From NCBI RefSeq assembly GCF_000266945.1, contig NC_018025.1, forward strand, positions 4,220,001-4,284,000: 64,000 bases of DNA, in the 5' to 3' direction. Position 1 is the stretch's first letter; each line of letters starts with the position of its first letter. The stretch is from Desulfomonile tiedjei DSM 6799 (GTDB taxonomy: Bacteria; Desulfobacterota; Desulfomonilia; Desulfomonilales; Desulfomonilaceae). The position numbers and the translations under genes are program-made. A model generated the notes under the pieces. That model worked only from the letters and a program-made list of their open reading frames with translations, made no database searches and was not told where the DNA came from. This document shows, one piece after another, positions 1 to 64,000 of the stretch.

Positions 1-229
1 CCGCATAGCCGAGTTCAGGCCATGTGTGGATGGTTAAATGAGATTCCGCTATAACCACGACGCCGGAGACGCCCTGAGGATTAAAGTCTTGAAATGCTGT
101 TCTCAGGACAGTCGCACCAGCGACCTCCGCGCCTTGAACCATTATCTTTTCAAGGTAATCAAGGTTGTCGATCTTTTGCCTGTTACAGGACCAGAGCTCG
201 ATCAGAAGATGAATACCTAAAGCTTTCAT
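1..229 (-). CDS. speH: S-adenosylmethionine decarboxylase proenzyme (5' part only)
   Basis: Pyruvoyl enzyme that decarboxylates S-adenosylmethionine to supply the aminopropyl donor for spermidine synthesis. Only the first 76 codons lie in the window; the gene continues past the left edge. Reading the minus strand from ATG at 229-227, the product begins MKALGIHLLIELW and contains ESHLTIHTWPE. In this family the chain cleaves itself between Glu and Ser (here E62/S63), and that serine becomes the pyruvoyl cofactor. The short prokaryotic class has its serine at about this position. A G-rich stretch (GGGGGATGACG) precedes the start codon. The motif makes the family call firm; completeness cannot be judged. 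Confidence 0.93.
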   Translation of the reverse strand, partial: MKALGIHLLIELWSCNRQKIDNLDYLEKIMVQGAEVAGATVLRTAFQDFNPQGVSGVVVIAESHLTIHTWPELGYA

Positions 230-792
230 CGTCATCCCCCGTACCGAGTGGGCTGTTGCCTCTCGTAAGTATATAGTTACAGAAATACCGCCCGTAACCC
301 GCACTGTCGAAGCAGCCAAGGAAACAAGGACAGCCTCCGCCGTACTGAATCTGTCGATACAGTTATCCCCTTCAGATTGTCAGTCCGAACAGGGAAAAAT
401 GAATAGGAGTGGAAGCGCGCTTCCTCACTCCCGGAGGCTAGGGTCTTAATCTTACGAGGAGGAAATCAAAGATTTCCCCGCTCAGGTAAACCCCTCCGCA
501 CACTGATTTTTTGTGATAATGAGTCGTAATGGGAAAGACGGAATACGCGTAACCGGCGAAGTGGTCTTCCCCACACCAACATGCGTTGTGAGATGTAATC
601 CGGTTCATATTCCAGTCCCTGGGGAGTGAACCCCTGATGATGTATAAGCGTTCTCTTTTGTCTTTTTTTACTGTCTATTGTCAAGTAAAAAAGATCCGCG
701 AACAGCCTGAATTTTACAGTTTTTCTTTCTTTTTTTCCCCGGTTCTGCCAGAGCTGATTTTCTTGTGAAAATCTCCCGCACAGCCGGTAAAA
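230..792. other. Intergenic region without a convincing gene
   Basis: About 560 bases separate speH and the next minus-strand gene. An interrupted GC-rich inverted repeat lies at 406-431 (GGAGTGGAAGC with its complement) and could form a hairpin in the speH leader. An AT-rich inverted repeat lies at 661-694 (TCTTTTTTTACT / AGTAAAAAAGA). A 72-codon open frame at 466-684 on the minus strand has no ribosome binding site and no recognisable composition, so I do not call it. Confidence 0.5.
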
Positions 793-1008
793 CTAATACA
801 GTTCCGATCCGCAATTCGAGCACTTCTTGTGAAACTTGCTGACCGTTCCTTCCCACCCGCACATTGCGCATTCCTTATGAATGTGGGTTTCGGAACCTGC
901 ATGCTGCTCCACCGCGGCTCCTTTGAACAGCGCCCGAAACAGCGTCACTCCCAGAAACAGAATCACTATACCAGCGATTCCTGCCATAACCATACTCGTT
1001 GTGCTCAT
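793..1008 (-). CDS. Small membrane protein with a zinc-ribbon tail
   Basis: A 71-residue protein with one hydrophobic segment at about residues 6-28 and two CxxC pairs near the C terminus (CAMCGW at about 47 and CSNCGS at about 64). The pairs are spaced as in a short zinc ribbon, with a His-rich stretch just before them. The likely topology is one membrane anchor with a small metal-binding domain on one side. I recognise no named family and infer no function. Its downstream neighbour on the right, on the same strand, also ends in zinc ribbons (1212-2090), which may or may not be coincidence. Confidence 0.7.
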   Translation of the reverse strand: MSTTSMVMAGIAGIVILFLGVTLFRALFKGAAVEQHAGSETHIHKECAMCGWEGTVSKFHKKCSNCGSELY

Positions 1009-1070
1009 ACTCTCTAACCGTCGATGTCAATCAGAATAGATCAGTGTATTCCAACCTGCTGAGATGTGCA

Positions 1071-1212
1071 ATACCTCATCAGATTCGCTTTTGTTTTTGT
1101 AATCTGGCAGGCTTGAGGTATCCTTCGCTCCGGACGACGCAAGGCTGTCTAATCACTTCGCCCAGAACACCTCAGCCTTCGCCATCTTATATGCATAATC
1201 GCGAAATGGTAT
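1071..1212. repeat. 136-bp TIR repeat, copy 1 of 4
   Basis: First of four related intergenic elements (the others start at 15725, 22046 and 30021). One end reads GCGAAATGGTAT and the other ATACC..ATTCGC, so the ends are imperfect inverted repeats. The interior has the shared CTTCGCTCCGGACGACGC and CATCTTATATGCATAATC blocks. This copy has about six extra bases near one end. It contains no reading frame of its own. It sits immediately downstream of the PrsW-like gene. Confidence 0.8.
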
Positions 1213-2090
1213 CAGATGCCGGGCCCCGCAAAGTTGGTTTCATCAGACGCAATTTTCAGGACCGAGCCGCAGGTCGGGCACACATCATATTCTAAATCCA
1301 CGAGTGCACGACATTTGGCGCAAAAGCGAGGAGTATCAGGCAGCGAGCCGGGCACTCTGAAGCCGCATCGAGAACATTGAGTCGCCTGTTCGGATATCAA
1401 TACTGCACAATTTGGACAGAGGACAAGCACCCCTTCCCCCAGCGGTTCGTAGGGATAGCCGTTTCGTAACCTGCTCACCAGGTGGCTTGTCAGCCATCCC
1501 ATAAACAGCATGAGAGGAACAAGAGAGACTACAGCTATGGACGGATTGTAAGCCACAATGGCATTGTAAATTCCATGCAGGAGAATTGAGGCTGTCAAAC
1601 CTTCTCCCACTTTAACCAATTCACCATCCTTCCGAAAACGCGCCAATCCGAGAGAGTATCCCCACATTACTGAAAACATGATGTGCGCAGGGGTGGCGTA
1701 CACGAGTCTCAGAACAAATACTTCAGGGCCGAGAAGAGCCATGTACACGACGTTCTCTACGGAGGCGAATGCGCATCCCGCAGTGGCTGCAAAAAGAAGG
1801 CCGTGCATAGGATTCGTGAAATGGCGGCTGCGGTAAACCCCTGCCCATACTGCGACTAATTTGGAAAATTCTTCTATTGGCGCAATCAACAAGAATCCCA
1901 CTGCTGTGGATGTCAAGTACGTATCTTGTTGAAGAATTGCCCCTGTGACGTGCTCGATGAGCCCCGCGGGAATTGTGCAAAAACATCCCCAGATGAAGAC
2001 GCGCAAAACATGATCGAAAGAAGTGCCGAAACGGCCGGATCTCCAGCGAAAATAGAGCAGCCACGCGATACCGGGAATCAGGCCGGTCAA
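1212..2090 (-). CDS. PrsW-family membrane protein with C-terminal double zinc ribbon
   Basis: The N-terminal about 200 residues are a multi-pass membrane domain of the PrsW/CAAX-protease-like group. It carries the expected Glu pair (APIEEFSK, about residue 91), a second motif ASVENVVY and a His in PAHIMFSVMWG. PrsW proteins are intramembrane proteases; the substrate here is unknown. The C terminus adds two zinc ribbons (CPNC..CSRC and CAKC..CPTC), a less usual addition. The given start is TTG at 2090. The GAGGTGA ribosome-binding-like sequence lies at 2113-2119, 22 bases before it, which suits initiation at an upstream CTG (2106-2108) and adds the hydrophobic residues typical of PrsW N termini. 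The true start is uncertain. Confidence 0.8.
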   Translation of the reverse strand: MTGLIPGIAWLLYFRWRSGRFGTSFDHVLRVFIWGCFCTIPAGLIEHVTGAILQQDTYLTSTAVGFLLIAPIEEFSKLVAVWAGVYRSRHFTNPMHGLLFAATAGCAFASVENVVYMALLGPEVFVLRLVYATPAHIMFSVMWGYSLGLARFRKDGELVKVGEGLTASILLHGIYNAIVAYNPSIAVVSLVPLMLFMGWLTSHLVSRLRNGYPYEPLGEGVLVLCPNCAVLISEQATQCSRCGFRVPGSLPDTPRFCAKCRALVDLEYDVCPTCGSVLKIASDETNFAGPGI

Positions 2091-2321
2091 CGATAATAAT
2101 AATTGCAGAATGTCACCTCAATTGAATCGTTTCGGGACCGTATTAGCATGATAGCACTCTCAGGCCAAGTCTTGCGTCCGGGTCCCAACTTATACGACAA
2201 TGCCAAACAGGGATACGCGTTTCCAAACGACCGCGTATTTTCCGGACTGAGGAATATCTGTATTACTCCGTAGGGACTCTTGCGGTCGTGTTCGTACGTT
2301 TAGAAATTTTCGGAGCTTTGC

Positions 2322-3350
2322 ATGTCTGTTTCTTCCGCTGTCTGCGGTTCACAAAGAGCACCTCTCGTCAAAACGGAGGAATTGGAAAAATACTTTCCTG
2401 TGCCAAAAGGACTATTCGCCCAGGCTGCACAGTATGTTCACGCTGTTGACGGAGTGGATCTGGAAATTTGTCCCGGGGAGACTCTCGGGCTCGTGGGAGA
2501 GTCCGGATGCGGAAAATCAACGCTGGGACGGCTGATTCTCAGGTTGGACAAGCCTACTCATGGGAGGATATTCTTCGAGAACGAAGACATAACGCATCGC
2601 AGCCGGTCGGAGATGAAATTGCTCCGGCGCAAAATGCAGATTATTTTTCAGGACCCCTATTCTTCACTGAACCCTCGGATGACGGTAGAGAATATCCTTG
2701 CCGAGCCACTCGTAATCCATCGCGTCGGAAATGCGGCAGAAAGACGGGCCCGGATTCGTGAGCTGGTGGAAGAAGTTGGACTCAGACCGGAATACCTGCA
2801 GCGTTATCCGCACGAATTTTCAGGAGGCCAGCGACAACGAATCGGGATTGCACGGGCCTTAGCATTGAATCCAAGCCTTATTATCGCAGACGAACCAGTA
2901 TCGGCTCTGGATGTTTCTATTCGGTCTCAAGTGCTGAATTTGATGGAAGATCTGCAGGAGAAATACGGACTCACATACCTCTTCATCTCGCATGATTTAT
3001 CCGTCGTAGAGCACATTGCAGACAGAGTCGCTGTTATGTACCTGGGAAAAATTGTGGAAATCGGATCGAAACGCGATATTTTCGAGCGCACACTCCATCC
3101 TTATACGGAAGCACTGATGAGTGCAGTGCCCATCCCGGATCCTCTGGTGAAACGAAGTCGCATAATTCTCGAAGGAGACGTGCCCAGTCCCATCGATCCG
3201 CCATCCGGATGCCGCTTTCATCCACGATGCTGGTTGAGAATTCCTGTTTGCGAGGAAATCGTTCCGCCGCTCCATGACATCGGAGACGGTCACATGGCGG
3301 CATGTCACGTGCGAGCGCCTGCGTTTCCTTTGCTGAAGGACCCGGTGTAA
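2322..3350 (+). CDS. Oligopeptide/dipeptide ABC transporter ATP-binding protein (OppF/DppF family)
   Basis: A 342-residue cytoplasmic ATPase of the Opp/Dpp peptide importer group. Walker A is GESGCGKST (about 65-73), the signature is [15 protein letters not shown] (about 167), and Walker B is IIADEP. The C-terminal extension has the Cys-containing [16 protein letters not shown] motif of this subfamily, which may bind an Fe-S cluster. CGGAG precedes the ATG by seven bases. No permease, binding protein or OppD partner is visible on either side, so it is an orphan or has partners elsewhere. Peptide or nickel uptake are both possible. Confidence 0.92.
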
Positions 3351-3700
3351 TACCCTTTTGCATCTTATAGTCAGTGCCAAAGATTCTGTCGTTTATCCCT
3401 CGTGTGAATTACAAGATATTGGTAGGGGCCGGCGTCCCTGCCGGTCCATTCTATCGATATCATTGATCATATTGAAAATGTGCCGGCACGGAGGCACGGC
3501 ACCCACCAATCTTCCCAATATTCAATCGGTCACTAATTTTGGCAACTGTTATAGAAGAATCGGTGGGGGCTTCTTATACCGATTCGCAACAAAGAAGGAA
3601 GGTTTGGGGATCCTTTTTTACAGATGGATTATTGCGCGGATGCACTTGACAAACCCTGATGATACCCTCTCTGCATCTCTGCGGTACAATTTTCGTCCTT
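3351..3700. repeat. Intergenic region with a GTGCCGGCACGG-type dispersed repeat
   Basis: No gene is visible. Positions 3418-3554 hold inverted sequences (GGGGCCGGCGTCCCTGCCGG, then TGTGCCGGCACGGAGGCACGG..CACCCACCAAT) followed by ACTAATTTTGGCAACTG. The second half recurs at 31936-32014 in the same order, so it is a dispersed element. 3560-3640 has a decayed hairpin with GGCTTCTTATACCGATTCGC and GGGATCCTTTTTTAC, resembling the hairpin family at 37502-37762. Confidence 0.6.
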
Positions 3701-3934
3701 TCAGAACGGTCCCTTCTTCTCTTCGTCCGGCAGCTTTTCGTGCATGAATAACCAGACCGGCCAGAAGCAGACGATCAGCAGCCACAGCCATTTATGCGTG
3801 TAACTGTAGGTATTGACCGGCGAATGGTTATCGATGGTGTTTTGCAGTGCGTCGGATTTCTGCATGGTCAGGAGGTAAATGACAAATCCAACGACCAGGT
3901 AGATGACTGCAAGTACGATCAGAATTGTCTGCAT
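3701..3934 (-). CDS. Small two-helix membrane protein
   Basis: A 77-residue protein with two predicted membrane segments (about residues 3-23 and 48-63) joined by a polar loop, ending in a charged tail (EKLPDEEKKGPF). It lies downstream of the Fe-S protein gene on the same strand with a gap of about 130 bases. I recognise no family. Its composition is far from random translation, which supports it being a real gene. Confidence 0.6.
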   Translation of the reverse strand: MQTILIVLAVIYLVVGFVIYLLTMQKSDALQNTIDNHSPVNTYSYTHKWLWLLIVCFWPVWLFMHEKLPDEEKKGPF

Positions 3935-4062
3935 GACCCTTATTCACTACGTCCTTTCGTTGTAGTCCATCGCGGCTTTTTTGGGCATCTTGGTTTTGCT
4001 CTTCTTCTCCGACGGTCATCCGGCTTTCAGGTGGATCGATTTGCCAAGTGCATAATTTCGTT

Positions 4063-4872
4063 TTACTTTTCTGAATGCGAGGTTTGCTGCAATCCAATGG
4101 CTTCCATAAGCCATTCCAAAGATTTGCGATTTTCCGGATTCTCCTCCAGAACAGGGCAGCGACTCGGATCGGAACGCGATGTGAGCAATTCCATAGCCAA
4201 TTCCATGCAGTTTCGGTAACCGCAGGCACCGCAATTCGTTCCGGGAAGCCGTTTGAATATTTCCACTGACCCGATCCCTATCCTTGGCTTGGTCTCAGGT
4301 TCAAGCGTATCTTTACGGTCCCAGGCCTGGAGCACGAGCTCCATTGCGCAACGGACCAGTACCTGTATGTCCAGCAAGTCATCTGCACGGCAGATTACCA
4401 ACTCGCGACCTTTGAACGACAGAAGCCTGTGTTCCTCTTCAAAAGCCAAAAGGGGTTTATCGGGATGAAAAGCTCCGCCTCGAATGAACCTGGCCATATA
4501 GGGAATGAGGTCGTCCAGTCTGTTCTGAAAAAGACACTCGACTCTCAGCCTTGTCGGATCGGTAGAGCTGGGTTTCACTGCAGCGACTTGAAACGCGCCG
4601 AGAACTGTTTTCCAGGTATCGTCCAGAGGACCGCCCTGCGGAATCCCTCTCCGAGAAGGTCCATACGGAATTAACCCGCTGAAACTCAGTTCTCGTTTCC
4701 TTAAAGTCTGCAGTATTTTTTCGGCTGGAGCGGAAATCACCAGGCTGTCCGCGACAATCCCGGAGCAAAATCCCGGGACCGGAAGTACATCAACAGCAAC
4801 GCCTTCGGTCTCGAAACCATGCAGACCTGCTTCAAAAGCGCTCATATCGGGGAAGATCAGAATTTGTGCCAT
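4063..4872 (-). CDS. Fe-S cluster protein with DUF3343-like N terminus
   Basis: A 269-residue soluble protein. The first about 75 residues (starting MAQILIFPDMSAFEAG, with DVLPVPGFCSG) resemble the small DUF3343 domain. The C terminus has an Fe-S motif of the CxxCxxxxC..C type, NCGACGYRNCMELA followed by DPSRC, as in the PF04060-like cluster domain of anaerobic redox and corrinoid enzymes. A middle region of about 120 residues is unassigned. A role in anaerobic electron transfer is inferred only from the cluster motif. The gene is transcribed away from the DnaA-box region. Confidence 0.75.
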   Translation of the reverse strand: MAQILIFPDMSAFEAGLHGFETEGVAVDVLPVPGFCSGIVADSLVISAPAEKILQTLRKRELSFSGLIPYGPSRRGIPQGGPLDDTWKTVLGAFQVAAVKPSSTDPTRLRVECLFQNRLDDLIPYMARFIRGGAFHPDKPLLAFEEEHRLLSFKGRELVICRADDLLDIQVLVRCAMELVLQAWDRKDTLEPETKPRIGIGSVEIFKRLPGTNCGACGYRNCMELAMELLTSRSDPSRCPVLEENPENRKSLEWLMEAIGLQQTSHSEK

Positions 4873-4959
4873 ACCTGATATGAATCACGGTCCTGGGAGA
4901 CAAGTCAAGTGGGTGCAGGAGTAGATTCGCTTCAACCAGACCGAAACCCGGAAAAATCA

Positions 4960-5180
4960 AAATGGAATTATCAACAGGTGTTAATAACTTTTCATCGGCT
5001 TCTCATCGGGTATTCTTGACATCATCGAAATATTAGGAAGTTAGCAGGCCCGTTGATTTTTTTAGTGATTTTTGTCTGCACCAGCTTTGGGCACTTTGTT
5101 GGTGAAGGCTTGGGACGGCGGGTCTTCGAAAGTTATCAACAGGCTTACCGGCAAGTTATCCACAGAAAATGTGGATATCC
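4960..5180. other. Cluster of DnaA-box-like sites (candidate origin or DnaA-regulated region)
   Basis: Five 9-mers match or nearly match TTATNCACA: TTATCAACA at 4968-4976, its inverted near-copy TGTTAATAA at 4979-4987, TTATCAACA at 5133-5141, the perfect consensus TTATCCACA at 5156-5164, and inverted TGTGGATAT at 5170-5178. They form two inverted pairs plus a single site. A T-rich tract lies between the groups (GTTGATTTTTTTAGTGATTTTTG, about 5052-5074). No dnaA, dnaN, gyrB, rnpA or parAB is nearby. This could be an origin, a DnaA-titration site or control of the cdaA promoter. Confidence 0.5.
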
Positions 5181-5376
5181 CCGGAAGCTCCCAACAGGTC
5201 CGGCATTCATGTGATTGCGCGTGCAACGGAGTGCAAATCTGCGAAACTGTTGGATACGCATGACAGCTCTGGTTGCTGAAACTTGCAAAACACGGGAAAA
5301 TGTGGTTTTGGTATCTGATATTTATTTTTCGGCGGCCATTTGATTCACTGCCCCTGATAAAAACGCCAGAGACAAG

Positions 5377-6810
5377 ATGCAGACTCTAAAAGATCTCCTC
5401 TATACCCTCAATGCCGTGAACTTCATCGATATCGGGATCATGGCGACGCTCGTCTATTTCATTGCATCACGGCTGCAGGGAACTCGGGCATTTGAAATCC
5501 TCGGAACGCTTTTCGGGCTGGGATTATTCTACCTTGTGGCATCCTGGTTCCGGTTGATTCTCACATCCGTCATTTTCCAGTATCTCTGGGCCGCAATCAT
5601 TATCGTGCTCGTCATAGTTTTTCAGCCAGAAATACGCGAAATTCTGGATCGAGCTTCCCCGATTCGTTATCTGCGCGGCCGGCAAAACTACGATATACAG
5701 CCCGATCTTGTCGACGAATTGGTCACGGCAGTGGCGGAGCTGATTCGACTCAGGCTGGGAGCGCTCATTGTTTTTCAGCGTGGGAACCGCCTGGGAGATG
5801 TGATCATTCACGGCAAGCTCATCGATGGTGTAGTTTCAGCCGATGCGCTGGTCATGATCTTTCAGAAGACTTCACCTCTCCATGACGGAGCGGTTCTCAT
5901 CAGCAACGGGAGGATCAAATCCGCGGGTTGTATTCTTCCCCTTTCAAAGGACCAGGACCTCGCGTCCACGTATGGAACTCGTCATCGAGCAGCAGTAGGA
6001 CTGACTGAAAGGACGGATGCCTTCTGTGTCGTGGTATCGGAAGAGCGGGGAGAGGTCTCGGTCGTGGAAAACCGCGAGATCACGAACTTCAAGAAGAAAG
6101 GTGAATTCCGGAGCGCCCTGGAACGAGGATTCGCGCGTATATCCAATTCAGAACAGCCTGTCCGCCGTGGTGTTCTGACTCTCATACTCTCGAACTGGCG
6201 CATGAAGGTGCTGTCAGCGGGGGTGGCTTTTTTCCTGTGGTTCATCGTAGTCGGTCCTCAACGGTCCGAGGTGGGCATGTCAGTCCCGATCCAATATACG
6301 AATTTGCCGGCGGCCATGGAAATCACCGGCCAATGGATGGATCGAATCGATCTGAGGCTCCGCGGGTCCGAAGCGGGACTTGCAAACCTCAACCCGGGTT
6401 CGGTCAGGGCAATTGTCGATCTGAGCACGGTTGTACAGGGTTTGAACTGTTTTCGCTTGACCGAGAAGAGCATCCAGGTTCCTCCCGGAATAACCATCTC
6501 GCAAATACGACCTTCAGATTTGTATTTGAACATAGAGGCAGCATCAGCGAAAAAGATGACCGTTGTGCCTACGATTGTGGGAAAACTCGCTGAAAATACG
6601 AAAGTTGTGGTGACTCCCCCTGAGGTTATGGTAAAGGCTCTTCAGGGAAACTTGAGACGGGTCGCCTCCGTCACGACGGAACCGGTCAATGCAGTCGAAT
6701 TGCATGCCAAAGGACGCATCCTGGTTCCGGTGATCGTCAAACCGGATGGTCTGAGAGTCGATTCCATAGATCCCATCCAGATAAACGTAAGTATTGAAGC
6801 CGAAAAATAA
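5377..6810 (+). CDS. cdaA: Diadenylate cyclase CdaA fused to YbbR/CdaR-like domain
   Basis: Makes cyclic di-AMP from two ATP at the inner membrane. The N terminus has three membrane segments (about 15-85). The DAC domain follows, with the catalytic DGAVLI motif and the GTRHRAA motif. Near residue 275 a new membrane helix starts (KVLSAGVAFFLWFIVVG) and is followed by about 180 residues of YbbR-type repeats, the extracytoplasmic module of CdaR. In Firmicutes, CdaA (about 270 aa) and its regulator CdaR are separate adjacent genes; here they are one 477-residue chain. The DnaA-box cluster lies upstream and mreB follows after 34 bases, so the two are probably cotranscribed and linked to envelope growth. 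Confidence 0.93.
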   Translation: MQTLKDLLYTLNAVNFIDIGIMATLVYFIASRLQGTRAFEILGTLFGLGLFYLVASWFRLILTSVIFQYLWAAIIIVLVIVFQPEIREILDRASPIRYLRGRQNYDIQPDLVDELVTAVAELIRLRLGALIVFQRGNRLGDVIIHGKLIDGVVSADALVMIFQKTSPLHDGAVLISNGRIKSAGCILPLSKDQDLASTYGTRHRAAVGLTERTDAFCVVVSEERGEVSVVENREITNFKKKGEFRSALERGFARISNSEQPVRRGVLTLILSNWRMKVLSAGVAFFLWFIVVGPQRSEVGMSVPIQYTNLPAAMEITGQWMDRIDLRLRGSEAGLANLNPGSVRAIVDLSTVVQGLNCFRLTEKSIQVPPGITISQIRPSDLYLNIEAASAKKMTVVPTIVGKLAENTKVVVTPPEVMVKALQGNLRRVASVTTEPVNAVELHAKGRILVPVIVKPDGLRVDSIDPIQINVSIEAEK

Positions 6811-6844
6811 ACGTCCAACTTCTCTCCTTGCGGCCTGACCAGTT

Positions 6845-7891
6845 ATGAGTATTTTTGCAAGAATTTTAGACCTGTTGGGGATTGCTGACGGCTTGAGAGT
6901 GGATTTGGCCATGGATCTCGGAACGGCCAACACGCTCATCTACGTTAAAGGTAAGGGAATTATCGTTAACGAACCGTCTGTTGTAGCCCTTGAAGTAAAC
7001 ACGAAGAAGGTTGCGGCAATAGGAAGGACCGCTCGGCAGTTTCTCGGAAGAACACCAGCCCATCTACGAGCTGAGAGACCTTTGAAAGATGGAGTCATTG
7101 CAGATTTCGATGCAGCAATGGCTATGATCCGGGGGTTTCTGGAAAAAGCGTTCACCCCGAGGCTTTGGATTAACCCGAGAGTCGTTATCGGCGTACCCTC
7201 AGGGATCACCCAGGTAGAGAAAAGGGCAGTAAGAGATTCGGCTTACCAGGCTGGGGCAAAGCAGATCTTTCTGTTGGAAGAACCCATGGCCACGGCTTTA
7301 GGAGCCGGATTGGATGTGGACATGCCAGTGGGCAACATGGTTGTGGATATCGGAGGTGGAACCACTGAAGTGGCAATAATCTCCCTTTCTGCCACCACGT
7401 ATTGTGAGTCTATCAGGGTCGCAGGCGATGAAATGGATGATGCCATTCTGCGCTATCTTCAGCGAACCATGCGGGTCGAGATCACTCCCGAACTTGCAGA
7501 AGAGATAAAGATTCGCGTTGGGTCTGCATGGCGTCATGGAAACGAGAAGAAGATGTCCATCACGGGAAAGGAAGTCGGCAAAGGCGGCCCTCGGACGGTT
7601 GAGGTGACCTCGTCACATGTTGCCGAAGCCCTGGAAGAACCGGTGGACATTATTCTCGAGACGATTCGCAGAGCTTTGGAAAACGCTCCACCCGCTCTCC
7701 TGGCGGATGTAAAAGAAAGAGGGCTGATATTGTCCGGAGGAGGAGCACTCCTTTCCGGATTGGATTCTCTCATTCACAAAATGACGGGAATTCGGGCCTA
7801 TACTGCTGACGATCCACTCACTACCGTAGTTCGGGGCTGCGGCATGGCTATCGAGAATCTTCCCCGATGGGAACGTATCTTTCTGAGTTGA
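6845..7891 (+). CDS. mreB: Rod shape-determining protein MreB
   Basis: An actin-like cytoskeletal ATPase, 348 residues, that directs lateral wall synthesis under the inner membrane. Phosphate-1 motif AMDLGTANTLIYV (about 22), phosphate-2 VVDIGGGTTEVAI (about 162) and adenosine motif LSGGGALLSGLD (about 300) are all present. The usual mreC/mreD/pbpA neighbours are absent; the gene sits between cdaA and a siroheme decarboxylase gene. Linkage to cdaA fits the known connection of cyclic di-AMP with cell-wall homeostasis, though that is inference. Confidence 0.97.
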   Translation: MSIFARILDLLGIADGLRVDLAMDLGTANTLIYVKGKGIIVNEPSVVALEVNTKKVAAIGRTARQFLGRTPAHLRAERPLKDGVIADFDAAMAMIRGFLEKAFTPRLWINPRVVIGVPSGITQVEKRAVRDSAYQAGAKQIFLLEEPMATALGAGLDVDMPVGNMVVDIGGGTTEVAIISLSATTYCESIRVAGDEMDDAILRYLQRTMRVEITPELAEEIKIRVGSAWRHGNEKKMSITGKEVGKGGPRTVEVTSSHVAEALEEPVDIILETIRRALENAPPALLADVKERGLILSGGGALLSGLDSLIHKMTGIRAYTADDPLTTVVRGCGMAIENLPRWERIFLS

Positions 7892-7912
7892 AAAAGAGGG
7901 GTCATTTCGCTC

Positions 7913-8356
7913 ATGGACGAACGAGACAAGGAACTGCTTAACCTTATACAAGCGGAATTTCCCGTTGAACCGCATCCGTACCGAGTGCTCGGCGAAAAAC
8001 TGGAAATGACCGAGGAAGAAGTCCTGAACCGCATAGCATCCTTGAGAAACGAAGGGATAATCCGGCGGATGGGAGCATCGATCAATTCCCGCAGAGTAGG
8101 GTACGTAAGCACGTTGCTGGCGGCGAAGGTGCCTCAGGATAAATTCGATTTCTTTGTGCAAACCGTAAATGCCTGCCCCGGAGTGACTCACAATTACGAA
8201 CGGAAACACAAATATAACGTCTGGTTTACTCTGATTTCTCCTTCCCTTGCAGAAAAGGAACGTACAATACAAGAACTCTCCGATTCCACCGGCGTACCCA
8301 TTCTCGAATTGCCCGCCCGCAGAATCTTCAAAATTCGAGTTGATTTCAAGTTTTAG
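7913..8356 (+). CDS. Siroheme decarboxylase subunit (AhbA/AhbB, Lrp/AsnC-like)
   Basis: A 147-residue protein with an N-terminal AsnC-like winged helix (PYRVLGEKLEMTEEEVLNRI, GIIRRMGASINSRRVGY) and a C-terminal ferredoxin-like domain containing GVTHNYERKHKYNVWFTL. The HNYxR...YNxWFT pattern marks siroheme decarboxylases (AhbA/AhbB, NirDLGH) rather than amino-acid regulators. These convert siroheme to 12,18-didecarboxysiroheme in the heme route used by sulfate reducers and methanogens. The active enzyme is normally an AhbA-AhbB heterodimer; I cannot tell which subunit this is, and no partner lies in the window. It starts 21 bases after mreB. Confidence 0.8.
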   Translation: MDERDKELLNLIQAEFPVEPHPYRVLGEKLEMTEEEVLNRIASLRNEGIIRRMGASINSRRVGYVSTLLAAKVPQDKFDFFVQTVNACPGVTHNYERKHKYNVWFTLISPSLAEKERTIQELSDSTGVPILELPARRIFKIRVDFKF

Positions 8357-8515
8357 CCTCCAACCGAAAAAGCAGGACATGAAACTATTATTAAAACTAA
8401 ACTCGAGCTATTGATTACAAGTAATTCTTACGATACCTCGCAGTGGGATATTTTGTGATTTATTATCATCACGTTACAAATTCACACGGTATTCTGCAGG
8501 AACAATAATCCCCTT

Positions 8516-8544
8516 TTGACACGCGTCATACAATTTGGTAAGAT
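8516..8544 (+). promoter_or_regulatory. Sigma-70-type promoter of the NifA-like gene
   Basis: TTGACA (8516-8521), a 17-base spacer and TAAGAT (8539-8544) make a near-consensus promoter. It overlaps the longest possible reading frame of the downstream gene, whose first TTG is this -35 box. That argues for translation starting at ATG 8588. Confidence 0.75.
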
Positions 8545-8587
8545 TTGCCGTTTCGTAAGGGATATACTTTGTGTACGTGGGGAAACC

Positions 8588-10153
8588 ATGGAGAATCATA
8601 ATAACGGCGATCCAAAAATAAAGAGAGAAGTTCAGGAGCTTCTGCTGCTATTTGAAATCAGTCATACCCTGGACCGCAGCCTGGATCTGAGGGATGTCGT
8701 CGGTCCGGTCTTGGAGCTTATAGCCAAACATATGGGAATGTTGCGAGGGACTCTCACCCTGCTCAATCGACAATCCGGAGAAATCTTTATAGAGGCCGCA
8801 CACGGTCTTTCTGAAAGCCAGAAAATCCGGGGGCGATACAGGCCTGGAGAAGGGGTAATCGGTCAAGTAGTAAAGACCGGAACCCCCGCGGTCGTTCCTC
8901 ATATTTCTGACGAGCCACTCTTTCTGGATAGAACCGGAGCCCGCAAGGGAATGAAAAAAGAAGATATTTCATTTCTCTGCGTGCCCATCAAAATAGAAAA
9001 CGAAGTTGTAGGCACCTTGAGCGCAGACCGTCTCTTCGATGCAGAAGTGGCACTGGAAGAAGATGTCAGGCTGCTTTCCATCATCGCCTCCATGATAGCC
9101 CAGGCAGTGCGTTTGCGGCAGTCCGCGCAGGAGGAACGCCATCGATTACTGGAAGAAAACGAACGCTTGCAACATGAATTGAAAGAACGGTTTCGCCCGT
9201 CGAATATCGTCGGGAACTCAAAAGCCATGCGCATGGTGTACGACCTCATGGCTCAGGTCTCCAAAAGCGACACAACAGTCCTGATTCGAGGAGAAAGCGG
9301 TACAGGCAAAGAACTCGTTGCCCATGCAATACATTTTAACAGTCTGCGCTCCACCAAACCTTTCATAAAGGTAAACTGCGGCGCGCTGCCGGAAAGCGTT
9401 GTGGAAAGCGAGCTGTTCGGTCACGAAAAAGGAGCGTTCACGGGCGCCATTGCCACGAGAAAAGGCCGATTTGAACTTGCTCACAGTGGGACCATCTTTC
9501 TCGACGAAATCGGAGATCTTTCTCCCACTACACAAATTAAATTGTTGCGCGTTCTCCAGGAAAAGGAATTCGAACGCGTCGGCGGCTCCGCCACTATCAA
9601 GGTGGATGTTCGCGTGATCACCGCAACCAACCGGGACCTGGAACAGCTCATAGCTGAAGGCCAGTTCCGCCAGGATCTCTACTATCGGTTGAATGTGTTT
9701 CCCATTCATGTTCCCCCCCTTCGGGAACGCAAAACAGACATTCCACTGCTTGCCGACCACTTTGTCGAGAAATACAGCAAAGCCAATCATAAGACCATCA
9801 GACGCATTTCCACGCCGGCAATCGATATGCTCATGAGCTATCACTGGCCGGGAAACGTGCGTGAGCTGGAAAACTGCATGGAACGGGCAGTTCTGCTCAG
9901 CAGCGATCACGTAATTCACGGACATCACCTGCCCCCGACACTCCAGACCGCGGAAGCCAGTGATACAATCCACAGCGGCACTCTCGATGGAACTCTTGAG
10001 AATATCGAGCGCGATCTGATCCTGGACGCGCTGAAAGCAGCACGCGGTAATAAGGCGAAAGCTGCCCGTGCGCTCGGCATAACGGAACGGATCATGGGAT
10101 TGCGAGTCCGGAAGCACGGGATAAATCCGCGACGTTTTCGTACCTCTGCGTAG
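8588..10153 (+). CDS. nifA: NifA-like sigma-54-dependent transcriptional activator
   Basis: A 521-residue activator: N-terminal GAF domain (about 20-180), AAA+ domain with Walker A GESGTGKE, the sigma-54-contacting GAFTGA loop and Walker B-like IFLDEIGD, then a C-terminal Fis-type helix-turn-helix (KAARALGITERIMGLRVRKHGI). The GITERIMGLR...RRF ending is typical of NifA in Geobacter and Desulfo- genera. The inter-domain linker has no Cys pair, unlike oxygen-sensing rhizobial NifA. ATG 8588 is chosen because the upstream frame runs through the -35 box at 8516. No nif structural genes are in the window. The next genes are two amtB-glnK pairs with sigma-54 promoters, which it may activate. Confidence 0.85.
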   Translation: MENHNNGDPKIKREVQELLLLFEISHTLDRSLDLRDVVGPVLELIAKHMGMLRGTLTLLNRQSGEIFIEAAHGLSESQKIRGRYRPGEGVIGQVVKTGTPAVVPHISDEPLFLDRTGARKGMKKEDISFLCVPIKIENEVVGTLSADRLFDAEVALEEDVRLLSIIASMIAQAVRLRQSAQEERHRLLEENERLQHELKERFRPSNIVGNSKAMRMVYDLMAQVSKSDTTVLIRGESGTGKELVAHAIHFNSLRSTKPFIKVNCGALPESVVESELFGHEKGAFTGAIATRKGRFELAHSGTIFLDEIGDLSPTTQIKLLRVLQEKEFERVGGSATIKVDVRVITATNRDLEQLIAEGQFRQDLYYRLNVFPIHVPPLRERKTDIPLLADHFVEKYSKANHKTIRRISTPAIDMLMSYHWPGNVRELENCMERAVLLSSDHVIHGHHLPPTLQTAEASDTIHSGTLDGTLENIERDLILDALKAARGNKAKAARALGITERIMGLRVRKHGINPRRFRTSA

Positions 10154-10278
10154 CGGTCACCCAGTTTCCCTACCAAATAGTAGCTTCTTCACCCTGTGCG
10201 TCGGTCAGCCGTATTTGATCGGCGCACTTCCTATGTATTATTTCAAGCACTTAGCTCTTCCACGACAACTTTTCATTT

Positions 10279-10295
10279 TTGGCATCTCTATTGCT
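10279..10295 (+). promoter_or_regulatory. Sigma-54 promoter of first amtB
   Basis: TTGGCATCTCTATTGCT has GG and GC exactly ten bases apart and matches the -24/-12 consensus TGGCAC-N5-TTGCW well. It lies about 125 bases before the amtB start. An imperfect NifA-type site TGT-N10-GCA (consensus TGT-N10-ACA) sits about 45 bases further upstream. Confidence 0.8.
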
Positions 10296-10420
10296 CTTTG
10301 CCTCCCAAGACAAAGCTGCCGCTTCGAATGCTCTGATTAAGTTCCCCGTGAGCGCTCACCACATTCAGATCGGATACGCGACGGCTTAAGCACGCAAAGA
10401 ATATTTGGAGGTGACTTGAC

Positions 10421-11638
10421 ATGAATCCCGCAGACAACGCATGGGTTTTGGTGGCATCCGCTCTGGTGCTTCTTATGACACCAGGTCTGGCCATGTTTTA
10501 CGGTGGATTGACCAGATCCAAGAACGTGCTGTCCACCATGATGCACAGTTTTTTCCTGATGGGACTGGCTTCGATAATCTGGCTCTTCTACGGCTTCAGC
10601 TTGGCCTTCGGAACTGATATTGGCGGAGGAATATTGGGAAGCCTGCAATATTTCGCTCTTGAAGGAATAGGCGCGGAAGTCTGGCCCGATCAGACCATTA
10701 CAGGATCGACGTTCATGATATTCCAGTGCATGTTCGCGGTAATCACTCCGGCTCTTATTTCCGGTGCTTTTGCAGAACGTATGAAGTTCAGTGCCTTCGC
10801 TGTTTTCATGCTTCTCTGGATTACCGTCGTGTATTGTCCTGTTGCCCACTGGGTGTGGGGTCCTGACGGATGGCTTCTTAAATTGGGTGCGCTGGATTTC
10901 GCCGGAGGCACCGTTGTCCACATCAATGCTGGAGTCGCAGGTCTAGCCTGCTGCATCGTCCTTGGGAAACGTAAAGGCTACGGCACCGTCCCCATGATTC
11001 CGCACAATCTTACCCTCACATTACTGGGAGCGGGTCTTCTCTGGTTCGGTTGGTTCGGTTTTAATGCAGGAAGTGCCCTGAAGGCAGACGGAACGGCCGC
11101 CATGGCTTTTGTAGTCACTCACATGGCCACTGCTGCAGCAGCCCTTTCCTGGGTCTTTGCAGAATGGATACTCAAAGGAAAACCGACCACGCTGGGTGTG
11201 GCATCAGGTGCGGTGGCAGGGCTCGTAGCAATTACCCCCGCTGCCGGCTACGTGGGCCCGGTCTCTTCGGTAATCATTGGAGCTGTTGCAGGTGTGGTGT
11301 GTTACCTGGCTGTTTTGGCCAAGGGTCCTCTGGGATATGACGATTCTCTCGACGTGGTTGGCGTACATGCGGTCGGCGGGATCTGGGGAGCGTTGGCTAC
11401 CGGGCTCTTCGCATCCAAAGCGATCAATGCTGCGGGCAATGACGGCCTTTTCTTCGGGAATGCCGGACAATTGGGAACCCAGTTGCTGGCTGTCGGCGTA
11501 ACCATCATCTATTCATTCGTGGTGAGCTTGATCATTCTTTACATCATTAAAGCTGTGATAGGACTGCGAGTTACCGAAGAAGAAGAAGTATCCGGCGTAG
11601 ATCTTTCCGCCCATGGTGAGGCAGGCTACACCCTCTAA
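10421..11638 (+). CDS. amtB: Ammonium transporter AmtB (copy 1)
   Basis: A 405-residue polytopic ammonium channel of the Amt/Mep/Rh family in the inner membrane, with about eleven membrane helices. The pore-lining histidines are in DFAGGTVVHINAG and DVVGVHAVGGIWG; FNAGS and AERMKF are further family landmarks. A strong site (GGAGGTGA, six bases before ATG) marks the start. It is followed after 78 bases by glnK, whose PII product normally blocks the channel when nitrogen is ample. A sigma-54 promoter lies upstream. A close paralogue is at 12428-13639. Confidence 0.96.
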   Translation: MNPADNAWVLVASALVLLMTPGLAMFYGGLTRSKNVLSTMMHSFFLMGLASIIWLFYGFSLAFGTDIGGGILGSLQYFALEGIGAEVWPDQTITGSTFMIFQCMFAVITPALISGAFAERMKFSAFAVFMLLWITVVYCPVAHWVWGPDGWLLKLGALDFAGGTVVHINAGVAGLACCIVLGKRKGYGTVPMIPHNLTLTLLGAGLLWFGWFGFNAGSALKADGTAAMAFVVTHMATAAAALSWVFAEWILKGKPTTLGVASGAVAGLVAITPAAGYVGPVSSVIIGAVAGVVCYLAVLAKGPLGYDDSLDVVGVHAVGGIWGALATGLFASKAINAAGNDGLFFGNAGQLGTQLLAVGVTIIYSFVVSLIILYIIKAVIGLRVTEEEEVSGVDLSAHGEAGYTL

Positions 11639-11653
11639 TCCAGGGCTGCTTGA

Positions 11654-12055
<402 letters not shown>

Positions 12056-12283
12056 CCATTTTGTTCAAGATGCAATGCAATCCGGGGGGCGTGTTTCTCA
12101 AGAGCACGCCCTGGAGCACGAATGAGACAGCGAGAGTGGCCGTACGAAAGTGTAACTTGGAACTCCCAAAACTTACATTTATGTAACTTTCTTGTACAGT
12201 CCCGAGTCAACATTCAGGGGTACTCATTTTAGATTCCCCCTTATTCCAGGTCATTACAAATACGATTGCACCAATTGGCCTGC

Positions 12284-12299
12284 TGGCATAATGCTTGCT
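12284..12299 (+). promoter_or_regulatory. Sigma-54 promoter of second amtB
   Basis: TGGCATAATGCTTGCT has GG and GC separated by ten bases, a near-consensus -24/-12 element about 130 bases before the second amtB. TTGCACCAATTGG immediately upstream resembles an NtrC half site, although it is unusually close. Confidence 0.8.
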
Positions 12300-12427
12300 T
12301 GGAGTCCCCGGAGACGTGAGGTCCATTTGAGACCTCTTGGTCTGGGGTGAAAGAAGTTTTCGGGGACAAGCCGGCACCCGTAACGTTCCCAAGCCCTGCA
12401 CGAACTTGGAGGGAATGGAAAAACAAG

Positions 12428-13639
12428 ATGGATGGTGCAAACACTGCTTTCGTTATGGCCTGTTCGGCGCTTGTCCTGGTGATGACTCCGGGTTTGGCGA
12501 TCTTTTACGGAGGACTCACCAACTCGAAAAACGTTCTGTCAACGATGATGCACAGTTTTTTTCTCATGGGTTTGGCCTCGGTGGCATGGGTCGTGTATGT
12601 GTACAGTTTGTCCTTCGGACCGGATGTAGGCGGTGTGATCGGTAATCTCAGCCACTTCATGGGTGCGGGCGTGACCGCCGCCGTTAAGGAGGGCCTTACC
12701 ATTCCTCATACCGTGTTCATGACGTTCCAGGGTATGTTCGCAATCATCACGCCCGCGCTGATTTCCGGTGCATTTGCCGAGCGCATGAAATTCAGTTCGT
12801 TTGTAGTATTCAGCTTGCTCTGGCTCACCTTTGTGTATGCTCCCATTTGTCACTGGGTGTGGGGCGAAGGATGGCTTCAGAAACTCGGAGTTCTGGATTT
12901 TGCCGGAGGGCTCGTGGTTCACTTGAACTGCGGTGTTGCCGCCTTGGTTGCGGCGATTGTGGTCGGCAAACGGAAGGGCTACGGCAGTCGAGCTTTCATT
13001 CCCCACAACTTGACTCTGACTCTGCTTGGAGTGGGATTGCTGTGGTTCGGATGGTTCGGATTCAATGCAGGAAGTCGTCTCGCAGCAGATGGAGTAGCGG
13101 GCAACGCGTTCTTGACCACGCATCTGGCTGCTGCAGCGGGGGCACTCTCGTGGGCATTCGCTGAATGGATTCTCAAGAATAAACCGACAACCCTGGGCGT
13201 CGCTTCAGGTGCGGTTGCAGGATTAGGTTCGATTACTCCGGCATCCGGCTTTGTCGGCATGGGATCCGCGTTGATTATCGGTCTTGTGGCTGGAGTGATC
13301 TGTTACATGGCCGTGCTTTCCAAAGAACGGCTGGGATATGACGATTCCCTGGACGTGGTGGGAATCCACGGTGTCGGAGGAGTTTGGGGAACGCTGGCCA
13401 CAGGACTCTTTGCATCCAAGCTCATTAACGAATCCGGAAGTGACGGCCTGTTTTTCGGGAATCCGGGACTTTTCGTCACTCAATTCATCGGAGTAGCTGT
13501 TACGATCGCATATTCGTTCATAGTAACCCTCATTCTCCTGTATGTGGTAAAAGCTATCTTGGGGCTCCGCGTGACTCAAGAAGAAGAAGATGCCGGAGTG
13601 GATACGTCGGCACACGGAGAAGTCGGGTACAATTTCTAG
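12428..13639 (+). CDS. amtB: Ammonium transporter AmtB (copy 2)
   Basis: A 403-residue ammonium channel closely similar to copy 1, with the same pore histidine motifs (DFAGGLVVHLNCG, DVVGIHGVGGVWG) and C-terminal tail ending SAHGEVGYNF, which contacts PII. The frame is open upstream to 12347, but ATG 12428 gives the normal Amt N terminus (MDGANTAFVMACSALVLVMTPGL is the family pattern). The GGAGGG is about 14 bases ahead, so the start is slightly uncertain. It has its own sigma-54 promoter and is followed by its own glnK. Confidence 0.95.
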   Translation: MDGANTAFVMACSALVLVMTPGLAIFYGGLTNSKNVLSTMMHSFFLMGLASVAWVVYVYSLSFGPDVGGVIGNLSHFMGAGVTAAVKEGLTIPHTVFMTFQGMFAIITPALISGAFAERMKFSSFVVFSLLWLTFVYAPICHWVWGEGWLQKLGVLDFAGGLVVHLNCGVAALVAAIVVGKRKGYGSRAFIPHNLTLTLLGVGLLWFGWFGFNAGSRLAADGVAGNAFLTTHLAAAAGALSWAFAEWILKNKPTTLGVASGAVAGLGSITPASGFVGMGSALIIGLVAGVICYMAVLSKERLGYDDSLDVVGIHGVGGVWGTLATGLFASKLINESGSDGLFFGNPGLFVTQFIGVAVTIAYSFIVTLILLYVVKAILGLRVTQEEEDAGVDTSAHGEVGYNF

Positions 13640-13697
13640 CTTCTTCCGGCATTCGGCTTTCTCGATTTGCATGAGAAATTGGCTCGAACAATCCTGA

Positions 13698-14066
<369 letters not shown>

Positions 14067-14312
14067 GTATCGCAAGTTTTACCTTAATCGTTTAACTAAT
14101 CCTGCTCCAGGAAAGGATAGGATCAAAGAGGCAAGTCTTCTCCCGGAGCATAGACCGATCCCGGTCTGACCCATTCTGTTCTCGGGCCGTGCGGGATTCA
14201 CGTTCAGACTTCCTGGAATGCCAAGATTAGAAAGTCGATCAGACGGATAATCTTGAACCCGTCCTTTCCACATAAAGGACATACAACTTTACGTAACCAT
14301 AAGGAGAGTGGC
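14067..14312. promoter_or_regulatory. glnA leader with two inverted repeats
   Basis: Two inverted repeats lie just before glnA: AAGATTA..TAATCTT (about 14223-14253) and GTCCTTT-CCACAT-AAAGGAC (about 14262-14281). I found no GG-N10-GC sigma-54 element here, unlike before both amtB genes, and no near-consensus sigma-70 promoter. The repeats could be an operator or an RNA structure; no known riboswitch is recognised. Confidence 0.35.
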
Positions 14313-15725
14313 ATGGAGCCCAAAGAGGTACTCGAGTTTGCAAAAGAAAACGGCGCGGTCATGGTTGACCTCAAGTTCATGGATTTCCCGGGAATGTGGC
14401 AGCATTTCAGTGTTCCGCTTCATGAACTGGAAGAAGACTCATTTGAGTCGGGTTTCGGCTTTGACGGTTCCTCGATTCGTGGTTGGCAGCCGATTCACGC
14501 TTCAGACATGTTAGTAATTCCGGATCCTGCGACTGCAATCATGGACCCGTTCATGGAGCACCCTACCCTGTCGCTGATCTGCAATATCGTCGATCCGGTC
14601 ACCATGGAACGATATTCAAGAGATCCCAGGAACATAGCCCAGAAAGCCGAAGCTTATCTGAAATACACCAAAATCGGAGACACCGCATTTTTCGGGCCTG
14701 AAGCAGAGTTCTTCATTTTCGACGATGTGAGATATAGCTATTCGTCCAATACCAGTTTTCATTTCGTCGATTCCATCGAAGGTATCTGGAACACCGGTAG
14801 GGATGAGGGACCAAACCTCGGATACAAGCCTCGCCACAAGGAAGGCTATTTTCCTGTATCTCCTTCCGATTCCCTTCAGGACATCAGGACCGAGATGGTG
14901 TTAACCCTGGAAAAATTGGGAATCATTATCGAAGCACAGCATCACGAAGTCGCTACCGCAGGCCAGAGCGAAATCGACATGAAGTTCGCTCCGCTCGTAA
15001 AGATGGGCGACCAGCTCATGTGGTTCAAATACGTGCTGAAAAACGTTGCCAAACAGCACTGCAAAACCGTTACCTTCATGCCGAAACCGCTTTTTGAAGA
15101 CAACGGTTCGGGAATGCATACGCACTTGAGCATTTGGAAAGACGGCAGTCCTCTCTTCGCAGGTGACAAGTACGCGGGACTTTCCCAAATGGCACTGTGG
15201 GCGATCGGCGGAATCCTGAAACACGCGCCTGCATTGTGCGGGATCTGCAATCCCACCACGAACTCATACAAGCGCCTCGTGCCCGGCTTCGAAGCACCCG
15301 TGAACCTGGCCTACTCTTCCAGGAACAGATCGGCATGCTGCCGTATTCCTATGTACAGTGCGTCTCCCAAAGCCAAAAGAATCGAGTACCGCACTCCGGA
15401 TCCTTCATGCAACGGCTATCTTGCATTCAGCGCCCTCCTGATGGCAGCTCTGGATGGAATCGAAAACAAACTGGATCCGGGCCAGCCCCTGGATAAGGAC
15501 ATTTACGCCATGTCTCCCGAAGAATTGAAGGATGTTCCTTCTACTCCGGGCAGCCTGGAAGAAGCATTGAAAGCGCTTGAGGCAGATCACGAGTTCCTGC
15601 TCAAAGGCGACGTGTTCACTCAGGATGCAATAGACAAATGGCTTGAATACAAAATCGAATCCGAAGTGAACCCGGTGAGAACCAGACCTCATCCGTACGA
15701 GTTTGCTCTGTATTTCGATATTTAA
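14313..15725 (+). CDS. glnA: Glutamine synthetase type I
   Basis: A 470-residue dodecameric enzyme that makes glutamine from glutamate, ammonia and ATP. Motifs present: FDGSSIRGW, metal-binding [19 protein letters not shown]-like ([10 protein letters not shown]), the glutamate/ammonia site and [11 protein letters not shown]. The tyrosine of the adenylylation loop is in [11 protein letters not shown], so control by adenylylation is possible. AAGGAG eight bases before ATG 14313 fixes the start; the open frame begins earlier at 14253 without a site. It completes the NifA-amtB-glnK-amtB-glnK-glnA nitrogen block. Confidence 0.97.
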
Positions 15726-15860
15726 TACCATTTCGCAATTATGCATATAAGCTGGCTAAGGCTGAGGTGTTCCGAGCGGAGTGATTAGACGGCTTTGCGT
15801 CGTCCGGAGCGAAGGATATCTTCAGCCTGCCGGATTATGAGAAGAAAAGCGAATCGGTAT
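15725..15860. repeat. 136-bp TIR repeat, copy 2 of 4
   Basis: The cleanest copy. It begins ATACCATTTCGC and ends GCGAATCGGTAT, giving 12-base terminal inverted repeats with two mismatches. Inside, GGCTGAGGTG pairs imperfectly with ATCTTCAGCC, so the whole element can fold. It starts inside the glnA stop codon (TAATACC), showing how tightly it abuts the gene. Confidence 0.85.
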
Positions 15861-15933
15861 AACAATCCCTGTCCGCCTGTAGAATCAGCATACGGCGGAT
15901 TCGCAGTGAAAGACGCAAAAGCCGGGGAAACCC

Positions 15934-15965
15934 TTCTTTTTAGGAAGCGTTTCCCCGACCTTTTC
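15934..15965. terminator. Hairpin GGGGAAAC..GTTTCCCC upstream of nadE
   Basis: GGGGAAACCCTTCTTTTTAG and its partner GGAAGCGTTTCCCC form a long stem with a small loop, followed by CGACCTTTTC. It could terminate glnA transcription. The same core recurs at 37545-37579. Confidence 0.5.
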
Positions 15966-16091
15966 TTTGCCTTCTCTCTCGCGGTGCGAGCCGGTTTTTC
16001 TGCAACCGATCAAGTATGATAGAATCTTTTTGTGATACGGATAAGATGAATCTCGTACTTTCTTTGCGGTCAAGAAAATAGAGAGGCGCTC

Positions 16092-17813
16092 ATGAACACC
16101 GTGAGAATTGCTCAGGCACAGATTAATCCCACCCTCGGAGACTTGAACGGAAACGTGGACAAGATTGCGCGATGGATTGACAAAGCGCGTGAGGGAGGGG
16201 CTGACATCGTTACGTTTCCGGAGCTCGTTCTCTGTGGGTATCTCCCGGAAGATCTTCTTATCAGAGCGGGTTTTATCAAAGACAACTGGTCGGCGCTTCA
16301 GGATTTGATCCCTCGATGCCTGGGAATCTGCGCAATCGTAGGTTTTCCGCACCTCGAAGATAACAAAGTCTTCAATGCAGCCGCGGTTATATGTGACGGC
16401 AAATTGATGGGGATTTACAACAAGATCGAACTGCCGAATTATGGCGTTTTTGACGAAAAGCGGTATTTCCATCAGGGCTCAGGCTGCTTGATATTTTCTA
16501 TGAACCAGATCCGCTTTTCCGTAACCATTTGCGAAGATTTGTGGATTCCCGATTCGATCACGGAATCCTGTGCCCGAAACAACAAGGCTCACGCAGTTCT
16601 TAGTATTTCCGCATCTCCCTTTCATGCAGGAAAACTGACTCTCAGACGATTCATCGTGGAGAGGTTCGCCAAAGCTACAAATACGACGGTTTTTTTCAAC
16701 AATCTTCTTGGGGGGCAAGACGAGTTGGTCTTCGACGGCGGAGCAATGGTTGTCGGGCCGAAGGGTGAAGTCCTGGCTTCTTCACAAAGGTTCAAGGAAG
16801 ACATGCTTGTGACGGACTTTCATGCAAGCGACGTTTCTCCGGAGCTGCCTTCATGGAATCTTAAGCTTCCCTTCATGGAACTTGAATCGGCCGTTCGAAC
16901 TAACCGAATTCCCCTGGAGAATACTGTCGCCCCTCAATTTACCCGGGTGGAGGAGATCTATCAGGCCCTTATTCTCGGGACACGAGACTATGTCCGAAAG
17001 AATGGTTTCCAGAGGGTGGTAATCGGTTTGAGCGGCGGGATCGATTCCGCTCTGACCGCAGCCATAGCAGTGGACGCGCTGGGTCGAGACCGGGTTGTCG
17101 GCGTAACCATGCCTTCGCAGTATACTTCCGGTGAGACGTTTTCGGATGCCGCTGCGCTGGCTCGAAATCTCGAAATCGAGCTTATCACCGTTCCTGTTCG
17201 GGATATATTCGAATCGTATGTACATGCTCTTGCCGAGCCTTTCTGCGAAGGCCAACCCGGCGTGGAGTTTGAGAATATCCAGGCCCGGATCAGAGGGAAT
17301 ATCCTCATGGCTCTGTCCAATCGATTCGGTTGGCTCGTGCTTACCACAGGGAACAAAAGCGAGATTGCCGTTGGTTATTCCACGTTGTACGGAGATATGG
17401 CAGGAGGCTTTGCAGTCATCAAGGACGTTCCCAAAACCGTTGTGTACGATTTGGCCGAGTACATCAATGCGCAGGCAGGGTGCTCTCTCATCCCTCAGTC
17501 CATCATCGACCGCGCCCCGTCAGCGGAACTTCGACCGGATCAGAAGGATGAAGATTCCTTACCGCCATATTCAGTGTTGGACCCGATCCTCCAGGAATAT
17601 ATCGAACAGGATAAAGACCCTGAAGAGATAAATGACTACGATCCCGAAATTGTGTGGGAAATAGTCCGCATGGTGGACTGCAACGAGTACAAGCGCAGGC
17701 AGGCTCCACCGGGAGTCAAAATCACTCCCAAGGCATTTGGAAAAGACAGACGTCTTCCGATCACAAATCGGTATTTATCTTATAAGAGAAGCAGAGTGAG
17801 GAAGAAACCATGA
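16092..17813 (+). CDS. nadE: Glutamine-dependent NAD+ synthetase
   Basis: A 573-residue enzyme completing NAD+ synthesis by amidating deamido-NAD+. The N-terminal nitrilase-fold glutaminase has the expected triad: E44 (FPELVLCGY), K111 (YNKIELPNYG) and C147 (TICEDLW). The C-terminal ATP pyrophosphatase domain has the P-loop GLSGGIDSALTAA near residue 310 and KSEIAVGYSTLYGD. The downstream gene overlaps its stop codon by four bases (ATGA), so the two are translationally coupled. Confidence 0.96.
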   Translation: MNTVRIAQAQINPTLGDLNGNVDKIARWIDKAREGGADIVTFPELVLCGYLPEDLLIRAGFIKDNWSALQDLIPRCLGICAIVGFPHLEDNKVFNAAAVICDGKLMGIYNKIELPNYGVFDEKRYFHQGSGCLIFSMNQIRFSVTICEDLWIPDSITESCARNNKAHAVLSISASPFHAGKLTLRRFIVERFAKATNTTVFFNNLLGGQDELVFDGGAMVVGPKGEVLASSQRFKEDMLVTDFHASDVSPELPSWNLKLPFMELESAVRTNRIPLENTVAPQFTRVEEIYQALILGTRDYVRKNGFQRVVIGLSGGIDSALTAAIAVDALGRDRVVGVTMPSQYTSGETFSDAAALARNLEIELITVPVRDIFESYVHALAEPFCEGQPGVEFENIQARIRGNILMALSNRFGWLVLTTGNKSEIAVGYSTLYGDMAGGFAVIKDVPKTVVYDLAEYINAQAGCSLIPQSIIDRAPSAELRPDQKDEDSLPPYSVLDPILQEYIEQDKDPEEINDYDPEIVWEIVRMVDCNEYKRRQAPPGVKITPKAFGKDRRLPITNRYLSYKRSRVRKKP

Positions 17814-18481
17814 AATATATGGTCATACAGCATATAGAATCCGAAGGCCCCGGTTCCCTGGGCGCATATCTCCAGGCACAGGGAGATACGCTTGATACTA
17901 TACACGTATACAACGGCGATATTCTGCCTGCCGATGCGACCGGGTACAAGGCAGTGATTTCTCTGGGCGGTCCGATGAATGTCTACGAGGAGGAGAAATA
18001 TCCGTTCCTTAAAGCGGAGACTGATTTCTTGCGAAATATCGTAGACGCGGGAACACCTGTCCTTGGAATTTGTCTTGGAGCCCAGATGATTGCCAAAGCG
18101 CAGGGAGCCGAAGTGTGCAAGTCTCCGAAAAAAGAGGTCGGTTGGTGCACTATCCGACTCACGGATCAGGGATTGAAGGATGCGTTTTTTCAGGGGCTTC
18201 CTTCAGTTCTTGAAGTTTTTCAGTGGCACGAGGACATGTTTCATATTCCCGAGAACGGGTTGCTCCTGGCACAATCTTCGGATTGCCCGCACCAGGCTTT
18301 TCGGTACAAGAACGCGTACGGATTGCAGTTTCACGTTGAAATCACAAGAGAAATGCTTTCGGACTGGTTTTCGGATTCACCAGAGCTGCAAACCATACTG
18401 ACTCGTTTCGACCAGGTGAAATCGGAATTCTCGAAATGTGCAGAAAGCATATTTGATAATTTTGTTAGGAATGTGCGATAA
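17810..18481 (+). CDS. Class I glutamine amidotransferase-like protein
   Basis: A 223-residue protein with the class I glutaminase catalytic set: nucleophile C88 in GICLGAQM, and H175/E177 in LQFHVEI. The GMP-synthase-like (GuaA N-domain) group is the best family match, but there is no synthetase domain. It overlaps nadE by ATGA. NadE already carries its own unrelated glutaminase domain, so this protein probably serves another reaction or acts as a gamma-glutamyl hydrolase. The substrate is unknown. Confidence 0.85.
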   Translation: MKYMVIQHIESEGPGSLGAYLQAQGDTLDTIHVYNGDILPADATGYKAVISLGGPMNVYEEEKYPFLKAETDFLRNIVDAGTPVLGICLGAQMIAKAQGAEVCKSPKKEVGWCTIRLTDQGLKDAFFQGLPSVLEVFQWHEDMFHIPENGLLLAQSSDCPHQAFRYKNAYGLQFHVEITREMLSDWFSDSPELQTILTRFDQVKSEFSKCAESIFDNFVRNVR

Positions 18482-18502
18482 TGAGCTGACCTTTGTTGGG
18501 GA

Positions 18503-18802
18503 ATGCTTGTGAAATATTCCGATATGACTTGCGAATTCTGCGATTACTTCGAACCCTGGGAATCCGAAGGCTCGTACCTTATCAGTAGCGGACAAGAACA
18601 CGATTACAAGTCACGATGGACTCTTGAGTTGAACGGGTCCTGCAGACGTTTTCCTCCCGAAATCAGGCCGAGTTCGGATTCCTTCGAATTTCCGGGATAC
18701 CCGATGTTCCCGGTTGTAAGCAAGAATTATTGGTGCGGCGAAGGCCGCTGGACTGACCCCGCAAATGGCGAACGCTACTACTGGGGCGACTGGGACGAAT
18801 GA
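18503..18802 (+). CDS. Small cysteine-containing hypothetical protein
   Basis: A 99-residue acidic, aromatic-rich protein. It begins with CEFCDYFE (a CxxC pair), has SCRRFPPE in the middle and YWCGEGRW near the end. CRRFPP together with a late WCGE pattern is familiar from small uncharacterised bacterial proteins that may bind a metal through these cysteines. It follows the amidotransferase by 21 bases and may be the last gene of the nadE operon. No function is assigned. Confidence 0.65.
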   Translation: MLVKYSDMTCEFCDYFEPWESEGSYLISSGQEHDYKSRWTLELNGSCRRFPPEIRPSSDSFEFPGYPMFPVVSKNYWCGEGRWTDPANGERYYWGDWDE

Positions 18803-18816
18803 TATCGAATGCGCTT

Positions 18817-18890
18817 TTTCATTCAGAGAGAGAAATCGGGGAGGAACTTCTTGTAAGAAGTTCCTCCCCGATTTCTCTCTCTGAATGAAA
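18817..18890. terminator. 36-bp perfect palindrome between convergent genes
   Basis: Perfect inverted repeat with arms 18817-18852 and 18855-18890 and a two-base centre (GT). The core is GGGGAGGAACTTCTT / AAGAAGTTCCTCCCC and the outer part TTTCATTCAGAGAGAGAAAT. It sits between the plus-strand nadE operon and the minus-strand asnB, where a bidirectional terminator is expected, but it is far longer than needed. The core recurs, split apart, at 37502-37752. Confidence 0.75.
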
Positions 18891-18896
18891 TTCGCA

Positions 18897-20780
18897 TCAG
18901 GCGTATTTTTCCAGCCAGCATATGAGGGCGACGATGGTCCATATTTGTCTGTTGTTGTCTTTCTTTCCTGTCAGGTGCTCGTGAAGAATTCTTCGGCATT
19001 CTTTTCTATCGAGCATCCCGCACTGTGCCAGCCTTTTCTCGGAAAACAGGTCTTCCAGAAATCCTCTTAGTTCCTTCTGAATCCAGAAAGGCAGCGGTGG
19101 CGTGAAGCCTTTCTTCTTCCCTTTTCGTATTTCCGGTGGCAGGAGTTTCCGCACCGCTCTCCGGAGAAGTCTTTTGGTCTGGAGCCCACGCGATTTGACA
19201 TGCGGAGGCATGAGCGCGACCCGTTCCACTATTTCATGATCCAGCAGTGGAACCCTCGCTTCCAAGGAATTAGCCATAGTCATACGGTCGACTTTTGCGA
19301 GATTGTCATCCAACAGGAACGTCTTGGTATCCACATAGAGGAGGCGATTCAGAGGATGCGCATGCCTGCATGCTTCAAAGTGAGTCTCAAAAGAATGAAA
19401 ACTGTCTCTGAAGCCATTCTCAAGAAAACCCGGGGAGCACAGAGATCTCTTTTCCTCTTCATTGAAAATTACCTTCCACCAGTAGTGGCCCTGCTCGAGA
19501 GAAAGTTCAGCCCCTGTGACGAATCGCTTGGCTTTGTAGTCGAAACTGATTCGCTCCAGGGAAGTGGGAAGAGCCATGACAGCAGGCGTAATTATTCCGT
19601 TCCGCACCCATCGAGGAATGATACGAAATAACCTGCTGACTCGGTATGCCACATGCGTAGGGTAGCCAGCGAAAACCTCATCTCCCCCGTCCCCTGTGAG
19701 GACGACTTTGACATGCTGTGCAGCCAATCGTGACACAAGGAAGGTGGGGATAGCGGAATAGTCAGCGAATGGTTCGTCAAAGAACGTGAGCAGTTCGGGT
19801 ATGGATTCGATCATACCCGGATGTACGATCTGTTCCAGGTGATCCGTCCCGAGCGTCTGTGCTACCAATCTGGCTTCCTGGGATTCGTCGTACGATTTTC
19901 GGTCAAATCCTATGGTAAACGTGTGAAGAGGCATTCCAAGCTTGCGGGACATTACCGCTGCCACGGTAGTGGAATCGAGACCGCCGCTGAGAAGGGCTCC
20001 TATGGGGACGTCGGAGATCATCTGACGCTTTATGGCCGTCTGGATCAGGTGCAACACCTCTTCCTCGTAATCTTTGTTCGAGGAATTTTCATCTCCAAGT
20101 GCCGGAAGCGGAACGTCCCAGAATTTTCGGATATTGATGCCATGTGCATCGCAGCTAAGCACATGTCCCGGCGGAAGTTTCTTCACGGACTCAAACGCAG
20201 TGGCAGGCGTGGGAATGTACATCAGAGAAAGGTAATCATATAGACCCTGATAATCGGGATTTCGCGGCACGGGAGCCTTGAGAATCGCTTTGATCTCACT
20301 GCCGAAATACAGGGCCTTTCCAGGGATGAAAGAGTAAAATAACGGCTTTATCCCGAGGCGGTCACGAGCCAGGAAGAGCTTTCTGTTTGCATTATCCCAT
20401 ATTGCGAAGGAGAACATACCATTAAGCGGCTCGACGCAACGTTCGCCCAATTCTTCGTACAGGTGGACTATGACTTCGGTATCGGATCTTGTTTTGAACG
20501 TATGGCCGCGGGCGATCAGGTCTTCACGTAATTCCGGGTAGTTGTAAATCTCTCCGTTAAAAACGATCCAGAGGCTCTCGTCTTCATTGCATATGGGTTG
20601 CTTGCCTGTTGTCAGGTCGATGATACTCAACCTGCGCATTGCAAGCCCGACAGAACCGGCCACATAGTATCCTTCGTCATCGGGACCGCGATGCACCATG
20701 GTTCGGTTCATCCGCTGGAGCAATTCCCTGTCAGCATTCGCGCCGGTTTTCAGGAGAAAAATTCCGCAAATTCCGCACAT
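18897..20780 (-). CDS. asnB: Asparagine synthase (glutamine-hydrolysing)
   Basis: A 627-residue enzyme. The N-terminal class II glutaminase starts MCGICGIF, where Cys2 is the nucleophile, and has RLSIIDL and FNGEIYNY. The synthetase domain has the pyrophosphatase loop LLSGGLDSTTVAAVM and LTGDGGDEVFAGYP. It lies 16 bases downstream of a GT2 glycosyltransferase gene. AsnB paralogues of this kind often occur in polysaccharide or lipid-linked pathways, where they amidate sugar carboxylates or make asparagine; the exact substrate is open. Confidence 0.93.
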   Translation of the reverse strand: MCGICGIFLLKTGANADRELLQRMNRTMVHRGPDDEGYYVAGSVGLAMRRLSIIDLTTGKQPICNEDESLWIVFNGEIYNYPELREDLIARGHTFKTRSDTEVIVHLYEELGERCVEPLNGMFSFAIWDNANRKLFLARDRLGIKPLFYSFIPGKALYFGSEIKAILKAPVPRNPDYQGLYDYLSLMYIPTPATAFESVKKLPPGHVLSCDAHGINIRKFWDVPLPALGDENSSNKDYEEEVLHLIQTAIKRQMISDVPIGALLSGGLDSTTVAAVMSRKLGMPLHTFTIGFDRKSYDESQEARLVAQTLGTDHLEQIVHPGMIESIPELLTFFDEPFADYSAIPTFLVSRLAAQHVKVVLTGDGGDEVFAGYPTHVAYRVSRLFRIIPRWVRNGIITPAVMALPTSLERISFDYKAKRFVTGAELSLEQGHYWWKVIFNEEEKRSLCSPGFLENGFRDSFHSFETHFEACRHAHPLNRLLYVDTKTFLLDDNLAKVDRMTMANSLEARVPLLDHEIVERVALMPPHVKSRGLQTKRLLRRAVRKLLPPEIRKGKKKGFTPPLPFWIQKELRGFLEDLFSEKRLAQCGMLDRKECRRILHEHLTGKKDNNRQIWTIVALICWLEKYA

Positions 20781-20796
20781 TATGTACCGACGACTT

Positions 20797-21696
20797 TCAA
20801 TCGCGTTCCTGGAGCCGCAGGGACGCGAACTGGTCCAGGATCAACCCGAAGAAAATGATGTTTATACCTCCTGCCAGAAAGAGAACCGTGCCTCCGGAGA
20901 ACTGGGCAAACATGATGAGATTGCGAATGGTCAGGATAATACCGGCAATCACCATGGCAAGCCCGGCAGGGAAAAAGATCTTGTTGGGGTTGGCGATGGT
21001 TACCACACGAAGGATGAACGTCAGAAACCGAAAGCCGTCGCGGAACGGCCGTAATTTGCTCTGTGTCAGCTTCGGTCTGCGGCGAACCTGAATGGGAACG
21101 AATTTTACACTGTATCCTGCGGTAATGAAACTCAAAGTGCTTGTGGACGGAAAAGAGTAACCATTCGGATAGATGTGGAGAAAACGTGCTGCTACAGCGT
21201 GCCTGAATGCCCGAAACCCGGAAGTGAGGTCGGCTATTTTCTGTTCGGAAAGAAACGACGCAAGTCTTCGCAGAAAGAGATTTCCCGCTGTCCGCAACCA
21301 GTGTCCTTCATTTCCGTTAAACGATCGAGCCCCCACCACGAGATCGTACTCTTTCAAATAACCCAGCAGCTTTGGCAGCTCCCGCGGATCGTGTTGTCCG
21401 TCCCCGTCAAGCACGGCCACGACCCCTCCTTTGATAGCCCTCAAAGCGGTCTTTATGGCTGCACCGTTTCCCTTGTTCAGAGGGTGGGAGATGACATCCG
21501 CCCCTGCTTCACGGGCACGAACGGCAGTTGCATCTTTGGAACCGTCATCAATCACGAGCACCCGTGCTTCCGGGAGTACCGTTCTTGTTTCTTTCACCAC
21601 GTCAACGATAGTGGTCTCCTCGTTGTAGGCAGGAATCACAATGGTGATTTCCTCGTGGGTATTCTCGACCGCAGAATATTCTTCTAGCTGGTTCAT
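20797..21696 (-). CDS. GT2 glycosyltransferase, DPM1/polyprenyl-phosphate type
   Basis: A 299-residue GT-A protein. It opens with EITIVIPAYNEE, then VLVIDDGSKDAT, the DxD-like motif VAVLDGDGQHDP and ADLTSGFRAFR, as in dolichol- or undecaprenyl-phosphate sugar synthases. Two C-terminal hydrophobic segments (about 240-262 and 268-290) anchor it in the membrane. The open frame runs another 121 codons upstream with unconvincing composition. ATG 21696 with GAGG just ahead and the normal family N terminus is preferred. Followed by asnB in a probable two-gene operon. Confidence 0.88.
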   Translation of the reverse strand: MNQLEEYSAVENTHEEITIVIPAYNEETTIVDVVKETRTVLPEARVLVIDDGSKDATAVRAREAGADVISHPLNKGNGAAIKTALRAIKGGVVAVLDGDGQHDPRELPKLLGYLKEYDLVVGARSFNGNEGHWLRTAGNLFLRRLASFLSEQKIADLTSGFRAFRHAVAARFLHIYPNGYSFPSTSTLSFITAGYSVKFVPIQVRRRPKLTQSKLRPFRDGFRFLTFILRVVTIANPNKIFFPAGLAMVIAGIILTIRNLIMFAQFSGGTVLFLAGGINIIFFGLILDQFASLRLQERD

Positions 21697-22045
21697 GGCC
21701 TCATCTGTATGTAGGTAACATTTCAGAGCCTTAGCTCCGGATAGACGAATGCTCCAGACCGGAAGATGATTTCGATCCGAGCACCGGCAATGGAATACCA
21801 TTAATAGGGGATTGGTGTCAAAAAAGGAACGATTGAGAAAAGGAAGGTGCACTTGTTTTCGCATAAAATCTAATCCAAACTGTCGTGCCCCTGGAAGGGA
21901 GAGACTGTCGCAAATCTTGATCCAATTGGAATCTCGTTGAAGAAATGCTTCACGGCCGGACCCAAGGGCCACGGTCTGATACCAACTCCCATGGCGAAGA
22001 GTGCCACAACGAATGATAAAAGTCCTTCCCAGATGAGGGACTCTT

Positions 22046-22180
22046 ATAGGATTTCGCAATTATGCATATAAGATGGCGCAGGTTGAGGTGCTCTGAGCGG
22101 AGTGATTAGACGGCTTTGCGTCGTCTGGAGCGAAGGATACCTCAGCCTCCCAGATTATGAAAAGAAAAGCGAATCAGCAT
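22046..22180. repeat. 136-bp TIR repeat, copy 3 of 4
   Basis: Begins ATAGGATTTCGCAATTATGC and ends AAGCGAATCAGCAT. The interior is nearly identical to copy 2 (GAGCGGAGTGATTAGACGGC). The terminal inverted repeats are more decayed than in copy 2. Confidence 0.82.
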
Positions 22181-22322
22181 GAGATATTGCGACCGCGTTG
22201 GTCCGCTACACACGTCTTTCGATCGTGCCAATACTCATTGTTTTTGACTGTTCGTCCTTTAAACAGAAAATTCAGGTGAAGAGTATGCCTGATATCATGA
22301 AATGATGTATCGAAAGATTTTA

Positions 22323-22351
22323 TTGACAAAAAGATATTGATATCATATTAT
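22323..22351 (+). promoter_or_regulatory. Near-consensus sigma-70 promoter of the two-CW gene
   Basis: TTGACA (22323-22328), a 17-base AT-rich spacer and TATTAT (22346-22351). This is one of the strongest-looking vegetative promoters in the window, 42 bases before the ATG. Confidence 0.75.
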
Positions 22352-22393
22352 ACAGATAGTCATATATTGCAATAATTTATTTGGAGGAGAGGC

Positions 22394-22597
22394 ATGTCTG
22401 AGAGGCTAAATTGTTGGCAAGTTCTCGGTTGTAATAACGAGCAGAATTGTCCGGCGTTTCCGGAACACGGGCGCAATTGTTTCGCGGTCACGGCTACTCT
22501 CTGTAGAGGCGAAACACAGGGGACCTATGATGAAAAAATCGCCAAATGTCGTAAAGGATGCAAATTTTTCCAAGACATGATGGATGGGTCAGTTTAG
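22394..22597 (+). CDS. Small cysteine-rich two-CW domain protein
   Basis: A 67-residue protein with paired Cys-Trp/Cys motifs: LNCWQVLGC..NCPAFPEHGRNCF, ATLCRG and KCRKGCKFF, eight cysteines in all. This spacing matches the small two-CW proteins common in anaerobic Deltaproteobacteria, which probably bind a metal or Fe-S centre. GGAGGAGAGG precedes the ATG. Strong promoter and site suggest it is well expressed. It lies just outside the tRNA-bounded island. Confidence 0.82.
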   Translation: MSERLNCWQVLGCNNEQNCPAFPEHGRNCFAVTATLCRGETQGTYDEKIAKCRKGCKFFQDMMDGSV

Positions 22598-22648
22598 GTC
22601 GTTTGAGGGTTTTCTGCGAAGATTTCTGGACGATTCCATAGGGATTTC

Positions 22649-22672
22649 TGGTGGCAGTGCAGGGACTTGAAC
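22649..22672. repeat. tRNA-Met 3'-end remnant (candidate att site)
   Basis: TGGTGGCAGTGCAGGGACTT and the next four bases (GAAC) match the 3' end of the intact tRNA-Met at 24866-24889 at 22 of 24 positions, in the same orientation. It covers CCA, the acceptor 3' strand and part of the T arm. The rest of a tRNA is absent. This is the pattern left when an element integrates into a tRNA 3' end. Confidence 0.6.
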
Positions 22673-22770
22673 ATCAGGGAGACCGTCCACTCACGTCGGC
22701 AAATATTGGGTGAGCCTTCTTAGTGGGCGGTTCCTTCATCCGTCTTCTTCAGGAAAAATGAATCTCTGAC

Positions 22771-23076
22771 TCAATCATTCTCATCTATGACGAGAAGGCC
22801 TTTCTGAATCAAATGCTCATTATATTCGGATTGACTCATGGGGCACTCTAGTAATGCAATGGTCTCTCTACGCGTTTCCAGCTTAAGCTGCCTTCGCATG
22901 CTCTCCAAGTTGTCTGGCCCAATGTCTTTGTACTTTTTGCTATGAGACATCCACGTCTTAATTCCCGTTTCCTTTCCCTCATAGCAGTGAAAAAAGCATG
23001 GGTGATCGTGAGACTTATCTTTCACAAATCCTTTTGCCTGCAGGCTTTTTTCCGCAAGCTTACGATCTACTTTCAT
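22771..23076 (-). CDS. HicA-like putative toxin
   Basis: A 101-residue protein whose pattern resembles HicA-type mRNA interferases. It has KGFVKDKSHDHPCFF (a glycine then a His where HicA has its catalytic residue), a YEGKETGIKTWMSHS strand, IGPDNLESMRRQLKL where HicA has its final helix, and a longer tail. HicA is usually about 60 residues, so this is an enlarged relative if the match is right. Its start overlaps the end of the upstream HicB-like gene by 17 bases, implying coupled translation. The family call is by eye and tentative. Confidence 0.5.
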   Translation of the reverse strand: MKVDRKLAEKSLQAKGFVKDKSHDHPCFFHCYEGKETGIKTWMSHSKKYKDIGPDNLESMRRQLKLETRRETIALLECPMSQSEYNEHLIQKGLLVIDEND

Positions 23077-23524
23077 CCATTACCTCGAAAGCAGTAGCAA
23101 AGACATTCTTTAGTCTCTTGGCCCCACCTCGTGCTTGAGCTTCGTTCAGGTCCCTATAATGTTCATAAAAACTGAGTAATTGGATGACAAATTCTTCTAT
23201 TGCCTCTTGAGGTGTATCACCAGTGGCGTAAATATCCAATCGCTCGTTCTCGGCAAACCATAAATTCTCTCCCCTCGCAAGTTTGATCGTAACTGGCTTA
23301 AGAGCACGTAAATTCAAACCGTCTCGGCGAAATTGAAAGGCGGGAACTTTGTATTGGTCAGGCAGTGCGTATGACAAATTCTCAGCAGTTCTTACTCTTA
23401 TCGTTCTTGTTTCTCGTTTCTGGGTAGATTCTGGACTTGCCGTGTCTATCCTTTTATCCCATGAAGCCCGAAATCCCTCAATTGGTAGCAGTTCATCAGC
23501 AAATTCTGCAAATGCCCCGGCCAT
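23060..23524 (-). CDS. HicB-like putative antitoxin
   Basis: A 154-residue protein. The central part (KLARGENLWFAENERLDIYATGDTPQEA is the region, about 83-110) resembles the partial RNase H fold of HicB antitoxins, in which a GDT..EA turn leads into a helix. The C terminus (EFVIQLLSFYEHYRDL and onward) is helical. No DNA-binding domain is obvious. It sits between the TIGR04255 gene (one-base gap) and the HicA-like gene (17-base overlap), so the three form one unit. Assignment is tentative. Confidence 0.5.
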   Translation of the reverse strand: MAGAFAEFADELLPIEGFRASWDKRIDTASPESTQKRETRTIRVRTAENLSYALPDQYKVPAFQFRRDGLNLRALKPVTIKLARGENLWFAENERLDIYATGDTPQEAIEEFVIQLLSFYEHYRDLNEAQARGGAKRLKNVFATAFEVMDESRS

Positions 23525-23525
23525 T

Positions 23526-24296
23526 CTACGTCTCCTCGCCTTTTATGTACGCACGGTAGTTCTCTGTAATGAGTGTATGAAAAAGCAAGGCCGATTCCGT
23601 GTGCGCTTCATCAAGATACTCTTCGATTCGGTCAAACTCTAGATCTCCTTCGGATTTCGCGTAATCGAAATCCAGTAGAAATGCTTCCTGTCCCCCGTCA
23701 GTCCTCATAACTGATTCTATGCGTGTTGTAATTTTTCCTTTGCCAGCAGGGAGTACGAATGCAGTGCTGAAATTCTCAAATCTCCCCGGAAAAAGATTCA
23801 TCATTTCCTTACAAAACACAAAAAAATGCTCCAATGGAAGAAGCCTGTTCTCTCTCACAAATGGAATAATATTCACGTGCCTGAGGCCAACACGATTCAG
23901 CTCATTCAACTTTATGATGGAACCAAACAATCCCAGTAAACGCAGATACTCTTTTTTGAAATCTTCGAATCCCGGATAAGCTCGAGAGAAATAACCGAAT
24001 CTATTCAGAGACACCATGACGCCTGCACTAGCATCCGATTTCTCAAATCGGTATGGTTCCAACGCATAAGCCATTCCATCTTGGATTTTCGGCACGAGCA
24101 GATTCGGGTAAATATCTCTGATGCAATCCTGGATTTCGGACCGTTTACACTCAATGGCAGTCTCACCTGGAAAACGAATCTCAAATACCACTTCAATCAA
24201 TGGTGAGTTAGGATGTCGGTTATCGGGTATGAGGTTCACTTCGCCGCTCACATAGTAGACTAAAGTAATTCTATTTCCGTTGACACCCGGAGTCAA
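23526..24296 (-). CDS. TIGR04255 family protein
   Basis: A 256-residue soluble protein. The segment SPLIEVVFEIRFPGE near residue 30 is the hallmark of TIGR04255, a sporadically distributed family of unknown function. The rest (EPYRFEKSD, RVGLRHVNI, SALLFHTLITENYRAYI) fits the same family throughout. It is the first gene of the three-gene unit. Patchy distribution and location next to a tRNA both fit horizontal transfer. A defence or regulatory role is only a guess. Confidence 0.75.
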   Translation of the reverse strand: MTPGVNGNRITLVYYVSGEVNLIPDNRHPNSPLIEVVFEIRFPGETAIECKRSEIQDCIRDIYPNLLVPKIQDGMAYALEPYRFEKSDASAGVMVSLNRFGYFSRAYPGFEDFKKEYLRLLGLFGSIIKLNELNRVGLRHVNIIPFVRENRLLPLEHFFVFCKEMMNLFPGRFENFSTAFVLPAGKGKITTRIESVMRTDGGQEAFLLDFDYAKSEGDLEFDRIEEYLDEAHTESALLFHTLITENYRAYIKGEET

Positions 24297-24404
24297 TCAG
24301 AAGCAATTGAGGACTTTAGCGAGTCAGACCTTCTAACGCAAGCGAATTGAGCAAAATCACGAGGCGATCCTTCGCAAAAAAAAAGGCGCTAGTCTGAAAA
24401 AAGT

Positions 24405-24418
24405 TTGTTCAAGAACAA
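24405..24418. promoter_or_regulatory. Small inverted repeat TTGTTC-AA-GAACAA
   Basis: A six-base inverted repeat with a two-base centre in the gap between the divergent TIGR04255 operon (minus) and the 56-codon ORF (plus). Its position would suit an operator controlling either. No protein is assigned. Confidence 0.3.
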
Positions 24419-24478
24419 TTAGACGACACAAAGGAATTCCGTGAAGCAAAGGTAGATAATTTTAAGGAGGGCCTCAAA

Positions 24479-24649
24479 ATGTCCACTGAAATTTATACCG
24501 CAAGATGGAAATGCAAGAATCGGACAACATTTCAAGCGATGGGATTGCCGAAAAACCTCGCGCTTTGTTGTGGATGCCCAAGCCTTCGCCGACTCACAAT
24601 TGATCAGGCTGAACTTCATCTGGTATGCTTGCAGCCGGTCAGACGGTGA
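24479..24649 (+). CDS. Short cysteine-containing ORF (56 codons)
   Basis: ATG 24479 follows AAGGAGG by eight bases, one of the best ribosome binding sites in the window. The product begins MSTEIYTARWKCKNRTTF and contains LALCCGCPSLRRL. It lies inside the tRNA-bounded island, divergent from the toxin-antitoxin-like unit. I recognise no family. The ribosome binding site is the main support; the composition is neutral. Confidence 0.4.
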   Translation: MSTEIYTARWKCKNRTTFQAMGLPKNLALCCGCPSLRRLTIDQAELHLVCLQPVRR

Positions 24650-24865
24650 ACCGAAATCGCCTTTCAATCAACATTCTCTGGGAGCGATTAGCCCTGCAAG
24701 ACGATTCAACCGAATAACTGCCTGTGACTAATACAGATCACTTAGGGGGATCAGGGTCACCCCGTTAGGAAGGCTCTGATCCTGTCCAGCAGACTGTGAA
24801 AAAATTTGCATACACTTTTTCGAGGGTAATTTGTGGCTATTTCTGAATGATTTCAAAGGGAGCAT

Positions 24866-24942
24866 TGGTGGCGGTGCAGGGATTTGAACCCCGGACACTG
24901 CGGATATGAGCCGCATGCTCTAACCGACTGAGCTACACCGCC
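24866..24942 (-). tRNA. tRNA-Met (anticodon CAT)
   Basis: Read on the minus strand from 24942: GGCGGTGTAGCTCAGTCGGT.. with D arm, anticodon stem TGCGG, loop CTCATAT and stem CCGCA, T arm with GGTTCAAATCC, acceptor CACCGCC and encoded CCA (24868-24866). Anticodon CAT. An elongator methionine tRNA is likely; a lysidine-modified Ile tRNA cannot be excluded without comparison. Its 3' end is partly duplicated at 22649-22672. Confidence 0.93.
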
Positions 24943-25014
24943 TTAACCAGATACTCATAACAGTACAGGAACGGGCTGTCAAGTGTCGCAAGCAAGACCA
25001 AAGGCCGGGATCTC

Positions 25015-25707
25015 CTAAAAAGGGGCATTCTTGAATATGCTGAAACATTTGTTTTTTCCCACGACAACAGAGTCCGTCAGAGTTATCTCAAAGGGATGAA
25101 GAATTTCTCTCAGACGCTCTGCCTTCACGATCGCGGACAGATGGGAGTGGCGGTCCGTCGGGATGATTGTGAGCTATGATCAATGACGTTGCATTGTAGT
25201 GAGAGCGCGTTCCATCACTTGACGGGGAAACAGAACCACCTGGTCTACGGTACCGGCTCCGAGTATTTCCTGTCCCAGGACTATGCCGTGATCGTCCAGG
25301 AATACGAGGAGCACGTTTTCGTCTTTCATGGTGCTGAGCCATGCAAGGAGAAACTGTTCCACTTCCTTCGAGTTCACCAGAACTTGAGGACTTGGGGCCA
25401 TCGTCTCGCTAAAGCGTTCGAGAATCTCACCTACAAGTCTGATGAGCGTCGCCGCATCTCGATCCATACCTTTCACCTGGAGCAGTTCCACGGAAGACGT
25501 CAAAAAGATCGCACGCATTGAATGAAAGGTGCGTTTGAGTTCTTCCGCCACCTCTTGCGGACTGCTTGCCGAAGACACGTACGTCAGCAGTAGTTCCAGC
25601 AGATCCCAGTCCGTGAGTTTGCCCGATCTGAGGAGTTTTTCTTTTATTTCAGCTTCTCGATCCGTCTTATTCTCCATAAGAAATGTCGGCAGCCCCATCT
25701 CAACCAT
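25015..25707 (-). pseudogene. radC: radC-like gene with two compensating frameshifts
   Basis: RadC/JAB family protein (once linked to DNA repair, real role unclear). From ATG 25707 the frame is intact for 175 codons, including DRDAATLIRLVGEI and GIVLGQEILGAGTVDQV, then hits TGA at 25180. The metal-binding core continues in another frame (NATSLIIAHNHPDGPPLPS), and the last part (AERLREILHPFEITLTDSVV) is back in the first frame, ending with TAG at 25015-25017. Two opposite indels, near 25195 and 25135, explain this. The JAMM motif itself lies in the shifted part, so the product is truncated unless the sequence has errors. Confidence 0.8.
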
Positions 25708-25784
25708 AAGCTTGCGTTCTTTAAGTCATAGTAGCATAATCGCGAAATTCGATTGAATCATTTCGCACTATGTAAAGGGAATTC

Positions 25785-26858
25785 ATGGGAAACAACAGAG
25801 CGCTTATAACAGGTGTTACCGGTCAAGATGGTGCATATCTTGTGGAGTTCCTTCTGAAAAAGGGGTATGAAGTCTGCGGAGTCAAGAGACGAAGTTCGCT
25901 CATTAACACCCAGAGAATAGACAGCTTTTATCAGGATCCGCACGTCGACAGTCGAAATCTCATCCTCGAATACGGCGATACAACGGATTCCACTAATCTT
26001 ATTCGTATCATCCAGGAATTCCAGCCGACCGAGATATACAATCTCGCGGCCCAGAGTCACGTTAGAGTTTCCTTCGAAACCCCTGAATATACGGCTAATG
26101 CAGATGCTCTCGGCACATTGAGGCTCCTGGAAGCAATTCGTATCCTGCGCTTGCAGGAAAAAGTGCGCTTTTATCAGGCTTCCACGAGTGAATTGTTCGG
26201 ACTGGTCCAGGAATCCCCTCAGAAAGAGACCACTCCGTTTTATCCTCGCAGCCCCTACGCTGTGGCAAAACTCTATGGATACTGGATCGTCAGGAATTAC
26301 CGTGAGGCGTACAACTTCTTCGCGTCCAACGGAATTCTGTTCAACCACGAATCTCCCATGCGAGGCGAGACCTTTGTCACCCGCAAGATTACTCGCGCTG
26401 TGGCTCGCATTAAACTCGAAATGCAAGATAAGCTGTACCTCGGCAATCTTTCGGCAAAGCGCGACTGGGGATACGCGGGGGATTATGTGTCGGCAATGTG
26501 GCTTATCATGCAACATCACGAACCGGACGATTTCGTCATAGCCACCGGAGAAAATCATTCAGTGAGGGAATTTGTGGAACGGGCTTTCAAAGAAGTCGGT
26601 ATCATCATCGAATGGAGAGGAGAAGGCCTCAACGAACAAGGAATCGACTCCGAAACAGGCAAGCCCCTTGTCCTCGTGGATTCACGGTACTTCAGACCTA
26701 CGGAAGTGCATGAGCTCCTGGGAGATGCAACAAAAGCAGCCAAATTGCTCGGTTGGAAACCGCAGATGTCGTTCAAAGAGCTTGTCCGACGGATGGTTAT
26801 TGCAGATCTCAGGGAAGCCGAAAAAGAGCGTTTGTGCCAAGTGAACGGTTACAATTAG
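25785..26858 (+). CDS. gmd: GDP-mannose 4,6-dehydratase
   Basis: A 357-residue short-chain dehydrogenase that converts GDP-mannose to GDP-4-keto-6-deoxymannose, precursor of fucose, rhamnose or perosamine in surface glycans. NADP-binding [10 protein letters not shown] at residue 9, catalytic YAVAK in [13 protein letters not shown], and [20 protein letters not shown] are diagnostic. AAAGGGAATTC precedes the ATG. The usual partner gene for the next step (fcl or rmd) is not adjacent. Confidence 0.96.
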
Positions 26859-26966
26859 GCAAGTGCTTTATCACTGTCGAACAAATAAAAATTGAACACA
26901 AATGTCTGCATTCAGTTACTGAGGGGTAGAGAAAATCTTCTCTCGGATCACATTCCCTCCAACTTT

Positions 26967-27060
26967 CAAAATCCCCCCAGCCCCCCTTTACTAAGGGGGG
27001 AATTGCAGGTTGCTTCTATTCTTCACCTCCCCTTTTATAAAGGGGGGCTGGGGGGATTTT
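26967..27060. repeat. G/C-run hairpin repeat, copy 1 of 5
   Basis: Two opposed units: AATCCCCCCAGCCCCCCTTT-ACT-AAGGGGGG and CCTCCCCTTTTATAAAGGGG..GGGGGGATTTT. Together they make an inverted repeat of about 94 bases. Related copies are at 38622, 46236, 60688 and 62435. Confidence 0.8.
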
Positions 27061-27146
27061 CCCTAGGAACAACTAAATGGATACAACACAATCTCTGTTG
27101 ACAAAGAATCGCGTGCGTGTATTTTAGATCGACTGGAGAAGAAATA

Positions 27147-27209
27147 ATGATCCACATCAGCTGCCCGTTTTTCTTTTTTAGCTTTAGGAGGTATAAACGC
27201 GCGGGCTGA
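27147..27209 (+). CDS. Phenylalanine-rich leader peptide (candidate attenuator)
   Basis: A 20-codon ORF with sequence MIHISCPFFFFSFRRYKRAG, preceded by GGAGAAG at good spacing. Five of six residues at positions 8-13 are Phe, as in the leader peptides of phe biosynthesis and pheST operons (E. coli pheL is [15 protein letters not shown]). Its stop codon overlaps one arm of a proposed antiterminator, and an intrinsic terminator follows 24 bases later. The T-rich DNA could give Phe codons by chance, so this is a well-motivated hypothesis. Confidence 0.5.
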   Translation: MIHISCPFFFFSFRRYKRAG

Positions 27210-27264
27210 GTGTGACCATCAGGCGATACACGAAAAAGCGGAGTTCACACTCCGCTTTTTTTTT
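27208..27264 (+). terminator. Intrinsic terminator with alternative antiterminator pairing
   Basis: GCGGAGT-TCAC-ACTCCGC (27238-27255) followed by nine T (27256-27264) is a classical intrinsic terminator. The upstream segment GAGTGTGA (27208-27215) is exactly complementary to TCACACTC (27245-27252), which includes the terminator loop and part of its 3' arm, so the two structures exclude each other. A ribosome at the leader stop codon would cover GAGTGTGA and allow termination; one stalled at the Phe codons would leave it free. Confidence 0.7.
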
Positions 27265-27301
27265 GGTTTCGAGAATAGACACACGGGAAGGGAGAATACA
27301 G

Positions 27302-28507
27302 ATGACAGGACCTCTCGACGGAGTACGCGTGATCGAGATTTCCATGTTTCAACAAGGTCCGGTCGCGGGCATGCGCCTGGGCGATCTTGGAGCCGACGTG
27401 ATCAAGATCGAGCCCAAAACGGGAGATCCGGGCAGGCAATTCATGCGAATCATCGGCGCAATGGTGGGTCTCGAAGGCCGCAATTATTATTTCGAACACG
27501 GCAATAGAAATAAACGGGGCATGGTTTTGGACATGAGGAAACCTCAGGGAATGGAAGTATTCCTCAAGCTCGTCGACTCAGCGGACGTGTTCCTCAACAA
27601 CATGAGCATACCCGCACCCGAAAGAATGGGCATAGGGCCGGATGTGCTCATGGCCCGCAACCCGCGGTTGATTTATGCGCACGCGTCCGGGTGGGGTCGC
27701 AAAGGGCCGGATGCGGACGATTATTCCTTTGATTATACGGGAATAGCCCGTTCCGGACTGATGTTTGCCTGTGGAGAAAAGGGCGCTCCTCCCACACAGA
27801 TTCTTCCGGGAATAGGTGATGAAGTCGGCGCACTCGCCTGTGCCTGGGGAGTCACTGCCGCACTGTATGCCAGAGAGAAAACCGGTAGAGGCCAAGTGGT
27901 GGACACTTCTCTCATGGGGAGTGTCATCGCCACTCTCGGGCTTATTATGGCCGCTCCATCCATGCTTGATATGGAATTTTCCCGAGAAGTACGAGCAGAA
28001 GCCGGAAATCCGATATACAACCACTATCGTTGTCAGGACGATCGATGGATTGCCATTGCTCACCTCCAGCCAGAACGGTATTGGCCGAAGGTTTGCCAGG
28101 CTTTGAGCCTGGAAGAGCTCACAGACGATCCCAGATTCAACTCCATAGAAGCACGGAGCAAGAATGCGGCTGCTCTGGTGGCTATTTTCGACGAGAGATT
28201 CGCTTTGAAGCCGAGACATGAATGGCTGGCACTCCTCAATCAAGCCGGGTGCATTTGCACGCCCGTGCAGACTCCCCAGGAAGTGACCTGCGATCCCCAG
28301 GCATTGGCCAACGACTATTTCGTGTACATGAACCATCCCGAGCACGGGAAAACCAAGATGGTCGGATTTCCATGGGATTTCAGCGACACCCCCGCGTCGT
28401 GCAGGCTCCCTGCTCCTGAATTCGGGCAGCACACAGACGAGATTCTTTCAGAACTCGGGTACACTGCGGTGGAGATCGATAGTTTGAGACGTAATGAAGT
28501 CATATAG
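27302..28507 (+). CDS. Family III CoA-transferase (CaiB/BaiF/FldA type)
   Basis: A 401-residue enzyme that moves CoA between carboxylic acids. It opens with GPLDGVRVIEIS, then GADVIKIEP, HASGWGRKGP and GIGDEVGALAC, whose Asp (about 173) is where the family has its catalytic aspartate, and GRGQVVDTSLMGSV. GGGAG precedes ATG 27302; the longer frame from 27212 would run through the terminator. The substrate cannot be read from sequence. The Phe-rich leader upstream makes an aromatic acid such as phenyllactate, as for FldA, worth considering. No dehydratase gene is adjacent. Confidence 0.88.
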   Translation: MTGPLDGVRVIEISMFQQGPVAGMRLGDLGADVIKIEPKTGDPGRQFMRIIGAMVGLEGRNYYFEHGNRNKRGMVLDMRKPQGMEVFLKLVDSADVFLNNMSIPAPERMGIGPDVLMARNPRLIYAHASGWGRKGPDADDYSFDYTGIARSGLMFACGEKGAPPTQILPGIGDEVGALACAWGVTAALYAREKTGRGQVVDTSLMGSVIATLGLIMAAPSMLDMEFSREVRAEAGNPIYNHYRCQDDRWIAIAHLQPERYWPKVCQALSLEELTDDPRFNSIEARSKNAAALVAIFDERFALKPRHEWLALLNQAGCICTPVQTPQEVTCDPQALANDYFVYMNHPEHGKTKMVGFPWDFSDTPASCRLPAPEFGQHTDEILSELGYTAVEIDSLRRNEVI

Positions 28508-28537
28508 CAGTAGAAGCACGTGTAAAGAAGTACGATC

Positions 28538-28566
28538 GGGAGGACATTCCTAAAAGGAGGTCCTCC
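28538..28566. terminator. Hairpin GGAGGAC..GTCCTCC after the CoA-transferase gene
   Basis: GGGAGGACATTCCTAAAAGG with GTCCTCC forms a seven-pair stem with a smaller inner CCT/AGG pair. There is no T run. A similar GGAGGAC/GTCCTCC hairpin follows at 30170-30191. Confidence 0.45.
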
Positions 28567-28629
28567 GCAATACTGCTCTTCTGAATGCAAACGGTATCAC
28601 TTAGGATGATTAACTGAAAAAGTAGGACA

Positions 28630-28658
28630 TTGACATAATTATGTAATTCACTTAACAT
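28630..28658 (+). promoter_or_regulatory. Sigma-70-type promoter
   Basis: TTGACA (28630-28635), a 17-base spacer and TAACAT (28653-28658) in AT-rich DNA, 36 bases before the signal-peptide gene at 28694. Confidence 0.6.
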
Positions 28659-28693
28659 ATTATAAAATTAACTGTATCGAGAGGGCATGCCGA

Positions 28694-29524
28694 ATGCGTA
28701 AGCCTCAATGGAATTGTTTATTGTCGGCTGCCATATGCATTTTTTGTGTGATTCAAGCAGCCACGGGTGCAGCCCAAGTATTTTCCGATACGGAGAATCC
28801 CTGTTCTCCTATCTTCTCTTTTCCCTCTATTGAAGGAGAAACCAAAGTAACCATCATCTGGTCCAACCTTCTGAAAGGGAGAACTGACATTCTCACGAAT
28901 CCGACCCGGTCATTCGATTTCATGCAAGATTGGAACATGCCCAGAGGCGCAGTGTTTGTCGACACAATGCTCAGACTGCAAGTAGGACCATTCTCAGGCA
29001 GAATGCATTACAACATGCGCAGTTACGCGGGCACGGCGGTATTCCCGGATCTGGGAACCACCGGCGACGCCCGATTCGATTACTCCGGATTGCGGTTTGG
29101 ATGGGACTTTGACCCTCTCCGATGGGGCAGGTCCAGGATTGGCTTGAATATGGATTTCGACGCGTACAGCCCTTCTCTTGCGGTTGGGGGAACCGTGGGA
29201 GGTGGATTCCAGGTGACGGGACCGTCTGCAATGACACTCGGGTTTCATGCAGTATTCACCCCCGATTATGATACGTACGGACTTTCTGCCACTGCAGAAG
29301 CGAGAGCACGATGGCCTGTTACAGGCACTGAGGTAATCGATTGGGAAATAGCGGGTGGATTGAAAGCTCCGGAAACCACTCTGGGAACAATTGCATTGCG
29401 GACAGGATATCGCCGTACCTCAATTGAGTTCAAAAATGGCATTTTGTTCAATATGGTGCCGGTTCGTTCAGAAGTTGAAGTAGTTCTCGGCGGATGGTTC
29501 GGGGAACTCGTTTACTATTATTGA
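28694..29524 (+). CDS. Exported hypothetical protein, probable outer-membrane beta-barrel
   Basis: A 276-residue protein with a signal peptide (MRKPQWNCLLSAAICIFCVIQ.., cleavage likely after ATGA near residue 27). The mature part alternates polar and hydrophobic residues in many short strands (SGRMHYNMRSYAG, SGLRFGWDFDPLRW, TIALRTGYRRTSIEF) and ends with GELVYYY, an aromatic terminus like those of outer-membrane barrels. No named family is recognised. It has its own promoter. Confidence 0.65.
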   Translation: MRKPQWNCLLSAAICIFCVIQAATGAAQVFSDTENPCSPIFSFPSIEGETKVTIIWSNLLKGRTDILTNPTRSFDFMQDWNMPRGAVFVDTMLRLQVGPFSGRMHYNMRSYAGTAVFPDLGTTGDARFDYSGLRFGWDFDPLRWGRSRIGLNMDFDAYSPSLAVGGTVGGGFQVTGPSAMTLGFHAVFTPDYDTYGLSATAEARARWPVTGTEVIDWEIAGGLKAPETTLGTIALRTGYRRTSIEFKNGILFNMVPVRSEVEVVLGGWFGELVYYY

Positions 29525-29549
29525 GTGTGAACCAAAGAGGGTGTTTTCA

Positions 29550-29996
29550 ATGGCATATCGTGAAATCTGGCATGAAATTATCATCAAAGCTTCCCCAGGC
29601 GAGCTTTACCAAGCGTTAACCGATGTGAAAAAGCTTGCGCATTGGTGGACCATCGAGACGCGAGGAGAATCTGCCGTCGGGAAGAAATTGGAATTCTGGT
29701 TTTATGGGAAATTCTTAAAGGAGATGGTTGTAACCACTCTGAAGGTTGATGAACTCGTGCGATGGCGTGCAACTGAGCGGAGCGATCCTGATTGGGTGGA
29801 CACCGAAATCGAATGGAAAATCTTCCGAGAGGGCGACAAAACGTTTCTTCACCTTCGACACTCAAGATGGCGCGAGGATGCCAAAGTGTTCCCTCAGTCC
29901 TCGATGCACTGGGTGCTTTTCCTGCTTAGCCTCAAGGAATTTGTCGAGACGGGCAAAGGCCGTCCGCATCCTTACGACATGCCGGTGGGCCTATAA
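29550..29996 (+). CDS. SRPBCC/AHSA1-like domain protein
   Basis: A 148-residue START-like protein. The pattern is typical of polyketide-cyclase/AHSA1 proteins: WHEIIIKASPGELYQALTDVKKLAHWW, GKKLEFWF, VRWRATERSD and a C-terminal helix (SSMHWVLFLLSLKEFVETG). These bind hydrophobic ligands or act as cochaperones; no substrate is implied. ATG 29550 is preferred to GTG 29541 because AGAGGG lies ten bases ahead. Confidence 0.78.
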   Translation: MAYREIWHEIIIKASPGELYQALTDVKKLAHWWTIETRGESAVGKKLEFWFYGKFLKEMVVTTLKVDELVRWRATERSDPDWVDTEIEWKIFREGDKTFLHLRHSRWREDAKVFPQSSMHWVLFLLSLKEFVETGKGRPHPYDMPVGL

Positions 29997-30020
29997 AGTC
30001 CTTCTGGATAGAAAGGACTT

Positions 30021-30155
30021 ATACTTATTCGGTTTTCTTCTCATAATCTGGGAGGCTGGAGATATCCTTCGCTCCGGACGACGCAAAGCCGTCTGATCAC
30101 TCCGCTCAGGACACCCCAGCCTGAGCTATCTTATGTGCATAACTGCGAAATGGTA
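30021..30155. repeat. 136-bp TIR repeat, copy 4 of 4
   Basis: Inverted relative to copies 2 and 3. It reads ATACTTATTCGG...CTCATAATCTGGGAGGCTGG...ATCTTATGTGCATAACTGCGAAATGGTAT in separate blocks, with the shared CTTCGCTCCGGACGACGC core. It lies downstream of the SRPBCC gene. Confidence 0.82.
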
Positions 30156-30169
30156 TTATACGGTAAGGA

Positions 30170-30191
30170 GGAGGACAAAAATATGTCCTCC
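30170..30191. terminator. Hairpin GGAGGAC-AAAAATAT-GTCCTCC
   Basis: A seven-pair GC-rich stem with an eight-base loop between the convergent SRPBCC and superoxide dismutase genes. There is no clear T run. Confidence 0.45.
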
Positions 30192-30251
30192 GTGTACGTG
30201 ATATTTGTTCAATTGGATGTACTATAACTCATGTTGTGGCATGCCTCTTTG

Positions 30252-30974
30252 TTATACAGCATACTTTGAAAAGCGTTCTTCCACTTTTTTCCAGTCAATG
30301 ATCTGGGGAAAGGCGTCCACATATTCGGCTCTACGATTCTGGTATTTGAGATAGTATGCATGTTCCCAGACGTCGCAGACCATAAGCGGCATAGATCCCC
30401 AGCTCGTCAGATTTTGGTGCTTTTCCGCCTGAAGAATGACTAATCGTTTGCTGAAAGGTTCCCATGCAAGAACACCCCAGCCTGACGCCTCGACATCTTT
30501 CGAGGCCTGAGCAAATTGTTTCCAGAACGTATCGTACGATCCGAAATCCCTGTCTATAGCTTCGGCCAATTTTCCGGTAGGCTTGCCACCCGCTTTTGGG
30601 CCCAATGTAGAAAAATAGATCCAATGGAGCACAACACCCGACCCGTTAAATGCGAGATCGCGCGATAGTGCTTTTATGTGCTCAAAATTTCCTTCTTTTC
30701 TGGCCTTGTCCAGTTTCTCCAGAGCGGTGTTCAGTCCCTTCACGTAGCCTGCAAAATGTTTGTCATGATGAATCTTTACCGTCTCTGCATCAATTACGGG
30801 CTCAAGAGCGTTTTCCGGATACGGCAGCGGTGGCAACGTATGAACGAACGGCTGATCTCCCGGGTGTTTTGGCTGAGCAAGAGCTTCGGATGTCAACATG
30901 TGGGAAAGAATCCCCGTGGCAGCAGCAGCACCTGCCCCCACCATTAATTCACGCCTCGTAAACTGGTCTTGCAT
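30252..30974 (-). CDS. Tat-exported iron/manganese superoxide dismutase
   Basis: A 240-residue protein that disproportionates superoxide. The N terminus has a twin-arginine signal (FTRRELMVGAGAAAATG, then SEALA-Q), so it is exported folded to the periplasm. The mature part has the Fe/Mn-SOD metal ligands: HHDKHF, the His in VVLHWIYF, and the DVWEHAYYLKYQN signature. Cytoplasmic SODs are about 195 residues; the extra length is the signal and a short linker. Periplasmic SOD fits an anaerobe that protects exported redox enzymes. Confidence 0.93.
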   Translation of the reverse strand: MQDQFTRRELMVGAGAAAATGILSHMLTSEALAQPKHPGDQPFVHTLPPLPYPENALEPVIDAETVKIHHDKHFAGYVKGLNTALEKLDKARKEGNFEHIKALSRDLAFNGSGVVLHWIYFSTLGPKAGGKPTGKLAEAIDRDFGSYDTFWKQFAQASKDVEASGWGVLAWEPFSKRLVILQAEKHQNLTSWGSMPLMVCDVWEHAYYLKYQNRRAEYVDAFPQIIDWKKVEERFSKYAV

Positions 30975-31161
30975 GACCTCCCCCTGATCTTCTGTTTTCT
31001 ATTCGGTGATCGTCCCACGTGAACCATCTCGCCTCACGGGCCACTGCGCCGCTCGCAAGGTGAAAGGTTCACGACAGCAAGAAAAATGCAATCGGCAAAT
31101 CACCTTAAATTGAGCATAAAGGATTGTGCTTTTTATGTGAAGTGGAACGCTTTATTACTAT

Positions 31162-31905
31162 TCACAAAACTACAGGAATACGTTTGTTTAATGCAATGTT
31201 TGCGAGCGAAATTGTTACGTCATAACAGAATACTTCTACTCCGTTTGCTATTGCCGATCTCAACTCGCGACCGTACTGCGGGTCGATATGATCCGCGGGT
31301 TTAAATTCAGTTGCATCCGAACGCTGCACGAGAAAGAAGATTACCGCTCTATCACCGGAACCGACCAGTTCCTGGAGCATCACCAGATGCTTCAGACCTC
31401 GAGCAGTAATTGCATCGGGAAAACAAGCGGTTGTTCCTTCGATTAATGTGCAGTTCTTGATTTCGATGAAGCAACGGTTATTCAGACGCTCCAGCATAAG
31501 ATCCAGCCTGGAATCGCTTCCGCAAGGCACTTCGGCTCGGACTGTCTCGTACTCGCGAAATTCGGGAATGACTCCGTTCAGGACAGACTCTTTGACGAGC
31601 CTGTTCGGGACCGACGTATTCACACCTACCAAAGACGTTGGCATTTCTATCAGTTCCCAGGTGTAGCGGAGACGTCTTGCAGGATTGGAGCTTTCCGATA
31701 TGTACACGGGTCGTCCGGGGTCGCAGCACGTCTTCATGCTGCCGGAATTCGGACAATGCGCTGTCACGATCTCACCGGACGAACTTAAGAGAACGTCTGC
31801 CATGAAACGCTTGTAGCGTTTTATCAGAGTCCCTTTGATCAACTTCGGCCAGGGAAGCCCGTGATGCTCAGGAGTATTCGCTGGAGAAATTGTGAAGTAT
31901 TTCAT
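31162..31905 (-). CDS. sfsA: SfsA family DNA-binding/sugar fermentation stimulation protein
   Basis: A 247-residue protein with the SfsA pattern: LIKGTLIKRYKRFMADVLL, TAHCPNSGSMK, RRLRYTWELIE, SRLDLMLE, CFIEIKNCTL and FFLVQRSDATEFKPADHIDP. The ExK/nuclease-like core (DLML..IEIKN) is present. SfsA is reported as a nonspecific DNA-binding protein in E. coli; its biochemical role is unclear. ATG 31905 gives the family N terminus. There is no strong ribosome binding site. Confidence 0.92.
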   Translation of the reverse strand: MKYFTISPANTPEHHGLPWPKLIKGTLIKRYKRFMADVLLSSSGEIVTAHCPNSGSMKTCCDPGRPVYISESSNPARRLRYTWELIEMPTSLVGVNTSVPNRLVKESVLNGVIPEFREYETVRAEVPCGSDSRLDLMLERLNNRCFIEIKNCTLIEGTTACFPDAITARGLKHLVMLQELVGSGDRAVIFFLVQRSDATEFKPADHIDPQYGRELRSAIANGVEVFCYDVTISLANIALNKRIPVVL

Positions 31906-32187
31906 AAGTGGGCGCACAAAATGAGAGTTTTGAATTGAATATGTGCCGGCACGGAGGCACGGCACCCACCAATATTCCTAATCTTCAATCGAGACTAATT
32001 TTGGCAACTGCCATAGCTCACGTAGGATGTGATGAGCGCAGCGAATCGCATCGGTCGAGAAATACCTCGACTGATGCGGTTCACCCGCGCGGATCGCGCG
32101 TTCACCGCATCCTACTCTGGAATGAAAGAAATCGGGAAACAAAGTTGTCGTTCCAAGAGAATCTCGGGAGGGAGTTTTCGCAAAAAC
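31906..32187. repeat. Intergenic region with two dispersed repeats
   Basis: 31936-32014 repeats the TGTGCCGGCACGGAGGCACGG..CACCCACCAAT..ACTAATTTTGGCAACTG element seen at 3480-3550. 32022-32115 is a second, hairpin-type element: GTAGGATGTGATGAGCGCAG at the left and GTTCACCGCATCCTAC at the right, with internal GTCGAGAAATACCTCGAC. No gene is seen. Confidence 0.65.
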
Positions 32188-32931
32188 CTATTCACATGGG
32201 GGGCTTTCTTCACAACAGGTGTCTTCTCCATTTTCAAGACGGTCCAGGGCTTCTCTCGCAGCATTTTGCGCGGCTTCTCTCTTATTCCTGCCTGTTCCCA
32301 GCCCAGCCATATGGTTTCCCAGGAATACTGCCACGGAAAAGGTCTTCTGATGTTCTTCGCCCCATTGATCTATGACTTCGTACGTGGGAGTGACGCCCAT
32401 GACTGCCTGAGCCTTTTCCTGAAGAGCGCTCTTGCAGTCGTCGACACCGTCGCGTGTGGAACACCGTTTTATGAGAGGATAGAAGTGCTGCTTGATCATG
32501 TCTGAAGCTTTTGTGAATCCGCCGTCCAGAAAGACTGCAGCTATCAGCGCTTCAAGAGTGTCAGCTAGGATGGAGTCTCTATCGCGGCATCCTGACAATT
32601 CGTCACCACGGCCCATTCTGATGAACGGTGCGAGGTTCAGTCTTCTCATGAGTTGAGCCAAAGCTGCACGATTCACGAGGCTTGCCCGCTTTTTCTGAAG
32701 CTCGCCCTCTTCTGCCTTGGGGAATTCTCTGTACAGGATCTCGGCTATCACAAGCCCGAGTACCGCGTCGCCGAGAAATTCGAGACGTTCGTTGTGGCGG
32801 ATACAGAATCCGCGGTTCTCATGCCAAAAGCTGCGCCTTGTGAGTGCGGCCAGGAGATGCCCGTTATTGTTGAAGGCATGCCCGAGAATCAGCTCTATTT
32901 CTTGCTGCTCTGTCGCGGAAAGTACGGTCAT
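32188..32931 (-). CDS. rnc: Ribonuclease III
   Basis: A 247-residue double-strand-specific endoribonuclease. The catalytic signature is NERLEFLGDAVLGLV (about 43) with a second acidic site DTLEALIAAVFLDGG. The C-terminal double-stranded RNA-binding domain has CKSALQEKAQA and GTGRNKREAAQNAA. ATG 32931 overlaps the surE stop by four bases, so translation is coupled. The longer frame upstream lies inside surE. It processes rRNA and mRNA. Confidence 0.96.
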   Translation of the reverse strand: MTVLSATEQQEIELILGHAFNNNGHLLAALTRRSFWHENRGFCIRHNERLEFLGDAVLGLVIAEILYREFPKAEEGELQKKRASLVNRAALAQLMRRLNLAPFIRMGRGDELSGCRDRDSILADTLEALIAAVFLDGGFTKASDMIKQHFYPLIKRCSTRDGVDDCKSALQEKAQAVMGVTPTYEVIDQWGEEHQKTFSVAVFLGNHMAGLGTGRNKREAAQNAAREALDRLENGEDTCCEESPPCE

Positions 32932-33704
32932 GTCAAATTCTTTAGAGCCGTCGCCAAATCCTGCAGGTGAGAATGCGCGGTAAGATCGTAAAACAGTGGA
33001 GTTATCGAAACAAAGCCATCGTTGAGTGCAGTTGCATCCAGAGAATCGTCCGATTCTTCGATGGGGACCTCTCCCGAGAGCCAATAATAACGGTTGCCTC
33101 TGGGATCTTCTCTTTCTTCAAAGGATTCACGCATTTTTGCGAGACGCTGTCGTGTCAGTTTATATCCTCTCAGCGCTTCAGGCGGAATAGCCGGGATATT
33201 AACGTTCAGGGCGACTCCCGGGGGAAGTCCGAACTTGAGCAGCCAGAGGGCGAGCCTTTCAACGTGAGGCACCACCCATTGAAACGGCGGATTCTTCTTC
33301 TGTGCAAGGGATACCGCCATGGCCGGTACCCCGAGAATTGCCGCTTCAGTTGCCGCAGAAACAGTCCCTGAATACAAAACGTTTATGCCTACATTGGCAC
33401 CGTTGTTGATCCCCGAAATCACCAGATCCGGTACTCGCGGCAACAACGAATGTATTGCCAATTTCACCGAATCCGCGGGAGTTCCGCTTATCCCATACCC
33501 GTAGAATGATCCGTTCTTGGAGATCTCGTGAGCCTTGATCGGATCGTACAGCGTAATGGAGTGGCCCACGGCACTTTGCTCGGCTTCCGGGGCCACTACC
33601 CAATACTCTCCTACGTGTTCCATGGCAATTGTGAGGTATCTGATTCCCTCTGCATGAATGCCATCGTCATTGGTTAACAGAATAAGCGGTCGGTTCGCTG
33701 TCAT
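32928..33704 (-). CDS. surE: 5'/3'-nucleotidase SurE
   Basis: A 258-residue metal-dependent survival phosphatase acting on nucleoside monophosphates. It has the N-terminal ILLTNDDGIHAEGI motif with the metal-binding Asp pair, VVAPEAEQSAVGHSIT, SGINNGANVGINVLYSGTVSAATEA and DATALNDGFVSITPL. It overlaps the aminotransferase gene upstream by four bases and rnc downstream by four. Confidence 0.97.
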   Translation of the reverse strand: MTANRPLILLTNDDGIHAEGIRYLTIAMEHVGEYWVVAPEAEQSAVGHSITLYDPIKAHEISKNGSFYGYGISGTPADSVKLAIHSLLPRVPDLVISGINNGANVGINVLYSGTVSAATEAAILGVPAMAVSLAQKKNPPFQWVVPHVERLALWLLKFGLPPGVALNVNIPAIPPEALRGYKLTRQRLAKMRESFEEREDPRGNRYYWLSGEVPIEESDDSLDATALNDGFVSITPLFYDLTAHSHLQDLATALKNLT

Positions 33705-34888
33705 CCCAGATCTTCACACGCTTTGCGGAGCCGTTCCAGGCCCTTTTGTATTTTTTCTTCCGACGTGCAGAAGGAAAGACGGATGTGATCTTCCGAACCG
33801 AAAGGACCGCCCGGAACGCAAGCCAAATGATACTGTTCCAAGAGGAAACTCGAGAAATCCATCGAATTCTGAATACCTCTTTTTCCATAGAAGCTGGACA
33901 CATTCACGAATACATAAAGGGCGCCATCGGGTGTCACGGCACTCAATCCGGGGATCTGCCCAAGCTCTCTCATGAAGAGATCTCTCCGGGCATGAAATAC
34001 TGCCCTCATACGCCCCACTTCCTCCTGCGGCCCCATAAGAGCCTCAACTGCCGCAGCCTGCGCGGTATTGTTGGGGTTGGAGGTGGATTGGCTCTGAATG
34101 TCCGTAACTGACCTTACCAGTGCAGAATTCAGGGATGCCATGTAGCCGATACGGAATCCCGTCATTGCGTACGACTTGGATACGCCGTTCACCAGTACGG
34201 TTCTCTCTTTCATTCCGGGCAATGAAGCAAACGAAACAGCCGAATTCCCGCTGTAGATCAGCTTGTCATAAATCTCATCGGAGATGACCAGAAGATCGTG
34301 CTTTTCCGCCAACGCTGCTATTCCTTCAAGGATTTCCCGGGGGTACACCACCCCTGTGGGGTTCGAAGGAGAATTGAGAAGTATCGCTTTTGTGTTCCCG
34401 GTAATCCGTTTTTCGATTTCCGATAAGCGAGGCACAAACCGATCGCTTTCCTCACTCGGTACGATTACTGCCGTCCCTCCTGCCAAAGCGACCATTTCCG
34501 GATACGACACCCAGTACGGAGCGTTTACCAGTACTTCGTCGCCCTGGTCGACCAAAGCCTGAAATATATTGTACAGGGTATGCTTGGCTCCGCAGGAGAC
34601 CACGATATCCGCCGGCTTGTATTCCAGACCGTAATCCTCGGAAAATCTGTGACATACCGCCTTCTTGAGTTCCGGAATCCCGCCCACGGGAGTGTAAAAC
34701 GTTTCTCCGCGGTCCAGGGAACGCTTTGCAGCCTCCCTGATGTGTATGGGTGTAGGAAAATCCGGTTCTCCGGCTCCAAAACCGACCACATCAACTCCCT
34801 GGCTCTTAAGTTCTTTCTCTTTTGCCGAAATGGCAAGAGTTGCGGACGGTTTGAGTTCATTTGCTCTTTTGGAGAGGATTTTGATCAT
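33701..34888 (-). CDS. Aspartate aminotransferase-type PLP enzyme (class Ib)
   Basis: A 395-residue pyridoxal-phosphate aminotransferase of fold type I. It has GFGAGEPDFPTP, NAPYWVSYP, NSPSNPTGVVYP and the PLP-lysine motif VNGVSKSYAMTGFRIGYM. Subgroup Ib members transfer amino groups between aspartate or aromatic amino acids and 2-oxoacids. It overlaps surE by ATGA and follows coaD by 21 bases, so rsmD-coaD-aminotransferase-surE-rnc is probably one operon. Confidence 0.94.
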   Translation of the reverse strand: MIKILSKRANELKPSATLAISAKEKELKSQGVDVVGFGAGEPDFPTPIHIREAAKRSLDRGETFYTPVGGIPELKKAVCHRFSEDYGLEYKPADIVVSCGAKHTLYNIFQALVDQGDEVLVNAPYWVSYPEMVALAGGTAVIVPSEESDRFVPRLSEIEKRITGNTKAILLNSPSNPTGVVYPREILEGIAALAEKHDLLVISDEIYDKLIYSGNSAVSFASLPGMKERTVLVNGVSKSYAMTGFRIGYMASLNSALVRSVTDIQSQSTSNPNNTAQAAAVEALMGPQEEVGRMRAVFHARRDLFMRELGQIPGLSAVTPDGALYVFVNVSSFYGKRGIQNSMDFSSFLLEQYHLACVPGGPFGSEDHIRLSFCTSEEKIQKGLERLRKACEDLG

Positions 34889-34909
34889 AGAAAAACTCCT
34901 GGATCGTGA

Positions 34910-35407
34910 TCAATGATTCCGTATATTCGGAAACTTCTTCTTCAGAACGTTTAAGACATAGTCGGGGACGAGACCTTCAGGCGACCCTCCGGCCATCACC
35001 GTTGCTTTGATAATGCGGGAGCTCACGTACAAATACCTGTGGGCTGTCATCAAGAAGAACGTCTCGATTTTTCGACTCAGTTTGCGATTCATGAGAGCGA
35101 GCTGGAATTCATACTCAAAATCCGAGACAGCTCTCAATCCGCGTATAATCGCGTGAGCCCCGGTCGATTCGGTGTAACGGACCAGTAGACCGTCGAACGC
35201 TTCGCAGGATATCCTCGGATCGCCCTGGACGCTGTTGCGGATCATATCCAGCCGTTCCTCAAGAGTGAACACGATTTCCTTCTCGGGGTTAATTCCAAGC
35301 GCCACAATCACTCGGTCAAACGTACATAAAGCTCTTCTAATAATCTCCAGATGACCGTTGTGAAACGGATCGAATGTCCCTGGATATACGGCGATTTTTT
35401 CGCACAT
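34910..35407 (-). CDS. coaD: Phosphopantetheine adenylyltransferase
   Basis: A 165-residue enzyme of the fourth step of coenzyme A synthesis. It has the nucleotidyltransferase motif YPGTFDPFHNGHLEII (HxGH) and the ISSRIIK-like motif YVSSRIIKA. ATG 35407 is preferred over an upstream in-frame ATG because it gives the family N terminus (MCEKIAVYPG) and has GAGAG ahead. It is paired with rsmD, a common arrangement. Confidence 0.96.
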   Translation of the reverse strand: MCEKIAVYPGTFDPFHNGHLEIIRRALCTFDRVIVALGINPEKEIVFTLEERLDMIRNSVQGDPRISCEAFDGLLVRYTESTGAHAIIRGLRAVSDFEYEFQLALMNRKLSRKIETFFLMTAHRYLYVSSRIIKATVMAGGSPEGLVPDYVLNVLKKKFPNIRNH

Positions 35408-35429
35408 GGTATAACTCTCGTAAAAGAAA

Positions 35430-35990
35430 TTACCGAGAATCTCTGAATTCAAAGATCTCTATCAGTGTTCCGCCATATTTTCGTGAAAACCTCTTGTCAA
35501 ATCCCGAAGGAGCTTCCAAGGGGGTTGCTTTAGAGTCTCTCTCGACAATGAGGAGACAACGGGGTTCAAGGACGTCAATCAAAGCCGATTGAAAAACAAT
35601 CTTCTCGACCCATTCGGATTCGTACGGGGGATCGAGAAAAACCACATGGAATCTTTCGGCCTGTTGCACCAGCCTCTTCAGAGCTGTCGGAACGTCCGCG
35701 TTAATTATCCGGATCTGATGCCCGAGACCGAGTGATTCAGTATTGGCCTTTAGAGTTTCGGCTACGCGACGATCTTTGTCAACGAATGTGACATATTGGG
35801 CACCCCTGCTGAGCGCCTCAAATCCGAATGCCCCGGTACCTGCAAACAGGTCCAGGATGCGCGAGCCTTCAACTGCGGGTCCGAGAGTGCTGAACAACGC
35901 CTCGCGGACACGATCCAAGGTAGGACGAACACCTTTTATACGAGGTGAAACTAACCGAAGACCCTTGAAACGGCCGGCAATGATTCTCAT
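35430..35990 (-). CDS. rsmD: 16S rRNA (guanine966-N2)-methyltransferase
   Basis: A 186-residue SAM-dependent methyltransferase. It starts MRIIAGRFKGLRL and has RPTLDRVREALFSTLG, motif I LDLFAGTGAFGFEALSRGA and the catalytic DPPYESEW (N/DPPY motif). It is the first gene of the rsmD-coaD-aminotransferase-surE-rnc cluster. Confidence 0.96.
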   Translation of the reverse strand: MRIIAGRFKGLRLVSPRIKGVRPTLDRVREALFSTLGPAVEGSRILDLFAGTGAFGFEALSRGAQYVTFVDKDRRVAETLKANTESLGLGHQIRIINADVPTALKRLVQQAERFHVVFLDPPYESEWVEKIVFQSALIDVLEPRCLLIVERDSKATPLEAPSGFDKRFSRKYGGTLIEIFEFRDSR

Positions 35991-36165
35991 ATTCCAAAAA
36001 ACATCCTATAACCTGTTTTGCACGATGGTTCAAGGGGCCACCCATCGAACGGCGAATTTTTTCTCAATCTGCTCCTCGTTCGAGCATGCATTCACGTCTT
36101 CACATACTACACATCCGGTGCATATGATACTATTCGACTAATACACGTTTGAAAAGGAGTCGGGA

Positions 36166-36456
36166 ATGCTAGCCGAAATTAGTGTTTTTCCCTTGGACAA
36201 GGGGTCGAGCGGTCTCGGGACATACGTTGCGGAAGCCGTAAAAGTGATTCGGGAAAGCGGTCTCGATTATGAATTGCATGCATTGGGCACTCTGGTGGAA
36301 GGCCCTCCGGAAAAGATCTGGGAGATCATCCGAAAATGTCATGAGGTGGTAGCTGCGCACAGCGACCGGGTGATGATGAACATAAAAATTGACGACCGCA
36401 AAGACCGTCAGTCTGCCATAAAGGCAAAGGTAAAATCCGTCGTGGACAAGCTTTAG
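36166..36456 (+). CDS. MTH1187 family thiamine-binding protein
   Basis: A 96-residue ferredoxin-like fold protein. It has MLAEISVFPLDKG, LDYELHALGTLVEGPPEKIWEIIRKCHE and RVMMNIKIDDR, as in the MTH1187/YkoF-type family that binds thiamine or pyrimidine precursors. AAAAGGAG lies seven bases before the ATG. It begins a plus-strand run with the Nudix and dtd genes. Confidence 0.9.
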   Translation: MLAEISVFPLDKGSSGLGTYVAEAVKVIRESGLDYELHALGTLVEGPPEKIWEIIRKCHEVVAAHSDRVMMNIKIDDRKDRQSAIKAKVKSVVDKL

Positions 36457-36483
36457 GAGAGTATTCAGACAACTCAGAGCAAT

Positions 36484-37047
36484 ATGACAACAGCGAACAA
36501 AAATGGCACAAAAACGAAGCATGATTCATCTGCACCACAATACTCCACGGATCGTGAAATTCTGGAAATCGTGGATGCTAAAGATCGCGTGATCGGGACT
36601 GCAACCCGCGCCGAAATCCATCGGCTCGGCCTGATTCACAGATCGGTTCACATATTCATATTCAACTCAGCGGGGGAATTGTACATGCAAAGAAGGTCCC
36701 CCGCTAAAGACAGGCACCCTTCCAAACTGGATTCTTCCGCCGCGGGACATGTGGATCCGGGCGAAACGTACCAACAGACCGCAGCGCGGGAACTGGGCGA
36801 GGAACTGGGTATTACCTGCGATTTGCAGGAAATCTTGCGAGTGCATGCATGTCCTGAAACAGATAACGAGCATGTGGTCCTTTTCGCAGGTACAACCGAC
36901 CGGGAGCCGAAGCCCGATCCTGATGAAATCCAGTGGGGAGCATTCATGAAGACAGAGGATGTTTGCTCGCTCATGAAACAAAATCCTAAAGATTTCGTAC
37001 CCGCGTTTATTTTGCTCTGGAACAGATTTGAGAGGAAATCCGGATGA
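36484..37047 (+). CDS. Nudix hydrolase (YfcD/IDI-like)
   Basis: A 187-residue protein with a full Nudix box, GHVDPGETYQQTAARELGEELGI (about 88-110), after a β-rich segment REILEIVDAKDRVIGTATR. The N-terminal layout matches the YfcD/isopentenyl-diphosphate isomerase-like branch, but isomerase residues are not evident, so a nucleotide-sugar or alcohol pyrophosphatase is more likely. It ends in a four-base overlap with dtd. Confidence 0.88.
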   Translation: MTTANKNGTKTKHDSSAPQYSTDREILEIVDAKDRVIGTATRAEIHRLGLIHRSVHIFIFNSAGELYMQRRSPAKDRHPSKLDSSAAGHVDPGETYQQTAARELGEELGITCDLQEILRVHACPETDNEHVVLFAGTTDREPKPDPDEIQWGAFMKTEDVCSLMKQNPKDFVPAFILLWNRFERKSG

Positions 37048-37484
37048 GGGCTGTAATTCAGCGAGTCTCACGAGCGAGTGTATCTGTGGGAGGTCAGATT
37101 GTCGGCGAAATAGGTTCCGGAATGCTGGTTCTCTTGGCTGCAGCCAGGACTGACGGGCCGGAGCAGGTCGCGTGGATGGCGGAGAAGATTCCCGGTTTGC
37201 GCATATTTCCCGATAGCGACGACAAATTGAATCTCAGCCTGGGACAGGTTGGAGGCTCCATTCTTGTTGTATCGCAGTTCACATTGTACGGAGATTGCCG
37301 AAAAGGAAAAAGACCTTCGTACGCTGCTTCGGCTTCACCGGATGAAGCTTCGGTTCTGTACGAGAGTTTTGTATCCAGACTGCGCTCGATGGGGTTGCAT
37401 GTCGAGCAGGGTGTGTTCGGCGAAATGATGCAGGTTGAACTGGTGAACGATGGACCTGTGACGCTGATCGTGGATTCGCCGTGA
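37044..37484 (+). CDS. dtd: D-aminoacyl-tRNA deacylase
   Basis: A 146-residue proofreading enzyme that removes D-amino acids and glycine from mischarged tRNA. It has MRAVIQRVSRASV, the SQFTLYGD active-site strand and the cross-subunit NDGPVTL (Gly-Pro) motif. Its ATG overlaps the stop of the Nudix gene. Confidence 0.97.
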   Translation: MRAVIQRVSRASVSVGGQIVGEIGSGMLVLLAAARTDGPEQVAWMAEKIPGLRIFPDSDDKLNLSLGQVGGSILVVSQFTLYGDCRKGKRPSYAASASPDEASVLYESFVSRLRSMGLHVEQGVFGEMMQVELVNDGPVTLIVDSP

Positions 37485-37501
37485 AGTTGAGGTGGGGTTC
37501 G

Positions 37502-37762
37502 TGGAGGAACTTCTTATACTCATTTGCATTCAAAGAGATAAAATCTGGGAAACCCTTCTTGTAAGAAGTGTTTCCCAGACCCTTCCCAAGAACTTTCAAT
37601 ATTCGCCCAAGCCCATGGTTTTTCTATTGAAAAACTATGGGCTTGGGCGAGTGCTGAAAGTTTTTTGGAGGGTTCGGGAACCTTTTTTACAAAAAAGGTT
37701 CCCGGATATTACTGCTTTGAAAGCACATTGATTTAACCAAGAAGTTCCTCCCCGATTTTCCT
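37502..37762. repeat. Nested multi-hairpin repeat cluster
   Basis: No gene. An outer pair (GGAGGAACTTCTTA at 37503-37516 and AAGAAGTTCCTCCCCGA at 37740-37756) encloses three more hairpins: CTGGGAAACCCTTCTT-GT-AAGAAG..GTTTCCCAG (37545-37579), CGCCCAAGCCCAT..GTTTTTC-TATT-GAAAAAC..ATGGGCTTGGGCG (about 37603-37650, with flanking CTTTCA/TGAAAG) and GGGAACCTTTTTT-AC-AAAAAAGGTTCCC (37676-37703). The outer pair is the core of the 18817-18890 palindrome split by about 220 bases. Confidence 0.75.
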
Positions 37763-38560
37763 TTACTTCCACCCTGTTGCCTTGAAAAAGGTGTAGCAGA
37801 ATACTCCATTTTGTTCTGCAGTCGCATAGAGATCTGCGATTCCCTTATCCCACTCTGCTTTTGAGATGAGTTTGCGCTCCAGGGCTGTTGCTTCCACACC
37901 TTCCACCATTGCCGTAAACGTCTTCCTGGTAAAACCGTCTACTAATTCGGGTTTGCTCGAATCCGCGTAGACCATCCGTGGATCCACACTAACGTTCTTG
38001 TACCCTGCCGCGGTGAGGAGCGGATACAATTGTCTCCCGATAAGCGAGTTGCCTCCCAATGCCGACTGAGCATCCACCAAACACTGAATGGCTTTCTTGG
38101 CATAGAGGCTGTCCGGATGGAAATACGCGGAACCGTGGTCGCCTTCTATCACAGTGATCGTTCCTTGCTCTTTCAATACATTCTTCAACACAGCAAGGGC
38201 ACGTTGCGGGTCCGGGAGGTGCTCGAGGACAAAACACACAAAGATATGGTCGAACGATTCTTCTGCAAACGGCAGGTCGAACAGGTTAGCCTGTTGAAAC
38301 GAAACATTGCGGAAACCGCGCTCAAGAATTTTGCTCTGCGCCTCTGCGAGCGACACTTCCGACATGTCGATTGACGTGAAATTCGCCTCCGGACTGTTCG
38401 CCGCCAGAAAGATTGTTTGCGAACCGACACCACATCCGACTTCGAGTACGTTACTGCCCGGATCGTATTGTGTGTCATGATGAAGCAGAGAAGCGAGGGT
38501 ATTTGCCTGATCCGACAGGCGATCCGTCTCCCTTCCGGAATAACCGTGAACGTATTTCAT
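37763..38560 (-). CDS. SAM-dependent class I methyltransferase
   Basis: A 265-residue methyltransferase of the UbiE/Methyltransf_11-25 group. Motif I is VLEVGCGVGSQTIFLA (about 39), motif II TSIDMSE, then DLPFAEESFDHIFVCFVLEHLP (motif IV and post-motif). The C-terminal 100 residues, which would set substrate specificity, match no family I recognise. AGAGGGA precedes the ATG. It is monocistronic between hairpin repeats. Confidence 0.85.
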   Translation of the reverse strand: MKYVHGYSGRETDRLSDQANTLASLLHHDTQYDPGSNVLEVGCGVGSQTIFLAANSPEANFTSIDMSEVSLAEAQSKILERGFRNVSFQQANLFDLPFAEESFDHIFVCFVLEHLPDPQRALAVLKNVLKEQGTITVIEGDHGSAYFHPDSLYAKKAIQCLVDAQSALGGNSLIGRQLYPLLTAAGYKNVSVDPRMVYADSSKPELVDGFTRKTFTAMVEGVEATALERKLISKAEWDKGIADLYATAEQNGVFCYTFFKATGWK

Positions 38561-38621
38561 CTCGTCCCTCTATTCTTGGATTTTCGTTTTCGGAATCCCG
38601 CAAGTAATATCAATTTGCGTT

Positions 38622-38674
38622 CAAAATCCCCCCATTCCCCCCTTTAATAAAGGGGGGGTAGAGGGGATTTTTGT
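38622..38674. repeat. G/C-run hairpin repeat, copy 2 of 5
   Basis: AAAATCCCCCCATTCCCCCC-TTTAATAAAG-GGGGGGTAGAGGGGATTTTT. Flanks CAATTTGCGTTC and ACTTTGAAAGCAAC are shared with copy 3 (46236-46318), so the mobile or conserved unit is longer than the G/C core. Confidence 0.78.
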
Positions 38675-38697
38675 TTAACTTTGAAAGCAACCTGATC

Positions 38698-39186
38698 CTA
38701 TCTTCTCGAGTGCACAACAGTATTTATCCTGGTGCGGACTCCATCAATTTCCAGGAAAAAGTCCCCTTCATCTCCCGCAACTATGTGCTCGGATATTTGA
38801 TAGTACGCCGATCTTGAAAATCTGGCCCGGAATTCACCATTCTTCACGTGACAATACGGGACGTTGTCATTTCCGATCCAGAATTCTTCAGGATTGAGGA
38901 TCTCTACGGTTCCGTCGTTCAGGACCAGGACAATGCGACCGTCCCCGTCCATGGACGCACGCACGATCACGAATGGAGCATCTTCAACTTCAACCCTGCA
39001 GACTTCACGTCCCAAACGGACCTGGTATCCGCCATCGGGTAGCTTTTCCAGCATCTGATTGAACTGCTTGTAAATCTCCGGATGAATGATTTCCGCCCCG
39101 TTTTGGAACCATCTGCCGTCTTTATCTATAACGAGTTTAAGATACGGAGTCGCATCGAACACTTCTCCGTTTTCCGCTTCAGACAT
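38698..39186 (-). CDS. DUF1285-like conserved hypothetical protein
   Basis: A 162-residue soluble, β-rich, acidic protein. TPYLKLVIDKDGRWFQNGAEI near the start and LGREVCRVEVEDAPFVIVR in the middle resemble the DUF1285 pattern (a Trp-Phe near the N terminus and a YxVxx repeat). Function is unknown. AGGAGGCAGA directly before ATG 39186 selects that start over the one six codons upstream. Confidence 0.65.
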   Translation of the reverse strand: MSEAENGEVFDATPYLKLVIDKDGRWFQNGAEIIHPEIYKQFNQMLEKLPDGGYQVRLGREVCRVEVEDAPFVIVRASMDGDGRIVLVLNDGTVEILNPEEFWIGNDNVPYCHVKNGEFRARFSRSAYYQISEHIVAGDEGDFFLEIDGVRTRINTVVHSRR

Positions 39187-39743
39187 TCTGCCTCCTGATG
39201 GCATTGTATCAAAACCCGGAGTGTACTATACATTTTTTGGCAGGATTATGCGAAAGCGGAATTGTATCCAACGTTGGACCGAAGCGACCAACAGTCAACC
39301 GTGTCGCGTCACGTGCAGACACATCTTCAATATGATCAATGATATCGATATAATAGACCGGTAGAGAGAGACTATCTCAAGAGTCGAAATTTACCTCAGA
39401 TCGTGGCACGACATCCTTCTTCCCGGCGCTGAATTACCGGGCTATTATCCCACGTCCCTCTGGGACGTCAGCTTCCTGAGCCTCGAAGGGGCGACAGAAA
39501 ATAGCCCGGTGCTTCAGCGCCGGGTGGTCAGCGTGGCACGATTCTGAACGTCAATACAGTTTTGAGACACTTTCCTAGTATCCGCCTCAAAAAGGGTAGG
39601 CACTAGGCCTACCCCTACAAAGATGGCGAATCGTGCCACGATTTGTATATTTTGGATAATTTTGAGGCGGCTTCGGGACGCCGGTCCCCACCAACATCTT
39701 GTATTGGAGCCTGGGATAAACGTCAGAATTCTTGGCTATCGCT
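39187..39743. repeat. Intergenic mosaic of palindromic repeats
   Basis: No gene in about 550 bases. 39422-39524 is a large inverted repeat: CCCGGCGCTGAATTACCGGG and GCCCGGTGCTTCAGCGCCGGG flank GACGTCCC-type palindromes, with CGTGGCACGA on both outer sides. 39582-39643 carries GGGTAGGCACTAGGCCTACCC..AATCGTGCCACGATTT, the inverted form of the units at 48093-48275. 39664-39710 has CGGGACGCCGGTCCCCACCAA, related to 3418 and 31936. Confidence 0.65.
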
Positions 39744-40841
39744 CTAAGAAAGCGATCTCGGACAGAGTTTTTCCATGCGCATGATGACAGGATTCATGTC
39801 TGTAACTTCCTCATGGGCTTTCATACGTATGACTCCGTACCCCTTTTGGCGATAGCGCTCGTCATCGTGCATGACAATTGCCCGGGGGATGAACTTCAAC
39901 TGATACCCCGCGTCGAAAAGCCTTTTCGAAAATGAGACATCCTCACCCTGGTAGAAACCGAGGTGATCGTCCCAGCACTGATCCACAAAAACATAGTCTT
40001 TATATATTCCGTACCCGCCGGTCATATACTGACATTTGTCGAACACTTCGTGGTACGTCTTGAGAAATGTATAGTTTTCAATGAGGCTCACCCAATCGCA
40101 ATAACGAGAAAGATCGGGATTCAGGATTATTCCTGTGGCAAGATCGAAATCACCGTCCACTTCAAGCACAGCCTGCGCCCACCTCGGGTGAAGCAAAAAG
40201 TCGTCATCCAGGCATACAAATTTGTTGAAGCTTGCATTTCGTGCGAGCACGTTGCGCATGGCTCCAAGTCGCCCTTCGGCTGCAGCCTGATCCATGGAGA
40301 ACGTTCGGGTATCCGGGCCTGTCAATATGCCGTCCACACATCCGGCAACCAGTATTTCATATTGGTCCACCGCCAGATTTTGCATCCGGATGCTTTCCAT
40401 CAGTCGTGCAATTTTATCGTTACGTTTACCGTTCGTGATTATTCCGAAGCTGAAGCCCTGAGGTTTGAACGACTCTTTTGTCCTGCATGCAATTGTCGGT
40501 GGCAGTGCTTTTCCAAATTGATTCAGCAAGTCGATACGTTGACTGAGCGTGAGAATTTCCAGGCGGTGAATCGCAGCGATATTGTCCAGCACCTCATTCC
40601 TGAGAATATCGATTTCCTGTTTCAAGAGCACGATTTCCCGTTCGCTCGAGCCTTGCAGATCGCTTCGCAGAATCTCTATTTCCTGTTTGGCTGAGCTCAC
40701 ACCGCCCACTTTCAGAGCATGCAATTCGGCCTTCAGTCTGATTACTTCCTGTCTCAGGTATTCCATATCTCCGTTCGCCCCTGGAGCAAACACCTTAGCC
40801 ACATAAGAGCCTATTTTAGAAAACCACTTTTCAGCAGTCAT
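39744..40841 (-). CDS. Glycosyltransferase-like protein with N-terminal coiled coil
   Basis: A 365-residue protein. Residues about 25-110 are heptad-rich and predicted coiled coil (YLRQEVIRLKAELHALK, EREIVLLKQEIDILRNEV). The C-terminal about 230 residues look like a GT-A family 2 domain: FGIITNGKRNDKIARLMESI, EILVAGCVDG, a DxD-like CLDDDFLLHPRW and a conserved acidic GFYQGEDVSFSKRL. GGGAG lies before ATG 40841. It is the distal end of the minus-strand polysaccharide cluster. The coiled coil could tether the enzyme to a partner or measure chain length; that is inference. Confidence 0.75.
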   Translation of the reverse strand: MTAEKWFSKIGSYVAKVFAPGANGDMEYLRQEVIRLKAELHALKVGGVSSAKQEIEILRSDLQGSSEREIVLLKQEIDILRNEVLDNIAAIHRLEILTLSQRIDLLNQFGKALPPTIACRTKESFKPQGFSFGIITNGKRNDKIARLMESIRMQNLAVDQYEILVAGCVDGILTGPDTRTFSMDQAAAEGRLGAMRNVLARNASFNKFVCLDDDFLLHPRWAQAVLEVDGDFDLATGIILNPDLSRYCDWVSLIENYTFLKTYHEVFDKCQYMTGGYGIYKDYVFVDQCWDDHLGFYQGEDVSFSKRLFDAGYQLKFIPRAIVMHDDERYRQKGYGVIRMKAHEEVTDMNPVIMRMEKLCPRSLS

Positions 40842-41009
40842 TTTTCGATCTCCCGGACATCCATCGTCCAATCAACGTGAAATTCCCGACAATACGGGAG
40901 CAATTTTGTCATTTTCAAGCAGGTCATATCCCGGGAACTCGGCGAAATCGTATGACCCAACCCTTAATGATAAGTAACACTTGTTCTTACTTCAAGTCCA
41001 TTTGTGCAG

Positions 41010-41990
41010 TTAGGAAACCACATTTTCACAAAAAGAGTCCAACCTGAGCTTCAATTGCCGTTTCTCCTGCTCATTCAGATGATATGCCACAAGCAATTCA
41101 TCCTGGATATCACGGCAGATTTTTTTCACAAGCTCATTCCGTTCTTTGCCTTCTATTCCATAGGTTCGGCAGAAACCATCCATAGTGGGGGGGATCAGCG
41201 CAATTCCCCGAACACTGACTTTTTCTTGCTGAAACTTCCAATAAAGCGCCCGTAATTCTTCACAATCGCTTTCTGTGAGACCGGGATTGCACGCTGTTAA
41301 ATTCCTGGTGCTCGTACGAATTGCGGTCTGAAGTTGCGCATCGTAATTCTTGACTGACGCCTGGTCCCCATCCGAGTTCATCCTGTAAAGATACTGCACT
41401 TCAGGAACAATCGACGTATTGCGTGCGCCGGAAATACGAGACCAGAGGTCGAAATCCTGAGCGTACAACAGATTCTCGTCGTACATTCCTGCGGCCATTG
41501 CAGCGGCCTTTCTAAACATCATGGTCCCGTGGCCGTACACATTATGGAATTGGAGTCTCCACAATCTGTAGAGAGGATCGACAATCAGAGTTTTACGTTC
41601 GATCAGATTGTCGTTCGCATCGACCATATCGAAAAACGTTCCGACAAGATCCACGCAGGGGTGAGCATCAAACTCCGCTACCTGCTGTTTCAACCGATCC
41701 GGAAGACTCACATCGTCTGCATCCATGCGAGCAATGAACTCTCCGGACGCGAGCGCAATTCCTTTATTCAACGAACGGGTAAGGCCGATATTGTCGTGTC
41801 GATGGATTCTAATTCTGGAGTCTCTGAATCGATCAAGCGCATCGAGAGGACCTGTGGAACCGTCATCGATGATCAGGAATTCGAAATCGTCGTATGTCTG
41901 CTCAAGAATGCTTTCTACTGCACGAGCCAAATAACCATGATCGTTATACACGGACATCAATACGGTTATTTTCGGCTGCTTCATCGTCAT
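41010..41990 (-). CDS. Family 2 glycosyltransferase
   Basis: A 326-residue GT2 enzyme: KITVLMSVYNDHGYLARAVESILEQTY, FLIIDDGSTG, IARMDADDVSLPDRL (DxD), HGTMMFRKAAAMAAG and AQDFDLWSRIS, the standard order for inverting sugar transferases. It is cytoplasmic or peripheral. It belongs to the same surface-glycan cluster as its neighbours; sugar and acceptor are unknown. The start could also be the third codon (ATGAAGCAG). Confidence 0.92.
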   Translation of the reverse strand: MTMKQPKITVLMSVYNDHGYLARAVESILEQTYDDFEFLIIDDGSTGPLDALDRFRDSRIRIHRHDNIGLTRSLNKGIALASGEFIARMDADDVSLPDRLKQQVAEFDAHPCVDLVGTFFDMVDANDNLIERKTLIVDPLYRLWRLQFHNVYGHGTMMFRKAAAMAAGMYDENLLYAQDFDLWSRISGARNTSIVPEVQYLYRMNSDGDQASVKNYDAQLQTAIRTSTRNLTACNPGLTESDCEELRALYWKFQQEKVSVRGIALIPPTMDGFCRTYGIEGKERNELVKKICRDIQDELLVAYHLNEQEKRQLKLRLDSFCENVVS

Positions 41991-42368
41991 AGTCTTATGA
42001 GTGCATCATTTCCGATACAGGAAACCTGTTGCAGAGTAACCCTTCAGTTGAGCAAGGCATTAGATGAATGCCCCGATGGGGCAACCCAATGATAGCCGTG
42101 GGTGTCAACCCACGGAAAAAATGCGCCAAACCCTTTGGTCTTACGGACCCTGAAAGGGTCTCCCAATAGATTGGAGAATCTTGCACGCTCTTCGGGTGAC
42201 CCCTCCGGGGTCGTTCATCAGGAAATATAGACGTGCTTCTCCACGGGTCTGCACCCGTGGCTACAGTTGGATCGCCCTTCCTGGGCTCTAGACTACCTCT
42301 TCCCACGGACAGTTGAATGATTATGCAGTCTCGTGATTTCCGGATCGATCTCATGCGCTGCATGCTCC
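41991..42368. repeat. Chain of short palindromes (CCGTGGGT..ACCCACGG type), copy A
   Basis: No convincing gene. About 42060-42300 is a chain of hairpins: GCCCCGATGGGGC, CCGTGGGTGTCAACCCACGG, GACCCTGAAAGGGTC, GACCCCTCCGGGGTC, CCACGGGTCTGCACCCGTGG and a GCCC..GGGC end. The same order of hairpins recurs at 50855-51105. A 125-codon frame covering it (41995-42372) is an artefact of the repeat. Confidence 0.7.
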
Positions 42369-43484
42369 TCACGCTTTCGCGATGGCTTGTCTTAGTACCG
42401 CCATCTCGAGCTTCACAATGTTGTCCAGGGAAAAACGCTCCATTACGGTCGTTCGGGCATTTCGTCCCAGGTTAAGTCGCAATTCCGCGTCTTGAATGAG
42501 ATCCCGGATTGCAGCATGAAGACTCTTTGAATCCGTACCGCTCAGATACCCGTTGAATCCGTGAGAGATGATTTCTCTGATGCCGGGTGAATCGCCGCCA
42601 ATTACGGGTAATCCGCATGACATTGCTTCGATAAGCGTTTTGGGGTGGCCTTCGTACAGGGAAGGAAGGATAAATATTTGAGACCGGTTGAAGAAATCCG
42701 GCAACTGCATGTTCGGAATATTGCCTTCCCACGAAACGCGGCCGTCAAGATGGGAGAAGCGCTTTTGCAGGCCGGGACGAAGCCGCCCTTCTCCTATGAG
42801 GGTAAGTGTCACGGGTAAATCCGACACAGCTTCCAGCAGGGCTTCCAAGTTCTTTTCCGGCGCGATTCGTCCGACGAAAACCAACGAGTTTTCAATCCGA
42901 TGCGATTCCTGGGGACGAAAGACATCCGTGTCGACGTAATTGGGAATCACGCATGTTTTCGGCGATGCTTCCGGGATTCGCTGTGCGATGTCGGCTGCCA
43001 TTACTTCAGTGGTTACCACTACCTTTTCTGCCGCGCGAAAAACCGTTTCTTCGACACTCCTCGCTTGAACCGCTTCAGGCGAATCGTACCCGAACTCACG
43101 CTGCCAGTTGAAGGACCACATATACCCGCACCGCGCAACGAGCGGTTTTCCGAACATTTTCGCCGCTTGAAGAGCGAACTGAGCACCATTGGTTTGATTG
43201 GTCTTGATCACGTCGCAATCGGCAAGCGCTTTACTGTGTATCGACAGGAGCTCGCTTTCGTACTGCTCCCATGGGAGCCCGGTTTCATTGCACAAAATCC
43301 GGATGCCCCCAAGCTCTTCAGTGTACTGGACATCCGACGCATCGCCGTACGTGAGAAACGATACGTTGAAATCATGTTCCATGAGCCTGCGATAAATGGC
43401 TATTTCTCTCTGAAGCATGCCCATCATGCCCCACGTACGAAGGGACACTCCCCGGGTGAAGAAAAGCACCAGATTCGTGCTCAT
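42369..43484 (-). CDS. Family 4 glycosyltransferase
   Basis: A 371-residue GT-B retaining transferase. The acceptor half has GMMGMLQREIAIYRRLMEHDF. The donor half has VIPNYVDTDVFRP, LVFVGRIAPEKNLEALLEA, LIGEGRLRPGLQ, FILPSLYEGHPKTLIEAMSCGLPVIG (EX7E) and GFNGYLS. Its 5' end overlaps the stop of the 661-residue glycosyltransferase gene by four bases (ATGA), so they are coupled. Confidence 0.93.
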   Translation of the reverse strand: MSTNLVLFFTRGVSLRTWGMMGMLQREIAIYRRLMEHDFNVSFLTYGDASDVQYTEELGGIRILCNETGLPWEQYESELLSIHSKALADCDVIKTNQTNGAQFALQAAKMFGKPLVARCGYMWSFNWQREFGYDSPEAVQARSVEETVFRAAEKVVVTTEVMAADIAQRIPEASPKTCVIPNYVDTDVFRPQESHRIENSLVFVGRIAPEKNLEALLEAVSDLPVTLTLIGEGRLRPGLQKRFSHLDGRVSWEGNIPNMQLPDFFNRSQIFILPSLYEGHPKTLIEAMSCGLPVIGGDSPGIREIISHGFNGYLSGTDSKSLHAAIRDLIQDAELRLNLGRNARTTVMERFSLDNIVKLEMAVLRQAIAKA

Positions 43485-45466
43485 CGAACCGCTTCCTCGA
43501 CCAACGCCAAGTACTTCCTTGTCACGTCCTCCAGGGTTGAAACGGTGATAAGTCTCTGGAAGGTCTCGTAATCCTCCACAAGCTTTTCAAGCTGCGGAAA
43601 AATTTCTTCTTCGTGCTCGAAAGGCAAACCGCCGCACGCAACCAGTTCCGGGTGGCCTCCATCGTTCACGTACAGGGCCGGCAACCCGCATGCAAGAGCT
43701 TCTATCAACGCGTTGGAACACGGGTCGTTTCTGCTCGCCGTGATGTATATATCGTGCTGGCGAAGCAAATCTGACAAGTCTTCAGAAGAAACCGGAGGAA
43801 TATGTTTGACCCGATCGAACTGCTCGGACACATTTCCCACGAAAGTGAACTCATAACGGTCCCAGTCGAGATTCTTCTCGATCCATTTGTACACGGGACC
43901 GCCTTTTCTGGGGTTGTTCGACCAGCTCGTCGCTATGAGGCGAATTTTTCGTTTGCGGTCGAAAGGTATGCGTCCGTCAGCGTGAAAAATGGAAGAATCC
44001 ACCGCATTGTGAATGATAACCGGTTTCACCGGCTGGTAGCCTGTTTCCACTATTTTCTGGTACGTCCATGCAGATTGGAGAACCGTCCCCGATGCAAATT
44101 GCGCGTTCAGGTTATAGGTCAATTCGTCCTTTTCCCTGTCGTACCCGCGAATAAGGTGGATAGGGCCGTCTATCCTGTGGACCACATTTAATCGATGCTT
44201 TTTGCTGAACTCAAGGAATCGATCCACGTCGAAATGTATGGAGTTGAGCACATACGCGTCAATGCCGTCGTGCAATTCGTTTTCGCGGACATCCAGGTCC
44301 AATGCCTCAAACCCTTTCCGCAGTGCGAGCATGAACTGATTGCCGCCACCGTACGGCGGTTTGAAGAAACTGTGCCAGAGCCCCACCGTCAATTTGCTGG
44401 GTCGAGCACCCGGAGTCTTCTCAAAAGATGTCTTGGCCAATGCCGCTCCTGTGAATGGTTTGATAGAATCGACTTTTTCATAGACCGACTGGAAGAGATG
44501 CGTGACTGATCCGGGAGTGTGTCGTTCCTGAACTCGCGATGCATGCGCTTCGATTGACCGGCCAAGCACGTTCTCAGAAATATCCCGTTCTATGATGCGC
44601 ACTGCATCGGGTGGTGTTCGGTACAGGCACTCGTGTTCGAGGATGTCCGGCGCCATTCCCACGTGAGTGCTGACGATCTTGCAGCGTGCCGCAGCCGCTT
44701 CCAGGATCGCATGGGGTCCTCCCTCGGATCTGCTGCCTACAACGTACAGGTCGATGATGTTATACAAAACGTTCAGGACAGATCGTGGCAACGAATTGGT
44801 CTGCAAATCGTCACCCTCAGTTTGTTCACCCAGGTACGTGAACGGAAGCCCTTCCTCTGTTAGTCTCTTGACGATCCAATTACGTCGCGGGCCGGCCAGA
44901 ACCGTATGAGCCTTGATGCCGCGTTTGCGGAGTCCCAATAAAATTTCCAGCAACACGTCAGGCCCTTTTACCAATTTCGGGCTTTTGAGATCCGAACCTT
45001 CCGTATCCCGTTGAAAGCTGCCGATGAGATAAACGTCATCCGGAATGTGCCACCGGGATTTCAGTTCGCGTATTTCCGAAGCATCTCTTTCCAGTGGCTT
45101 GAACGTGTTCACGTCCACCACGTACGGGATGAGGTCGGATTCGATGCCAAGTGATTTGAACTGTTCCTGAGCCTGCTTCGATCGAGTGATCCATGAGCCC
45201 ACAATCGATAAAGCTTTTCTATGCTCCGGCACTGTCATGTAGCGAAGCGGTTCTCCGGGGATGTGACAGATGATTCTCTTTCCGGAAAGCTTTTTCAAAG
45301 GCCATATGAGCAGCCCGTACCACCAGACTGCGTGCACGATTTCCGATTCCGGAAGGTCAACCAGTTCGACTACCTGGGACAGTGCTTCCCTCGCAAGCTT
45401 CAAATCCTCATCAACAGCCCAGCCGTGCTGATCCCCACCGGTCAGAAATACTTTCGGTTTTGTCAT
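43481..45466 (-). CDS. Tandem two-domain GT4 glycosyltransferase
   Basis: A 661-residue protein with two GT-B-like units. The first (about 1-330) contains ICHIPGEP, PYVVDVNTFKPL, VKGPDVLLEILLGLRKRG and GSRSEGGPHAILEAAAARC (EX7E-like). The second (about 365-655) contains VGLWHSFFKPPYGGGNQFMLAL, IHNAVDSSIF, LIATSWSNNPRKGG and SRNDPCSNALIEALACGLPALY. Such fusions usually add two successive sugars. It overlaps genes on both sides by four bases. Confidence 0.9.
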   Translation of the reverse strand: MTKPKVFLTGGDQHGWAVDEDLKLAREALSQVVELVDLPESEIVHAVWWYGLLIWPLKKLSGKRIICHIPGEPLRYMTVPEHRKALSIVGSWITRSKQAQEQFKSLGIESDLIPYVVDVNTFKPLERDASEIRELKSRWHIPDDVYLIGSFQRDTEGSDLKSPKLVKGPDVLLEILLGLRKRGIKAHTVLAGPRRNWIVKRLTEEGLPFTYLGEQTEGDDLQTNSLPRSVLNVLYNIIDLYVVGSRSEGGPHAILEAAAARCKIVSTHVGMAPDILEHECLYRTPPDAVRIIERDISENVLGRSIEAHASRVQERHTPGSVTHLFQSVYEKVDSIKPFTGAALAKTSFEKTPGARPSKLTVGLWHSFFKPPYGGGNQFMLALRKGFEALDLDVRENELHDGIDAYVLNSIHFDVDRFLEFSKKHRLNVVHRIDGPIHLIRGYDREKDELTYNLNAQFASGTVLQSAWTYQKIVETGYQPVKPVIIHNAVDSSIFHADGRIPFDRKRKIRLIATSWSNNPRKGGPVYKWIEKNLDWDRYEFTFVGNVSEQFDRVKHIPPVSSEDLSDLLRQHDIYITASRNDPCSNALIEALACGLPALYVNDGGHPELVACGGLPFEHEEEIFPQLEKLVEDYETFQRLITVSTLEDVTRKYLALVEEAVR

Positions 45467-46185
45467 GTTTTCACAGCCTCAATGCCGAAACCCGAAGTAT
45501 AGTTTTTCAATACGGAGCTTGATTGCGTGAAATTGCGGGAATCCAGCCGCACTGCAATTCCTTTCATGATCCGAACCAGCGCTCCGAGGAGGAAAATCAA
45601 TCCCGGGCTCCTGAAACGAGCCGCTTTGGCATTCATGTATTCACGAAGCATGTCCACGAGGACACTCCAGAACAGACCTTGTCTCTCAATCTTGATCGGC
45701 TCGAATCTGAGAGACTTTAAAACATCCTGCCAATAAGTATCGGTGTACCGACCGAAATCGTACGGATCCCCGTGAATACGGTTCAAGAAAGGAACTGAGA
45801 TCAAAACAGTCCCATTTCTTTTGAGCACGCGTCTTATTTCCGAAAGCACGTGCACCGGGTCGGGCACATGTTCGAGCATTTCCGAACAAATCACCCCATC
45901 GAAAACACCGGTTCCAAACGGGAGCCAGTGAGCGTCAGCTTGCACGTCAGGGTGCTTTGCAGTCGATATATTCGCATACACGACATTCAGTCCGTAGCGC
46001 TCGATATCGAATAATCCCCTCTTGCTGGTCCGGTTTCCGGCAAGATCGAGCACGAGCGATCCTTGGGGAAAGATCTGTACGTGTCGTGCGTGGAAATCGT
46101 CTACGTAATGACGCCTGAGAGAAAACCCCAGGCTTCCTGCAACGGAGCCGGAATCCACAGAGATCCTCGACACAATACCGTTCAT
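45463..46185 (-). CDS. SAM-dependent methyltransferase (polysaccharide cluster)
   Basis: A 240-residue Methyltransf_11-type protein. It has LVLDLAGNRTSKRG in place of the usual glycine-rich motif I, DAHWLPFGTGVFDGVICSEMLEHVPDP and LKRNGTVLISVPFLNRIHGDPYDF. The altered motif I means activity should be treated with caution. The open frame continues to a TTG inside the adjacent G/C-run repeat; ATG 46185 with GAGGGG ahead is preferred. It overlaps the tandem glycosyltransferase gene by four bases. Confidence 0.8.
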   Translation of the reverse strand: MNGIVSRISVDSGSVAGSLGFSLRRHYVDDFHARHVQIFPQGSLVLDLAGNRTSKRGLFDIERYGLNVVYANISTAKHPDVQADAHWLPFGTGVFDGVICSEMLEHVPDPVHVLSEIRRVLKRNGTVLISVPFLNRIHGDPYDFGRYTDTYWQDVLKSLRFEPIKIERQGLFWSVLVDMLREYMNAKAARFRSPGLIFLLGALVRIMKGIAVRLDSRNFTQSSSVLKNYTSGFGIEAVKT

Positions 46186-46235
46186 GCCCCTCTTCCCCAA
46201 TTCCGCAGACTGTACCGGAATTATTCTGTCATACC

Positions 46236-46318
46236 ACTTTGCATTCAAAATCCCCCCGTTCCCCCCTTTATTAAAGGGGGGTAAGAGGGGATTTTCGTCT
46301 CACTTTGAAAGCAAATTG
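46236..46318. repeat. G/C-run hairpin repeat, copy 3 of 5
   Basis: CACTTTGCATTCAAAATCCC..CCCCTTTATTAAAGGGG..GGGGATTTTCGTC..ACTTTGAAAGCAAATTGG. The outer TTTGCATTCAAA and TTTGAAAGCAAA extend the inverted repeat beyond the G/C core. Confidence 0.78.
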
Positions 46319-46321
46319 GTA

Positions 46322-47248
46322 TCAGTCCTGCGTAAATATCTTTTCACGGGCAACACGGACCCATTCATCGACCGTTATGCCCGTGCGATGCTCACCGGTG
46401 GATTTACGAACCCCTCGCCCCAGATGAAGAAAGAAAACGTTCCCCTCATCATCGAACGATCTGTCCACAGGGAGATCCCTGAATGGAGACCCCGGCGATA
46501 TGCTTTCCACAAGGTGCGGTTCCCACAAAGTATTCGGGCATGCGAAAACCTTGAACCCTGCTTCCCGCAGTCTTGTGGTGACCAGATCTCCCACGTCGAA
46601 CTCGGGCAATCTCGGGAAAAAATCGAGCTTCAATCTGGCAAACAAACGAAAATCAACCATGTACCCGAGCACGTGCAGAATTCCTTCAGGAGTGCGAGTG
46701 CGGTCGAAGCGCACTCCTGCGGCTCCTGTGCCGTCAACCAGTTTTCCCTTGAGGTACGATAACCAGCCTGACCTGCACGGCAGTGTGTCCATGTGCATTG
46801 TCATAAGATAGCGTGTCTCCGGATCTATCAGGCGCACCGCAAGTTCCAGTCCTATGGCATTGGCATAGCTTCCCCATTGAAGCTGGCTTCCCGGAACATC
46901 GGCTTTTATGGCTTCTTGAGATTCAGGCGGCAACGGTTCCGTACGGTTTAACGCCACATTGATGCCCGATTGTTCTTTGAGCCATTCGACTTGGGATAGA
47001 GGCGAATTGTTATCGATAACCCAGACCTCGTGCGGTTCGGGAGTGAATCGGGTAATACCTTCCAAACACACCTTCAATATGGATGCTGCCGCATCGTTCC
47101 GAAGATTGGAAACGACAGCCAGGCGAGGAGCGTCCGGAGGCATGGAAATGTTCCTGTACACTTCAACTTGGTAATTCCGACCGTCAATGGGTATATTCAT
47201 GATCGTCATATTCTGACCGGGAGTTGGGCCTTTACTCTTTTGTATCAT
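46322..47248 (-). CDS. Glycosyltransferase-like protein (GT2-type)
   Basis: A roughly 308-residue protein with GT-A features: RLAVVSNLRNDAAASILKVCLEGI, EVWVIDNNSPL, YLMTMHMDTLPCRSGWL (a DxD-like position) and FDVGDLVTTRLREAGFKVF. The start is uncertain. ATG 47248 overlaps the upstream methyltransferase by 17 bases; ATG 47209 (MTIMNIPIDG) is the other candidate, and neither has a strong ribosome binding site. Confidence 0.75.
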   Translation of the reverse strand: MIQKSKGPTPGQNMTIMNIPIDGRNYQVEVYRNISMPPDAPRLAVVSNLRNDAAASILKVCLEGITRFTPEPHEVWVIDNNSPLSQVEWLKEQSGINVALNRTEPLPPESQEAIKADVPGSQLQWGSYANAIGLELAVRLIDPETRYLMTMHMDTLPCRSGWLSYLKGKLVDGTGAAGVRFDRTRTPEGILHVLGYMVDFRLFARLKLDFFPRLPEFDVGDLVTTRLREAGFKVFACPNTLWEPHLVESISPGSPFRDLPVDRSFDDEGNVFFLHLGRGVRKSTGEHRTGITVDEWVRVAREKIFTQD

Positions 47249-47891
47249 CCGGTGAATCGGTTTCCCGATGACCGACGGCCATAATGCTGTCGCACCAGTC
47301 CATACGAAATTCACGGCAGACTACTTCCACAATCCACCGTTTCAGAGGATTGTCCGTGAGAGGAAATTTGTTGTATCGGGTCATCAGGTCCACGTGGAAT
47401 CCTGCACTTCTCAGAAGGCTGTACAGATCGTTCGGCGGCCAGGGAGTAATATGCGTGCAATCCCTTTGGCGAACCGGATGAGCCGCATTCGGAACAGTTA
47501 CCATTACTTTCCCACCCGGGCGTATTCTCTCGTATGCGGCTTTCATTGTCCTGAAGGCAGTGTCCACCGTCATGTGTTCGAGCACCTGATTAGCCATCAT
47601 GAAATCGAAAGAGATACCCTCCGGTACATCGGCAAAACTGTGGTAATCGAAATCGCCTGCAGGATCGGTGTCCATGCAGAAATATGCAGCACCTGACGCG
47701 ACGATTACCTGACGGAAAGGTTTGTGAGCACCGGCGCCGATGTCCAGGACGCGCGAGCCACTGGTGAGCAGTTCCGGTAGTACCTCATGAGGGGACTTGA
47801 CGGAATAATCCAGAAACGACCCGAATTTTCCGTGGCATTCGGATCGCCACTGCATCAGTTTATTCCAAGAAAATTGACCTTCTACGTCCAT
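47232..47891 (-). CDS. SAM-dependent methyltransferase
   Basis: A roughly 219-residue class I methyltransferase. Motif I is VLDIGAGAHKPFRQVI, then FCMDTDPAG, FDFMMANQVLEHM and RPGGKVMVTVPNAAHPVRQRDCTHITPW, as in SAM methyltransferases of O-antigen clusters. ATG 47891 has AGGTGC just before it; ATG 47912 is an alternative. It lies downstream of the wzt exporter gene and is coupled to the next glycosyltransferase. Confidence 0.82.
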   Translation of the reverse strand: MDVEGQFSWNKLMQWRSECHGKFGSFLDYSVKSPHEVLPELLTSGSRVLDIGAGAHKPFRQVIVASGAAYFCMDTDPAGDFDYHSFADVPEGISFDFMMANQVLEHMTVDTAFRTMKAAYERIRPGGKVMVTVPNAAHPVRQRDCTHITPWPPNDLYSLLRSAGFHVDLMTRYNKFPLTDNPLKRWIVEVVCREFRMDWCDSIMAVGHRETDSPDDTKE

Positions 47892-47954
47892 GCACCTAAA
47901 CCTGACCGTCATTGAAGCAAGTACCAACAACGGAATTGGGGAACTCGCAATCAA

Positions 47955-48377
47955 AGATGCGGATTAGAGAGAACCTTATCCCAGTCTGGCTCTCTGTGAA
48001 CTACACGAATTAGCTTTCATGAATCCAAATCGGGCGGCACGGAGGCCACCCGCTACAGACTCATAGCAGCCAGCGGAGGGGCTGACCTGCGGAGGCTGCC
48101 TCAAAATTCCCGAACGCACAAAAATCGTGCCGCGATTCTCCATCTTCGTAGGGGTAGGCCTAGTGCCTACCCTTATCTGGGCGGACTCGCAGGAGGCTGT
48201 CTCAAAAGTCTTGAATGCAGAACAAATCGTGCCACGATTCATCATCCCTGTAGGGGCAGGTCTCGTGCCTGCCCTCCTGCAATGGACCGGCACGGAGGCC
48301 GGTCACTACCGGGCACCCACGAGGGGCGCCCCTACTTAGCATCGGAACCGCCCATTCAGCAATTCCATCAAATGTTG
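47955..48377. repeat. Intergenic region with two tandem dispersed units
   Basis: No gene. Unit 1 (48093-48174) and unit 2 (48193-48275) are diverged copies of one sequence: AGGCTGYCTCAAAA, about 20 variable bases, AAATCGTGCCRCGATTC, a short spacer, TAGGGGYAGG and YTCGTGCCTRCCC-type palindrome. A third, inverted copy is at 39582-39643. Further palindromes (GGACCGGCACGGAGGCCGGTC, GGGCACCCACGAGGGGCGCCC in pieces) follow to 48336. Confidence 0.65.
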
Positions 48378-49676
48378 TCATTGCGACGAGTCCAGCGATC
48401 TCGGGTCTCGCGGGACCTTGCCTGTCTCGCCGGAAACGGAATCCGATTTCTCCGAACACTCATCCTGCAGAATGAACTCCCACTGACATCTGCCGGACAC
48501 AATCCCTCTCGCTCTACCGGGCCCTGTCACTGCAAAACTGAGGATACCTGCAACCCGCTCCAGAGTCTCAAATGATGCATTATCTCTCGCAGCAAAATGC
48601 ACTTCGTACGCACCGTTCGATAACTTGTTCTCAGGATACCAGGCTCGGACGAGGTACCTGTTGCACGTTCCCGGCTCCGTCAGTCCGTCCTCTGCCGAAA
48701 TATTCCACTTGCAGAGTATTCCCGCTGCATTGAGAATACCCAGCGAGAACATCGGCTTTTCCAGCAATCGGTTCAAGCGCAGGTCCACTTCGATTCCGAA
48801 TGGCTGGCCCGCCTGAATTTCCGTCAGAGTGGAGCCGTCTTCCGCGTAAAGCCGTGCGCCGAAAATGTTCGCCTCTTTCGTTGTAATACGGCTTCTCACC
48901 CGATGTTCGAGTCGCCCCTGCTCCGACCTGAAGACCAGCGTTTCGTATGCATTGATCGCTTCCAAGGCTGTTCCCGACGAGATGAGCTCGCCCTGTTCCA
49001 GGAGGATACCCCGCTTTGCGACGAATTGGAGCGTCTCCAGACTGTGGCTGACCAGCAAAATGGTAGCTCCGCTTTCTCGCATTTCTTTGACCCGGGCGAG
49101 GCTTTTGTTCTGGAATTTCAGGTCTCCCACGGCAAAGGTCTCGTCAATGAGCACCACATCGCTTTCGATGTTTACTGCCACGCCGAATCCCAGCCTGCCA
49201 AGCATACCACTGGAATACATGCGCACAGGCTTATCGAACCATTCTCCCAGTTCGGTGAAATCCTCGATATCCGGAAGCTTTGCATCGATTTCCCGCCGCG
49301 AAAGTCCCATCACCGCGGCCAGCAGGCGTACATTCTCGCGACCGGTCAATTCCATGTGCAAACCTGCGTTCAGCTCGATCATTGGGAAGATTCTACCGTG
49401 AATCTCTACTCTGCCCCGCGTCGGAGCCGTGACTCCGGCCAAGATTTTTAGCAGCGTGCTTTTTCCTGCACCGTTTCTGCCGACTATTCCTACCGTTTCA
49501 CCCCTGCGGATTTCCAGGTTCAAATCTCTCAGCGCCATGGGACGGCGGTCACCGTTGTACGTCGAGTTTGCTTTCTTGGATCGAATCAGATCCGACAATG
49601 TGTGAACAAACTCGGGCAGCGGCAGGCCGTAACGTTTCCAGAGTCCTTCTATCTTGATTACAACGTCTTCGGACAT
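48378..49676 (-). CDS. wzt: Polysaccharide ABC exporter ATP-binding protein (Wzt type)
   Basis: A 432-residue ATPase driving export of a completed O-antigen or teichoic-type chain. Walker A is GRNGAGKSTLLKILAG (about 65). The signature is the degenerate YSSGMLGRLGFGVAV typical of Wzt/TagH. Walker B is VVLIDETFAVGD. Residues about 260-415 form a C-terminal β-rich domain like the Wzt carbohydrate-binding domain that recognises the modified chain end. It lies six bases after the permease gene. The methyltransferases downstream could place that terminal mark. Confidence 0.94.
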   Translation of the reverse strand: MSEDVVIKIEGLWKRYGLPLPEFVHTLSDLIRSKKANSTYNGDRRPMALRDLNLEIRRGETVGIVGRNGAGKSTLLKILAGVTAPTRGRVEIHGRIFPMIELNAGLHMELTGRENVRLLAAVMGLSRREIDAKLPDIEDFTELGEWFDKPVRMYSSGMLGRLGFGVAVNIESDVVLIDETFAVGDLKFQNKSLARVKEMRESGATILLVSHSLETLQFVAKRGILLEQGELISSGTALEAINAYETLVFRSEQGRLEHRVRSRITTKEANIFGARLYAEDGSTLTEIQAGQPFGIEVDLRLNRLLEKPMFSLGILNAAGILCKWNISAEDGLTEPGTCNRYLVRAWYPENKLSNGAYEVHFAARDNASFETLERVAGILSFAVTGPGRARGIVSGRCQWEFILQDECSEKSDSVSGETGKVPRDPRSLDSSQ

Positions 49677-49682
49677 CCTGCC

Positions 49683-50504
49683 TCACAGTACATCGGCGAA
49701 ATAGCCGGAAAGTTTTCGGAATACGGGCCAGGCAATCGCCAGGATAACGAGAGTCATCAGCACCGATAACAGAAAAGCCTCACTGGGCGGCGCTGCAGAT
49801 TTCAGCAGTACGTTGCGGAACCCCTCTATTACTCCAACCATGGGATTCAGCATGTAAATGGATCTCCACTGCTCGGGAACTGTACTCAAAGGATAAATGA
49901 CAGGAGTGGCGAACAGCCATGCCTGGGTAAGAAACGGTGTGGCGAAAATGAAGTCTTTTCGGAACGTTCCCAAACCGGCGAGGAGTATGCCCACGGAAAA
50001 CGAGATGATCGTCATCAGTACAATGAGGGCCGGCAACCAGAGAAGATGAATTCCCACAGGGATTTTGAACCAGATCAGCATGCCCGCCAAAATGATGCCG
50101 GACATGAAAAAATCGAACAGGGTCGCAGCCACTGAAGCCAGAGGAAATACTTCACGCGGTAAAGCGATCTTTTTGATGACCTCTGCGTTCGTGGTAATAC
50201 TGGGACCGCATGCAGCCACGGCATTCGTGAAGAACGTCCAGGGTACCAGGCCTGCAAAACTAAAGAGAATGTAGGGAATTCCGTCGCTCGGAATATTGAC
50301 GAATCCGCGCAGCATATTGAACAGCAGCATCAGAATCAGAGGCTGCAAGAATGCCCACCAGATGCCGAGGGCTGACCTTCGGTACCGGCTTGTTATATCC
50401 CTAACTACGAGAGCGTACAGTAATGTTGCGAACCGCGCCCATCTGCGGCTCTTGGGAGACACATTAACGTACACCCCGCGGTTCAATAGTCCCACTTTTG
50501 GCAA
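49683..50504 (-). CDS. wzm: Polysaccharide ABC exporter permease (Wzm type)
   Basis: A roughly 273-residue ABC-2 permease with six membrane segments: LLYALVVRDITSRYRRSALGIWWAFLQPL is the family N-terminal amphipathic region, followed by ILFSFAGLVPWTFF, EVFPLASVAATLFDF and TPVIYPLSTVPEQWR. It forms the channel for Wzt. The listed start is TTG 50504. A GTG at 50462 with GGGGTG ahead is a plausible alternative that shortens the protein by 14 residues. Confidence 0.92.
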   Translation of the reverse strand: MPKVGLLNRGVYVNVSPKSRRWARFATLLYALVVRDITSRYRRSALGIWWAFLQPLILMLLFNMLRGFVNIPSDGIPYILFSFAGLVPWTFFTNAVAACGPSITTNAEVIKKIALPREVFPLASVAATLFDFFMSGIILAGMLIWFKIPVGIHLLWLPALIVLMTIISFSVGILLAGLGTFRKDFIFATPFLTQAWLFATPVIYPLSTVPEQWRSIYMLNPMVGVIEGFRNVLLKSAAPPSEAFLLSVLMTLVILAIAWPVFRKLSGYFADVL

Positions 50505-50689
50505 ATCAAGAACTCCAATTTCACGTGATCGACGAAGAGAGCCTGTATCTCAAAAAACAAGGGACCCGCACCGTGCACGAGTCCTTGGAAGCCATTCATT
50601 GTGTATCAAATACAAGAGATCGATCTCTCTCATTGTTTCTGACAGACTACGGCCTGTATTTTCTCACGCAGGATTGTGGAGGCAAATAG

Positions 50690-51142
50690 ATCCATTGTCA
50701 AGACCATAGCTTGCTGACACAGTCACTACAAACGTACAAAGGTAAGCATTCAGTTGGACTCAACCTCCGCGAAGCGGTTTAGTCCAACTATTAGGTTTGT
50801 GAGAATGCGCTTCGCGACTCTCACAAACCTAATAGTTACGCATGGAAAAGGGTTCTATAGCCCCGAAGGGGCTACCCAACAGTAGTCCAGCGGGACGCGG
50901 GATGCAAACCCACGGAAGTGATACGGCAAGTCCTTTTGTCTTCAGGACCCTGAAAAGGTCTAACAATGACATTCGAGAATCCTTGCCTTTTGGTCGACCC
51001 TTTCAGGGTCGTTGAACCATGCCTGGGCGTGCCGCTGTCCACGGGTTGACCACCCGTGGCTACTATCGGGTCGCCCTTTCAGGGCGCAGAATTTCTAGCG
51101 CCCGCTTACAACTGAACGATTGCGCATGAAGTTTTTTCTCAT
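50690..51142. repeat. Intergenic double hairpin plus palindrome chain, copy B
   Basis: Two hairpins overlap by four bases: AGTTGGACT..CCGC-GAA-GCGG..AGTCCAACT (50752-50789) and AACTATTAGGTTTGTGAGA / TCTCACAAACCTAATAGTT (50786-50804 with 50819-50837, 19 perfect pairs). From about 50855 to 51105 the CCCCGAAGGGG, GACCCTGAAAAGGTC, GACCCTTTCAGGGTC, CCACGGGTTGACCACCCGTGG and GCCCTTTCAGGGC chain repeats the layout at 42060-42300. No gene seen. Confidence 0.7.
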
Positions 51143-51171
51143 TTGACATAGATGTCCAAGTGTCAGATACT
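51143..51171 (+). promoter_or_regulatory. Sigma-70-type promoter of the UDP-glucuronate decarboxylase gene
   Basis: TTGACA (51143-51148), a 17-base spacer and GATACT (51166-51171). It overlaps the longest reading frame (from 51152), which supports translation from ATG 51206. Confidence 0.65.
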
Positions 51172-51205
51172 GGGAAGTCATTGTTTTGTTGCGGGGTTTG
51201 TGTAC

Positions 51206-52156
51206 ATGAAAAAGGTACTGGTGACCGGTGGGGCAGGTTTTATAGGCAGTCATCTGGTTGAGGCTCTTCTCGGTCAAGGTTGCTCTGTTATTTGTCTCGA
51301 CAACTTTTTCACCGGAAGCATGAAAAACATCATTCCATTTCGGGATAACCCGAATTTCGAATGCATTCGACACGATATAGTTGTCCCGATCCTCCTGGAA
51401 GTCGACCAGATCTATCATCTCGCGTGCCCGGCTTCTCCTGTCCATTATCAGGAAAATCCCATCAAGACGCTCAAGACGTCCGTGTTGGGCACTTTGAACA
51501 TGTTGGGCATTGCCAAGCGAGTGAAGGCTCGCATTCTCCTGGCTTCTACATCGGAGGTGTACGGCGATCCGCAAATACATCCTCAGGTCGAGACCTACAA
51601 TGGGAACGTAAATCCGGTCGGCCCCAGAGCATGTTACGATGAAGGCAAGCGCGCAGCAGAGACCTTGATGATCGGGTACAGGGATTACAATCACACCAAC
51701 GTAGCCATCGCGAGAATTTTTAACACGTACGGTCCCCGCATGCTCCCCAATGACGGAAGAGTTGTCAGCAATTTCATCTGTCAGGTGCTCCGCGGAGAGA
51801 ATATTACCGTATACGGTGATGGAACCCAGACGCGGTCGTTCTGCTACGTCGCAGACATGGTGGATGGTTTGATACGCCTCATGGAAAGCGGTGAATCCGG
51901 TCCTATCAATTTGGGCAATCCGTACGAAGTGACGGTTGGAGATTTGGCCGAGAAAATTCGCTGGATGATTCCCGGCACCGGGTCTGAGATCGCTTATAAA
52001 CAGCTTCCCGAAGACGATCCCCTCAGACGAAAGCCCAATATATCTGTGGCTGAGACGAAACTTGGATGGACACCCAAGGTCCCCCTGGAAACAGGACTGC
52101 ATTCTACGATAGAGTATTTCCGGGAGGAATTAGGGTCAATTCATGTCAAACGGTAA
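51206..52156 (+). CDS. uxs: UDP-glucuronate decarboxylase (UDP-xylose synthase)
   Basis: A 316-residue extended short-chain dehydrogenase. NAD-binding TGGAGFIGSHL at residue 7, HLACPASPVHYQ, the serine in ASTSEVYGDP, catalytic Tyr-Lys in CYDEGKRAAE, RIFNTYGPRM and GDGTQTRSFCYV identify the UXS branch, which turns UDP-glucuronate into UDP-xylose. The family-typical start is ATG 51206. The stop overlaps the next gene by 14 bases. Confidence 0.93.
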   Translation: MKKVLVTGGAGFIGSHLVEALLGQGCSVICLDNFFTGSMKNIIPFRDNPNFECIRHDIVVPILLEVDQIYHLACPASPVHYQENPIKTLKTSVLGTLNMLGIAKRVKARILLASTSEVYGDPQIHPQVETYNGNVNPVGPRACYDEGKRAAETLMIGYRDYNHTNVAIARIFNTYGPRMLPNDGRVVSNFICQVLRGENITVYGDGTQTRSFCYVADMVDGLIRLMESGESGPINLGNPYEVTVGDLAEKIRWMIPGTGSEIAYKQLPEDDPLRRKPNISVAETKLGWTPKVPLETGLHSTIEYFREELGSIHVKR

Positions 52157-53180
52157 CCAGCGAACCTTCTTGATTCTCCTCGGAACCGCTTTCGGCGGGG
52201 CCTTCCTTTATATGGCATTCAAAGATGTGTCATGGCCTGAATTCGTCAACGGTCTCAAACAGGTAAACCCCGTTTATTTCATTCCTTGCACACTGCTCGT
52301 TATCGCCATTCAATTCTTCAGGGCGGTTCGCTTCGGCCTAATCCTCAATCCCTTTTGCCCTATGAAAATGAAAGATCTGTGGGATCTGCTCAATATATGG
52401 GCGGGAGCGAGCATGATTCTGCCGATACGTCTTGGCGAACTGGTGAGGCCGTATCTCCTGAGACAGCGAGATGCCACATTCTCAAGTGGTTTCGGAGCTG
52501 TAATGGTTGAGCGATTTTTCGATCTGTCCGGTCTCGTGCTGCTTCTTGGAGTAGTTCTCTGGAAGAACCCAAAGGCAGACATCTTCTACTCGTACCTCGG
52601 GGTCGGTTTGCTCGTGGTGCTCGCGGCCGGTTATCTCGTAGTACTCTTCATACTGGCTCGCAGAGATGCCTTTCAGAGACTTGTGGAAAAATTGCTTTCC
52701 TGGTTGCCGGAAAAAGTATCCCTTTTTGTCGGTAAGATTGTCCAACAATTAGTGGATGGATTCGGGATCATGGCGAGCTTCAAGCAAGCAGTGGTTATAC
52801 TTGCGTGTTCGGTATTGATTTGGATACTTTTTTCTCTGATGACCTATTTGTTCCTTCTGGCATTCGCAGTGGATGCGCCGTTTCTCGTCGCAGTAACTAT
52901 CCAGGTATTTATCTGTTTTGGAGTAGCCTTACCGTCCGCTCCAGGATTCATAGGCACATTCCATGCAGCTTGTCGTTACGCGCTTGCCATATTCGGCATA
53001 CAGGCCGTAGTTGCGATCTCATTCGCAACGGTCTACCATTTGTTCTCTCTGGTATCCAATCTCCTCCTGGGATTGTTATCCTATCGCACATGCGATTTCA
53101 GATTCGATCAGAGTCTGTTCTCCAAACCGGCGGATTCCGAGGAGCCCGTTCCCGGAACAGATCCCCGGTTGGCAGAATAA
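52143..53180 (+). CDS. YbhN/AglD-type flippase-like membrane protein
   Basis: A 345-residue integral membrane protein with about eight helices, of the lysylphosphatidylglycerol-synthase transmembrane (YbhN/AglD/UPF0104) family. It has [47 protein letters not shown] and [19 protein letters not shown]. Homologues are thought to move lipid-linked intermediates across the membrane. It overlaps the decarboxylase gene by 14 bases, supporting a role with the glycan made here. Confidence 0.87.
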
Positions 53181-53211
53181 AGGCTTACGCCGAGTTTCAA
53201 GGACGAACGTA

Positions 53212-54555
53212 GTGAAGAATTGGTCTGATTTGGACAAACGATATCTTTGGCATCCCTTTACGCAAATGTTGGAGTGGACTGATACGGATCCTCTCGTGAT
53301 CCAGCGTGGAGAAGGAAATTACCTGATCGACACGGACGGCCGCAGATATCTCGATGGCATTTCGTCACTTTGGGTAAATGTCCACGGACATTGTCGAGAC
53401 GCGCTGGACAAGGCGATAATCGAACAACTAGGAATAGTGGCTCATTCCACGCTCCTGGGGTTATCCAGTATTCCATCGATTGCGTTGGCCGAGAAGCTGG
53501 TGAAGATTGTTCCTGAAGGTCTGACCAGAGTTTTTTATTCCGATTCCGGGTCAACAGCCGTGGAAGTGGCCTTGAAAATGGCTTTCCAGTACTGGCGCAA
53601 TCTCGGACGGCACACGAAACGAAAGTTCGTGACGCTCGCCGAAGCCTACCACGGAGACACCATAGGATCGGTGAGTCTCGGGCAAATTGACCTGTTTCAC
53701 AGTATTTTCCAGCCACTCTTATTCCACACGTTTTCTCTTCCGACTCCGTTTCCGTACAGGCACCCGGATCTGAGTCTCGAGGAATGTCGCGACAGATCTT
53801 TGGATCATCTGCGGGCGTTGGCAGAGGACCACGCGGAAGAAATAGCAGCGGTGGTTGTCGAACCGCTTGTTCAGGGCGCTGCGGGAATGATCGTTCATCC
53901 GCCGGGTTTTCTGAGAGGAGTTGAATCCCTGTGCAGAGAATTCGATATCTTGCTGGTGTGTGACGAGGTGGCAACAGGATTCGGGCGGACAGGAAAGATG
54001 TTTGCATGCGAACATGAAGGAGTGCGACCGGATCTCATGTCTGTAGCGAAGGGTCTGTCCGGCGGGTACTTGCCGCTTGCAGCGACACTTGCCACAGAGA
54101 AAATTTATGAAGCTTTTCTCGGCGAGTACGCTGAGTACAAGACCTTTTTTCACGGCCACAGCTATACGGGAAATGCTCTGGCGTGTGCTGTTGCCTGCGC
54201 GAATCTCGATATTTTCGAGTCTGAGCGAATCCTGGAGCAACTGCAACCCAAGATCGCCCTTTTGCAGGAACTCCTTTCCACTGAAATTGCACCTCTTCCT
54301 CATGTGGGTGAAGTGCGTCAATGCGGATTCATGGTGGGAATAGAGATTGTCGAGGACAGCGCTAAGAGACAATCGTACGCTCCCGAATTGCGAACCGGTG
54401 CACGAATTACGCAAGACGTACGGAGCCGAGGAGTAATCCTGAGGCCGTTAGGTGACGTAGTTGTGATGATGCCGCCGTTATCCGTTACTCAGGATGAAAT
54501 TCGCACACTGGTAGCGTCTACCGCGCAATCCATAGCAAAAGTCTGCGGTGCTTAA
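53212..54555 (+). CDS. bioA: Adenosylmethionine-8-amino-7-oxononanoate aminotransferase
   Basis: A 447-residue class III PLP aminotransferase of biotin synthesis. YLWHPFTQM near the start is diagnostic for BioA. It also has [52 protein letters not shown] and the PLP lysine in [15 protein letters not shown] 53212 follows AAGGA by about eight bases; the frame upstream lies in the flippase gene. No other bio gene is present, and its position among glycan genes is odd. Confidence 0.95.
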
Positions 54556-54567
54556 CTATGATTCATC

Positions 54568-54599
54568 GGGGAACTTTCTCGAATCATCGAGAAGTTCCC
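54568..54599 (+). terminator. Hairpin terminator after bioA
   Basis: GGGGAACTTTCTCGA-ATCA-TCGAGAAGTTCCC, a 13-pair stem with one bulged T, starts 12 bases after the bioA stop. A weak TTAACG follows instead of a T run. Confidence 0.5.
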
Positions 54600-54637
54600 T
54601 TAACGTTTCCTTTTGAAAGAGTACATACAACAGATAG

Positions 54638-55888
54638 ATGGTTTCCGATCCCATCCTTAAAATAGCAGTAATCAGCAAGTCCAATGCGGAGGGCGGCGGC
54701 GCAAGTAGGGTAGCCGATGATTTGGCTGTACTCCTCAATGAAGAACCGAACGTGATCGCACATCACTGGCTCGGCTATCCGGGAGCAGTGTGGAAACAGC
54801 ATATGAGGCTGCTCTTCGGCGGACGGCGTTTTCATCCAATCGAACAAGCATGCAGACGGATTTCCCGGAAGTTGGGGTTTACCGACTTCTTCACTCCTGA
54901 GATCTTTCGCATGTGGCTGCGCAAAGAAGTTGATTATGACATCTACCATTTTCATGATTTGTCCACTGCAGTCTCGCCAATAGGTTTACGATGGCTCGCC
55001 CGGAGAGCGCACGTAGTTTGGACGTTCCACGACATTTCACCATTCACCGGCGGCTGTATTTTTCCGATGGAATGCAAAAAATGGCATGCGCGATGCCGGG
55101 ATTGTCCCAAATTGCAGGAATGGCCTCTCTTGACAAATTTCGACCGGACCCGTCTCATGCAGGCCTATAAGCGAAAGACTGCCGGCAAGAACCTTTTTAC
55201 CGCTATCGCTCCATCGGCATGGATGGCACGGCAGGCGATCCGCTCCGGCATGTTCAGTCAACCGCCGAGAGTCATTCCTTACTGCGTGGACACCGATCTG
55301 TTTCAGCCCCACGACAAGCAAGCGGTTCGCAAGAAACTGGGATTACCCGAACACGCATATCTCATTCTGGTATCCGCTGCTCACCTCTATGAAATCAGAA
55401 AAGGCGTGGTCCATGCCCTGGCAGCATTGAAAGCGCTGGACAGGCCATTCAGTGTCCTGCTCGTGGGAAATTCCGACCCCGAGGTTTTAGCCCGTTTCAA
55501 GAATTTCGATCTGCATGTCACAGGATATGTCAGAGATGCCGAACTCTTGAGTCTCTATTACGCTGCGGCTGATGTTTTCCTGTTTCCGACTCTGGCGGAC
55601 AATCTGCCTTTGACAGTCATGGAGACCATGGCTGCAGGCACTCCCACAATTGGGTTTAGTACGGGGGGAGTTCCGGAAATGGTGAGCCATAAGGTTCACG
55701 GCTGGCTGGCAGAAACAGCCGATGTGCAAGGATTGGTAGAGGGACTCCGGACAGCACACGACAATCCCGAAATGCGGGAGAAATGGGCAAAGGCGTCCAG
55801 GGCAAAGGCCGTTAAGCTGTATAGTAAGCCTGTATTCTTAAAGAATCATCTTGATTTTTATCGGGAAATATTGACATGCGGTCGCTAA
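54638..55888 (+). CDS. Family 4 glycosyltransferase
   Basis: A 416-residue GT-B enzyme. It opens with LKIAVISKSNAEGGGASRVADDLAVLL, then HVVWTFHDISPFTGGC, VIPYCVDTDLFQPHDK, LVSAAHLYEIRKGV and the EX7E-type FPTLADNLPLTVMETMAAGTPTIGFSTGGVPEMV. The Cys-rich CRDCPKLQEWP after the HDISPFTGGC motif is common in colanic-acid-type transferases. The ribosome binding site is weak. It overlaps the next gene by 13 bases. Confidence 0.92.
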   Translation: MVSDPILKIAVISKSNAEGGGASRVADDLAVLLNEEPNVIAHHWLGYPGAVWKQHMRLLFGGRRFHPIEQACRRISRKLGFTDFFTPEIFRMWLRKEVDYDIYHFHDLSTAVSPIGLRWLARRAHVVWTFHDISPFTGGCIFPMECKKWHARCRDCPKLQEWPLLTNFDRTRLMQAYKRKTAGKNLFTAIAPSAWMARQAIRSGMFSQPPRVIPYCVDTDLFQPHDKQAVRKKLGLPEHAYLILVSAAHLYEIRKGVVHALAALKALDRPFSVLLVGNSDPEVLARFKNFDLHVTGYVRDAELLSLYYAAADVFLFPTLADNLPLTVMETMAAGTPTIGFSTGGVPEMVSHKVHGWLAETADVQGLVEGLRTAHDNPEMREKWAKASRAKAVKLYSKPVFLKNHLDFYREILTCGR

Positions 55889-57819
55889 AAGCGAAGCTTC
55901 CGGGAATAGCTGTGAAGGTCGCACGAAGGGTATTTCGAGTGAAATCGCCCACCCATGTAACACGTGTGGTCGAGCGACTGAACCTGAACGTGAAAGTGGT
56001 CTCATTCGATGTGTTCGATACCTTGCTCAGACGAGTCGTGTTTCCACCTGAAAAAACCAAGATTCCCTCAGCCCGTGCACTCTCCGGATTGCTTCGTTCC
56101 CGGGGCGTGTCCATCGACGTAGGGCAGATCCTTGCGCTGAGAACCCAGGTAGAAATTGCGCAATGGCAGGCAGCCAAATCGCAGGGTTTCGATCCCGAGT
56201 ATCATATACACGGCGTTTTTCACGGGCTGCTGAAGAATTTTATGGACGAGGACGAAGCGCGTCTTCACGTGCCGCGCCTCATTGATGAAGAAATCTCTGG
56301 TGAAAAATGGGCGTGCCGTTCCGAAGAAGGCATGGTTGAAGCGGTCCGCAGACTGCGAGAGCTTGGGAAACGAGTAGTATTCATTTCCGACATGTATCTC
56401 GGGCACGACCATGTAAAGGAACTCCTCGATCGAAACGGATTCAAAGGCCTCTTTCACCGCGGGTACGTTTCTTCAGAGCACAGACTGAGTAAACGCAGCG
56501 GCCGGCTCTTTGTTCGAATGCTTGAAGACGAACAGGTCGAGCCGCGGCAATGGATTCACTTTGGTGACAAGATCACGAACGATTTGCTGCGTCCGAAATT
56601 TCTGGGAGGAAGATCGTACCTGTACTGGCCCGATCATCATGAAACACGCCTCAGACGCCTCGAACACCTCGCTCTTCGCGAGGACCACGATGGAGATTGC
56701 AGGGTCACTCTCCTCGTGAATGCCTGCGGACTCCGGAACTCCGGCGAACGAGGGGCGGCTTTCGATTGCGGATACACTGTTTTCGGCCCCCTCATTGCTC
56801 ATTTTGTACATCGCGCAGCCCTGAAAGTAGCAGAAGACCGGATTCGCTCAGTCATGTTCGATGGTGGAACTTCGCCTATCCTGCAGGAGGTGTTCAAGAG
56901 AATGGGGATTCCCGAATGCGATGATGTCCGTGCCGAATCTTGTTGCATTCCGGATTACATGATGAATCTCATGGTCCCTGACTGGACCGCCGCCCTGAAG
57001 AAGACTGCAGGAAAGACTTCACTTCGTGAGCTGTTTTCGACACTCTTCCTGGATACGCAGAGTCTTTTTCCCATCGTTCGTTCGTGCGGATTCAACTCTC
57101 TTGACGATATCGTGGAGTCCGGCACTGAATGGAGACTCCAATTGCTGTTGAACCATCCGGAATTCCGCAAAAGCGTCCTCGAACAACGGGAGCATGATCG
57201 AGGACTGCTCCGGGATTATCTCGGGCAACAGGGAATTGAAGCGCACGATACGGTATCGGTCATTGCCTTTGGGCCGGACACCCGTTTCCAGGAGACCCTC
57301 CAATCGGTGTGCAGCGTAAAGGGCCATTATCTTTTCTTATCCGAAGATCGACGAGGACAGGGGTTCCTAGCATCCGGTTTAGATTCACACGGACGGATCT
57401 CCGAAACCGCAATCGGTCTTTTGCACACTCTGACCGCACCATTGGATGCGCGCCCGCTCGAACTGAAGCGCAATCTTGACGGTAAGATTGTTCCCGTATT
57501 TTCTGAATGTCGAGACAATGCGGCAACAAATCGGGATCTGGCTGTGCTTCAAGAAGGAATTCTCCAATTTGCGGAGACTTACGGCCAGATGACAAGATTC
57601 GCCAAGTTCCCTCTGACGGACGAGGACACTGCAGGTTTCCTGGGCCGTTTCGAGCGATTCGTACGAAAGCCGACCGTGGCGGAAGCAAAGACAGTCTTGA
57701 GCTGTCTCAATGGAGAACCGAGCTGGAGACGAGGCAGAATAGCTGTTGTTGGTGGACATAGTCTTGTTTCGGCGTACGATTCGTTCGCTTCACTGTTCCG
57801 GAAGATGTATTCTGGATGA
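55876..57819 (+). CDS. HAD-superfamily surface-glycan protein (COG5610-like)
   Basis: A 647-residue protein. The HAD phosphatase core is complete: motif I VVSFDVFDTLL (nucleophile D44), motif II VVFISDMYLG, and the acidic motif WIHFGDKITNDLLRP. The remaining 350 residues contain GYTVFGPLIAHFVHRAALKVAEDRIRSVMF in the place where COG5610 proteins have their FLAREG-type segment. COG5610 proteins occur in polysaccharide clusters; their substrate is unknown. It is coupled to the GT4 gene upstream and resembles the partial gene at 62588. Confidence 0.78.
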   Translation: MRSLKAKLPGIAVKVARRVFRVKSPTHVTRVVERLNLNVKVVSFDVFDTLLRRVVFPPEKTKIPSARALSGLLRSRGVSIDVGQILALRTQVEIAQWQAAKSQGFDPEYHIHGVFHGLLKNFMDEDEARLHVPRLIDEEISGEKWACRSEEGMVEAVRRLRELGKRVVFISDMYLGHDHVKELLDRNGFKGLFHRGYVSSEHRLSKRSGRLFVRMLEDEQVEPRQWIHFGDKITNDLLRPKFLGGRSYLYWPDHHETRLRRLEHLALREDHDGDCRVTLLVNACGLRNSGERGAAFDCGYTVFGPLIAHFVHRAALKVAEDRIRSVMFDGGTSPILQEVFKRMGIPECDDVRAESCCIPDYMMNLMVPDWTAALKKTAGKTSLRELFSTLFLDTQSLFPIVRSCGFNSLDDIVESGTEWRLQLLLNHPEFRKSVLEQREHDRGLLRDYLGQQGIEAHDTVSVIAFGPDTRFQETLQSVCSVKGHYLFLSEDRRGQGFLASGLDSHGRISETAIGLLHTLTAPLDARPLELKRNLDGKIVPVFSECRDNAATNRDLAVLQEGILQFAETYGQMTRFAKFPLTDEDTAGFLGRFERFVRKPTVAEAKTVLSCLNGEPSWRRGRIAVVGGHSLVSAYDSFASLFRKMYSG

Positions 57820-57864
57820 GTGCGGTCCATATTTTTGGAATTGTAACGCTTTTTACTGGACAAA

Positions 57865-57893
57865 TTGACCTGTTTTACGCACGCTGATAGAAT
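57865..57893 (+). promoter_or_regulatory. Sigma-70-type promoter of the DUF3467-M50 unit
   Basis: TTGACC (57865-57870), a 17-base spacer and TAGAAT (57888-57893), 166 bases before the DUF3467 start. The untranslated leader is long; I see no clear structure in it. Confidence 0.6.
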
Positions 57894-58059
57894 TAGTGAG
57901 TTCCTTAGAGAACGTGGAGGGAATCACGATCGAATCCTCTCAGGATTTGAAAAGCCACCGACGTATATCGAAGCGAATACCGGGGGCCTGAACAATAGTT
58001 GATGGACGCAATCGTTTGTGCATTCATTCGGATAAAATACAGTTCAGGAGGAGAATCTG

Positions 58060-58440
58060 ATGGCGGACCAAAGATTTCAAATACAGGGAATGCCCGTTCA
58101 GGGACAAGGCAGAATGATGCAAGGCGCCGGGCAGCAGGTCATGATGCCGCAGTACGGTGGTGGCGCTGGTGGTGCGGAAGGAATGATGGTCCGAAGAATG
58201 GCCGCGCGTGAAGGTATGGAGTCGTATTACAGCAATTGCGCTGTAGTGGCCAGCAGTCCGCGCGAAATATCGGTTCTATTCGGCCGATACGTGACTCCGC
58301 CCCCCGGCTCGGGTTCTGCTGAATTGAACCCGGTCTATGAAAGACAAATCTACATGACCGTGGAACAGGCGGAAGATCTTGCAAAAGCGCTCATAGAGAC
58401 CGTAAAATTGTTCAAAGCGAAAGCAAATCAGCAGGACTGA
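58060..58440 (+). CDS. DUF3467 family protein
   Basis: A 126-residue protein. The first 45 residues are Gly/Gln/Met-rich and probably disordered. The rest has the DUF3467 pattern: YYSNCAVVASSPREISVLFGRYV, then ERQIYMTVEQAEDLAKALIETVKLF. The function of this family is not known. AGGAGGAGAATCTG precedes the ATG. It is followed after 58 bases by the M50/HlyD gene and is probably in its operon. Confidence 0.85.
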   Translation: MADQRFQIQGMPVQGQGRMMQGAGQQVMMPQYGGGAGGAEGMMVRRMAAREGMESYYSNCAVVASSPREISVLFGRYVTPPPGSGSAELNPVYERQIYMTVEQAEDLAKALIETVKLFKAKANQQD

Positions 58441-58498
58441 CCGCGGCCATTTTCAAAATTCGAGTAAGATGTAATTGTGGGCTCAGTACTAAGAAAGG

Positions 58499-60658
58499 AT
58501 GGGGGAGTTGTTTCCCAAATTTAGAGCCGATCTTGAAGTCTCACAATACGACGAGGGCGAAGGGAAAATCAGCATAGTTCTCAAGGACCCCATTGCTGAC
58601 AAGTTCTTTCGTCTCTCCGTTTACGAGTATCTCTTTCTGAAGGTTTTTGACGGGACCAAAAGCCTGGATGCTGCCCTTCAGGAACTCAAAGCCGCAGGCC
58701 ACTTTTATTCTCTTGAAGACGCCCGCCTCATTCTCGATAGTGCTTCCCGCCTGGGTCTTCTTCTGGGAACACCTTTCAGCTCAGCCGAGAAACAGCTCTT
58801 CATCAAGAAATACATGGATGATGCACAGCGAATGAAGCATTTTGCGAGCGTCTATTTTCTTTTCATTCCTTTGCTGAATCCGGACAAGTTTCTCGAGAAA
58901 ACGCTGTGGATCTTCAAATTGTTTTTCAACAAATGGGTCGCGATCTTTATCGCGTTGTTGATTCCCGGAGCCATCTACTTCGTAATAGACAAACTTGACG
59001 TTCTGGAGCGGGAATTTCTCTTCTTCTTCAATCTGGAGAACATCATCTACCTGTGGATCACCATCGTCATCGCGAAGCTTGTCCACGAGTTTTCCCATGC
59101 GTATGTTGCAAAACAATTCGGTCGATACGTTCCTGAAATGGGCATAGCACTTCTGATTCTGTTTCCGTGCCTCTACTGCAACACGACCGATGCGTGGCAA
59201 CTGTCGGATCGGAAACAGCGCATGGCCATTGGAGCTGCAGGAATTCTTGCGGAAGCGGTTCTTGCGGTATTTGCGATCTACATATGGCATTACACGAAGC
59301 CCGGTATAATCAATTCATTAGCTTTTTATCTCTTCAACGTATCCTTGATTTCGACACTGATATTCAACGCCAATCCTCTCATACGATTTGACGGATACTA
59401 CATCCTCATAGATGCGATCCGCACGCCGAATCTCGTAACCAAATCGCGGCAATATTTGAGGCACATTGTGATGGACAAACTTCTGGGCCTGGCTCAGGTT
59501 CAGAACAATGCCAAGACGCTACGGGAGAAACTCATATTCGGCATTTACGGTACGACATCTACCATGTATCGTATAGCTCTGTATGCATTCATTATCGTGG
59601 GCGTATATACCCGCTTCGACAAGGTGCTGGGCATCGTATTGGCATCGTGGGCAATCGTGACCTTCGTACTTATGCCGATGAAGAACGGAGTCTCGGGAAT
59701 GTATGCCCGCAGGGGACAGATGAAACCCAAATTCGCCGGTTTTGCACTTCTGACGGCAATTCTCGTAGCGGCTCTGGCTGCCCTATGTCTACCTCTTTCG
59801 GCAAAATCCCTCTACCCCTGCTATATGGCTTCTTCCAAGACACAGAAGTTGACTATTCCTCTCATGACCATGGTCGATCGGGTGCTCATACGGGAAGGAT
59901 CTGTGGTGAAGGAAGGGGATCTGCTGTACACCCTGGATACGAACGAATTGGAGCTGAATCTTTTCAAGAAGGATACGGAAAGCGAAATTTCGAAAAAGAA
60001 GATGGAAATATTGCTCGTGGACGAGAAATATAAATCCCGCGCGATCCAGAAAGCTCTCGATTCGTACATTCAAAAGGAAGAGGCGAACCTTACCCGGGCG
60101 GATCTCGAGCTCGCGAAGAACGGCATACGTGCTCCCTTCGACGGTATAATCTCAAAGTTGGACCTGTCTGTGCAAAGAGGATTACGGACGGAAAAAGGGT
60201 TCGTTGTCGGCCAGATCGATTCGGATAAGGATCGGGTGGTCTACGGGCTCATTCTGGAAGACGAGTTGTACAAATTCCACAAAGGACAATCAGTCAAGGT
60301 ATGGTTTCCTATTGGTACCGGTCTGGTGCTAGATGGAACAGTCGAATCAATCAGGATGTACAGCCAGCGGGAACTTGACGATTCGCCGTTTTCCAGTCGT
60401 TTCGGGGGGGAAGTTGCAACAGAACCGAGAACATTGGAACAGCATGGAAAACGAAGCGGATCTTCACGGAAGAATGCGGATCAAAGAGACGTGCCGCTCA
60501 CCGCTGTTTACGTGTGCACCGTCGATCTGGCAGGGAAAGGGACTGATGTCCCTCTGGGGATTACGGGAAGATTAGTGGTCCCGTACCAGGCGAGAAGCCT
60601 TCTCTCCCGAGCAGTGGACGAACTCGTAAAAACACTGAACAAAGAAGCGTTTTTCTAG
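58499..60658 (+). CDS. PqqD-like / M50 metalloprotease / HlyD-like fusion protein
   Basis: A 719-residue membrane protein in three parts. Residues 1-110 look PqqD-like (FRLSVYEYLFLKVFDGTKSLDAALQEL), a domain that hands peptides to modifying or exporting enzymes. Residues about 140-440 form a site-2-type M50 intramembrane protease with zinc ligands H196/H200 in VHEFSHAYVAKQFG and the third-ligand motif NPLIRFDGYY (Asp about 297). Residues about 450-719 are a periplasmic lipoyl/HlyD adaptor (VDRVLIREGSVVKEGDLLYTLD, GIRAPFDGIISKL). This order is known in peptide-export systems, but no ABC transporter is present here. Confidence 0.85.
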   Translation: MGELFPKFRADLEVSQYDEGEGKISIVLKDPIADKFFRLSVYEYLFLKVFDGTKSLDAALQELKAAGHFYSLEDARLILDSASRLGLLLGTPFSSAEKQLFIKKYMDDAQRMKHFASVYFLFIPLLNPDKFLEKTLWIFKLFFNKWVAIFIALLIPGAIYFVIDKLDVLEREFLFFFNLENIIYLWITIVIAKLVHEFSHAYVAKQFGRYVPEMGIALLILFPCLYCNTTDAWQLSDRKQRMAIGAAGILAEAVLAVFAIYIWHYTKPGIINSLAFYLFNVSLISTLIFNANPLIRFDGYYILIDAIRTPNLVTKSRQYLRHIVMDKLLGLAQVQNNAKTLREKLIFGIYGTTSTMYRIALYAFIIVGVYTRFDKVLGIVLASWAIVTFVLMPMKNGVSGMYARRGQMKPKFAGFALLTAILVAALAALCLPLSAKSLYPCYMASSKTQKLTIPLMTMVDRVLIREGSVVKEGDLLYTLDTNELELNLFKKDTESEISKKKMEILLVDEKYKSRAIQKALDSYIQKEEANLTRADLELAKNGIRAPFDGIISKLDLSVQRGLRTEKGFVVGQIDSDKDRVVYGLILEDELYKFHKGQSVKVWFPIGTGLVLDGTVESIRMYSQRELDDSPFSSRFGGEVATEPRTLEQHGKRSGSSRKNADQRDVPLTAVYVCTVDLAGKGTDVPLGITGRLVVPYQARSLLSRAVDELVKTLNKEAFF

Positions 60659-60687
60659 CCATTTGTACCCATTCAGTTATTCACGGG

Positions 60688-60770
60688 AAAAATCCCCCCT
60701 AACCCCCCTTTATAAAAGGGGGGATGAAAAGGCATGTGTAATTCCCCCTTAATAAACAGGGAACTAGCTC
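60688..60770. repeat. G/C-run hairpin repeat, copy 4 of 5
   Basis: AAAAATCCCCCCTAACCCCC-CTTTATAAAAGGGGGG followed by a decayed second unit (AATTCCCCCTTAATAAACAG). It lies inside the M50/HlyD to GAF/HlyD intergenic gap. Confidence 0.75.
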
Positions 60771-60843
60771 GGGACTCATCAGTATGAACGGATAAAGAAT
60801 TTGGCTAATCCGGATTATATGTAGGCGGAAAAGGCGTAGGCAC

Positions 60844-62319
60844 ATGGATCGAATCGTATTTCAGGATGTAGGGCCTCAGGTCCCTCAGAAAACTGTTCAA
60901 GCGGCACAACCGGTAGCTCACAGAGCGGTGTTCACGCTTGCAAAAATGGCTCTGGAAGCTGGTTCGCTTGACAGCCTCTATTTCCTCCTGGTGAATGACA
61001 CCCGAATCTTGGTTGAATTTGATAATTGTTTTCTCGTTACCCATATGGGAGGGCATACGAATTTCGTCGCTGCCACCAACCAAACTTCTTTGAACAAGAA
61101 ATCCGAAGCGTACCGCGAAATTACCAAATTGGGCAGAGAACTGAAAAGTCTCACGAAACCCATAGCCCCCGGGACAGAACAGGATATCCTCGGAATAGCG
61201 GACCCGGATTTTCCGGATTCTGCCAGAGAAGCGTTGGGCCATTACCTTCACTTCTCAGGATGCAATCGACTCTGCTACATACCCCTCATGCACGAAGGCG
61301 AAGCCATGGGGCACCTTGTCATGGAGTTCTTTTCCGAAGGGATGCCCGACCGAATAGCATTCGAACACCTGATTGCCATATCACCGGTGTTCGGGGCTGC
61401 TCTCGCCCAGAGATGGGTGCTGCACAAAAGGCCTGAACTGGCAACTATGACGAGCACAAAGCCTCTGGAGCAGAAAGGACTGATGAGCTCCAAGAAAGCC
61501 AGGTACGCCCTCGCGGCGGCAGTGGCTGCCATTCTTCTTTTTCTGCTGCTCTTTGTCGTGCCGGTCACCTTCAGCGTGGGAGGCGAAGCGGACATTATCC
61601 CCCGGGACAAACATCTGGCTTTCTGCAAAATGGAAGGGCTTATCGAAAAAGTGTTCGTAAAGGAGGGGCAGGAGGTCAAGGAAGGACAGGTATTGGCCTC
61701 TCTGGACCCCAAAGACCTCGATTATAGAATCAAGAACGCGCAAACACAGTTCGATATCAACACGGAAGAAATGGTTATCCTACGTAGCTCTGCAGAAGAA
61801 GACGTTTCCAAACTGGCCGAAAGTCGACTCGCCGAACTGAAACGCCAAAGCGCATGGCTGGAACTCAGCTATTACCAGTGGCAGAAGCAGTTTATTGAGA
61901 TAAAAGCTCCGGTCGATGGAGTTGTCGTTACCAAAGACGTGGAAAGTCTCATCGGTAAGAAATTCACGCCAGGCGAACCATTCTGTGAAGTGGTGTTACC
62001 ATCCGAGCTTTGGGTCCAGGTCGAGGTTCCGGAAGACCGGGTCTGCTACGTAAAGCCGGGTCAGGATATGTGGGTGTACCTGAATAATGAACCTCTCAAG
62101 GGATACAAACTGAAAGTAGCCGAAATTGCACCCGCGTCAGAAGCCGTGGAACGTCTGGGGAATATCTATCGTGTGAAGGCCCCCTTTCCCGATGCAGAAG
62201 CCTTTGCAAAAGTGGGTCTGAAGGGAGTGGGAAAGATCGAAACCAGAGACGCAAACCTCTGGTTTATTATCACAACACGGATCCTCAAGCACTGGAACAA
62301 GTTGATGCTGTACTTCTAA
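60844..62319 (+). CDS. GAF-like domain / HlyD-type adaptor fusion protein
   Basis: A 491-residue protein. Residues about 20-200 look like a cytoplasmic GAF-type sensor (LDSLYFLLVNDTRILVEFDNCFLV, LCYIPLMHEGEAMGHLVMEF). A membrane helix follows (about 218-240, ALAAAVAAILLFLLLFVVPV). The rest is a HlyD/RND-type adaptor: IEKVFVKEGQEVKEGQVLASLDPKDL lipoyl half, helical hairpin, then IKAPVDGVVVTKDVESLIGKKFTPGEPFCEVV. It carries a second adaptor domain beside that of the upstream gene, so the two may form a heteromeric conduit. Confidence 0.8.
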   Translation: MDRIVFQDVGPQVPQKTVQAAQPVAHRAVFTLAKMALEAGSLDSLYFLLVNDTRILVEFDNCFLVTHMGGHTNFVAATNQTSLNKKSEAYREITKLGRELKSLTKPIAPGTEQDILGIADPDFPDSAREALGHYLHFSGCNRLCYIPLMHEGEAMGHLVMEFFSEGMPDRIAFEHLIAISPVFGAALAQRWVLHKRPELATMTSTKPLEQKGLMSSKKARYALAAAVAAILLFLLLFVVPVTFSVGGEADIIPRDKHLAFCKMEGLIEKVFVKEGQEVKEGQVLASLDPKDLDYRIKNAQTQFDINTEEMVILRSSAEEDVSKLAESRLAELKRQSAWLELSYYQWQKQFIEIKAPVDGVVVTKDVESLIGKKFTPGEPFCEVVLPSELWVQVEVPEDRVCYVKPGQDMWVYLNNEPLKGYKLKVAEIAPASEAVERLGNIYRVKAPFPDAEAFAKVGLKGVGKIETRDANLWFIITTRILKHWNKLMLYF

Positions 62320-62434
62320 CCTATCAAGGCGGGGTCTCCTGGAATCGACCGAGACTTGAGATCTTGATACATTTCCGCCAAGAGTTTTGTCCTGATATCA
62401 GCCATTATAGGAGTTGTCAAAAATTCTGTCTGAA

Positions 62435-62524
62435 TCAAAATCCCTCCTTTCCGCCCTTTACGAAAGGGGGGAATTGATGCCGCCTTTACCCCCCTTTTCT
62501 AAAGGGGGGCTGGGGGGATTTTTC
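62435..62524. repeat. G/C-run hairpin repeat, copy 5 of 5
   Basis: AAAATCCCTCCTTTCCGCCC-TTTACGAAAGGGGGG and ACCCCCCTTTTCTAAAGGGG..GGGGGGATTTTT form an opposed pair like copy 1. It lies between the GAF/HlyD gene and the partial COG5610-like gene. Confidence 0.78.
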
Positions 62525-62587
62525 GAGAGACTAGCCGTACCGAATTAAGGTCATTATTTTTGATAATCGCTATAACACCTGCTGCAT

Positions 62588-64000
62588 GTGACATACGAAC
62601 ACCTTTGGCAATCGGAATTTACGAATACTGCTGTGTTTTCCATACTCGTACAATCTCACAATCAACTGTCTGAAGAAGTGCTCGGTGTAATTTCTCGTAT
62701 TGAGATCGTTTCCATCAACTTGAAGGATGTCTTCTTCGGAAGCTACATTGAGCCTCTGAACGCGATTTCCCGGTTTACTGCAAAGAAGATCAGACGACTC
62801 CTCAAGGAAGACCTGGGACCGAAATTCAGCGAAAGTCAACGAAGAGAACTCGAAGATAAGCTGGAATACCCTTCAACAGATTCTCTCACGGATATTGCGG
62901 CTCGCGCAGTCTCCAGCATCGCCCCGGACCTGCAGCAGCATGTTGCAGAGCTCATTGTCCGGTACGAGCTCGAATCTTTCTGCGACTCTCTGTATGTGAA
63001 CGCCGGCATGCAGGAATTCATGAGAGAACTGAAGAAGCGCAATAAAAGATGCGTGCTTCTGTCGGACATTCATCTCAGTAAATCCCACCTGTCATATGTC
63101 CTGAATCGAAAGGCCGTAACCTGTTTTGATGCTATCTATGCAGGTGCGGACCTCGGCGCGGACAAATCGTCCGAAGCACTTTTCAGATCGCTCCTGCTTG
63201 GGGAGAACGTCCCACCTCAATCGGTGCTCCACATTGGAACGGATCAGGCGAACGATTTCCATGTGCCTTCTCGTTTGGGATTGAACACGGTGCTCATTGC
63301 GGACCCTCTTCTCAAAGCAAAGAAGAAGGTGCGAGCAACCTACTGCGACATGTCGGCAGCCAATCCGTACTGGCGGGGAATGCATGTTATAGGATCGACA
63401 ATCCCACCACAGTCCGGAGATTTTTATTACGATTACGGTTTCTCGTTCTTCGGGCCGGTATTCTGCACGTATATTCTCGGGGCGCTGGAAATCGTGCAGA
63501 AATATGGGATTAGGGACATCTATTTTCTCGCCAGGGAAGGCAAGTTTTTTCAGCAACTGTTTGAACTGCTCGCCCCGGATTTCTTTAGAGATATCCCTCG
63601 ATCTCATTACGTGTACCTGTCGCGTCGTTCAGTAGCACTGGCTTCGATTCATGAAGGTCTCACCTTTGAGAAAGCCATAATCCTGCCATTCGATAATCCC
63701 AAGCAGCAGGGGCTGTACTCGATTCTCCAGGCATTCGGATTACCCTGGGAAGAATTCGTGGAAAAGGCCGCATATTACGGACTGCCTGACATCCGAAAAC
63801 CCCTTTGGGGCCATGAGGATATGGCAATACTCAGAGCGTTTTGCAGCGATGCGGAGTTCACCCGGCGAGTGATCGAATTGTCCGCTCCGTACCGGGGTCT
63901 TGTGGAAAAATATCTCACCCAGGAGGGATTCTTCGGAAAAGCACACGTAGCCTTCGTTGACGTAGGCTGGCTCGCGACGATCCAAAAACTGGTTGGGGAT
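62588..64000 (+). CDS. COG5610-like HAD protein lacking the nucleophile (3' end outside window)
   Basis: An open frame of 471 codons runs off the right edge. Proposed start is GTG 62588; the frame is closed by TAA just upstream and there is no good ribosome binding site, so the 5' end is uncertain. It resembles the gene at 55876: VSINLKDVFFG stands where that one has VSFDVFDTLLR, so the HAD nucleophile Asp is Asn44; VLLSDIHLS and LHIGTDQANDF match the other HAD motifs. The C-terminal part has YGIRDIYFLAREGKFFQQLFELL, the COG5610 signature segment. Probably a catalytically altered or dead HAD paralogue. Confidence 0.75.
   Translation, partial: MTYEHLWQSEFTNTAVFSILVQSHNQLSEEVLGVISRIEIVSINLKDVFFGSYIEPLNAISRFTAKKIRRLLKEDLGPKFSESQRRELEDKLEYPSTDSLTDIAARAVSSIAPDLQQHVAELIVRYELESFCDSLYVNAGMQEFMRELKKRNKRCVLLSDIHLSKSHLSYVLNRKAVTCFDAIYAGADLGADKSSEALFRSLLLGENVPPQSVLHIGTDQANDFHVPSRLGLNTVLIADPLLKAKKKVRATYCDMSAANPYWRGMHVIGSTIPPQSGDFYYDYGFSFFGPVFCTYILGALEIVQKYGIRDIYFLAREGKFFQQLFELLAPDFFRDIPRSHYVYLSRRSVALASIHEGLTFEKAIILPFDNPKQQGLYSILQAFGLPWEEFVEKAAYYGLPDIRKPLWGHEDMAILRAFCSDAEFTRRVIELSAPYRGLVEKYLTQEGFFGKAHVAFVDVGWLATIQKLVGD

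Follow-up and report, generated by a model that had tools for sequence, protein, structure and literature searches.

The analyzed stretch of DNA (hereafter the window) is 64 kb long and corresponds to positions 4,220,001-4,284,000 of contig 1 of the Desulfomonile tiedjei genome (G000; 6,527,027 bases in 2 contigs). Three consecutive minus-strand open reading frames (ORFs) in the window, referred to here as the trio, lie at 23526-24296, 23060-23524, and 22771-23076 and encode a TIGR04255 family protein, a 154-aa antitoxin-like protein, and a 101-aa HicA-like toxin candidate, respectively. A preliminary description of this locus had noted a one-base gap between the first two genes and a 17-base overlap between the last two, and both spacings are correct. 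The overlap measures 4 bases in relatives of the trio at loci L002 and L005, compared to 17 in the window. In other words, tight coupling is conserved among relatives but the exact 17 bases are not. The TIGR04255 gene is present as described, but its start was placed at a TTG codon at 24296, the point to which the open frame reaches. The true start is most likely a GTG codon at 24251, chosen from conservation, which gives a gene of 23526..24251 and a protein of 241 aa. The TTG codon is probably not the start because similarity to relatives begins at the GTG, and because a promoter-like site (TTGACT-17-TAGAAT; 24268..24296, minus strand) overlies the supposed upstream codons. This site lies just upstream of the GTG start and came from a consensus scan (10/12 matches); it is a consensus match only, and the number of such sites in the region was not above that in shuffles.

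The assignment of the first protein to TIGR04255, proposed earlier, holds at 101.2 bits against an NCBIfam cut-off of 30 (E 8.1e-29), with the match covering model positions 3-249 of 252. It is the only TIGR04255 gene in this genome. A Pfam scan of the protein found no DNA-binding domain, and it matched neither an enzyme family nor a PADLOC model. An AlphaFold model built from 3 sequences was poor (pLDDT 51.6), a Foldseek search with that model returned no match, and the rows returned by VIA-align (Z ≤5.5) were unrelated proteins; hence, no fold is claimed for TIGR04255. Homology to SecB was considered and rejected, as there was no Pfam SecB match and hhalign gave a probability of 0.4 against 7 SecB sequences. 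A search of the open-access literature found no paper naming TIGR04255 or CHP04255.

What is the 101-aa protein (22771..23076)? It matched nothing in Pfam, NCBIfam, or PADLOC and no sequence in the PDB, and a direct comparison with the Pfam HicA family (PF07927) gave no match at E up to 10. A relationship emerged when hhalign was used to match an alignment of 13 relatives to a profile built from 30 HicA proteins (probability 94.3, E 1e-7, score 39.8), with residues 7-66 forming the HicA-like core. Forty column-shuffled versions of the alignment scored at most 14.4, and comparisons with HicB and SecB gave no signal. Further evidence comes from an AlphaFold model based on two sequences (pLDDT 61.7), in which the protein is predicted to fold as α-β-β-β-α followed by two helices. 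Foldseek found nothing significant with this model. A structure comparison gave low Z scores of 3.6 for 1whz, 2.8 for HicA 6hpb, and 2.2 for HicA 6g26, and HicA structures made up 3 of the best 4 rows among the few structures that reached Z 2. Taken singly, the structural values are weak, but the predicted structure agrees with the sequence in pointing to the HicA family. A histidine, H25, is invariant across the third proteins of the trios, and the profile alignment places it one column off the catalytic histidine of the HicA GSH motif. Beyond the core, the protein carries a C-terminal extension (LLxCPMSxxxYNxxL) whose CPMSxxxYNxxL part is common to all trio members and less strict in relatives that lack TIGR04255. 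As a toxin, this HicA-like protein would most likely be an RNase. A plasmid scan found no copy of the 101-aa protein.

The 154-aa protein (23060..23524) has a variable N-terminal part of ~45-60 residues and a conserved C-terminal part. About residues 84-126 resemble HicB in the hhalign comparison (probability 65.6, E 5.8e-5, score 29.1 over about 42 columns), in which column shuffles scored at most 11.5. Pfam returned no HicB match for this protein and a PHD_like match below cut-off (E 0.0033). The preliminary description had called the second and third proteins HicB-like and HicA-like. The HicA-like call is supported by profile comparison and, weakly, by the predicted fold; the HicB-like call holds for the C-terminal stretch, where the signal is weaker than in the HicA case. 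Since both small proteins fall short of the HicA and HicB cut-offs in Pfam and NCBIfam, "HicA-like" and "HicB-like" are the safe terms.

The trio appears to sit in an inserted 2.2-kb segment (22673..24865). One border of this segment is the 3' end of a tRNA-Met (CAT) gene on the minus strand (24866..24942; found by ARAGORN, Rfam tRNA 69.3 bits). The other border is an att-like direct repeat on the plus strand (22648..22672), where 25 nt of the tRNA-Met 3' end recur as a displaced copy. The copy differs by 1 mismatch from the tRNA end at the corresponding site of genome G009 and by 3 from the tRNA of the window itself, and no other position in the 64-kb window comes closer to the 25-nt tRNA end than 8 mismatches. 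In G001, a genome of the same genus, and in G009, the trio is absent and a glycosyltransferase gene lies ~220-270 bases from tRNA-Met. The segment is AT-rich (GC 44.3%, compared to 50.3% for the window), and it contains no other recognized gene beyond the trio and no visible integrase. These features are consistent with integration at the tRNA with displacement of the old 3' end, and they support the mobile or island setting that had been suggested for the locus. The window also carries a further ~0.8 kb (about 21840-22640) that is absent from G001, which indicates that the region has changed more than once. A small cysteine-rich ORF of 67 aa (22394-22597, plus strand) lies within that stretch. 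On the other side, a RadC-like gene beside the tRNA (25000-25720, minus strand) contains an apparent frameshift, its N-terminal part and its "IIAHNHPDG" part being in different frames. Farther away, a perfect 36-nt inverted repeat with a 2-nt loop (18817-18890), probably a terminator, lies downstream of an asparagine synthase-like gene. The tRNA site is a feature of the window and not of the class, because no tRNA gene was found near the other TIGR04255 loci in the stretches of genome that were scanned. Carriage of the trio by phages was also considered and rejected: the viral contigs scanned yielded no protein of the trio and a single remote TIGR04255, and the one annotated-phage record that matched had no clear trio downstream.

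Intact trios are also found at L005 and at L002, which shares its contig with L004; their TIGR04255 proteins are 61-63% identical to that of the window, their second proteins 50%, and their third proteins 60-63%. More remote trios of lower identity are present at L022, L024, and L032. The closest trio in one collection scan came from a metagenome-assembled genome labeled D. tiedjei. The trio is thus kept in other Desulfobacterota, and conservation of all three proteins as a unit in separate genera argues that it is more than a chance arrangement. It is very improbable that these are ordinary genes that became neighbors by chance and have no toxin-antitoxin (TA) function: such an origin would leave unaccounted for the conserved trio, the island at the tRNA, and the known TA toxin families that occupy the third position at other loci (see below). 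The trio is a real, conserved, and probably mobile TA-like cassette, and the TA-like character proposed for it is supported.

Does TIGR04255 belong to HicBA-like pairs only? A survey covering Desulfobacterota and a handful of plasmid and phage records found TIGR04255 in 23/297 and 31/395 genomes of Desulfobacterota (overlapping samples) and on a few plasmids of Thermus, Rhizobium, Crinalium, Vibrio, Pantoea, Methylocystis, Chroococcidiopsis, Acinetobacter, and Phocaeicola. Partners were defined as the next two same-strand ORFs by a fixed ORF rule, not by a gene caller. By this rule, tight three-gene units occur at 42 of the 51 TIGR04255 loci, compared to 10 of 133 other long ORFs; among the genes of the window, 3 of 46 begin tight trios, one of which is the TIGR04255 trio itself. 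The third gene is HicA-like at 6 loci. At others, it belongs to HEPN (5 loci), PIN (5), PemK (2), zeta (1), or DUF7689 (3), the last with a fourth gene in the middle. The Pfam E-values were 7.6e-9 for PIN, 1.7e-13 for PemK, 3.3e-12 for zeta toxin, and 1.4e-40 for DUF7689. PIN, PemK, and zeta pass the Pfam cut-offs, whereas the HEPN match is weak and falls below them (E 0.0042). The third gene on the Vibrio plasmid is annotated as a zeta toxin. Further third-gene families without a name are designated here by motif as xxCD, HANI, and SHSGIY. The xxCD group, defined by an S/QxCD motif (L130, L132, L133, L136, L161, L163, L117, L056, L057, and L058), is a loose one joined partly by eye; the members scanned had no convincing Pfam match and are candidate toxins of no named family. 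Most of the middle proteins scanned matched no known antitoxin family, while the one at L058 carries a helix-turn-helix (HTH) domain (Phage_CI_repr, E 4.4e-6).

The HicA-like third gene thus recurs, but TIGR04255 usually stands with other toxin families. Conversely, some relatives of the HicBA-like pair (L041, L042, and L046) have no TIGR04255 gene in the fetched DNA. The idea that TIGR04255 is an obligate partner of a HicBA-like pair thus does not stand, and TIGR04255 is not always needed by the pair. At L039 (438-1511) and L040 (1782-2861), open frames of 357-359 aa have a longer N-terminal part ahead of the antitoxin-like domain, a HicA-like gene comes next, and no TIGR04255 was found beside these genes in the fetched DNA. 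An apparent remnant is present at L036 (1501-1888), where the HicA-like gene is intact, the antitoxin is reduced to ~40 aa, TIGR04255 is absent, and a polA-like gene adjoins. The comparison with ~50 other loci suggests that TIGR04255 is a general third partner combined with many TA pairs. In other words, TIGR04255 appears to head a general three-gene architecture whose cargo can be exchanged, and the HicBA-like pair is one of about nine such cargoes.

The history of these combinations can be read from a maximum-likelihood tree of 46 TIGR04255 proteins with ten partner labels. The labels change 14 times on this tree, compared to a minimum of 9 and a shuffled mean of 32. Partners thus appear to be mostly inherited, with clear exchanges inside well-supported TIGR04255 clades. 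The HicA-like trios form a single clade (96/98). Mixed clades combine PemK, HEPN, and xxCD (99/98), PIN and HEPN (95/92), and PIN and xxCD (100/100). Loci L117 and L119 provide the clearest example of an exchange: their TIGR04255 proteins are 84% identical, yet their toxins come from different families. Their middle proteins are 55% identical over residues 1-76, with no similarity detectable beyond. Three PemK relatives (73, 63, and 56% identity) had no TIGR04255 detected in the fetched DNA, and the match between antitoxins is then confined to the C-terminal ~44 residues. Antitoxins of the L117/L119 clade are thus two-part proteins whose N-terminus goes with TIGR04255 and whose C-terminus goes with the toxin. 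The clear case of an N-terminal adaptor comes from this one clade. In the remaining groups, BLAST alignments between middle proteins mostly skip the first 30-85 residues, and the N-terminal 40 residues of middle proteins have less charge (p 0.0013) and more Ser/Thr (p 2.5e-5), neither bias being present in third proteins; these observations are supporting but not decisive. The antitoxin of the window also has its variable part at the N-terminus. A search of 198 genomes for PIN relatives without TIGR04255 found none beyond one locus already known.

How might TIGR04255 act on these pairs? One possibility is that it serves as a co-antitoxin in direct contact with the toxin or with the toxin-antitoxin complex and has no stabilizing effect on the antitoxin. 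The tight coupling of all three genes would suit such a role. However, near-identical TIGR04255 proteins occur with unrelated toxins, which argues against a toxin-specific surface, and we consider direct binding of this kind unlikely. Another possibility stems from the position of the gene. In omega-epsilon-zeta and PaaR-PaaA-ParE, the first gene encodes a transcriptional regulator of the TA operon, and TIGR04255, as the first gene of its unit, occupies this usual regulator place. It could then regulate the operon without touching the antitoxin. Yet no DNA-binding domain was found in TIGR04255 whereas some middle proteins, such as that of L058, carry an HTH, so the antitoxin seems to be the regulator at these loci. 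Moreover, an antitoxin N-terminus that travels with TIGR04255 while the toxin is swapped is not expected of a regulator. A regulator role appears quite unlikely.

Several TIGR04255 units have neighbors of other kinds. A PglZ-domain protein (L116:1207-3744) and a ResIII protein (L122:3672-6497) directly follow two of the PIN-type trios in what looks like a defense-island setting, an abortive-infection protein lies upstream of L056, and the unit on the Rhizobium plasmid comes after a multiubiquitin/ThiF/DUF6527 operon (L052:159-2456). TIGR04255 could, on the strength of the PglZ, ResIII, and abortive-infection neighbors, be the main effector or sensor of a defense system, with the TA pair as its regulated killing device or as an addiction passenger. 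This is improbable given that no enzyme family or PADLOC model matched the TIGR04255 protein of the window and that its segment holds no other recognized gene. A defense role of the trio itself is plausible, and it is suggested only by neighbors such as those at L116 and L122.

We favor, with moderate confidence, a model in which the trio is a mobile tripartite TA-like cassette comprising a HicA-like toxin, the 154-aa antitoxin, and TIGR04255 as a dedicated third component that acts via the antitoxin. The C-terminal part of the antitoxin would hold the toxin, and TIGR04255 would bind the variable N-terminus, thereby stabilizing or completing the antitoxin. If TIGR04255 were lost or titrated, as an invading phage might bring about, the antitoxin would fail and the toxin would act. 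The sequence basis of this model consists of the conserved trio, HicA-like homology, the tRNA island, the many swappable toxin families that follow TIGR04255, and, in one clear case, antitoxins made of two parts. From these we infer toxicity, neutralization, direct contact between TIGR04255 and the antitoxin, a chaperone-like or sensor action, and defense. The same idea can be extended, more tentatively, to the whole family: TIGR04255 may be a second, non-SecB class of general TA controller that serves at least five established toxin families (HicA-like, PIN, PemK, HEPN, and zeta) and several unknown ones through N-terminal antitoxin adaptors, is carried in a mobile cassette, and probably functions in phage defense. 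A sporadic family of unknown function thereby gains a testable role as the common third component of swappable TA pairs, and association with it makes toxin candidates of xxCD, HANI, SHSGIY, and DUF7689.

The trio most likely belongs to a broader class of tripartite TA systems that is not named in the literature searched. HicA and HicB have been found strictly as a unique pair, domain fusions aside (PMC2701414). The trio resembles HicAB (PF07927/PF15919) in the predicted α-β-β-β-α core of its toxin candidate and in the HicB-like stretch of its antitoxin candidate. It differs in that its proteins fall below the Pfam cut-offs, its toxin candidate is 101 aa long with a conserved C-terminal extension, and there is a third gene. 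Panacea (PanA) antitoxins are hyperpromiscuous, one family being combined with many toxin families (PMC8832971, PMC10440598), as is TIGR04255. In that system, however, the promiscuous element is an antitoxin domain, whereas TIGR04255 is a separate protein beside a changing antitoxin. The closest precedent appears to be the toxin-antitoxin-chaperone (TAC) systems, in which a SecB-like chaperone works with HigBA, HicAB, or MqsRA and protects the antitoxin through a graftable C-terminal extension (PMC5105189). In CmdTAC, detection of a phage capsid leads to loss of the chaperone and release of the toxin (PMC11618068). Like TAC, the TIGR04255 units are three-gene operons in which one third-component family is combined with unrelated TA families, HicAB included, and in which antitoxins have an additional segment associated with the third component. 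Unlike the TAC chaperone, TIGR04255 (~240-260 aa) has no SecB similarity and is encoded first in its unit; the antitoxin segment linked to it appears to be N-terminal in the one resolved case, whereas the TAC extension is C-terminal; and its toxin range also takes in PIN, PemK, HEPN, and zeta. Chaperone-like control of TA systems may therefore have arisen more than once, and TAC and the TIGR04255 units have their logic in common but not their parts.
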